Origin: Microcaldota archaeon
Lineage (GTDB): Archaea; Micrarchaeota; Micrarchaeia; Anstonellales; Bilamarchaeaceae
Direction of reading: 5' to 3'
Assembly (NCBI GenBank): GCA_023248035.1
Contig: JAHFFJ010000002.1
Location: 23,448 to 61,864 of the forward strand
DNA: 38,417 nt
Shown here: in pieces, positions 1 through 38,417 of the stretch
Layout: the number at the start of each line of letters is the position of its first letter
Numbering within the stretch: position 1 is the stretch's first letter
Notes under the pieces: generated by a model
The model's input: only the letters and a program-made list of their open reading frames with translations
The model's database searches: none
Told to the model about the DNA's origin: nothing
Position numbers and translations under genes: made by a program

Positions 1-856
1 TGCGTATTAGTTCGAGCCTCTCATATATCTCCTTCTTGAGTTTATCCATGCTTTTCAAATCGCCTACTGAAATTGGCACATAGTCGAATGCAAGTTTGGG
101 TAATTCTTTTATCAGGTCTACTTTGGTAAGTATATACAACGCAGGAATATAGGCCCTGTTTGCCTCAAGGGCATCTATGAACTCATCTATTGTTATGTCC
201 CTATGCAACACTACATTCGCATTGAAAATACTATACTGATTGAGTGCTGCAAGTATCCCTTTTTGTGTAATTTTAGTTAGTGGTACGGTTGAGTTTATTG
301 TTACTCCACCCCTTATCATTTTAGCTATTGAAACTTCTGGCGGTTGGCTGTTTATACGTATTCCAAAACCGTAAAGTTCGGTTTCTATTATCCTATTTTG
401 TCTGGGGTTAGCTCCTTCTACCATTATCAGTATCAGGTCTGCATTTCTAGCAACTGCAATAACCTCTCTTCCACGTCCCCGTCCATCTTTGGCACCTTCA
501 ATAATTCCAGGAAGATCCAGCACCTGTATTTTGGTGTCATTATATTCCATTATCCCAGGGATGCACTTTAAGGTAGTAAAAGCATAAGCGGCAATTTTTG
601 ATTCTGCATTGGTTAGTTTGTTCATTAAAGTACTCTTACCTACGCTGGGCAGGCCTATCATTGCAACTGTAGCATCGCCACTTTTTTTAACATCAAAGCC
701 GCCTGCACTTGTACCATGTTTTTTCGGGCTGATAAGTTCCCTTCTGAGCTGGGCTATCTTGGATTTGACAATACCTATGTGGTACTCAGTAGCCTTGTTT
801 TTTTGCGTTCGCGCAAGCTCGTCTTCCAATTCTTTGAGTTTTTCAGTTACGCCCAT
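1..856 (-). CDS. DRG/Rbg-family GTP-binding protein (3' end outside window)
   Basis: Own minus-strand translation from ATG at 856: MGVTEKLKELEDELARTQKNKATEYHIGIVKSKIAQLRRELI...ATVAMIGLPSVGKSTLMNKLTNAES...VLDLPGIIEGAKDGRGRGREVIAVARNADLILIM; P-loop and G3 DLPG motifs, open to window edge. Confidence 0.93.
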   Translation of the reverse strand, partial: MGVTEKLKELEDELARTQKNKATEYHIGIVKSKIAQLRRELISPKKHGTSAGGFDVKKSGDATVAMIGLPSVGKSTLMNKLTNAESKIAAYAFTTLKCIPGIMEYNDTKIQVLDLPGIIEGAKDGRGRGREVIAVARNADLILIMVEGANPRQNRIIETELYGFGIRINSQPPEVSIAKMIRGGVTINSTVPLTKITQKGILAALNQYSIFNANVVLHRDITIDEFIDALEANRAYIPALYILTKVDLIKELPKLAFDYVPISVGDLKSMDKLKKEIYERLELIR

Positions 857-857
857 T

Positions 858-1244
858 TTATTCCTCTAACTTTATTCTTTGAAGACCTATACGATCGTAC
901 GCTTTATCAGAACTTATTATCCGGTCATCTTGGGCATAAGCTGCGTGAAAAGCATCAAAAGCAGTTAGTTTGCCCTCCTTTAAATAATGCGAAACCAAAA
1001 GAGCGGTTGTTTCTTCCAACCCATGAACATTCACAATTCTATAAATGTGTACTATTATCTTTTCCGGATCCAATCCCATTTCTTCAGATATCAGAAGAAT
1101 TTCTGCTATAGTATGTCCACTTGTCCACAGGTTACCTTTATGCTCTTCATATATTTTTAGTGCCTTGCTCTTTAACCAGTCCTTCTCTTTTATTATGGCA
1201 AGAAGGAAATCAGCATCAACGTATGGCATGCAATCACTTTGCAA
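858..1244 (-). CDS. vapC: PIN-domain toxin, VapC-like
   Basis: PIN acidic residues visible (YVDADFLLAI, TIAEILL, DAFHAAYA, ISSDKAYDRI); start overlaps the end of the upstream AbrB-like gene. Confidence 0.85.
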   Translation of the reverse strand: MQSDCMPYVDADFLLAIIKEKDWLKSKALKIYEEHKGNLWTSGHTIAEILLISEEMGLDPEKIIVHIYRIVNVHGLEETTALLVSHYLKEGKLTAFDAFHAAYAQDDRIISSDKAYDRIGLQRIKLEE

Positions 1245-1482
1245 GTTCTTCGTAAATTTCTTTCTTTGCAGCCTGCCTCGCCATTCTTTTTATTTCCGCA
1301 ATTGTCAGGTGAGCCGGTATCTTTTTGCCTTCCTCCTGAAGCGCTTTTATTGGATCATCAGAAACAGGAATAAGAATTATCTCCCCCTTGGCAGGCACTA
1401 TGACAAATCTTTTCCCGTACTTGTCCACTATCTCTTTTGTAAGGCAAATCCTTGCTTTCTCATCAACTGAAGTGTAAGTCAT
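1234..1482 (-). CDS. vapB: AbrB/VapB-like antitoxin
   Basis: 82 aa with an AbrB-like N-terminus (VDEKARICLTKEIVDKYG..FVIVPAKGEIILIPV), directly upstream of and overlapping the PIN gene. Confidence 0.8.
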   Translation of the reverse strand: MTYTSVDEKARICLTKEIVDKYGKRFVIVPAKGEIILIPVSDDPIKALQEEGKKIPAHLTIAEIKRMARQAAKKEIYEELAK

Positions 1483-1484
1483 TT

Positions 1485-1535
1485 TCCCACCAAATAAGTT
1501 ATGGTGGGATGAATTTATATATTATCCCACCAAAT
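1485..1535 (-). promoter_or_regulatory. Putative vapBC operator/promoter: three TCCCACCAWA-type sites around a TATA-like box
   Basis: TCCCACCAAAT at 1485-1495 and 1525-1535 (direct) and ATGGTGGGA at 1501-1509 (inverted), flanking AATATATAAAT (minus sense). Confidence 0.6.
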
Positions 1536-1551
1536 TTTGGAATGCCTGGTC

Positions 1552-2139
1552 CTAAACCGATTTCCTCAACTCATCTCTCCACTGGCCAGACTTCATGGAT
1601 TTAAGTTTCTTTATCAATTCCTTTGCACTTTTTGTAGTAAGTTTTTTCTGAGCATTGTCTATCCATTTAGAAGTATCATAACCTATATCCGAATATTCTT
1701 TTGCCTGGAATGCACATTCCAGATAATCTGCATCCTTAAGCACATCAAGTTCTTTTCCTTTCAGGCCAAATACCCTAACAATAGCCTGTGCTAGTTTTGG
1801 TTCGATCTTTCTAATTTGATCCTTTTCAATTTCTTTTTCAATTTTTTCCTTATCCTTTACATAAAAACTTGCTATCTTATGAAGATCAGAAAGTCTAGCT
1901 TCATGTATATCATGGAAAACTGCCGCAGTGCATATCTTATTCGCACGCTCATCATCAAATCCTTCCATCTTTGCTAGTATAAATGCAATAATTGCTGTTC
2001 TAAATGTATGGTCTGCAACACTTTCGGGGTGGTTTATACTCTCTGTCCACCATCCGCTTCTGGCCACTCGCTTAAGCATGCCAGCTTCAAAAATATATTT
2101 TATTGTAGATTCCATATCTGATCCCATAATCATATGCAA
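1552..2139 (-). CDS. HD-domain phosphohydrolase (YfbR/HDDC2-like 5'-nucleotidase family)
   Basis: MLKRVARSGWWTESINHPESVADHTFRTAIIAFILA...AAVFHDIHEARLSDLHK; HD motifs. Start may be at an internal Met (MESTIKY). Confidence 0.85.
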   Translation of the reverse strand: MHMIMGSDMESTIKYIFEAGMLKRVARSGWWTESINHPESVADHTFRTAIIAFILAKMEGFDDERANKICTAAVFHDIHEARLSDLHKIASFYVKDKEKIEKEIEKDQIRKIEPKLAQAIVRVFGLKGKELDVLKDADYLECAFQAKEYSDIGYDTSKWIDNAQKKLTTKSAKELIKKLKSMKSGQWRDELRKSV

Positions 2140-2196
2140 ACCAATATCTTAGCACTCTCATCTGCACTTTTTAATCCTTCGAGCCTTATGCTAATC

Positions 2197-2733
2197 ATGG
2201 AAAATAAAGCAACATTACGTAGGAAAATCCTAAAAATCCGTGATTCACTTTCGAGCGAGAATGTATCTTCCTTAAGCACCAAAATTCTCGAACGCCTCTT
2301 TTCCAGGCCAATGGTTATCCAATCAAAAAAAATCGCATTCTACATGCCAAAAGGCAACGAAGTGGATACAAGAATGATGATCTACCAGGCAAAATCTGCT
2401 GGTAAAGAAGTTCTCCTTCCAATAACAAAAAAAGAACTTGAGTTTCATCCATTCCACTCGTTTGCTGACTTGCATGAAGGTAAATACGGTATTCTCGAAC
2501 CACCCGAATCAAAACCAATAGAACCCGAAGTTATCATTGTTCCTGGAATATCATTTGGTCTTTGCATGCATAGGCTAGGTTATGGTAAAGGCTACTACGA
2601 TCGCTATCTTTCAAAATCATCCGCTTACCGTGTAGGAATCTGCTACGATTTCCAGGTTGTAGAAAAACTACCCTCACATCCCCACGATCAGAGGCTAAAT
2701 GAGATCGTGAGCGAGAAGAGGGTAATTATATAA
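2197..2733 (+). CDS. 5-formyltetrahydrofolate cyclo-ligase
   Basis: MENKATLRRKILKIRDSLSSENV...KKIAFYMPKGNEVDTRMMI...VPGISFGLCMHRLGYGKGYYDRYL; family motif GYGKGYYDRYL. ATG 2197 preferred over 2134. Confidence 0.9.
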   Translation: MENKATLRRKILKIRDSLSSENVSSLSTKILERLFSRPMVIQSKKIAFYMPKGNEVDTRMMIYQAKSAGKEVLLPITKKELEFHPFHSFADLHEGKYGILEPPESKPIEPEVIIVPGISFGLCMHRLGYGKGYYDRYLSKSSAYRVGICYDFQVVEKLPSHPHDQRLNEIVSEKRVII

Positions 2734-2740
2734 GTCTTAT

Positions 2741-3028
2741 GTGAATAATGGTGCGGTGATCAAGATGACTGACCTGCGAAAATCGATAAAATGTAATAAC
2801 TGCGGAAACGAATCCACCCTCGCAGTATCTAGCGAGATGGATATAAAAGAAGTTAACTTTTCAGGCCGGTGCAGGTGCGGAAGTTCGCTTCAAATTACCT
2901 ATGGTATTGTCGGTGAACCATCTACTCCAGTTCAGGATAGTTCTTCTGCAGATGTTGTGAATATTGATGAAAGTCTGTTTTCACCTGAAATTCCAAGTGA
3001 TGCACTAAGAGATATAATGGATGAATAA
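2741..3028 (+). CDS. Small zinc-ribbon protein, unknown function
   Basis: Two CxxC/CxC knuckles (KCNNCGNES...GRCRCGSS). Confidence 0.55.
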   Translation: MNNGAVIKMTDLRKSIKCNNCGNESTLAVSSEMDIKEVNFSGRCRCGSSLQITYGIVGEPSTPVQDSSSADVVNIDESLFSPEIPSDALRDIMDE

Positions 3029-3085
3029 GTCACAAATTTATTTTTTTATACACCATTTTTAAACCTTTTTTTACACTATTTTTTC

Positions 3086-4324
3086 ATGGGCCTTAAGATA
3101 GATGCAGATCTCAGACGTTTTCATGAGAAAACTCGAGGGTCTAAAGATCAAATATTACACGGTCATTTAACACGAGGAACATTAAATGTGCCAAAAGGAA
3201 GGGAAGCACTTAGAATTCCACTTCCAGAAATTGAACTACCTCGTTTTATGCATGATGATAGGCCAAGAGGGCGCTATGGGCAAATTGCTTCTCAAGATTC
3301 AAAGCAGGGTGTGGGGCAGGGAAACGGAAACGTTGGTGACCCATTAGATCTGGCTAATGATGGAAAAACTGGCCGAGGTGGTCATGGACATGGCAGTCGT
3401 GATCACAGCTATATTGAATTTACAAGAGAGGATGCAGCAGACTTTCTGGAGAAGCAACTTAAACTACCTAATCTTAGGGAAACTTTTGAAGGCGGATCAA
3501 TTCAAGTTGCTGCACAAAGATATCTTAGCCGTGCTAAGGTGGGTCCACGTGGTCTTGTTCATCAAAGAAGAACTTTTCTAGAATCCTTAAAAAGAGGAGT
3601 TGCAAACCCCGGTTATGTTCCTGGGCAAGTGGTAGTTCCGGAAGCTGGTGACTTTCGTTATCGGGCACCAAAATCCATACAAATACCTAGAGCTAATGCC
3701 GTAGTAATATATGTAAAGGATGTATCTGGTTCCACCTACGATGTAATAAATTATTTTAAGCAAATTTGCTGGTGGACTGATGCCTGGGTAAGTAAACATT
3801 ACCACAAGGTAGTATCGAGATATGTTGATTACGATTTTCATGCAAGGGAAGTTGATCGTGACAAATTCTATGAAGTTGATGCAGGGGGAGGAACGAGTAT
3901 GAATTCTGGGTTAGCTCGTGTAAAAAAAATTGCTAACGAATATTCTGTATCAGATTATAACCTATTTGTGGTGCATTTTACTGATGGGGATGCAGAAGAT
4001 GTTCTTATGGAAGATGAGTTCGATTATGAGCAAGATGGCCTACATGAAACTTCCTCTGTGCGATATAACCCTCTTTCTGATGTTCTAAAAATTGCCAATT
4101 GCTTGTTTGTTTGTGAAGTTGGTGCATTTTATGATTTTAACTATAGCGAGTTGCTTAGTTCAATGATCATAGATGACCCACTATTAGCCAAAGCAATACG
4201 GTGCGTGAGTTTGCCAACCCGAGCTGGAGATTATGATCTTGCCGATTTAGTTAGTAAGACCCTTGGCTTTTGGTTTGGCCCTTACAAAGAAAGTGTCAAA
4301 TCTCTAATTGATTTAGTCACATAA
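3086..4324 (+). CDS. YeaH/YhbH-family (DUF444) protein with VWA-like domain
   Basis: Overall YeaH/YhbH layout; MIDAS-like DVSGS and GGGTSMNSGL, then FTDGDAEDV. Confidence 0.85.
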   Translation: MGLKIDADLRRFHEKTRGSKDQILHGHLTRGTLNVPKGREALRIPLPEIELPRFMHDDRPRGRYGQIASQDSKQGVGQGNGNVGDPLDLANDGKTGRGGHGHGSRDHSYIEFTREDAADFLEKQLKLPNLRETFEGGSIQVAAQRYLSRAKVGPRGLVHQRRTFLESLKRGVANPGYVPGQVVVPEAGDFRYRAPKSIQIPRANAVVIYVKDVSGSTYDVINYFKQICWWTDAWVSKHYHKVVSRYVDYDFHAREVDRDKFYEVDAGGGTSMNSGLARVKKIANEYSVSDYNLFVVHFTDGDAEDVLMEDEFDYEQDGLHETSSVRYNPLSDVLKIANCLFVCEVGAFYDFNYSELLSSMIIDDPLLAKAIRCVSLPTRAGDYDLADLVSKTLGFWFGPYKESVKSLIDLVT

Positions 4325-5049
4325 TCAGGTTTAATCTGACTATTTTTCAAATGCTCCTTATTTGTGCTCCCGCTCAATACCAAAGTTGATTTTATACCTG
4401 CATTTTTTGCAAACAATATATCGGTATTTAGTCTGTCCCCTACCATCATCACTTCGCTATTTTTTAGTTTAAAATCTTTTTTTATAAGTTCAAAAGCATA
4501 AGGGTTTGGTTTTCCTATTGTCTGTGCCTGAACCTCACCTGCATACTCAATTGCGCTCACTATTGAGCCCGATCCGGGAAGAGAACCATTTTCTGTAGGG
4601 TAAGTATGGTCTTTGTTTGAAGCAATAAGTAAAGCACCTGCCATCAAGGCCTTATGGGCGTTGCAAAGCTTCTCATATGTCAATTCCCGGTCAAGTCCAA
4701 CAACCACTATTCCAGGTTTTTCTGAAATTTTAATTCCTGCCATCTCTATTTCTTCTCTAAATCCATCCTCACCAATAATCATAACACTCTTACCCTTGTA
4801 CTTTTCTCTTACATAGTGGGCAACTACATAAGAGCCGCAGTAAATTTCATCACCTTTAACCTCAAATCCCATTCCCAAAAGCTTCTCAGCAACTCCCTTT
4901 CTGCTTCTAGTAGCTGCATTTGTAAAAAAAAGAACTCTAATGCCTTTTGAACGAAGTTCCCCAACTTTTTCTACCGCACCAGCTATCACAGTTTTTCCGC
5001 GATAGAGTGTACCATCTAAATCGAAAATTACTGTTTTTATCATATCCAA
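4282..5049 (-). CDS. HAD-superfamily phosphatase, NagD/IIA-type
   Basis: VIFDLDGTLYRGKTVIAGAVE...RVLFFTNAATRS...GKPNPYAFELI...MMVGDRLNTDILFAKNAG; overlaps the 3' end of the convergent gene. Confidence 0.92.
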   Translation of the reverse strand: MDMIKTVIFDLDGTLYRGKTVIAGAVEKVGELRSKGIRVLFFTNAATRSRKGVAEKLLGMGFEVKGDEIYCGSYVVAHYVREKYKGKSVMIIGEDGFREEIEMAGIKISEKPGIVVVGLDRELTYEKLCNAHKALMAGALLIASNKDHTYPTENGSLPGSGSIVSAIEYAGEVQAQTIGKPNPYAFELIKKDFKLKNSEVMMVGDRLNTDILFAKNAGIKSTLVLSGSTNKEHLKNSQIKPDYVTKSIRDLTLSL

Positions 5050-5093
5050 TTACCCACATCAATAAATATAAAATCTCATTTTAGTAAATATCT

Positions 5094-5615
5094 ATGTATA
5101 AAATTTCCACACTTAAAAAGCTTGATTCAAAAAACCCAAGTGCTTTTCGCAATTTTATCTGTGAACTTATTGATCAAGGTGCTTATCTTCTTGTAGACAA
5201 AAAACCAACACTCAAGGAAGAAAAACAATGGCTAAAAGATAAAATCGCTGCTATAAGAAAGGGCAACGAACTATGCTTGGCAGTTTGGGATGGGGGAAAA
5301 CTTGCTGCAGTTGCCGATGCCCGAAGAGCCCGCTTTAAAGAAAGTGAAAATGTTTGTATTGGAATTGCAATTTTGAAACCCTACAGGGGAAAAGGTTTGG
5401 GCGAAAAGCTTCTTAGGTCTATAATTACTTTAACAAAGAAAAAACTCAAACCTAAGACCATCTACCTTACTGTATTTGAGCAAAATAAAGTCGCCCAAAA
5501 CCTATACACAAAAGTTGGCTTTAGGGAATTTGCGAGATTTCCAAAATGGATAAAACATAAAGGTCATTATTATGATTCGGTTTATATGATTTTGAAATCG
5601 TCAAAAAATTTGTAG
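5094..5615 (+). CDS. GNAT-family N-acetyltransferase
   Basis: IGIAILKPYRGKGLGEKLLRSIITLTKKKL...YLTVFEQNKVAQNLYTKVGFREF. Confidence 0.9.
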   Translation: MYKISTLKKLDSKNPSAFRNFICELIDQGAYLLVDKKPTLKEEKQWLKDKIAAIRKGNELCLAVWDGGKLAAVADARRARFKESENVCIGIAILKPYRGKGLGEKLLRSIITLTKKKLKPKTIYLTVFEQNKVAQNLYTKVGFREFARFPKWIKHKGHYYDSVYMILKSSKNL

Positions 5616-5646
5616 TGTCGAAATATTAATATAATCAAAGACCTTA

Positions 5647-6321
5647 ATGGAGTTTATGAAAACATTCAAATTCGAATACCATTCATCTTCCATTGAAATT
5701 GCCATACTGCCAAGACCACCTTCTTTTTTTGTTCCTGATGTCTATCGCGTTATCGAAGATTTCAATAAGCAAAATAATTCATCTGCAAGACTGCTACGTC
5801 CATCAGTTGCTGACTATCTACTCACCTCCAATATATGGACAGATTGCCTACCATCAAATCCGTTTCCCACTGATGCTATAGTTGCCTATGATGCACCATC
5901 ACTTCCTCTTCAAAAAGAAATAGTTTTTGACGATCCTTTAGGCACCCTGATTTTTCCTGTTCCGAAAGAATTTGTAGGCCATAAAAATATCGTAATTGCA
6001 GCAACTGATCTAAAATCCCAGAACTTTAAAAAAGAAGGAGAACATACAATCATAACCGATTGTTCACCAGTTGTTTTTACTGACTTTCCTGAAAAATCCG
6101 GAAGCTGGCAAAAATATGATAAGAAATTCATCCTTCCACACGGTAAACCCTCTACAACTGATGCCCGCTGCTTATCAAGAAAAACTTCATCCTATGTGGG
6201 TTTTCTTAGCCGTGATAGTGAACTGATCCCAGGTGTCTATGGGAATGGAAAACTTGATGTGAATGCATACACTAATTCCTCTGATATACTGGATTTAATT
6301 GTCGAACTTAAATCAAAATAA
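5647..6321 (+). CDS. Hypothetical protein
   Basis: 224-aa ORF between co-oriented genes; no family recognised. Start could be 5656. Confidence 0.6.
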   Translation: MEFMKTFKFEYHSSSIEIAILPRPPSFFVPDVYRVIEDFNKQNNSSARLLRPSVADYLLTSNIWTDCLPSNPFPTDAIVAYDAPSLPLQKEIVFDDPLGTLIFPVPKEFVGHKNIVIAATDLKSQNFKKEGEHTIITDCSPVVFTDFPEKSGSWQKYDKKFILPHGKPSTTDARCLSRKTSSYVGFLSRDSELIPGVYGNGKLDVNAYTNSSDILDLIVELKSK

Positions 6322-6330
6322 GCTGGTTTC

Positions 6331-6951
6331 ATGCGCGTTGGAATTCTTTTTTCCGGTGGTAAAGATTCAGTATTCGCTACTTTCTGGGCGCTTACCCATG
6401 GGTTTGAACCAGTTTTAGTTACTGTTAAACCTCCAGAATACTCTCTAATGTTCCATCATCCAAATATCGATCAAACAAAAAAACAGGCTAAATCGTTGGG
6501 TTTAAAACAGGTTTTTGTTGAAACCACTGAAGAAAACTGGCGCGAGAGACTAATCGAAGTTTTCAAAGAACTTAAAGTTGAAGGTATTGTTGCCGGAGCA
6601 ATAGCCAGCGAATACCAAAGAAGGCGAATCGATTCAATTGGGGAAGAATTGCAGGTTCCAACCTATGCACCGCTTTGGCACAAAGATCTTGATGATTCTT
6701 TGATTAAGGAAATGCTGGAGTATTTCGAAATTTATGTTACTGCTGTCTCAGCTGAAGGACTCACTGCTGATTTTCTTGGCGAGCCCCTTCAAAAACTAAA
6801 AGATGCAAAAATCCCAAACATCCATCCTTTCCTTGAAGGCGGTGAAGGGGAAACATTTGTTGCAAATGCACCATTTTTCAAAAAAAGAATCAACATAAAA
6901 AAATGGAAGAAAACTTGGGATGGTGTTAGGGGCATTGCGGAATTATCGTGA
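6331..6951 (+). CDS. Dph6-like diphthine-ammonia ligase / PP-loop ATPase
   Basis: MRVGILFSGGKDSVFATFWAL (PP-loop SGGKDS) and GAIASEYQRRRID...LWHKD. Confidence 0.9.
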   Translation: MRVGILFSGGKDSVFATFWALTHGFEPVLVTVKPPEYSLMFHHPNIDQTKKQAKSLGLKQVFVETTEENWRERLIEVFKELKVEGIVAGAIASEYQRRRIDSIGEELQVPTYAPLWHKDLDDSLIKEMLEYFEIYVTAVSAEGLTADFLGEPLQKLKDAKIPNIHPFLEGGEGETFVANAPFFKKRINIKKWKKTWDGVRGIAELS

Positions 6952-7524
6952 TGCATAATTGCACTGATAGGACTGATTTAGCCATCCTCCGGTGCAGCTA
7001 TCTTTAGAATCACTACTAACACATGTTGTGCCTGCTATGCACCACTTACACCCGCTACCGCTAAGGCAAGAAGCGCAATTATATTGGTCGGAGCAACTCT
7101 TTCCGTTTGCTTCAAGACTACATCCTTGAGTGGTTACTGTCCAGTCTGCAGCCTGACAGGAACTTACTTTAGGGCCATTACTGTCCCCATATAAACAAGA
7201 GTTACTGCTTTTGCACCAACCACAACCTGGCTTTGAAAGACAGGAACCACAACTTGGAGTTAAGGTAGCGCAGTCTGTTTGTGAGGTGGCGGGCTTTTGG
7301 GGGGTATTCGAGTCATCAATTCCATCTCCAACATTAACTATTACTCCATCACCCGTAACTACAGGTTTTGTTTCTGGTCCGGATTCTTTTTCCTGATTTT
7401 GGCTCACATTATTCTTTTGCGCAGTTACGTTCTCTGGCGCACTAGTACACCCAAAAAGAATCAAGAGAACTAAAAATATTCCTGCAAATCTAAATAGAAA
7501 TGTCGATTTCTTTTCTCCCTTCAT
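6943..7524 (-). CDS. Secreted Cys-rich lipoprotein with two PSI (plexin-repeat)-like modules
   Basis: Signal peptide/lipobox FLVLLILFGC; two modules CGSCLSKPGCGWCKSSNSC and CASCLSGSGCKWCIAGTTC. Confidence 0.75.
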   Translation of the reverse strand: MKGEKKSTFLFRFAGIFLVLLILFGCTSAPENVTAQKNNVSQNQEKESGPETKPVVTGDGVIVNVGDGIDDSNTPQKPATSQTDCATLTPSCGSCLSKPGCGWCKSSNSCLYGDSNGPKVSSCQAADWTVTTQGCSLEANGKSCSDQYNCASCLSGSGCKWCIAGTTCVSSDSKDSCTGGWLNQSYQCNYASR

Positions 7525-8476
7525 TTATCCAAACACCTCTCTTTTCAGTTATCTTTCCTATTATGTTTGCTTCCACACTGTGTTTCTTGGCGATATTCAG
7601 TACAGTATCCACCCTATCTTCGGGTAAAATTATACACATACCGATTCCCATATTGAAAGTTTTGTGCATCTCAGCAAAATCTCCTACTTCCTCAGCCAAT
7701 GCTTTGAAAATAGGTTTTGGTTCTGGCATCTTATCGAGCTTATAACCAACTTCTTTATTTAGTCTGGTGAGTTTTGAGAATCCACCACCTGTTATGTGGG
7801 CAATACCATGAACATCACAAGCACCTATAATTTCCATTATAGTGTTTGCATATATCCTCGTAGGAGCAAGCATCTCAGCCCCCCACTTTTTTGTGTCCAG
7901 GGCTTTTCTTGCAAGAGTAAACCCGTTTGAATGCAAACCTGAACTTTCAAGTCCAACTATGACATCATTTTTTACGATTTCATTCCCTAAAATTAGCTTT
8001 TTTACTCTTCCAACTACGGTAAATGCAAGATCAAAAGGTTTTTTTCCTCCCTTTATTATATCGGGTGCTATCGCGGTTTCGCCACCGATTATCGCACATC
8101 CGCTATCTTCAGCACCTCGAACTAATCCGTCCATTATTTGCGCTATTAATTCATCATCTTCTTTAGCCAAAGCGATATAATCGACACCAACCAGGGGCTC
8201 TGCACCCATACAAAGTATGTCATTTACTGACATTGCAACTGCATCAATTCCAACTGTATTATAGACCCCCATTTCCTGCGCAAGTAACACCTTTGTTCCT
8301 ACTCCATCGGTGTGCATTACCAAAGTCTGGTCACCGCACTTAAAGAGCCCCCCGTAGTGTCCAAATACCGGTATTGCCTCCCCATAACCTTTTCTGAATG
8401 AATATGTGCCCTTTATCTTATCCCAAATGCCACTCTGGATTTTTTTTACTTTACCCACGTCCACTTGGTACTTCAT
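7490..8476 (-). CDS. purM: Phosphoribosylformylglycinamidine cyclo-ligase
   Basis: HYGGLFKCGDQTLVMHTDGVGTKVLLAQEMG...VGIDAVAMSVNDILCMGAEPLVGVDYIA...GGETAIAPD...HITGGGF. Confidence 0.95.
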   Translation of the reverse strand: MKYQVDVGKVKKIQSGIWDKIKGTYSFRKGYGEAIPVFGHYGGLFKCGDQTLVMHTDGVGTKVLLAQEMGVYNTVGIDAVAMSVNDILCMGAEPLVGVDYIALAKEDDELIAQIMDGLVRGAEDSGCAIIGGETAIAPDIIKGGKKPFDLAFTVVGRVKKLILGNEIVKNDVIVGLESSGLHSNGFTLARKALDTKKWGAEMLAPTRIYANTIMEIIGACDVHGIAHITGGGFSKLTRLNKEVGYKLDKMPEPKPIFKALAEEVGDFAEMHKTFNMGIGMCIILPEDRVDTVLNIAKKHSVEANIIGKITEKRGVWINEGRKEIDISI

Positions 8477-8579
8477 AAATGTCTATCTCGCTCTAAGTTT
8501 TAAAACCCAATCCGTATCCCCGCCTGGTTCGGGGCTCTGTCCAATTTATTTATTAATCTTGTGCGGCACTGAGATAAGT

Positions 8580-9053
8580 ATGCGATTTATTGGTGGCTTT
8601 TTTCAATTCGCAAGAAGAGTGATCGACTCTGCCAAAAATGGCGGTCTTCCTGAAAAAGACCTTAAGAAGCTCGATAATCTCCTTGCAAGGACTGGAAAAA
8701 GAAACACCATACTGGCAAAAGGTATCCTAACCTCCCTAAATGCCGGAGGAGCTAGTGAAAAAGATGTCGAACGTTTTGGCGAGCTACTTCAAAATGCCGA
8801 AGCAAAAATAAGTGATAATAAAGATCCATTTACCCCAACTGAGCGTAAGGAAATGCAAGAGATCTTCAAGAATGCCTATGTATCTACTAAAACTACAAGA
8901 TGGTTCTCGGCACAGGTTGATGAACTTCTTGCAGAAGAGATAAATGAATTTATCTCGGGTTCACGCAGAATTGATGTGGGAATCCCAAGAAAAAAAGTCG
9001 TGAAATTCGAGGAAAAAATTCAACAAGAAAAATCTGAAAAAATAAAATCCTAA
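8580..9053 (+). CDS. Hypothetical charged helical protein
   Basis: ORF from ATG 8580 (MRFIGGFFQFARRVIDSAKNGG...); upstream part of the 8406 ORF overlaps purM. Confidence 0.55.
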   Translation: MRFIGGFFQFARRVIDSAKNGGLPEKDLKKLDNLLARTGKRNTILAKGILTSLNAGGASEKDVERFGELLQNAEAKISDNKDPFTPTERKEMQEIFKNAYVSTKTTRWFSAQVDELLAEEINEFISGSRRIDVGIPRKKVVKFEEKIQQEKSEKIKS

Positions 9054-9063
9054 GCTGATTTTT

Positions 9064-9582
9064 ATGAAAATTAAGCTTACTCCAGAAATTTCCTACCTTA
9101 TTGGCCTCTGGAGGAAGACTCGCTGTTCCGAAGGTCTTGGCGTTAAGGGTGATTCATCCATCTTGAGCGTATTTTCAAAAACCATTCTCGATCTCAATAT
9201 CTCAGTACCAGAAAAGATTCTATCATCGGATGATCGTGTTTATCTCTACCACACCGCATATCGGAAGTTTTTCCAGGAAATCGAACAAGAGCAGCTTGAA
9301 CGTTTTAAATATCTAAATGAATACGCTGCCAGCTACCTTGCAGGGATGTTCGATGGTGCAGGTTCCATCGATGAACGCGGGATAGTCTCAATTGGCCATA
9401 CCTCCAAGCAAGATGATATGATGCTCCTAAGGCTTGGCTTTGTTACTAAACGCAGAGGTTCTGCATTGGTTCTGGATAGACCAGTACTATTTCTTACGTT
9501 CATAAAAAATTATGTAAAAATCTTCAAAGATCATAAAGTCTTTAGCTACATCCGTTCCGATGGCGCATCAAATAAAAGTTAA
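9064..9582 (+). CDS. Degenerate LAGLIDADG-like protein
   Basis: SYLAGMFDGAGSIDERGIVSIGHTSKQDDMMLLRLGF resembles a LAGLIDADG repeat; N-terminal SYLIGLW may be a second degenerate copy. Confidence 0.6.
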   Translation: MKIKLTPEISYLIGLWRKTRCSEGLGVKGDSSILSVFSKTILDLNISVPEKILSSDDRVYLYHTAYRKFFQEIEQEQLERFKYLNEYAASYLAGMFDGAGSIDERGIVSIGHTSKQDDMMLLRLGFVTKRRGSALVLDRPVLFLTFIKNYVKIFKDHKVFSYIRSDGASNKS

Positions 9583-9721
9583 TTTTCTGTTACACTGGTT
9601 TATCAATGAAACTCAATAGAAATTTTAGAGCTATGAAAATGTTAAGGCTATGAATTAGATTGAGGTATAATATGGTCGGGTGTTTAGAAACCTACGCGGT
9701 TAAAAAAGCGTCATACTATTC

Positions 9722-9751
9722 TTAATTCCAATCAGTTTTCACTGGAATTAA
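9722..9751 (+). promoter_or_regulatory. 9-bp hairpin in thrS upstream region
   Basis: TTAATTCCA (9722-9730) / TGGAATTAA (9743-9751), 12-nt loop, ending 22 nt before the thrS ATG. Confidence 0.4.
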
Positions 9752-9773
9752 TTTTACCTGGTTTGGGATTAAT

Positions 9774-11678
9774 ATGAGGATTCTTGCAGTACATTCGGAT
9801 TTTATAGAGGTAGAAGTCAAAAAGGCAGCAATTAAGCAGCCAGAAACACTTAGTGGAAAATGGCCAAGAAGATTTGACGAAGTTCTTGTTATTTTTACCG
9901 CAGTTGAAAAAGGCGATGAGAATGTTTCGGAAACCGCACTCAAGCTTACCGAAGAAATCCTATCAGTTGCAAATCAGGTAAAATGTAAAAATATTCTTAT
10001 CCATCCTTGGGTACATCTAACCTCAAATCCATCCTCTCCAAAAGTTGCCCAAGATATAATCTTGAAAACTGAGGAATTACTTAAAGAGCGCGAATTTTCC
10101 TGCGACCACTCGCCATTTGGTTGGTACAAGTCTTTTAACATTAAATCCAAAGGTCATCCACTATCAGAACTTTCACGCCAATTAAGTGCAAGTCCATCCG
10201 GACCATCGAAAGATGCAGCGGCTAAGTCCGAACCATCAGTAAAAGCAAGTGAATTAGAAATTGTTTCAAAAAGTCTTCAACAGGAAAACCAACTAAAATC
10301 CAGGTTCTATATCATGGATCTTGAAGGCAAACTCCACGAAGTCGACAAATTTAACTATGGTCAATACTCCGGTCTTAAAAAACTTGCTACATACGAAACA
10401 AAAAAGGTTCGGGTATACGAAAAAGAACCACCTCACATTAAAATAATGAAAGAGCATTCGCTCATAGACTATGAACCTGGTTCAGATTCTGGTAACTTTA
10501 GGCTGCTTCCAAAAGGCAGATTAATCAAGAAAATCATGGAACGGGCAGTTACCGACTGTTGTGTCGATTACGGAGCACTTGAAGTTGAAACACCTCTGAT
10601 GTACGATTACGAGCACCCATCACTCAAAAAATACCTCGATCGCTTCCCAGCTCGTCAATACGTAGTTATAAGTGATGAGAAGAAATTCTTCCTAAGATTT
10701 GCAGCGTGTTTTGGGCAATTCCTTATTGCTCACGATATGGTTTTCTCTTATAAGCACCTTCCCCTCAAGCTCTTTGAGCTAACTAGGTACAGTTTCAGGC
10801 GTGAAAAATCGGGAGAACTTGCTGGTCTAAAGAGACTACGTGCATTTACTATGCCTGATATGCACACCATGGTTGCAGATCTTGAAATGGGTCGTTTAGA
10901 ATTCGAAAGACAATACGATCTGGGTTTGGAATGGAATAAAATGATGCAACTAGAGACTGAAATCGCATTTAGGGTTCAAGATGATTTCTTTAATGAAAAC
11001 AAGGAGTGGTATATCGGTCTTGTAAAAAAAGGCGGCAAACCAATCCTCGTTGAGTTGTTTAAAGAACGCTACGCCTATTTCATTACAAAATTCGAGTTCA
11101 ATTTTATTGATAGTATGGACAAGGCAAGTGCACTTACAACCGTTCAGATCGATGTTGAAAATGCTGATACATATGATATAAACTTTGTTGATCATGATGG
11201 GAGCAAGAAGCGACCATACATACTTCATGCTTCCATAAGTGGAAGTTTAGAGCGTGTAATCTATGCCATTCTTGAAGCACAAGCAATGAAAATGGCAGAA
11301 GGTAAAAAAGCATCCTTTCCTCTTTGGCTTTCACCAACCCAGATTCGTATAATTCCTGTAAGTGATAAACACAAAGAACACGGTAACAAAATAATCAAAC
11401 AACTCGGAGCTAAAAAAGTTAGGGTTGACATTGATGATAGGGATGAACCACTTGGTAAGAAAATTCGCGATGGTCAGAAAGACTGGGTTCCATTTATTGT
11501 TGTAATAGGGGACAAAGAAATAGAAACCAGTTTGCTTTCAGTCAATATCAGGCTAAGTGATGAGAAAAAAGACATGAAATTAGAAGAACTTGTTGAAATT
11601 GTCGAATTAGCAAATTCTAATAAGCCATTTGAACGTCTTTCATTACCTGCCGAATTGTCTAAACGTCCCATAATCTAA
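9774..11678 (+). CDS. thrS: Threonyl-tRNA synthetase (archaeal type with N-terminal editing domain)
   Basis: MRILAVHSDFIEVEVKKAA (archaeal N-terminal domain) and class II core KEHSLIDYEPGSDSGNFRLLPKGRLIKKIMERAV...FELTRYSFRREKSGELAGLKRLRAFTMPDMHT; anticodon-binding C-terminus. Confidence 0.96.
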   Translation: MRILAVHSDFIEVEVKKAAIKQPETLSGKWPRRFDEVLVIFTAVEKGDENVSETALKLTEEILSVANQVKCKNILIHPWVHLTSNPSSPKVAQDIILKTEELLKEREFSCDHSPFGWYKSFNIKSKGHPLSELSRQLSASPSGPSKDAAAKSEPSVKASELEIVSKSLQQENQLKSRFYIMDLEGKLHEVDKFNYGQYSGLKKLATYETKKVRVYEKEPPHIKIMKEHSLIDYEPGSDSGNFRLLPKGRLIKKIMERAVTDCCVDYGALEVETPLMYDYEHPSLKKYLDRFPARQYVVISDEKKFFLRFAACFGQFLIAHDMVFSYKHLPLKLFELTRYSFRREKSGELAGLKRLRAFTMPDMHTMVADLEMGRLEFERQYDLGLEWNKMMQLETEIAFRVQDDFFNENKEWYIGLVKKGGKPILVELFKERYAYFITKFEFNFIDSMDKASALTTVQIDVENADTYDINFVDHDGSKKRPYILHASISGSLERVIYAILEAQAMKMAEGKKASFPLWLSPTQIRIIPVSDKHKEHGNKIIKQLGAKKVRVDIDDRDEPLGKKIRDGQKDWVPFIVVIGDKEIETSLLSVNIRLSDEKKDMKLEELVEIVELANSNKPFERLSLPAELSKRPII

Positions 11679-11807
11679 TTTCTACCCCCTTCCTTTCTCT
11701 AGCTTTTTTACTATTTCTTTTACTATTTCTCTTTGTTTTACTTTTACTCCTTTCTCGCATCCATTTTGTTACACTTCTTTATAAATAATGGTTGTGGGAA
11801 ATAAACC

Positions 11808-11888
11808 ATGAAACTAGCTAGCAATCTATTCCGGGAAGTTGCTAGCGTGAGCCTAATCTTCCAAGCCATCGGCTTGGTCACTAATTAA
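11808..11888 (+). other. Structured leader / possible 26-codon uORF upstream of PLP enzyme gene
   Basis: TATA-like TTTATAAA at 11778-11785; stems GCTAGCAA..TTGCTAGC and CCAAGCC ATC GGCTTGG; ORF MKLASNLFREVASVSLIFQAIGLVTN*. Confidence 0.45.
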
Positions 11889-11899
11889 AGTCCCTCACC

Positions 11900-13354
11900 A
11901 TGTGCGGGAGTTTTGTAATATCTCACAGTGCCCGGACTGGAGCGATATTCGATCCAAATAAGGTTAAAAAAGAGCTATGCCAGTTTGACCGCTCATTATG
12001 GGGATCCCCTCCGGATTCAAAAGGACTCCATCCAAGGCAAGTATGGGAATCAAAGCAGCTTGGATGGTTTGGTGGAGCAACCATAGGTCTTCCAACAGCA
12101 GATATTGTTTCCTATGGTGAATCAGTTTACGAAAAACTAAGTTCACTACACTCCAGAGTAACAAATGGTGAAAATGCTCTTGAACTTAATCGCTTATATT
12201 TGGAAGTAACATCAGCATGCAGGAAAAATACACTTGCTATGATGGGTCTCAATAGCGATTACGATGTTATACTCGAAACCAATGGCACCACTGCTCTTAA
12301 GATGGCATGCTCCCTTCTTGGAATAAAAGATGGGGATGAACTTGCAACCACTTTCGAGCAGGGTAACTATGTTAGCGCCGTACTTTCTGGTGCAGATCCA
12401 TGGCAGTATAACAAAGGTATGTTCCGGCCTGTACTCTCAATTTATGAGGGAACTATTCCAGAAGGAAATCAAAGAATAAATACCATCTGCCATAAGGTTG
12501 AGCTTTTTGATAGCGATCGTGCTCGTTCAGATGATGAAATATTACAGTCATTTAGTGAACTTGCAGATCGGCCTAAGCTTAAGGCAGTAGTAGTTCCTCA
12601 TGTAACCAAAGGCGGTCGAATACTTCCAGTTGCAAGGATAAGTGAGGAACTAAAATCCAAGGGTGTTAGGTACATCGTTGATGGCATACAAGCATTCGGA
12701 AGGCTAGGTATAGAAGAGCTAAGAAGTGCAGCGCAATGTTGCGATTACTATGCAGTAACATTCTCAAAGGCATTAGGGAGTGTGCTTGTTCGTGCTGGTT
12801 TAGTTGCAAGAAGGGATACAATAGAAAAAGATCAGGTTATCTCATCAGATTCAAAATTATTTAGCATAACCCCAAAACATTTCCAGTTTTCTGGTGGTTA
12901 TTCGGTTATAGATAAACTATATATAGATAAACTATATCCAGTCCAAAAATATACAAACCAAAACCAAGAGGCAATTTCACTTCCAGAAACTGCATGTGCT
13001 GTAGCTGCAACCAATCGCTATCTAAAATCCGATCGTTTGGCTACAATGCTACAGGTTGTTGAAATGGGCAATGAAGTTGTCAATCTGCTAAAAAAACATC
13101 TTGGCGCAAGAATACTTTATGAAGATGTTCCACACACTCCTGCGATAATAAGTTTTAGTCCTAAAGGCAATCCTGAATATCTTAAAAAAGCACTCCAGTC
13201 AATGTGTGTTACTCCATCTGCCAATGTTGCGGAAAGGGGTCTTGGTGGTAAAATGATGAGATTTGAAATTGCCGAGCATCTGCTTTTTCAAAGTTCAAAA
13301 CGCCTTGAACTTCTTGAATCAGCTCTTCAATCCCTAAAATTCTTCAATCGCTAA
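11900..13354 (+). CDS. PLP-dependent aminotransferase class V-like enzyme
   Basis: DVILETNGTTALKMACSLL...GRILPVARISEELKSKGVRYIVDGIQAFGRLGIEE...CDYYAVTFSKALG (Asp then SK-type Schiff-base Lys in class V fold). Confidence 0.8.
   Translation: MCGSFVISHSARTGAIFDPNKVKKELCQFDRSLWGSPPDSKGLHPRQVWESKQLGWFGGATIGLPTADIVSYGESVYEKLSSLHSRVTNGENALELNRLYLEVTSACRKNTLAMMGLNSDYDVILETNGTTALKMACSLLGIKDGDELATTFEQGNYVSAVLSGADPWQYNKGMFRPVLSIYEGTIPEGNQRINTICHKVELFDSDRARSDDEILQSFSELADRPKLKAVVVPHVTKGGRILPVARISEELKSKGVRYIVDGIQAFGRLGIEELRSAAQCCDYYAVTFSKALGSVLVRAGLVARRDTIEKDQVISSDSKLFSITPKHFQFSGGYSVIDKLYIDKLYPVQKYTNQNQEAISLPETACAVAATNRYLKSDRLATMLQVVEMGNEVVNLLKKHLGARILYEDVPHTPAIISFSPKGNPEYLKKALQSMCVTPSANVAERGLGGKMMRFEIAEHLLFQSSKRLELLESALQSLKFFNR
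12908..12937 (+). repeat. Perfect 2 x 15-bp in-frame tandem duplication
   Basis: ATAGATAAACTATAT twice (12908-12922, 12923-12937), encoding IDKLY-IDKLY. Confidence 0.95.
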
Positions 13355-13427
13355 AATTTTAGATTTTTCGCTAGGCAGTTTGCTTTAGTGGTTAGGTATT
13401 TATTAGTTGCTGCATTACTTATTGCCC

Positions 13428-15299
13428 ATGTCTATTTCTAAAGTTTCCAAACAACAAAAACTACCCATCCACCTCAGGGCAATTGCCACTATGGTCAGTG
13501 CTTTTAAGCGGGAACTTCTCGTGGTGGATATGTCAGGAGGCACCTACCATGCAGTTGTGCCCGAAGGCCTTCCGTTTCGGGATTCTCTGGATATACTCAC
13601 AAAAAAATATGGTGGCGGTGTTGCAACCTATGATTATGGTGGGGATCTTGGTCAAGAAATTGTTGCAGTTGTAATAGGTAAAAGCATCGAGGTAAAGGGA
13701 GAACCTGAAAAAGTTTCTGGTGCAGATTTCTCAAAGTTTGATGATCCTGATTATTTTTCCCGCATCTGCAAAGAACAATCATTATCTAGCGAGGGCGGAA
13801 TACATTTTTTCCTTGGAGAATCCGGTATTCCTATAGTTCCAGCTATGGGCGAGAGCGGTAAAATTGGTTTTCTTAATTCAAAAGAAGTCCTAGTTACTGG
13901 TTCTACTAGCTACTTCTCAATCCGTTTAGTGAACTACAATAGCGACCCACAAACACTCAAAGATCTTGGTTCTGGTGAAATAGATATTAGTTTGGCTGCC
14001 CAAACTGCTCTAAGTAATCCCGGTAGTGTTAATTCCCCGACCAATCTTACAAAAGAACAAATCGAGAAGGCTCATGGTGGTGCAAGAGGAGATAAACTGA
14101 TGCTCGATGAACAAAAAATACTTATCTTTGACTTTTTAACCAATGAACTAAAGACGGCTTTAGAATATGCCCTTCCAGAAAAACCCGTTCGCGACTTATT
14201 TACCATGCAAAAACTACCGCTACAACAATCAGATTTGCCTTTTTCAATTGGGCCGCTACCTATAGTACCAAGCATGGCGGCATTTTCCTATGTTCCTACT
14301 GTACTTGATGTCTTTAGTTCAGTTACGGTTTTAGCTATAGACCGAAGGCTAGAAATGGCTTCAAATTTACTCCAAAGACCTATAATTCAAAAGGAAAATA
14401 TTACGGGTAATGCCGTTCTCCCAGTTGACAGAAGACTAGCATTTGGTACCCTAAAGGAATTCGCACTTCCCCGTTCTTCTCGTTCTAACTCAGAAATGGG
14501 TGATGTCAGTATGAAAGTTCCAAGTGATACACAAATAAATCCACCATCAACAGTAAATGTTCCTAAAGAAGCTTGTTCTTCGACTTCTAAAAAACCCGAA
14601 TCTTCCCTATACCGAGAAATCTCCACCAAATCATCAGCCAAACCAAGAACTTATAAGTCAAGAAAACCATCAGAACCAAGTTATCCAAAAATCAATGAAA
14701 AAAAACAACCTAATAAAAAAATCAAGCATACAGATTATCGTTCTCTTCATAGTCCATTAAGTCTTCCAATAACTGATTCGTCCGACAAGTCCACAACTAA
14801 GCCGTCCAAAGAGTTAACATTAAAGCCAAAACAAAAACCAAAGAAAGGCAGTAAAATTTCAAAGAAGGAAAAATCTGAGCAAAAACCTAAGGCAACAAAA
14901 AAATTCAAATCACCAGGCCTAAAAATAAATTTATTAAAATCAAAATCTACTAAAAAGAAAAAAATACTTCCAAAAGTTGCAAAGAATAACTTAGGCTTAA
15001 AGCCCAAACCAGAGCCAATCCTAAAACACCCAGGAATAAAAACCAAAAGTAAAAAATCAATCAGAGATAAACCAAAGATAAAATCAACGAACCTAGATCA
15101 AACTAATACAACAATCCACGCAAACCATACTAAAACTCCTAAGAGCATCTCAAAAAAACTCCCCAAGAAAACTTCAGTAGTCCTTTCAAAAGAATATATA
15201 GAAACTGCAAAAACTAATAAGAAAATTAAAGAATACTTCAGGCTGGAAATGCTTGGTTTCTACGGTAGAAGGAAAAAAAGGAAAAAGTTCAAGATCTAA
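13428..15299 (+). CDS. Hypothetical protein: folded N-terminal region plus long Lys-rich low-complexity tail
   Basis: ORF from ATG 13428; residues from about 390 onward are Lys/Ser/Pro rich (KPKQKPKKGSKISKKEKSEQKPKATKKFKSPG...RRKKRKKFKI). Confidence 0.75.
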   Translation: MSISKVSKQQKLPIHLRAIATMVSAFKRELLVVDMSGGTYHAVVPEGLPFRDSLDILTKKYGGGVATYDYGGDLGQEIVAVVIGKSIEVKGEPEKVSGADFSKFDDPDYFSRICKEQSLSSEGGIHFFLGESGIPIVPAMGESGKIGFLNSKEVLVTGSTSYFSIRLVNYNSDPQTLKDLGSGEIDISLAAQTALSNPGSVNSPTNLTKEQIEKAHGGARGDKLMLDEQKILIFDFLTNELKTALEYALPEKPVRDLFTMQKLPLQQSDLPFSIGPLPIVPSMAAFSYVPTVLDVFSSVTVLAIDRRLEMASNLLQRPIIQKENITGNAVLPVDRRLAFGTLKEFALPRSSRSNSEMGDVSMKVPSDTQINPPSTVNVPKEACSSTSKKPESSLYREISTKSSAKPRTYKSRKPSEPSYPKINEKKQPNKKIKHTDYRSLHSPLSLPITDSSDKSTTKPSKELTLKPKQKPKKGSKISKKEKSEQKPKATKKFKSPGLKINLLKSKSTKKKKILPKVAKNNLGLKPKPEPILKHPGIKTKSKKSIRDKPKIKSTNLDQTNTTIHANHTKTPKSISKKLPKKTSVVLSKEYIETAKTNKKIKEYFRLEMLGFYGRRKKRKKFKI

Positions 15300-16648
15300 T
15301 GGAAGAGTAGCGGCAGGAAATTCAAGATAAACATGCCCAAAGCACCATAGCTTACTGCCTTAACGATCATCTTATTCTTTAGATTAACATCAATTAATCG
15401 ATAACCATCGAAAAGCGGTATTGGTAGCAGGTTCACAGCTCCTACTACGAAATTAAGTGCAAGTCCAAGGCCAAGTACTGTATATATAAAATCGAAACCA
15501 GGGACAGAATACTTGGTAGCAATAGACTCTTTAGTTAAAACAGTATATGTGATTCCTATTTTACCATTCTCATCAGTTTTCCTTACTATCTCCCCCATAT
15601 TAGTCATAATCGACACCTCAGAATTTTTGGGGAGGTCAATCTTGATATTATTTAGATCCAAAGTTTCTCCATTAAAACCATATATCACTGTTCCCATTTC
15701 CATTCCTGATCGTACCAAGAGTCCTTGTTCCCTGTAAGCAGGGGTAAGGAAAAAGAAAGAAACAAAAAGCATGAAGAAAACAATGGATGTTATGAGGTTG
15801 GCAGTGGGGCCTGCAACAAGCACTCTAGTGTGGCTTTCGTTGTCAGATTTTGCAAGCTTCTGCTCATCTGGTTCTACAAATGCACCTATGGGTATTATGC
15901 CAAAAAGAACTATTCCAGAAGATAAAATCGGTACTTTTGCAATCTTGGCAAGTATTGCATGTGCACCCTCATGAACTACCATTACTATAGCAAGCGCAGC
16001 AATGCCCTCGAAAAATGGAAGATTTACTCCAGGAAGAAGAAGTGTTCCACCTGCAGCAGTTTGTGAAATCGCACCACTCCCAAATGCAATGGTGGTTATA
16101 AGCGCTTTAAGCACCGTTAGGCCATAAAAAGTTATCCCAAAAAGGATAAACAAAAATAATCCTCCAACCAAAAGCATTCCACTTACCATGTAAAATGCGA
16201 CATCAGCACTGGTTCCAATATCAACTGCAGCTTTGCTCGTGCTTCCTACATTTACTACCTGGACTAAAAATGCAAGTGCAAATGGTGCAACAAAGATCGA
16301 TATGCCAAAAAGAAGGATAATGCCTATAATGAATGTTAGGGGAGAGAAATTTTTCCTCATAATAAAAAAGCTAAGAACTCCATAAGACATTGATGCTCCT
16401 ACATCTGCAATAAACTTGAAAGCCTTGTCGTATTTTGCCAGGTTCTCTATTAATGCAAGGCCCTTTTTACTTTTAAGCAGAACAAGACCCATCTCGCTTT
16501 GCTGTTTATACTTTTTTATGAAAATATAATTTACCATAAGCATTTCTGCTACTACCAGTAAGAATTTCCACAATCCAGGAATCTGGAGCTGCAGGATGCT
16601 ATAAAACAAACCCAATGCTACTGCTATCAGGAAAAATATAATCATCAT
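15296..16648 (-). CDS. Site-2 protease-like M50 intramembrane metalloprotease
   Basis: Multi-TM; HEGAH (HExxH) in MVVHEGAHAILAKIAKVPILSSG and NLLPIPLFDGYRL second motif. Confidence 0.92.
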   Translation of the reverse strand: MMIIFFLIAVALGLFYSILQLQIPGLWKFLLVVAEMLMVNYIFIKKYKQQSEMGLVLLKSKKGLALIENLAKYDKAFKFIADVGASMSYGVLSFFIMRKNFSPLTFIIGIILLFGISIFVAPFALAFLVQVVNVGSTSKAAVDIGTSADVAFYMVSGMLLVGGLFLFILFGITFYGLTVLKALITTIAFGSGAISQTAAGGTLLLPGVNLPFFEGIAALAIVMVVHEGAHAILAKIAKVPILSSGIVLFGIIPIGAFVEPDEQKLAKSDNESHTRVLVAGPTANLITSIVFFMLFVSFFFLTPAYREQGLLVRSGMEMGTVIYGFNGETLDLNNIKIDLPKNSEVSIMTNMGEIVRKTDENGKIGITYTVLTKESIATKYSVPGFDFIYTVLGLGLALNFVVGAVNLLPIPLFDGYRLIDVNLKNKMIVKAVSYGALGMFILNFLPLLFH

Positions 16649-16696
16649 TAACCTAGGTTGCTACCTATTTTTATATTTATTGAGAGATATGAAATT

Positions 16697-17173
16697 ATGG
16701 CTGCTCTTCCTTGTGATATCTGTGGTAACCCCCCAGTCCGGGCGCAAATTATGATCGAGGGTGCAAAGTTGCTTGCATGTGCCCGCTGCATGAAGGGAGG
16801 CAAAATACTCCATCGCTTTGATGATGAACCTTCTCCAATAAATCCAAATGCCACTGTAACTACATCTACCAAGTCAACTGAAGAAATAATTGAAGACTAT
16901 GGCAAAACAATCCTTAATGCCCGCGAGAAAAAAGGTCTTACTGTGGTTACACTAGCCGAAAAAATAAAGGAAAAAGAAACATACATCCATGGTATTGAAC
17001 ATGAACGTTTTTCTCCCAGCCTTGAAGTTGCCAGAAAGCTTGAAAAGGAACTTAAAATAAAGCTTGTAGAAAAAATGAGCGATGTGCTTTCACCCTCTGC
17101 TCCACAATCCCGTTCATTTTCCACACCAACTCTCGCGGACATGGTCGATAAAAAAAAGAAAAGGGAGAAATAA
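16697..17173 (+). CDS. Archaeal MBF1-like protein (Zn ribbon + HTH)
   Basis: MAALPCDICGNPP...LLACARCMKGG plus Cro/C1-type HTH (LTVVTLAEKIKEKETYIHGIEHERFSPSLEVARKLEKEL). ATG 16697 preferred over 16658. Confidence 0.9.
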   Translation: MAALPCDICGNPPVRAQIMIEGAKLLACARCMKGGKILHRFDDEPSPINPNATVTTSTKSTEEIIEDYGKTILNAREKKGLTVVTLAEKIKEKETYIHGIEHERFSPSLEVARKLEKELKIKLVEKMSDVLSPSAPQSRSFSTPTLADMVDKKKKREK

Positions 17174-18211
17174 ATGGGCGTCGACCTGGGGGATCTTTCA
17201 GTTAAACATACTATCTCCCTACAATCGCTTTCGGGTAAAATAATCGCATTAGACGCTTACAATGTTCTTTATCAGTTTCTTGCTTCCATAAGACAGGAAG
17301 ATGGCACCCCTCTTATGGATTTTAAGGGAAATATTACTGCCCATCTTTCTGGTCTTTTCTATCGCAGTTGTAAGCTCATAGAAGGTGGTATCCGTCCAGT
17401 CTATGTTTTTGATGGCAAACCAAATGTTCTTAAACAAAAAACCCAGTTCCAGCGTTCCGAAATAAAAAAACGTGCGGAAGAAAAATGGAAAGATGCGCTT
17501 GAACATGGCAAATACGAAGATGCTAAACGTTATGCTCAGGGAACCTCAAGACTAACTGGTGAAATGGTCGAAGAAAGCAAACTTCTTCTCTCTGCGATGG
17601 GCATCCCTCATATCCAGGCACCCTCAGATGGTGAAGCTCAGGCCGCCCTTATGGTGAAGAAAGGAATTGCGCATGCAACCGGTTCACAGGATTATGATGC
17701 ATTATTATTTGGTTCGCCCGTTCTTGTGCGTAATCTTTCAATAACCGGAAGGAGAAAAGTACCAAGACAAAATCGCTATTTAATTGTCGAACCAGAACAG
17801 ATTGAACTTAAAGAGACCCTTAGTTCTCTTGAACTTGACCAGGCACAACTTATAATGCTCGGAATACTTATTGGCACTGATTTTAACGATGGTGTAAAAG
17901 GTGTAGGTCCTAAGACCGCATTAAAGATAGTCAAATCGTCAAAAACAATACCCGAGCTTATCAGCTATGTTAAGGAAAAATACGAATACGATTTTGATAA
18001 TCCGCCCGAAGATGTTCTTGAAATTTTTTTGAATCCACCCTATAATGAACCAGAGCCACTAAAATGGTCGGAGATAAATTCGGATGAGGTACAAAAACTT
18101 CTTGTCGATAAGCATGACTTTTCTGCTGATCGCCTTAGTAGTTCTATAGAATCTTTATCTAAAATAACAAAAGAAAGGTCTGCCCAGAGCAAACTGGATA
18201 AGTGGTTTTAG
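17174..18211 (+). CDS. fen: Flap endonuclease 1
   Basis: MGVDLGDL...IALDAYNVLYQFLASIRQEDGTPLMD...YVFDGKPN...QAPSDGEAQAALM..GSQDYDALLFG...GTDFNDGVKGVGPKTALK; C-terminal PIP-box-like QSKLDKWF. Confidence 0.97.
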   Translation: MGVDLGDLSVKHTISLQSLSGKIIALDAYNVLYQFLASIRQEDGTPLMDFKGNITAHLSGLFYRSCKLIEGGIRPVYVFDGKPNVLKQKTQFQRSEIKKRAEEKWKDALEHGKYEDAKRYAQGTSRLTGEMVEESKLLLSAMGIPHIQAPSDGEAQAALMVKKGIAHATGSQDYDALLFGSPVLVRNLSITGRRKVPRQNRYLIVEPEQIELKETLSSLELDQAQLIMLGILIGTDFNDGVKGVGPKTALKIVKSSKTIPELISYVKEKYEYDFDNPPEDVLEIFLNPPYNEPEPLKWSEINSDEVQKLLVDKHDFSADRLSSSIESLSKITKERSAQSKLDKWF

Positions 18212-18261
18212 GTTTTCATCGGTTCTTTTGAAATATTTCTAGATCATATCATTGCGATGAC

Positions 18262-19290
18262 TCAGTTAATTGAAGATGATATATAATCTGTAAAATCAGA
18301 AATAACCGGTAAAAATGATCGAAAACTTTTAGCTGTAGACAGATGTGTGCTCTTAAAAGTATTTGCACCGTTCAAACTATCTGAAGAAAGAAAGTCAGAA
18401 TATATAGGTCTGAGAAAATCTGGTATACATCTAAACTCAAAAAGATATGAAAATGCCTCCATCTTCATAAAGTAAGTTTTATGGTCAGGTTTATCCTTAT
18501 AAAAAGGAATTTTTCCTTCCAGGTGAGATCTCAGATAACAATACCATTGTAAGGTTTTTTTAATCTCTCCTGTTCTATCTGGAGCTATGGACGGAAATCG
18601 AAATGATATAAACGAGTCTATTTCTTTTTCAAAACCGTTTAAGCTAATGTAGTTCCCATACTGGAAATATTCCTGAATTCTTGTAGGTTCTGAAGCTCTT
18701 GCAAATAGGCTTAAGAATAATGTCCCTATTTCACTCTGTATTTTAGGGGCTAAAGTTTCGAATTGATCATGCAACAACTCATGTATGAAAGCGTTTCTCA
18801 TTCCTTCTAAATTTCCGGTGCCTTTTTCTGGTGAAAGGTGAACCAAATCATAAACTGGACAGATACGTCTTTGTTCATAATTAGAACCAGAACTCGTTAA
18901 GAGACGGAAGTTTTCATTTATTCTTGATAAGTACCCCCCTCCAACTCCCTCTATGGGTACCAATATGAAAACATTATTTTCTAACATACTGATCACTTTA
19001 GGATTAGATAGATTTAGAGAATTTAGAAAAGACATATATGTTCTGATTAGTTTTTTCTGTTCGTTGCGAACAGAAGGAGATATTTTAGATGTAGAATCAA
19101 AACCGGTATTTCCAAGGTTCCATGATTCTGGAATTTTTATTGTAAGCTCTTTAATCTGAAAACCTCTTTCGGTTTTTTCAAGTACAAATGCCGGTATCCA
19201 TTGCTCTTTAATTTTTTGTGGTGTAACAAGAACAATGCGATGATGTTTATCCCTTGGGCTTCTCTGAATTTCTGCCATTACAAATCTCAT
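18262..19290 (-). CDS. Hypothetical protein with HExxH motif (putative metallopeptidase-like)
   Basis: GMRNAFIHELLHDQFETLAPKIQSEIGTLFLSLFARASE; no family recognised. Start may be the internal MAEIQRS. Confidence 0.6.
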   Translation of the reverse strand: MRFVMAEIQRSPRDKHHRIVLVTPQKIKEQWIPAFVLEKTERGFQIKELTIKIPESWNLGNTGFDSTSKISPSVRNEQKKLIRTYMSFLNSLNLSNPKVISMLENNVFILVPIEGVGGGYLSRINENFRLLTSSGSNYEQRRICPVYDLVHLSPEKGTGNLEGMRNAFIHELLHDQFETLAPKIQSEIGTLFLSLFARASEPTRIQEYFQYGNYISLNGFEKEIDSFISFRFPSIAPDRTGEIKKTLQWYCYLRSHLEGKIPFYKDKPDHKTYFMKMEAFSYLFEFRCIPDFLRPIYSDFLSSDSLNGANTFKSTHLSTAKSFRSFLPVISDFTDYISSSIN

Positions 19291-19394
19291 TACAAAAGAT
19301 GATATAAATTATTCGTAATCAAATCGCATATCTCTTTGTTGTTTAGATCAATTTATCAAAAAATCTAACCACGTTATTCATAAAAAAATATATA

Positions 19395-19973
19395 TCAACG
19401 AACGGTCTTATCTCGATGCAATGTTTTGCCTTCCACAAGATCAATTATACTCGAAGGTCCACCATATTTTGTTTTTCCTCCATCAATTAAAAGATCAGCA
19501 GCATTCGTAACTACAGCTGCAATTTCATCAAGCGAAGTTGGCGGTTCCTTTGCCGTAAGATTAGCGCTTGTTGAAATTATTGGGGTTCCAAACTTTTTGC
19601 AAAGAAGCTGGCAAAATTCTGAATCAGGTATCCGTACCCCAAGCTTGTCATTTGGTGAAGCTGCAATTGGCTTGCGCAACTTTAATAAGAAAGTATAAGG
19701 GCCAGGTAGATGTTTTTTGATAATCTCACGATCATTTTCAGTCAGTTCACAATATTCTTCCATCATAAGATTATCCATCATGACTGACATCGGGCGCATT
19801 TCACGTATACCTTTGATCGTATGTATTCTTTCCACAACACTTTTTGAAGTTCCATCACCACCAAGACCATATAATGTGTCAGTTGGGTAAATCAGAACTC
19901 CACCACTTTTGAGAATTGAAACTGCCACATCAACTGCAGAATCAAGATCCGTTTTGTCTAATGTAATTTTCAT
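19395..19973 (-). CDS. Sua5/YciO/YrdC-family threonylcarbamoyl-AMP synthase
   Basis: GGVLIYPTDTLYGLGGDGTSKSVVERIHTIKGIREMRPMSVMM...STSANLTAKEPPTSL; start overlaps lysS stop. Confidence 0.93.
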   Translation of the reverse strand: MKITLDKTDLDSAVDVAVSILKSGGVLIYPTDTLYGLGGDGTSKSVVERIHTIKGIREMRPMSVMMDNLMMEEYCELTENDREIIKKHLPGPYTFLLKLRKPIAASPNDKLGVRIPDSEFCQLLCKKFGTPIISTSANLTAKEPPTSLDEIAAVVTNAADLLIDGGKTKYGGPSSIIDLVEGKTLHRDKTVR

Positions 19974-21481
19974 AATCCAAGATCCCGTTTAAGCCTCTCA
20001 ACACCGAGTGCTTCAATTAGTTTGCCCATCCTTGGTCCTTTTGGCTTTCCTATTACCGCCTGATAAAGTTCGGCAAACATCTGCTTTGGTTCTATTGAAT
20101 TTGCTTTTGCAAATTCAAATACGGAGTTATGTATGGAAAGCGCATCGCCACCACTAATCCCAACCATATATTTCTTTACGTTCTCGCTTATGGGTACCTT
20201 ACCCGCCTGGTATTTGAATCGGTAATCCTCAGGTATGAAATCGCGTGCTATCCATTCCTCTATGAAAGGCTTTAGGTAAAATGCACCTTCATTGTCGTTA
20301 AGTTTCTTTCCTACTTCCTCCCAGTTCTGGTAAATCTGGTAGTATAAAAGCAGATCCAAAAATGATTTCCACCTCATCTTATTCGTGCTTATTGCAAATG
20401 CTATCGCTCTTTTGCGTTCCGGCCTACCCATCTCGTCGAGCTTGCCTTGCTCAAGTTTCGAAGCACCTTCGAAATCCTCAATTGTTCTAAGCAGGTTTTC
20501 ACTTGTTGGATTTATGTCTATGTTCTCTTCAAGATCGGGTCGAACAAGCATATATTTTATTATCTCGGCAGGAAGTAAAGTTACAATCTCCCGGACACCC
20601 ATCCCAATTCCTTTTGATTTGGAATATTTCTTCCCCTGAAAAAGTATGAATCCGTACCTGTAGTGTATGTGATAGTCCTTCTTCATTAGTTTTAGTGTAA
20701 TTACCTCACAGGTATCTTCTGAGCCGCCTTTTGTATGGTGGTCTATCCCAGCTCCTTCTATGCTAGTTCCAAATATCTGCTTCCAAACTGGCCAGTGCAA
20801 TCTCCAAACTATCTTGTATCTATGATCACTGATTTTATTTTTTCCTCTATGACCGCAACCTTTTGTGTATTTGACATCCTTGTCACATATATATTCGTAA
20901 TTCTCCCCATCATGGCTAATCACTCTGGTGGTTGCTATTTTCCCGCACTCGCATATGGGCATTATTGGTGACCAGTCCTTTTTCTCCTCTTTCCCGCTGG
21001 TCTGCTCTATAACCATCCTGGTTTCGTTTTCATTTTTTAGGAAAAAGCGTGCATATTCATCAAACTTACCCTCATTGTAATACTCATTTATCCTAACTAC
21101 TACTGGTTTAACCCCGAATTTCTCCATAAGCTCTCGTGCCTCATCGAGATAATAATCACCAAAACTCCTGCTTTTGCCAGTAGGATCAGGCACATCACAA
21201 AGTGGCTTGCCTAAATGCGGCTTAAGAAATTCAGTGTGTTTCTCCATCTCTACTGGGACACCATCAAATGCATCGAGTATGTCTGCTGCAAAGTAAAAGC
21301 TGCATTTTTTTCCTCGTTTTTCTATCGCATCTCGTATTACTGAAGGAAAGAGAAATTCGCACAATGTGCCTAAATGAGCCGGTCCTGAAGTTGTCATTCC
21401 GCCGCTGATGACATACGGTTCGTTTTTCTCTTCTATTACCCGGCCTGCAAGCCATTCTGACCAGTGCATGTGTTCTGACAT
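19970..21481 (-). CDS. lysS: Lysyl-tRNA synthetase, class I
   Basis: SGGMTTSGPAHLGTLCEFL (HIGH-like) and GKKYSKSKGIGMG (KMSKS-like); class I LysRS layout with internal Cys knuckles. Confidence 0.96.
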   Translation of the reverse strand: MSEHMHWSEWLAGRVIEEKNEPYVISGGMTTSGPAHLGTLCEFLFPSVIRDAIEKRGKKCSFYFAADILDAFDGVPVEMEKHTEFLKPHLGKPLCDVPDPTGKSRSFGDYYLDEARELMEKFGVKPVVVRINEYYNEGKFDEYARFFLKNENETRMVIEQTSGKEEKKDWSPIMPICECGKIATTRVISHDGENYEYICDKDVKYTKGCGHRGKNKISDHRYKIVWRLHWPVWKQIFGTSIEGAGIDHHTKGGSEDTCEVITLKLMKKDYHIHYRYGFILFQGKKYSKSKGIGMGVREIVTLLPAEIIKYMLVRPDLEENIDINPTSENLLRTIEDFEGASKLEQGKLDEMGRPERKRAIAFAISTNKMRWKSFLDLLLYYQIYQNWEEVGKKLNDNEGAFYLKPFIEEWIARDFIPEDYRFKYQAGKVPISENVKKYMVGISGGDALSIHNSVFEFAKANSIEPKQMFAELYQAVIGKPKGPRMGKLIEALGVERLKRDLGL

Positions 21482-21610
21482 AACTTACATCTTCTCCCAA
21501 GTATTTTTATTCTGTGTCACTCTTATTTGGCAGAACTTCCTGATAACTATGGCAAATCTAAGATCTGGGAATATACCAAGCTTTAAAAAGAATTCATATC
21601 AGAGTTAAGA

Positions 21611-21726
21611 TGTCAGCGGTCATAGGTAGGGGGAAACACCTGATCCCATTTCGAACTCAGAAGTTAAGCCCCTTCACGGTGATATGAGTACTGCTCTTCG
21701 AGCGGGAAATTTTACTGCTGCTGACA
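21611..21726 (+). rRNA. 5S ribosomal RNA
   Basis: Terminal helix TGTCAGC...GCTGACA; conserved TGATCCCATTTCGAACTCAGAAGTTAAGCCCC and GGTGATATGAGTACTGC; TATA-like TTTAAAAA upstream; T-rich tail. Confidence 0.95.
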
Positions 21727-21807
21727 CTTATTTTTCTAATTTATCTTTTCTATCTTATAGGTACACCGTAATTTTACTCAATTATATTAAATTCTAACAT
21801 AATGGTA

Positions 21808-22053
21808 ATGGTTATGGAAAAAGAACGCGCAAAAAAAGATATAGAAAAACTCGATCGCATAATTGCCATTTTCAAATCCCTAAATCTAGCTGAAAAATAC
21901 CCAAAAATCATTGAATACGCAGAAAACTATTGTTCAGACGCCAAACATTTCTATGAAAAAGGAGACTACTTCACATCATTTGGGGCAGCAAACTATGCTT
22001 ATGGTTTTATCGATGCCATTCTTGTTATCGAAGACAAACATCAGGTACTCTAA
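21808..22053 (+). CDS. DUF357-like small helical protein
   Basis: KIIEYAENYCSDAKHFYEKGDYFTSFGAANYAYGFIDA, a DUF357-type pattern; four-base-scale spacing to ksgA. Start 21802/21808/21814 unresolved. Confidence 0.75.
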   Translation: MVMEKERAKKDIEKLDRIIAIFKSLNLAEKYPKIIEYAENYCSDAKHFYEKGDYFTSFGAANYAYGFIDAILVIEDKHQVL

Positions 22054-22797
22054 ATGCCAAAACGCAGGAAGTTTCTGGGGCAATGCTTCTTAGAAGATAA
22101 AAATATTCTTGCTCTAGAAGCTAAGCTACTTGATCCAAAAGACAAAACCGTTCTTGAAATTGGTGGGGGGGACGGAAGGCTTACCAGGGCAATTCTGCAA
22201 CAAAAATCAAAAAAACTTTTTGTAGTTGAAAAAGATCCACGTTTTGCAGCTATGCTTCGTGATATTAGCAATTCAGCCATTCAGGTATTAGAGGGTGATT
22301 TTCTCACAATCCAAATACCAGAAATCGATCTTATAATCGGAAATATTCCCTACTACATTTCATCAGAAATCATATTCTCCCTTCCAAAACTGCACTTTGA
22401 GAAGGCACTACTGATGGTGCAAAAAGAATTTGCACAGAAGATGGTTGCAAAGCCTGGTGATAGTAATTATGGTCGTCTCTCTGTAACTGCACAGATTCAT
22501 TTTGAAATTACATTAGAGCACATCGTCCCAAACCACCTTTTCCGTCCAGTTCCAAAAGTTGATTCAGCAATAATAATGCTAAAACCAACCCGTACTCTGC
22601 TAAGCGGGTTTGAAGAAGATATAATCAGATTCATTTTCCAACATAAAAATAAAAATGTGAAAAATGCACTAATTCATTCAAATTTCTCTGCCTCAACCAT
22701 ATCAAAACTTGGTGGATTAGCTTTAAGGAGAGGAAGGACACTTGCAAAAGAAGAGTGCCTTGAAATTGCAAGGATTTTGGAAACGAATCCTGCCTAA
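22054..22797 (+). CDS. ksgA: 16S rRNA (adenine) dimethyltransferase, KsgA/Dim1 family
   Basis: KFLGQCFLEDKNI...VLEIGGGDGRLTRAILQ...DLIIGNIPYYISSEIIF...FRPVPKVDSAII. Confidence 0.95.
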   Translation: MPKRRKFLGQCFLEDKNILALEAKLLDPKDKTVLEIGGGDGRLTRAILQQKSKKLFVVEKDPRFAAMLRDISNSAIQVLEGDFLTIQIPEIDLIIGNIPYYISSEIIFSLPKLHFEKALLMVQKEFAQKMVAKPGDSNYGRLSVTAQIHFEITLEHIVPNHLFRPVPKVDSAIIMLKPTRTLLSGFEEDIIRFIFQHKNKNVKNALIHSNFSASTISKLGGLALRRGRTLAKEECLEIARILETNPA

Positions 22798-22835
22798 TAC
22801 GGCAACTTTTTAATTCTAATTACCAATGTCTTTTC

Positions 22836-23360
22836 ATGAAAATAGCAAAAGAAACCGAAAATCTCCTAATAATCAAAGAATCAAATATAATTGGCCCAAT
22901 GATAGGCGGCATCTTCATATTTGTCGGTGTTATTTTATTCATAGTCTCGGTCTTTTTAATTAATATATCAGAGCTCTTAGGTTATCTTAAATTTTGTGGG
23001 GGCTTCATGGCCATAATAGGTATTTTTGCTGCAATATTACTCTACGAAGAAACTACTATAGTTGCCGACAAGACTGATAAAGTTCTAAAGGTTATAAAAA
23101 GAAAATCATATTCTTCAAGAAAATCTTTCCTGGACATTGGCGGAATTGAAAAAATTGGCTATAGGGAAAAAACTGACAACTCTGATGGTTCTACCTATTA
23201 CTATGTGGAATTAGATGCATTCACCAAGCAATCGGTACAAATCCCACTGGTAAGAACTCCAAGAATCGGGGGAACAATAGCAGAAAAGTTCATGGCTGAA
23301 AACCGTGAAGCTGCAAAAAAACTCTCCAAATTTCTTGGAGTAGTTCTCTCATCAGAATAA
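22836..23360 (+). CDS. Small membrane protein, hypothetical
   Basis: Two predicted N-terminal TM segments (GPMIGGIFIFVGVILFIVSVFLI / GGFMAIIGIFAAILLY). Confidence 0.65.
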   Translation: MKIAKETENLLIIKESNIIGPMIGGIFIFVGVILFIVSVFLINISELLGYLKFCGGFMAIIGIFAAILLYEETTIVADKTDKVLKVIKRKSYSSRKSFLDIGGIEKIGYREKTDNSDGSTYYYVELDAFTKQSVQIPLVRTPRIGGTIAEKFMAENREAAKKLSKFLGVVLSSE

Positions 23361-24443
23361 CCCAAATCCTTTTTTCTTACTTTCGTTCTCCTCTTTTTCA
23401 AATTCTTCAAGGAGTTCTTTTTGTTTCTTACTAAGGTTTTTTGGAACATCTATAATTACTCTGACTATCTCATCTCCCTTTCCTGAGCGTTGGATATGGG
23501 GTATGCCTTCTCCCCTAAGCCTAAATGCCGTATGCGATTTAGTCCCGGGGGGTATGCTAAGCATATCGCTTCCAAATAATGTCGGTACTTCTATTTTTCC
23601 GCCAATTGCAGCTTTAGCAAAACTTAGCGGAATTTCAATATAAAGATCATCACCCTCACGGTGGAATTTCTTATGCTCTGCAACATGCACTCTTACAAAA
23701 AGATCTCCAGGTCCATCGCGGCCGTATTCCCCAAGATTATCGAGCCTTAGCCGCATGTCATCATCTATACCATGAGGTATGTCTATTTTGATGTGCTCAT
23801 TCGAACTTGTCTTTCCACTACCACCACAATTCCTGCACGGTTTTTCTATCTTTACTCCCTCTCCCCTACACTTACCGCATGTAGTGACTGTGTAAAACGA
23901 CATCGGTCCAGCTCGCCTTGCCTGCTGTACCTGCCCACGACCGTTGCATGAACTGCATTTGGTTCTTGAGCTTCCAGGTTCACTTCCTTCTCCCTTACAC
24001 CTATCACAAGCACGGCTTCTGTTGTAGTGTATCTCCTTTTTCACACCCTTTGCAGCTTCTTCAAGAGTTATCCTGACTTCGGTTTCCAAATTAGCTCCGT
24101 AATCTCCTTGTCTCCTTCCGCCAAAACCGCTACCAAAAGGGTCAAAGCCAAAATTGCGGAAGATATCTTCAAAACCTCCAAAATCTGCATTACGGAAAAT
24201 ATCCTCCTCACTATACATGTTGTCGAATCCAGCGTGACCATACTGGTCGTACTGCTTTCGTTTAGTTTCATCACTTAGTACAGCGTAAGCTTCAGATATT
24301 TCCTTGAATTTTTCTGTTGCACCAGCATCCTTATTACGGTCTGGATGGTATTGCATTGCAAGCTTTCTATATGACTGCTTTATCTGATCGCTTGTGGCAT
24401 TTTTAGCCAAACCAAGAACTTCGTAATAATCTCGTTTGGTCAT
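23352..24443 (-). CDS. dnaJ: Chaperone DnaJ (full length, with Zn fingers)
   Basis: J domain with HPD, G/F region, four CxxCxGxG-type repeats, C-terminal domain. Confidence 0.97.
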   Translation of the reverse strand: MTKRDYYEVLGLAKNATSDQIKQSYRKLAMQYHPDRNKDAGATEKFKEISEAYAVLSDETKRKQYDQYGHAGFDNMYSEEDIFRNADFGGFEDIFRNFGFDPFGSGFGGRRQGDYGANLETEVRITLEEAAKGVKKEIHYNRSRACDRCKGEGSEPGSSRTKCSSCNGRGQVQQARRAGPMSFYTVTTCGKCRGEGVKIEKPCRNCGGSGKTSSNEHIKIDIPHGIDDDMRLRLDNLGEYGRDGPGDLFVRVHVAEHKKFHREGDDLYIEIPLSFAKAAIGGKIEVPTLFGSDMLSIPPGTKSHTAFRLRGEGIPHIQRSGKGDEIVRVIIDVPKNLSKKQKELLEEFEKEENESKKKGFGLF

Positions 24444-24446
24444 GGT

Positions 24447-24749
24447 CTACCTGTACATGTTGTTTTTTCTTTCGTTCATTATGTTTTCCCAAATTCTTTC
24501 CACTTTCATTGACCATGGATCCAGCCCTGGAGTTCCTCTATCATGACTCTCGGAAATAGTTACTGGCATTTTTTCCTTTCCTATCAGTATACTGTAAGCC
24601 TCAGTTATCTCCCGGAATTTTTGCTCTGCTGATGGATCTTTGTTTCGGTCGGGGTGATATTTGAGTGCGAGCCTCCGGTAGGCCTTTTTGATTTGGTCCG
24701 GTGTAGCATTATTAGGCACTCCCAATACCTCATGATAATTTTTGGCCAT
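24447..24749 (-). CDS. Short J-domain protein
   Basis: [58 protein letters not shown] motif, no Zn fingers. Confidence 0.92.
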
Positions 24750-24761
24750 TATTCCACTCCT

Positions 24762-26618
24762 TTACTTAACTTTTTCATACTTTCCATCAACTACATCGTC
24801 GCCTTTTGCATTATCATCATTACCGCCATTTTGGGTGCTATCCCTTCCGTTTCCCATATCCGGTCCGCCTCCTTGCTGACCATACATAGAACCACCAACT
24901 TCCTGCAAGGCTTTTTTAAGCCTGTCGATTTCGGAATTTATAGCAGCAACATCATCGCCCTTTAAAACTTCTTCAAGTTTCTTTTGTGCCTCTGCTATTT
25001 TATCGTACTGCTCTTTTGAGAGTTTATCCTTAAACTCATCCACTGTCTTTTTGGCAACATAAACGAGAGATTCTGCCTCATTCCTTGCAGTTGCAAGTTC
25101 AAATGCTTTCTTATCTGCATCTGCAAATTTCTCTGCCTCTGCCATCTTATTCTTTATTTCATCATCCTTCATCTTTAATGGGGCAGTCACTCTCATGCTC
25201 TGCTCCTTGTTGCTGGCCTTATCTTTGGCGCTCACATGCAGTATTCCGTTTGCATCTATGTCAAATGCTACTTCAACCTGCGGCACTCCTCTGGGTGCTG
25301 GTGGGATTCCAAGTAAAGTAAACTTTCCAAGTTCCACGTTATCTTTTGCCATCGGTCGCTCTCCTTGTAAAATATGGACATCTACCGCAGTCTGCATATC
25401 TGCTGCAGTTGAGAACACCTGGCTTTTCTTTGTGGGGATAGTGGTGTTCCGATCTATAAGTTTTGTCATAACTCCACCCATGGTTTCAAGTCCAAGAGAA
25501 AGCGGAGTAACATCCAAAAGCAGAATATCTTTTACTTCACCAGATAGTACTCCTCCTTGGACTGCAGCTCCCATTGCAACACATTCCATAGGGTCAATTC
25601 CACGCTCTACCTTCTTGCCAAGCGTATCCTCGACAAATTTCTGGACAATCGGCATTCTGGTCGGTCCACCTACCATAATTATCTTCTCTATATCATTGGG
25701 CGAGAGTTTAGCGTCCTTGAGTGCATTTTCCATAGGTGCCCGGCATCGCTCTATAACTGGTCGAATAAGGTCTTCGAGCTTTGCCCTGCTAAGTTTGTGT
25801 ACAAAATGCTTTGGTTGGTTGGCAACCGATGTTAAGAAAGGCAGATTGACTTCAGAATCAAGCGATGTTGAAAGTTCGATCTTCGCCTTTTCTGCAGCTT
25901 CAAGTATTCTTTGTTGTGCCTGGCGATCCTTTGAAATGTCCACCCCACTTTCTTTCCTAAACTGGTCAGAAAGATATTCGCAAATGATACAATCCATATC
26001 AGTTCCGCCCAACTGTGTATCTCCGTTGGTAGATCGTACTTCGAAAACCCCGCCTCCAAAGTCCATTATGGTTACATCTAAGGTTCCTCCTCCAAGATCA
26101 AATACAAGTATCTTCATGTCTTTGCCAGCCTTATCCAGTCCATAAGCAAGGCAGGCTGCAGTTGGTTCGTTTACAAGTCTAACTACTTCTAAACCCGCTA
26201 TTTCTCCAGCATCTTTTGTAGCCTGTCTCTGGTTGTCGTTGAAGTAAGCTGGAACAGTAATCACTGCCTTCTCTACTTTTTCACCCAAAAATTCTTCTGC
26301 ATCTTTTTTTATCTTCTGCAAGATGTATGAGGAAAGTTCCTGCGGGCGGTATTCCTTTCCAAATATGTTATACTTGTAATCCGTTCCCATCTTTCTTTTG
26401 AAGGCAAAAACCGTTCCTTCGGTATTAGTTACTGCCTGGCGCCTTGCCGGTTCACCTATTATCCTTTGCCCATCTCGTGTGAGGGCAACATAACTTGGAA
26501 ATGCTTTTCCGTATTGTGTTATTCCCTCTGCACTTGGTATTATTTTTGGCCTACCTCCTTCGAGGAAAGCAGCAGCTGAATTACTTGTTCCAAGATCGAT
26601 ACCTATTATTTTGCTCAT
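24762..26618 (-). CDS. dnaK: Chaperone DnaK (Hsp70)
   Basis: [22 protein letters not shown]...[17 protein letters not shown]...[17 protein letters not shown]. Confidence 0.98.
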
Positions 26619-26633
26619 ATACCCTCACCTCTG

Positions 26634-26653
26634 AAAAGGACCAAGGTCCTTTT
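26634..26653 (-). promoter_or_regulatory. Hairpin immediately upstream of the dnaK Shine-Dalgarno
   Basis: Near-perfect palindrome AAAAGGACC-AA-GGTCCTTTT; RNA sense AAAAGGAC-CUUG-GUCCUUUU, followed by CAGAGGTGAGGGTATATG. Confidence 0.6.
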
Positions 26654-26734
26654 CTAATCTCCTTTTCTTTGAAAGGTTTCTTTCCAACTTCCTTTTCTTT
26701 GAACGGTTCTTTTCTAATCTCCCTCTACTTTCAA
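26645..26734. repeat. Three imperfect 30-bp tandem repeats in the grpE-dnaK intergenic region
   Basis: GGTCCTTTTCTAATCTCCTTTTCTTTGAAA / GGTTTCTTTCCAACTTCCTTTTCTTTGAAC / GGTTCTTTTCTAATCTCCCTCTACTTTCAA. Confidence 0.85.
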
Positions 26735-26749
26735 ACTTCCCATATCCTT

Positions 26750-27199
26750 CTATTTTGAGTTTTTATCCAAACTTTCCTGTCCATTACCAACTGCCACTTT
26801 AGCGTGGCGTAATATTTTACCTTTAATCGTATATCCCTTTTGGATTTCTTCAACTACCATTCCCTCTTTACCCCCCACATGGCGTATTGCATCATGCTTG
26901 TAAGGGTCAAATTTCCCATCCAACGATTTCATGGGTTCTACGCCCTCGCGCTTGAGTATGTCTAATAACTTTATGTATATCAGTTCGATTCCTTTCCTAA
27001 TTTCTTTTTGTTCAGCGTTTTGCATATGCTCTAGTGCAATTTGGAATTCATCCACCACGCTTAGCAACTTAAGAGCCAAATCCGCACTGGCATTTTCCCG
27101 TATAATCTCATTCTCCTTAGCGGTGCGTTTTTTATAGTTCTCGAAATCGGCCTGAAGTCTCTTCATACTTTCTTCCAACTCCCTGGGCCTATCATTCAA
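26750..27199 (-). CDS. grpE: Nucleotide exchange factor GrpE (start uncertain; frame is open to about 27310)
   Basis: LQADFENYKKRTAKENEIIRENASADLALKLLSVVDEFQIALEH...GVEPMKSLDGKFDPYKHDAI...GYTIKGKILRHAKVAVG. Listed start is a TTG. Confidence 0.88.
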   Translation of the reverse strand: MNDRPRELEESMKRLQADFENYKKRTAKENEIIRENASADLALKLLSVVDEFQIALEHMQNAEQKEIRKGIELIYIKLLDILKREGVEPMKSLDGKFDPYKHDAIRHVGGKEGMVVEEIQKGYTIKGKILRHAKVAVGNGQESLDKNSK

Positions 27200-27383
27200 A
27201 AGAAGCTCTTTCTCGTGGATAATTTGCTTCTTTTCCTCTTCTGGGGCTATTAAAGGTTTATCCTCACCCGCCTCAATTTGTTCATCTACCGTATAATCAC
27301 CTGATATGCATATTGCTTATTTTTTTAACAATCTGTTTAATATTAGGAAAGATTTTTAAATTTTCATACCAAACTATAAATAC

Positions 27384-27788
27384 ATGTCTCAACAACGCCG
27401 TTACTATCGTCAGATCGTTATTCGCTATGTTTCCATTCCCGTACAAGAAGAAAATACCGACAGTGAAATAAACTACATATACCAGTGCCTTGGCCTTGGT
27501 GATGAACGTGACGATGTCGGACGTGAGGTCTTCCGTGCACTTGTAAAGTCAAGCATGCGTGGTGAAGGCATTTCATCGAGAGACATTATGCAGCTTAACG
27601 AAGTTAGCCAGGCTGCCGTGATCTATCATCTTAATCTATTCCAGCGTTCGGGTATTGTAACCAAAGATGGCAGGAACTATTATCTTCGTGCTCCCACTCT
27701 TGAGCAAACCCTCGAAGAGATGGAAAACGATGTCCACCATCGTTTCGCCCATCTAAAATCTATAGCAAAGAAAATACAAGGAAGCTAA
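27384..27788 (+). CDS. Winged-HTH transcriptional regulator
   Basis: ALVKSSMRGEGISSRDIMQLNEVSQAAVIYHLNLFQRSGIVTKDGRNYYLRAPTLEQTLEEME; divergent from grpE. Confidence 0.7.
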   Translation: MSQQRRYYRQIVIRYVSIPVQEENTDSEINYIYQCLGLGDERDDVGREVFRALVKSSMRGEGISSRDIMQLNEVSQAAVIYHLNLFQRSGIVTKDGRNYYLRAPTLEQTLEEMENDVHHRFAHLKSIAKKIQGS

Positions 27789-28696
27789 TTTGTTATGACT
27801 ATACTGTATTCTTTATCATAAGGTAGTGGTTCCCATTTGGTTTGGCTTGCAATTACTGTTTTGAGATCCACATCAAGGTGCATTTGCCTTGTGTAGTTGT
27901 TGCCTTGCTCTTCACGATCAATTACCGAATAGTGTAATGCAACAACATCTCCTGCAAGATTCTTGGAATTCTGCTCCACCTTAATAACTATCCAATATTT
28001 TCCTTTTTGCAATGTTGCATTGAACGGGAATTTTATCCAATTATCACTTAGGGTAGTGGCATTTATCGGTTTTTTGCTCTCTGCAATTAATTTACCTGGG
28101 CCATTATCATCATCTCTGATCTCCATTACAATAACGCTGCTTGGGAGTATGTTATCGTCCAGTCTTTTCATATAAGCTTTTACCAGCACTCCATTTAGGG
28201 TACTTCCCAAATCAAAAGCAGTTGCACGCCATTCCTTAAATGATATCGAATCAATCTCAATGCTGCTGGTATCATTATTTCCCAGTGGTGAAACCTTCCA
28301 GGGAGCTAAGTAGACTGTTTCCTCATCACTCTTAACCTCCACTTTATGGTTTCCTTCAGTGGTTGCTGGTATATCCCAAATTATGTTTATGCTTCCATTT
28401 ATACCTATACTATCAATCCAAATTTCTTTTCCATCGAGGTACCCTTTGAGTGTTTTCCCACCAGCACAGTTTAGCGTCGCATTAAGTTTGCCATTAATTG
28501 AAAACAAAGTGTCTGGGAGAGTAGAAAACTTATAACTCGGAACACATTCATCCTGACCAAGTATGTCACCTGGTAGGTCTATAGTCTGCTCTGAAACTTC
28601 CTCTTTCGGAGTATTTTTTTTGGGAGCAGTGCAACCTAACAACAAAAGAGCTACAATTCCAAAGATGATAATCGTATTAATCTTCATTGTCATCAC
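27785..28696 (-). CDS. Secreted lipoprotein, hypothetical
   Basis: INTIIIFGIVALLLLGCTAPKKNT lipobox; beta-rich remainder. Confidence 0.7.
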   Translation of the reverse strand: MMTMKINTIIIFGIVALLLLGCTAPKKNTPKEEVSEQTIDLPGDILGQDECVPSYKFSTLPDTLFSINGKLNATLNCAGGKTLKGYLDGKEIWIDSIGINGSINIIWDIPATTEGNHKVEVKSDEETVYLAPWKVSPLGNNDTSSIEIDSISFKEWRATAFDLGSTLNGVLVKAYMKRLDDNILPSSVIVMEIRDDDNGPGKLIAESKKPINATTLSDNWIKFPFNATLQKGKYWIVIKVEQNSKNLAGDVVALHYSVIDREEQGNNYTRQMHLDVDLKTVIASQTKWEPLPYDKEYSIVITN

Positions 28697-28755
28697 TTGT
28701 AATAATTATTTAAATTAAAACGCCTCGGCCGGGATTCGAACCCGGGTCGCAAGAG

Positions 28756-28861
28756 CTCCGTTGCGCTTTTTAGTAAAAAGCGCCCAAAAACTTTCAGTTC
28801 AAAAACCCATTAAGGATTTTACATTTAATGATTTTGGGGCGCCTTTTTTCAAAAGGTGCAA
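28756..28861 (-). other. Intron at tRNA-Asp 37/38 (106 nt)
   Basis: Splice sites within bulges CA^T and AG^C; contains GCACCTTTTGAAAAAAGGCGC, GCGCCCCAAAA...TTTTTGGGCGC and GCGCTTTTTACTAAAAAGCGC. Confidence 0.85.
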
Positions 28862-28884
28862 TGACAGTCTTGTATGCTAACCAT

Positions 28885-28924
28885 TTTATCTTCAGTGCGA
28901 GCCAGAAAGGCGAGCGTACTGAAA
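28885..28924 (-). other. Putative D-loop intron of tRNA-Asp (about 40 nt; exact ends unresolved)
   Basis: Sequence between GTGTAGC and (A)TGGTTAGCAT disrupts the D-loop; ends pair TTCAGT/ACTGAA. Confidence 0.65.
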
Positions 28925-28945
28925 GCTACACTACCGAGGCTTTCT

Positions 28946-28968
28946 AAAATTTTGCAAAGCAAAATTTT
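28946..28968. repeat. Perfect 10-bp inverted repeat upstream of tRNA-Asp
   Basis: AAAATTTTGC-AAA-GCAAAATTTT, 5 bp from the tRNA 5' end. Confidence 0.9.
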
Positions 28969-29061
28969 GTCTAACTAATCCCTACAAAATGCTCAAAAGC
29001 AAGGAAATAGTAACAAAAGAATACGAAATTGGTTTTAAAAAAGAATCGTTAATAGCATGTC

Positions 29062-29916
29062 ATGATAGATCTCCATACCCATACCTCTGCAAGCGATGGT
29101 ACTCTCGAATTTGGAGAACTTGTTTTAGAGGCAAAACGTGTTGGCCTAAATGCTATTGCTATAACTGACCATGATTCAGTTGACTCTGCAATGAAAATCA
29201 CCGGTCGTGAGCCAGTCAAAACTATCCCGGGAATCGAAATTACTGTTTTTGATTCAGAATTTGATTATGAAGATATTCATGTTCTTGGTCTTTTCATCAA
29301 CCCAAAAAATATCCTGCTTTCAAAAACCCTCAAAAAACTAGAGAAAGAAAGGGAAGACCAGAAGAAAGCTACCATAGTAAAACTTCAGGAACTTGGTTAT
29401 GAAATAACGTTTGATCAAGTTCGCAAAAAAGCTGCGGGTTCGATAGGTCGTCCCCACATTGCAAAAACTCTTATCGAAAAATATCCCCAAGAGTTTCGAT
29501 CTATTGGTGAGGTTTTTGACAAATTGCTCGATCGGCATGGAAAAGCCTATGTTGAGCGAAAAACATTTTTTGGTTTTAGGGCTGCAATATCACTAATAAA
29601 AAACTCTGGTGGCTTAAGTTTTATTGCACACCCCGGCCATTATCCTTATGATAAGAAACTTATTGCTGATTTCAAGGCTGTGGGGGGAGATGGTATTGAA
29701 GTCTACTATAACTATCATCTTAATCAGAAGAAAATAAGTGAAAATGAAAGTACTCGGTTAATTGAAAACTATCACTCTATATCATGCGAGTTTGATCTTC
29801 TTGAGAGTGGGGGTTCGGATTTTCATGGCGCAAACAAGGGTCATGCACTTGGGGAATTTAGTGTTCCAGATGAGTTACTTATTTCACTCAAAAAACAATT
29901 AAGAAAACCTTTATAA
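29062..29916 (+). CDS. PHP-domain phosphoesterase (TrpH/YciV-like)
   Basis: MIDLHTHTSASDGTLEFGELVLEAKRVGLNAIAITDHDSVDSA...GIEITV...FIAHPGHYP...GSDFHG. Confidence 0.92.
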   Translation: MIDLHTHTSASDGTLEFGELVLEAKRVGLNAIAITDHDSVDSAMKITGREPVKTIPGIEITVFDSEFDYEDIHVLGLFINPKNILLSKTLKKLEKEREDQKKATIVKLQELGYEITFDQVRKKAAGSIGRPHIAKTLIEKYPQEFRSIGEVFDKLLDRHGKAYVERKTFFGFRAAISLIKNSGGLSFIAHPGHYPYDKKLIADFKAVGGDGIEVYYNYHLNQKKISENESTRLIENYHSISCEFDLLESGGSDFHGANKGHALGEFSVPDELLISLKKQLRKPL

Positions 29917-29953
29917 GATACCCTATCCAACTCAATAACTGAAGGAAAGTTTC

Positions 29954-31504
29954 ATGAAAATTCGCCGTGCACTTTTAAGTGTTCACAACAAGGAAGGAAT
30001 CGTGGAATTTGCATCCGCACTTAACGAACTAGGTATTGAGATAATATCAAGTGGCGGAACGGCAAAATTCCTTTCAGAAAGCGGCATCAAAGTTATTGAT
30101 ATATCTGGTTTTACCAATTCTCCTGAAATGCTTGATGGTAGGGTAAAAACTCTTCATCCAAAAATCCATGGAGCTATTCTTGCTGATCGTGAAAACAAAA
30201 AACATATGGAAGAGGTAAAAAAGCGGGAAATTTCACTAATCGATCTAGTTGTGGTCAATCTTTACCCGTTTGAAGAGACTGTAAACAAGAAATCATCAAT
30301 GAAGGAAATAATAGAAAATATCGATATTGGCGGACCTACTCTGCTTAGAGCATCAGCCAAAAACTACCGTAACGTTGCCGTTATCTGCAACCCTCAAAGA
30401 TACGGGGAAATTTTAAAGGAAATGAAAAATAGTGAGGGTTGGCTATCCCAAAAAACTCTTGAACGCCTTGCAATTGAGGCGTGGGAGCAGGTTTCACACT
30501 ACGATGTTTTCATAGAACAATTCTTCAGGAGAAAATTCGGATTTCAGGATGAATTTCCAGAATACCTTAACCTTACCTTCCACAAAAAACAATCTCTTCG
30601 CTATGGGGAAAATCCACACCAGCGGGCTACGGTCTATCGTGATGAACATTTCCATAACCCTTCTTCACTTGATGCAAAACAAATTCAGGGAAAAGAGCTT
30701 TCCTACAATAATATTTTGGACTGCAATGCTGCATACAAACTAATTCGTGAATTTGATGAACCAACCGGGGTCATAGTGAAGCACAACAATCCTTGTGGGG
30801 TTGCTTCTTCCAATAGCATACTTGAAGCGTTCAAGATGGCAAAAGCTGTTGATCCGGAGGCATCTTTTGGTGGTGTGGTGGCGCTTAATCGTAAAGTGGA
30901 TAAAAATCTTGCAGAAGAGATAATCAGCAAATTTGTTGATATTGTAATGGCCCCTGCTTTTGATGATGGTGCCCTGGAAGTTTTGCGTTCAAAGAAGAAT
31001 ATGCGTGTCATGGACACGCCCGGTATCAATGTTAAACGTCTTCCTTATCGGAAATACCGATCGATACTTGGCGGTCTTCTTGTTCAGGATGCAAATGTAA
31101 AAATGATCGATGAAATAAAGGTCGTCACAAAAAGAAAGCCAACTGAAAAAGAAATGAAATCCCTCCTTTATGCATGGAAAATAGTCAAGTACGTCAAATC
31201 AAATGCCATTGTTTATGCACGAGAAAACCGTGCAGTTGGTATCGGTGCAGGTCAGATGAAAAGGGTGGATGCTGCCAAATTAGCTGCAATGATATCAAAA
31301 GACTATGGGGAATCTGTTGAAGGCTGTGCAATGGCAAGCGATGCTTTCTTCCCATTTCGTGATGGTATAGATTATGCCTCCAAGCTTGGTATTACTGCAA
31401 TTATACAGCCTGGTGGTTCAATAAAAGATTCCGAAGTGATAAAGGCAGCAGATGAACATAATATCGCTATGGTGTTTACTGGTATAAGACATTTTAGGCA
31501 CTAA
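29954..31504 (+). CDS. purH: Bifunctional AICAR transformylase / IMP cyclohydrolase
   Basis: RALLSVHNKEGIVEFASALNELGIEIISSGGTAKFL...EMLDGRVKTLHPKIHGAILADR...LRYGENPHQRA...IVKHNNPCGVA. Confidence 0.97.
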   Translation: MKIRRALLSVHNKEGIVEFASALNELGIEIISSGGTAKFLSESGIKVIDISGFTNSPEMLDGRVKTLHPKIHGAILADRENKKHMEEVKKREISLIDLVVVNLYPFEETVNKKSSMKEIIENIDIGGPTLLRASAKNYRNVAVICNPQRYGEILKEMKNSEGWLSQKTLERLAIEAWEQVSHYDVFIEQFFRRKFGFQDEFPEYLNLTFHKKQSLRYGENPHQRATVYRDEHFHNPSSLDAKQIQGKELSYNNILDCNAAYKLIREFDEPTGVIVKHNNPCGVASSNSILEAFKMAKAVDPEASFGGVVALNRKVDKNLAEEIISKFVDIVMAPAFDDGALEVLRSKKNMRVMDTPGINVKRLPYRKYRSILGGLLVQDANVKMIDEIKVVTKRKPTEKEMKSLLYAWKIVKYVKSNAIVYARENRAVGIGAGQMKRVDAAKLAAMISKDYGESVEGCAMASDAFFPFRDGIDYASKLGITAIIQPGGSIKDSEVIKAADEHNIAMVFTGIRHFRH

Positions 31505-32466
31505 AGACTCTTAGCATACCGCTCTGACAGTAAAACATAGCGATCGATCATCTCCCTTACTTTATTGTCTTTTTTACCCATCCATTCTATAGTTGCTATT
31601 TTTGCCCGCACATTGGCCCTATAACATTTGTAGAAAGGTAAAAGGGTTTCAAGTTCAGGGTCTTTGGTTTTCTCAAGATAACTTTCAACAAAAAAATCCG
31701 ACAAATCGCTTCTTCCTGCAAAATCAAGATCCATTGCCATAAATGCTATATCACTAACAACATCAATACACCGAAAATCATTGCTAAACTCTATACAGTC
31801 GATTATTTTTAACCCATTATCGAAAAAAATATTCCCCATGTGTAAATCGCCATGACAATCACGTACATATCCATCGTTTGCTCGTTTTTCTATCAATTTT
31901 TTGTTTCTTCTGAGAAAATCTTGCGAGCACCTTAGTATATTGTCCACCCAGTTTCCAAATCCTGAAGCCTTGTCTATAGTTTGCCTATAACTGCCAAGAT
32001 CCATCACCTGCTCACTTATCATCTGAAATGAACCCATGCTGCCATCGCTAACTCTTTTTGTGTTGTTATGGAAAGCTGCGATTTTTTCTACAATCTCCTT
32101 TACCTCACACTCACCAATGCTATCACTTGCAAGAAGCTTGCTCATTTTACACTCTTCATTCAATTTTTTCATTTTAACCGCATAATCAATTATCTCTCCA
32201 TAAGTGTTACCTTCTAATACAAGCCCTTTTTCACTTCTCACCACACTAACTACGCCAAGATAAACTTCTGGCGAAAGCCTTCGATTAAGTCTCACTTCTT
32301 CATTACAAAAATACTCCCTTCTTTCTATTGTGGAAAAATCAAGGAATGAAAACTTCACTGGTTTTTTTATCTTGAAAACTTCCTGCCCCATTAATATCCA
32401 GGATATGTGAGTCTCAGATAATTCGAAGCCATCTCTAACAAGTTCTTCTATTTCTTTTGCTTCCAT
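31501..32466 (-). CDS. Aminoglycoside phosphotransferase-like kinase (COG2187-type)
   Basis: HISWILMGQEVFKIKKPVKFSFLDFSTIERREYFCNEEVRLNRRLSPEVYLGVV...RDCHGDLHMGNIFFDNGLKIIDCIEFSNDFRCIDVVSDIAFMAMDLD. Confidence 0.88.
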   Translation of the reverse strand: MEAKEIEELVRDGFELSETHISWILMGQEVFKIKKPVKFSFLDFSTIERREYFCNEEVRLNRRLSPEVYLGVVSVVRSEKGLVLEGNTYGEIIDYAVKMKKLNEECKMSKLLASDSIGECEVKEIVEKIAAFHNNTKRVSDGSMGSFQMISEQVMDLGSYRQTIDKASGFGNWVDNILRCSQDFLRRNKKLIEKRANDGYVRDCHGDLHMGNIFFDNGLKIIDCIEFSNDFRCIDVVSDIAFMAMDLDFAGRSDLSDFFVESYLEKTKDPELETLLPFYKCYRANVRAKIATIEWMGKKDNKVREMIDRYVLLSERYAKSL

Positions 32467-32939
32467 TTTATCGCCTTTTTCACAGCTATCACACGTTCTC
32501 TAAGCGGAAGTTTAGAATCCACCCGAATAAAATCTTCTGGCTTTTCAAACTTAGCTTCTAACTTAAGATAAACCTCGTAATCCGCATCACTTTCAGTATT
32601 TTTCCTAAACATTATTCTTTTTCTTACGTCTTCTTTTGGTATGGTACAAAGAACTAAAAAACACCCGTTCGAAGGTGCAATTTTTTCCATCTCCTTCCGC
32701 CAGCTTTCTTTTGAAAAAGTTCCATCAGCAACTACATTTACTCCTTCCATAATGGCCTTTGCAGCCTCCCCCACCATTTTTTTATATATCTCTTCACGTC
32801 CTTCTTCACTATAATCCGGAGTTCCCGAACCCTTTCTTATTCTGTCACTGCTTATCCTAATAGCGTTAAATTCCTTACAAAGCGCTTTTGCAAGCGTACT
32901 TTTACCCGTTCCAGGCAAACCGCAAATTATTATAAGCAT
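32448..32939 (-). CDS. P-loop AAA-type kinase (COG0645-like)
   Basis: MLIIICGLPGTGKSTLAKALCKEFNAIRISSDRIRK; start at the internal ATG 32939 preferred over 32993. Confidence 0.85.
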   Translation of the reverse strand: MLIIICGLPGTGKSTLAKALCKEFNAIRISSDRIRKGSGTPDYSEEGREEIYKKMVGEAAKAIMEGVNVVADGTFSKESWRKEMEKIAPSNGCFLVLCTIPKEDVRKRIMFRKNTESDADYEVYLKLEAKFEKPEDFIRVDSKLPLRERVIAVKKAIKWKQKK

Positions 32940-33005
32940 GAAGTTCAATACCTCATTTAAATTTATTAATGTAATAAGCGCTTTTTTGATCAAATGGTGA
33001 TATAA

Positions 33006-34232
33006 ATGGCTGAAGAATATGATGTTATAATCCTAGGTGGCGGACCGGCTGGTTCAAGTTGTGCAGCATTTCTCTCAAAATCAGGCAAGAAAGTTCTTCT
33101 TCTTGATCGTGCTACTTTCCCACGAGATAAAACATGCGGTGATGGTATAAGCGGCCGCTCGGTGGGCGTTCTTCAGGATCTTGGCCTTATGGGGCAAGTT
33201 CAGAAAATTGAGCATGAAGATATGTATGGTGTAACCTTCTCCTCACCAGTAGGCAAAGTAGTCCCTATTGGTGCTCCAAGGGGAAATGGGGAGAAACCGC
33301 CAGGATTTGTATGCAGAAGAGAAGTACTCGACAATATGCTCTTTCAAAATGCAAAAAAACTAGCCACTAAAACTATAGAAAAGTTCATAGCAACAGACAT
33401 TATTAAGGAAAATGGCAAAGTGGTCGGTGTAAAAGGCAATCTTAATGGTAAAGAAACAACCTTCCTCGCAAAAATCTTTGTTGGTGCAGATGGTGCTGGC
33501 GGAATTTCTGCAAGGAAACTTGGTTCGCTAAACACTGATGAAAAACACCAAGCAGCTGCCATTCGTGCTTACTATGATAATGTGGATGGTATGATCGATC
33601 AGATTGAGCTTCACTTTATCGATGGTGTTTTGCCAGGTTATTTCTGGATTTTCCCACTACCTGATAAAAGTGCAAATGTAGGTATTGGGATGCTTGTAGC
33701 TGATATGAAAAAGAAGAAAGTCAATCTCCAAAAACTGATGGAAGAAGTAATAACCAACCATCCAGTTTTCAAATCAAGATTTGCCAAAGCCAAAAGAACT
33801 TCCGATGTTAAAAGCTGGATTCTTCCGCTCGCATCCGCTACTCCAAAATTAAAGATCTATGGCGATGGTTACGTTCTTCTTGGGGATGCAGCTTCCCTTA
33901 TAGATCCATTTACTGGTGAAGGTATAGGAAATGCACTCACAAGCGGCCAGATCTCTGCAGAGATTATAAATGAGGCATTTGAAAAGAATGACTTTTCAGA
34001 AGCAGTTCTCTCTAAATATCCAAAAATTCTTTGGGATAAAATAGGGGAAGAAGTAATGACCAACTACAACATGCAAAAGCATGCAAACAGTAGATGGAAA
34101 ATGAACTTGATAATTGATAAGGCTTCCAGAAGCAAGGATATCCAGGGCGTAATATCAAATGCTCTGATAAATCCAGATGGGCATAAAACTCTTATCGATC
34201 CTATGTTTATCCTACGCGCACTTCTTGCCTGA
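33006..34232 (+). CDS. Geranylgeranyl reductase-family FAD oxidoreductase
   Basis: YDVIILGGGPAGSSCAAFLSKSGKKVLLLDRATFPRDKTCGDGISGRSVGVL...GYVLLGDAASLIDPFTGEGIGNALTSG. Confidence 0.93.
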   Translation: MAEEYDVIILGGGPAGSSCAAFLSKSGKKVLLLDRATFPRDKTCGDGISGRSVGVLQDLGLMGQVQKIEHEDMYGVTFSSPVGKVVPIGAPRGNGEKPPGFVCRREVLDNMLFQNAKKLATKTIEKFIATDIIKENGKVVGVKGNLNGKETTFLAKIFVGADGAGGISARKLGSLNTDEKHQAAAIRAYYDNVDGMIDQIELHFIDGVLPGYFWIFPLPDKSANVGIGMLVADMKKKKVNLQKLMEEVITNHPVFKSRFAKAKRTSDVKSWILPLASATPKLKIYGDGYVLLGDAASLIDPFTGEGIGNALTSGQISAEIINEAFEKNDFSEAVLSKYPKILWDKIGEEVMTNYNMQKHANSRWKMNLIIDKASRSKDIQGVISNALINPDGHKTLIDPMFILRALLA

Positions 34233-34968
34233 TTCCATTCCTCTCTAATGTCTCTTTTCTTTCTTTTACTAGAACTTCCATTACGCTAACTCTAAGTTCT
34301 TCAACCGTTTGATGGGATCGTTTTAACACTTCCTGCAAAGGATTTAAATCAGACTGAAAAAGCAGCTTAAGAAGATCCATCTGCCACCCTAATTCTCTTG
34401 CAAGATAATCCGCTTCAGTTTTGCTAGTTTGAGGGTGATAGTTAGAACCATTGCCAAAATCAATAACAAAAACTCCACTTTCACCAATAATAACATTTCC
34501 AGGATGGGGGTCAAAATGACCAATTCCCTGCCTATTAAGTTCATCCAAAATTTCACAAACACGATCTATGAAATACATATGTGCACTAATTAGGTGATAT
34601 CTAATACCAGTATCCCTTAGAGCTTTAGATTCTTTTATGAAGTGTTCCCAGGTAACCCCGGGAATATAATCCATAACTAAAAATTTTTTACCTTCTGTTA
34701 AACCAGTCCCATAAGAAAAAGGTACTGCGGGGACAATCAGTCCTGAAAGTATGCCATCCTCTTTTTCAATTAATCTATTGCTATTTGGATGTTTTGTTAC
34801 TTTGACTGCGTAACTACGGCCAAGTGCATCCTCTATTCTATGAACTACACCAAAATTTCCCTCACCAATCAATTCGGCATTTCTGAAAAATCTAGTTGAG
34901 TCTGCGAAAGCCTTTGCTACCTCATCCATTTTTTCACCACTAAATCTAATCCTGGATGATCGTAGCAT
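34207..34968 (-). CDS. Protein kinase-like protein
   Basis: IGEGNFGVVHRIEDALGRSYAVKV (Gly loop and Lys), GIGHFDPHPGNVIIGESGVFVIDFGNG (catalytic loop and DFG). Confidence 0.85.
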   Translation of the reverse strand: MLRSSRIRFSGEKMDEVAKAFADSTRFFRNAELIGEGNFGVVHRIEDALGRSYAVKVTKHPNSNRLIEKEDGILSGLIVPAVPFSYGTGLTEGKKFLVMDYIPGVTWEHFIKESKALRDTGIRYHLISAHMYFIDRVCEILDELNRQGIGHFDPHPGNVIIGESGVFVIDFGNGSNYHPQTSKTEADYLARELGWQMDLLKLLFQSDLNPLQEVLKRSHQTVEELRVSVMEVLVKERKETLERNGIRQEVRVG

Positions 34969-35062
34969 GGTTAATTTATAAAGAAAACACTTTAAAACTC
35001 TTTTTATAACTTAATAACTATCAACACTTACACTTTATTTAAATTATCTGCTTAATTTTACC

Positions 35063-36406
35063 ATGATTTTCGATCTAATCGTTATTGGTGCAGGTTCAGG
35101 TCTTGATGTTGCTGCCGCAGCATCCTCTAAAGGCCTAAAGGTTGCAGTAGTGGAAGAAGGGCCAATGGGTGGTACTTGCCTTAATAGAGGTTGCATCCCA
35201 TCAAAAATTCTCATACATTCTGCTGATGTGATGGAAACTATAAAACGAGCGGGAGAATTCGGGTTTAATGTGGGGAAAGTTTCAGTTGATTTTGAAAAAG
35301 TAATGGCACGAGCAAGGATTGTAGATAAAGATGCGCAATCTATAGAAGAGAACCTAAAAAAATCTAAAAATATCACACTGTTCAAGGGGCGGGGAAAGTT
35401 TATCGCTCCAAAAAAAATCTTAGTTAATGGGCAAGAAATTAGCGGAGAAAAAATACTCATTGCAGCAGGTACGAGGCCTGCAATTCCACCTATAGAAGGC
35501 ATAGAAAAAATTCCCTATATGACAAGCGATGAAGCACTTAGCGTGAGCAAACTTCCAAAAGAACTTATCATTGTCGGAGGTGGCTATATCGCCTGCGAGC
35601 TGGCTCATTTTTTTGGTTCAATGGGTTCAAAAATAACCATTCTTCAGCGCAATATTCGCCTGCTTCCTGATGAAGATGAGGAATTAAGTACAAAGTTTAC
35701 AGAGATTTTCTCCAGTTCTCACACAGTCCACCTATCATTTGCAGTTGCCAAAGTAGAGAAAAAAGGCGATAAAATTACTGTTTATGCAAAAGATGGCAAA
35801 AGCGTTTCAGGAACTGATTTGCTTATTGCAACAGGGAGGGTGCCAAACAGCGATATTCTTGAAGTCACAAAAACTGGCCTCACGCCAAACAAGCATGGCT
35901 ACATAGAACCAAACGAATATATGGAAACCACTGCTTCAGGGATATGGGTTTTAGGTGACATAGCAGGAAAATATTTTTTCAAGCATTCTGCAAATCTCGA
36001 AGCAGAATATGTGGCAAACAATATTCTAAATCCTCAAAACCGTAAAAAAGTTGACTATACTGCAATGCCGCACGCTGTCTTCTCAAATCCCCAAATTGCT
36101 GGTGTTGGGGCAACTGAACAAGAGCTAAAGGAAAAAGAGGAAGACTATCTTGTAGGGAAATACCTTTATTCCGGAACTGGAATGGGAGAAGCACTTAATG
36201 AAAAAAACGGCTTTGTAAAATTTCTCACAGACTATAAAGGGAAAATACTAGGCTGCCACATTATGGGTCCCGAAGCTTCCACATTAATTCATGAGGTTTT
36301 AGTTTCAATGAAATTTGGTAGATCCCATGTGAATGACATCATAAATACCATTCACATCCATCCCGCCCTAAGCGAAGTAGTCCAAAGAGGGGCAGGAAGC
36401 GTTTAG
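35063..36406 (+). CDS. Dihydrolipoamide dehydrogenase-like pyridine nucleotide-disulfide oxidoreductase
   Basis: DLIVIGAGSGLDVAAAASSKGLKVAVVEEGPMGGTCLNRGCIPSK (redox CxxxxC) and C-terminal HIHPALSEVVQ. Confidence 0.93.
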   Translation: MIFDLIVIGAGSGLDVAAAASSKGLKVAVVEEGPMGGTCLNRGCIPSKILIHSADVMETIKRAGEFGFNVGKVSVDFEKVMARARIVDKDAQSIEENLKKSKNITLFKGRGKFIAPKKILVNGQEISGEKILIAAGTRPAIPPIEGIEKIPYMTSDEALSVSKLPKELIIVGGGYIACELAHFFGSMGSKITILQRNIRLLPDEDEELSTKFTEIFSSSHTVHLSFAVAKVEKKGDKITVYAKDGKSVSGTDLLIATGRVPNSDILEVTKTGLTPNKHGYIEPNEYMETTASGIWVLGDIAGKYFFKHSANLEAEYVANNILNPQNRKKVDYTAMPHAVFSNPQIAGVGATEQELKEKEEDYLVGKYLYSGTGMGEALNEKNGFVKFLTDYKGKILGCHIMGPEASTLIHEVLVSMKFGRSHVNDIINTIHIHPALSEVVQRGAGSV

Positions 36407-36768
36407 TTCATTTTTTCTTCCCAAAGTGGTTTTGTAATTTTAAAAGCACATCCAACAGCTATCGCTTTAATTTCAAAGCTTGTGTTTAATGTGTCACTTC
36501 TAAATAACAGTTTGTCTCCTTTTCTAAATTTTATCTCATCTATGTCCAAATTTAAAGAAAGCTTACCGGTGGTACTGGTGTCCCCACCAGAATCATTGTC
36601 AAGAAGAATATCAAAAAGTCCGAATCCTCTAGTACTCTTAAGACAAAAAACTCTAAGCTCCAAAACTGAAACGTGGTATATAGAAGCAACTAATTCTGGA
36701 TGAAGTGTTATTGTATTATTTGTTGGTCTGGTTGCTTTAGTTAAAATGCCTGCTCGTTCCCTAACCAT
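36403..36768 (-). CDS. Hypothetical protein
   Basis: 121-aa ORF overlapping the convergent gene stop; no family recognised. Confidence 0.5.
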   Translation of the reverse strand: MVRERAGILTKATRPTNNTITLHPELVASIYHVSVLELRVFCLKSTRGFGLFDILLDNDSGGDTSTTGKLSLNLDIDEIKFRKGDKLLFRSDTLNTSFEIKAIAVGCAFKITKPLWEEKMN

Positions 36769-36958
36769 ATTTTCATACCTTTAAGCACAATCCTATATAT
36801 TCCTTTCTATTTTGCTATATTATTTTTGTTTAAACAACCAGTGTAATGGTTAAATGGCTATAATAAAACTCTAAAATCAGCAAATAAGAGGGAGTTCTAC
36901 TATAATTGAAGATAGAATAAAAGCATGGGAAATTAAAAGAAGAAATCCCGTCGGCCTG

Positions 36959-36987
36959 AATTTCCGCCTTTTTAGTAAAAAAGTGGC
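36959..36987 (-). other. T-loop intron of tRNA-Tyr (29 nt, position about 59/60; 1-nt ambiguity)
   Basis: TTCAAAT|GCCACTTTTTTACTAAAAAGGCGGAAATT|CAGGC; removal restores GCTTG/CAGGC T stem and a 7-nt loop. Confidence 0.78.
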
Positions 36988-37010
36988 ATTTGAACAAGCA
37001 ACCGCCCCGT

Positions 37011-37064
37011 ATCCGAGCGACCTTAAGGTCGCGAAGGAAGTCCGATAAAAGCGGACAAATCAAA
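37011..37064 (-). other. Intron at tRNA-Tyr 37/38 (54 nt)
   Basis: Interrupts CTGTAG|A anticodon loop; contains GTCCG..CGGAC and GCGACCTTAAGGTCGC hairpins. Confidence 0.82.
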
Positions 37065-37083
37065 CTACAGCGGGGCGCTCTAC

Positions 37084-37165
37084 CGTTACTCGCGCTTTTT
37101 TAGTAAAAAAGCGCGCCAAAAAACTAACTAAAAAGTTTTTGGCGCACCTTTTTCCTAAAAAGGTG
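37084..37165 (-). other. D-loop intron of tRNA-Tyr (82 nt; ends ambiguous within the repeated AACG)
   Basis: AACG at both junctions 82 nt apart; GCTC/GAGT 4-bp helix with AAC bulge on each strand; three consecutive hairpins inside. Confidence 0.8.
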
Positions 37166-37225
37166 CGTTGAGCTACGACGGGTTGAACATGAAGTATCAG
37201 AAAGTTCTTATAAATCTAGCATATA

Positions 37226-38026
37226 CTAAACGAAACACGCTCTAAATCCGTTTTCTATCTCCGCAGTCTTTATCCTCTCGTATATTGTCCCATCCAAAAT
37301 ATATTCTGCGATTTCTACCAGGCTTGGCAGGATCAAATGAGCTCTTCCAAGTTTTCGGTTGATCTCAAGGCCATCGGTAAGGCTAGTTATCCCAGAAGTG
37401 ACTAGTATTCCTGCCATGCAAGTGTTATCCGATGTTCTTAGATCAGTTTCGGTATCACCAACATTCAGTGCCTCTTCTATAGAGTACGTGCTACTCAATT
37501 CCATCCCCCTATAAAGCATAAATGGTGCTGGTCTGCCCTGTGTTACTTCAGAACTTGTCACTGAGTCACTGAGTATTTGTGCCAAATGGGGAAATTTAGT
37601 GAAAATTTTTTCTGTAGTCTCACGATCATACCCGGTTGTCATTACTATCTTTATCCCCATCTTCCTCAACTTAGAAACAGCATCAAAAACCCCCGGAATT
37701 ACCGCCATTTTTTCTGCTTCCAGTAAGAGATTGGTTTTGAGATATCCGTAAATTATTTGTGCATGCCCATCTCCAGGCTCTCCCCTAAATTCTTTTCTAA
37801 AACTCGCTTTAACTTCAGGCTCTACAAGTATTGCCATAACGTGTGCCATTTTTTCCTTCCCCATATGCCTATCTATCAAAGGGCGTGGCACTTGCAATCC
37901 AAAATTTGTAAATGCTTTTTCAAAAGCGTCTCCGGGCATTTTGCTTCCAGGATCAAAAACCGTTCCTGCTCCATCAACAAGCACAACCTTTATTTCTCTT
38001 GGAACAAATGCTCTTCTCAGCTTCAT
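37226..38026 (-). CDS. Phosphonatase-like HAD hydrolase (PhnX-type)
   Basis: VVLVDGAGTVFD (DxAGT nucleophile motif), HMGKEKMAHV (MGxxK..H), MTTGYDRETTEKI, GRPAPFMLYRGMEL, NVGDTETDL. Confidence 0.8.
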   Translation of the reverse strand: MKLRRAFVPREIKVVLVDGAGTVFDPGSKMPGDAFEKAFTNFGLQVPRPLIDRHMGKEKMAHVMAILVEPEVKASFRKEFRGEPGDGHAQIIYGYLKTNLLLEAEKMAVIPGVFDAVSKLRKMGIKIVMTTGYDRETTEKIFTKFPHLAQILSDSVTSSEVTQGRPAPFMLYRGMELSSTYSIEEALNVGDTETDLRTSDNTCMAGILVTSGITSLTDGLEINRKLGRAHLILPSLVEIAEYILDGTIYERIKTAEIENGFRACFV

Positions 38027-38082
38027 GTTGATCAGTATGCTAAAATGGATTTAAATGGTTAAGTGTGCTAACATTTGTGTAA

Positions 38083-38417
38083 TTAACCTCTTGGTATTGA
38101 ATCAACCGCACAAATCTTATCTGGATATTGGGCACATAATGCCCCAAAAAGATCATCATAACGAATCCTTATGGAAAGCGAATGCGCGGCATCGTCCGTT
38201 CCTCCTATCGAAACATCCACTTCCAATGAACCAAGCCTCCCAGAATCCTTTCCTTTCTTTCCAACCACTCTCGCGTCAGGGCTTTCAAGTACCATGAACC
38301 CGATTTTTCGTGCTGCATTTTCATCTAGGAAAGGCGTGCAAGTTCCAGCTACCATTCCTGAAGGTATTTTTTCCGATATTCCTAAACCGGTATCTTCATC
38401 AATACCAGATTCTGGCC
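38083..38417 (-). CDS. Hypothetical protein, C-terminal part (5' end outside window)
   Basis: Frame remains open upstream of the listed Met to the window edge (SGIDEDTGLGISEKIPSGMVAGTCTPFLDENAARKIGFMVLESPDARVVGKKGKDSGRLGSLEVDVSIGG). Confidence 0.55.
   Translation of the reverse strand, partial: PESGIDEDTGLGISEKIPSGMVAGTCTPFLDENAARKIGFMVLESPDARVVGKKGKDSGRLGSLEVDVSIGGTDDAAHSLSIRIRYDDLFGALCAQYPDKICAVDSIPRG

Follow-up and report, generated by a model that had tools for sequence, protein, structure and literature searches.

BHB introns at both canonical and noncanonical sites, several of them in one tRNA, are known from archaea of the Thermoproteales, from ARMAN-1 and ARMAN-2, and from Atabeyarchaeia and Freyarchaeia (PMC4033280, PMC4090602, PMC11291895). 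Endonucleases of the epsilon2 type are described as removing introns with a relaxed BHB (PMC6379350, PMC4033280, PMC12397907). Transposition of tRNA introns was described from Thermoproteales in 2010, as cited in PMC4090602, PMC4390854 and PMC3218864. The tRNA-Asp(GUC) gene analysed here resembles these systems in having strict and relaxed BHB motifs at 37/38 and at another site of one tRNA gene, in a genome encoding an endonuclease of the broad-specificity type. It differs from them in its 15/16 D-loop site, which is absent from the examples named in PMC4090602, a list that ends in 'etc.', and in the length of introns in this genome, up to 239 nt against the 11-129 nt stated in PMC4090602. 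Taken alone, the gene is a case of ordinary archaeal tRNA splicing, with one strict and one relaxed BHB; it is also one of many in an intron-rich tRNA set. We are highly confident that it is a functional micrarchaeal tRNA-Asp(GUC) gene and that its transcript contains BHB introns at two places, 15/16 and the canonical 37/38 position, both of them spliced by proteins.

The tRNA-Asp(GUC) gene and its predicted spliced product

The window, i.e. the whole stretch of 38,417 nucleotides analysed, carries the gene on its minus strand at positions 28721-28940, with the coordinates and strand given by the initial annotation. Its 220 nt, discriminator base included, read from 28940 to 28721 as GCCTCGG TA GTGT AG, a 42-nt intron, TGGTTA GCAT A CAAGA CTGTCA, a 106-nt intron and then CTCTTG CGAC CCGGGTTCGAATCCCGG CCGAGGC G. 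Exon 1 (GCCTCGGTAGTGTAG, nt 1-15, positions 28926-28940, minus strand) agrees with intronless relatives through GTGTAG. Exon 2 (TGGTTAGCATACAAGACTGTCA, 28862-28883, minus strand), which ends at nt 37, and exon 3 (CTCTTGCGACCCGGGTTCGAATCCCGGCCGAGGCG, 28721-28755, minus strand), which runs from nt 38 to the discriminator, are defined by the spliced product and by BLAST blocks. Removal of the 42 and 106 nt leaves a 72-mer that ARAGORN identifies as tRNA-Asp(gtc) and that restores the cloverleaf encoded by intronless relatives. BLAST of the 72-mer against the whole genome gives three consecutive blocks of 100% identity at this locus (1-15, 16-37 and 38-72).

The intact gene is poorly visible to standard tools. 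ARAGORN called no tRNA anywhere in the window, and the Rfam tRNA model, suggested as a check in the initial annotation, scores it at a sub-threshold 18.4 bits. The two-intron structure is recovered by an unguided search combining all possible BHB introns with a cloverleaf score, in which it stands at the top with a single tie, a solution with both D-loop cuts shifted by 1 nt; this solver was unsuccessful on class II tRNAs and on tRNAs with three introns. Only 3 Rfam tRNA matches exceed the threshold in the whole genome, and the introns suggest a reason for which most tRNAs of such genomes escape standard tRNA finders. A palindrome, AAAATTTTGCTTTGCAAAATTTT (window 28943-28965), closely precedes the 5' end of the tRNA-Asp gene, at a place where relatives have a TTTTTAAAA-like promoter element.

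The locus could be read as a decayed pseudogene broken by repeats, with another tRNA-Asp serving the cell. Such a copy might be missing because the assembly is about 90% complete, and the D-loop insert does hold a repeated hairpin (see below). A second intact tRNA-Asp, which the initial annotation named as the observation to look for against its claim, was not found by BLAST of the 72-mer in this assembly, where other places gave short partial tRNA matches only. The exon stems are all intact in the spliced tRNA, and the only tRNA-Asp found in relatives has the same interruptions. Decay is thus a very improbable account of a gene that we consider functional.

Junctions and BHB geometry of the two introns

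The 37/38 intron (106 nt, 28756-28861, minus strand) has a strict BHB, every element of which reproduces the initial annotation: a 4-bp exon-intron central helix CUGU/ACGG (4/4 pairs), two 3-nt bulges, CA^U and AG^C, and the inner helix UGC/GCA. The joint frequency of this arrangement in dinucleotide shuffles is 0.0015. Matches of the 106-nt intron to MIR6224 and MIR821 are far below the Rfam threshold and were taken as chance.

The D-loop intron (42 nt, 28884-28925, minus strand) is inserted between nt 15 and 16, GTGTAG^...^TGGTTAGCAT, with bulges AG^C and AA^U. The exon strand of its central helix is the D-stem strand GUGU (G10-U13, nt 10-13; 28928-28931, minus strand), which pairs with the tetramer AUAA near the intron 3' end (28886-28889, minus strand; followed by the bulge AA^U) at three of four positions, the outermost being a G-A mismatch. 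Owing to this mismatch in a relaxed helix, no clean 4-bp helix had been visible in the initial annotation, which proposed the insertion and left its junction uncertain. The strands UUUCAGU (28918-28924) and ACUGAAG (28890-28896), both on the minus strand, form an inner helix of 7 flush base pairs; it is equalled in 0.0012 of shuffles, and the joint frequency of the D-loop BHB in dinucleotide shuffles is 0.0004. The outer helix is weak, almost none. With its 3/4 central pairs the intron departs from a strict BHB, defined by a 4-bp central helix and two 3-nt bulges, and has a relaxed BHB at a register that is consistent among relatives. The minimum-free-energy fold of the precursor did not show the D-loop BHB. 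Since a shift of both cuts by 1 nt ties when this single sequence is considered, the register is decided by comparison only.

The comparison with relatives lacking the insert, proposed in the initial annotation, is available in six species of the same genus (G008, G009, G015, G016, G002 and G012), where the gene reads GTGTAGTGGT followed by the rest of the D-arm. A D-loop insert is found in the tRNA-Asp of 12 species, nine of the same genus (this one included) and three of other genera. These inserts, of 21-45 nt and differing in sequence, all lie between GTGTAG (GTGTAA in G006) and TGGT. In each of the 12 species GUGU forms 3 or 4 of 4 pairs with a tetramer located 3-6 nt from the intron 3' end. 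A 3-nt bulge separates this pairing from a flush inner helix of 2-7 bp. Summed over the 12 species the proposed register has 40 central and 53 inner pairs, and no slid register reaches both figures. Both junctions of the gene are fixed by orthologues without introns, which, together with the same-site introns of the 12 species, place the D-loop junction at 15/16. All four combinations of the D-loop and 37/38 introns are present within the genus. On the endonuclease tree this takes at least four changes for the D-loop intron and at least three for the 37/38 intron; as the tree is poorly resolved and poorly supported, these are minimum counts without direction. In other families of the class, the tRNA-Asp genes L038 (G088) and L044 (G089) have an insert at about 9/10 or 10/11, before TGTAG.

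The tRNA-Asp gene is not alone in having such an insertion, which recurs in the tRNA-Asp of these 12 species and in further tRNAs of this genome. Here, 12 tRNAs (Asp, two Lys, Asn, Glu, two Thr, Gly, Pro, two Val and Gln) have an insert that starts right after nt 15. The intron 3' tetramer makes 4/4 pairs with the D-stem strand of its own tRNA in nine of them (GCUC:GAGU, GUCU:GGAC, GUCU:AGAC, GCGC:GCGU, GUCG:UGAC, GUCG:CGAC), 3/4 pairs in Asp and Gly and 2/4 in Thr(CGU). D-loop BHB geometry with a tetramer matching the tRNA's own D-stem was found in 10 of the 11 further tRNAs examined, and the flush inner helix is missing in four of the 12 (Pro, two Val and Gln). The 3' register was free to slide by up to 3 nt in this test, so that individual tRNAs are weaker evidence than the whole set. 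Tetramers that co-vary with the D-stem between tRNAs are the strongest sequence evidence in favour of the D-loop insert being a BHB intron.

These observations bear on the alternative that the 37/38 segment is the sole intron and that the D-loop insert, as an expansion of the tRNA, stays in the mature molecule. The relaxed BHB, with 3/4 central pairs and no clear outer helix, would suit an expansion, but it is hard to reconcile with the existence of intronless orthologues, with a hypervariable insert whose BHB register is conserved across 12 species, with tetramers matched to each tRNA's own D-stem, and with a tRNA-Pro insert at the same site that reaches 239 nt. We consider retention in the mature tRNA most unlikely and favour two BHB introns; comparison and geometry uphold the original claim that this is the best explanation of both insertions. 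At 42 and 106 nt the insertions could not accommodate the catalytic core of a group I or group II intron. Given these lengths, the BHB geometry and the lack of any Rfam match to group I or II introns in the window, self-splicing was dropped as a reading of next to no probability, even if group I introns are known from Micrarchaeota rRNA genes (PMC6125680).

Splicing enzymes encoded by the genome

The genome codes for an epsilon2 endonuclease of 391 aa whose residues 4-391 align with the ARMAN-2 enzyme (PDB 4fz2; E 1.2e-129). The full-length likeness to the ARMAN-2 epsilon2 endonuclease (PDB 4fz2, 9w2k) includes the three-unit protomer, the Y/H/K catalytic triad and the ASL Y/K pair: Y235, H250, K281, Y159 and K160 are the equivalents of ARMAN-2 Y236, H251, K282, Y160 and K161, and the equivalent of ARMAN-2 R275 is also kept. 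A gene for the RtcB ligase is present. Homologues of FEN1 assign the lineage to Micrarchaeota. The system differs from that of ARMAN-2 by a further PF01974 (tRNA_int_endo) protein, of about 165 aa, which occurs in every genome of the genus searched, barring possibly incomplete ones. In the aligned members the positions of the catalytic Tyr and His are occupied by His and Asp, and this paralogue might serve the epsilon2 endonuclease as a structural partner. In this genome it is encoded at L094 (contig C5, 1-342).

Cutting and joining, in whichever order the two introns would be removed, may be envisaged as follows. In the folded pre-tRNA the 3' tetramer of each intron would pair with an exon strand, nt 10-13 of the D-stem in one case and CUGU of the anticodon loop in the other, so that a four-position central helix has a 3-nt bulge on each side. 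In each bulge the epsilon2 endonuclease would cut between the second and third nucleotides, and the exons would then be joined by RtcB to give a tRNA-Asp predicted to read GTGTAGTGGTTAGCAT and CTGTCACTCTTG. The D-loop intron begins with CTTTCAGT (window 28918-28925), a perfect complement of ACTGAAAG in the 37/38 intron, which may be chance.

A family of related introns in the genome

The apical hairpin of the D-loop intron (GCTCGCCTTTCTGGCTCGCA, 28896-28915, minus strand) is common to other tRNA introns. Its pattern, GCTCGCCTTNNNGGCTCGCA, occurs exactly at five further places of the genome, all tRNA introns by inspection: in tRNA-Arg (T-loop), Glu (37/38), Gln (T-loop), Pro (D-loop) and Val (37/38). 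The reversed control pattern has no match in the genome at up to 2 mismatches. A weaker copy with 2 mismatches lies on contig C76, outside any recognised tRNA. Together with an intron of tRNA-Leu, these five share 75-91% identity, for the most part along some 200 nt. They make up a family of introns of about 200-240 nt (L123, L125, L126, L127, L128 and L018, on contigs C20, C41, C45, C54, C67 and C62) inserted in the D-loop, the anticodon loop (37/38) and the T-loop of six tRNAs; similar introns at different sites of different tRNAs in one genome are what characterises a transposed tRNA intron family. The tRNA-Pro (L127) and tRNA-Val (L128) genes apparently have three introns each.

A second pattern, built on the 5' hairpin of these introns and the start of their long helix, matches the genome at 11 places and the control at none. 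The pattern is common in the genus and in a single sister genus, but almost missing from the rest of the family. Eight of the 11 matches could be assigned to tRNA genes or to the 23S rRNA gene, and the other three (contigs C9 and C23) have a tRNA-like look. At about position 1501 of L135 (contig C81) a member of the intron family is embedded in sequence that the archaeal 23S rRNA model matches. A kissing interaction AGG/CCU between the loops of the first and last intron hairpins, possible in several introns, was rejected as it is absent from tRNA-Asp and from its G010 orthologue.

What the tRNA-Asp gene has in common with the other tRNA introns is limited to the apical hairpin and to the initial 20 nt of its 37/38 intron, which are 90% identical to the D-loop intron of a tRNA-Lys. 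Both tRNA-Asp introns are therefore related to tRNA introns of the same genome. Their gain or remodelling probably took place by copying from one tRNA gene to another, and the shared sequences are most naturally read as a sign that introns are copied among RNA genes. The situation is like the transposition described in Thermoproteales in that similar introns occupy canonical and noncanonical sites of different tRNAs, and unlike it in the Micrarchaeota host, the long multi-hairpin introns and the one member in a 23S rRNA gene. A burst of intron transposition in Micrarchaeota appears likely from these sequences. We give an even chance to the more specific hypothesis that a structured BHB intron family is, or was recently, mobile among the RNA genes of the genus, its hairpin modules being copied into the D-loop (15/16), the anticodon loop, the T-loop and 23S rRNA. 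The tRNA-Asp D-loop intron would then be a small member rebuilt on the shared hairpin, and the epsilon2 endonuclease would render the insertions harmless. The gene and its neighbours suggest that similar tRNA introns arose in a burst, at three positions, in a genus with a broad-specificity epsilon2 endonuclease. Such a burst would be an independent case bearing on the spread of tRNA introns and on the connection that has been proposed between the type of endonuclease and the gain of introns. Elsewhere in the window, a 172-aa ORF (9064-9582, plus strand) has a below-threshold match to LAGLIDADG_3 (E 0.011) and possibly codes for a degenerate homing-endonuclease-like protein.
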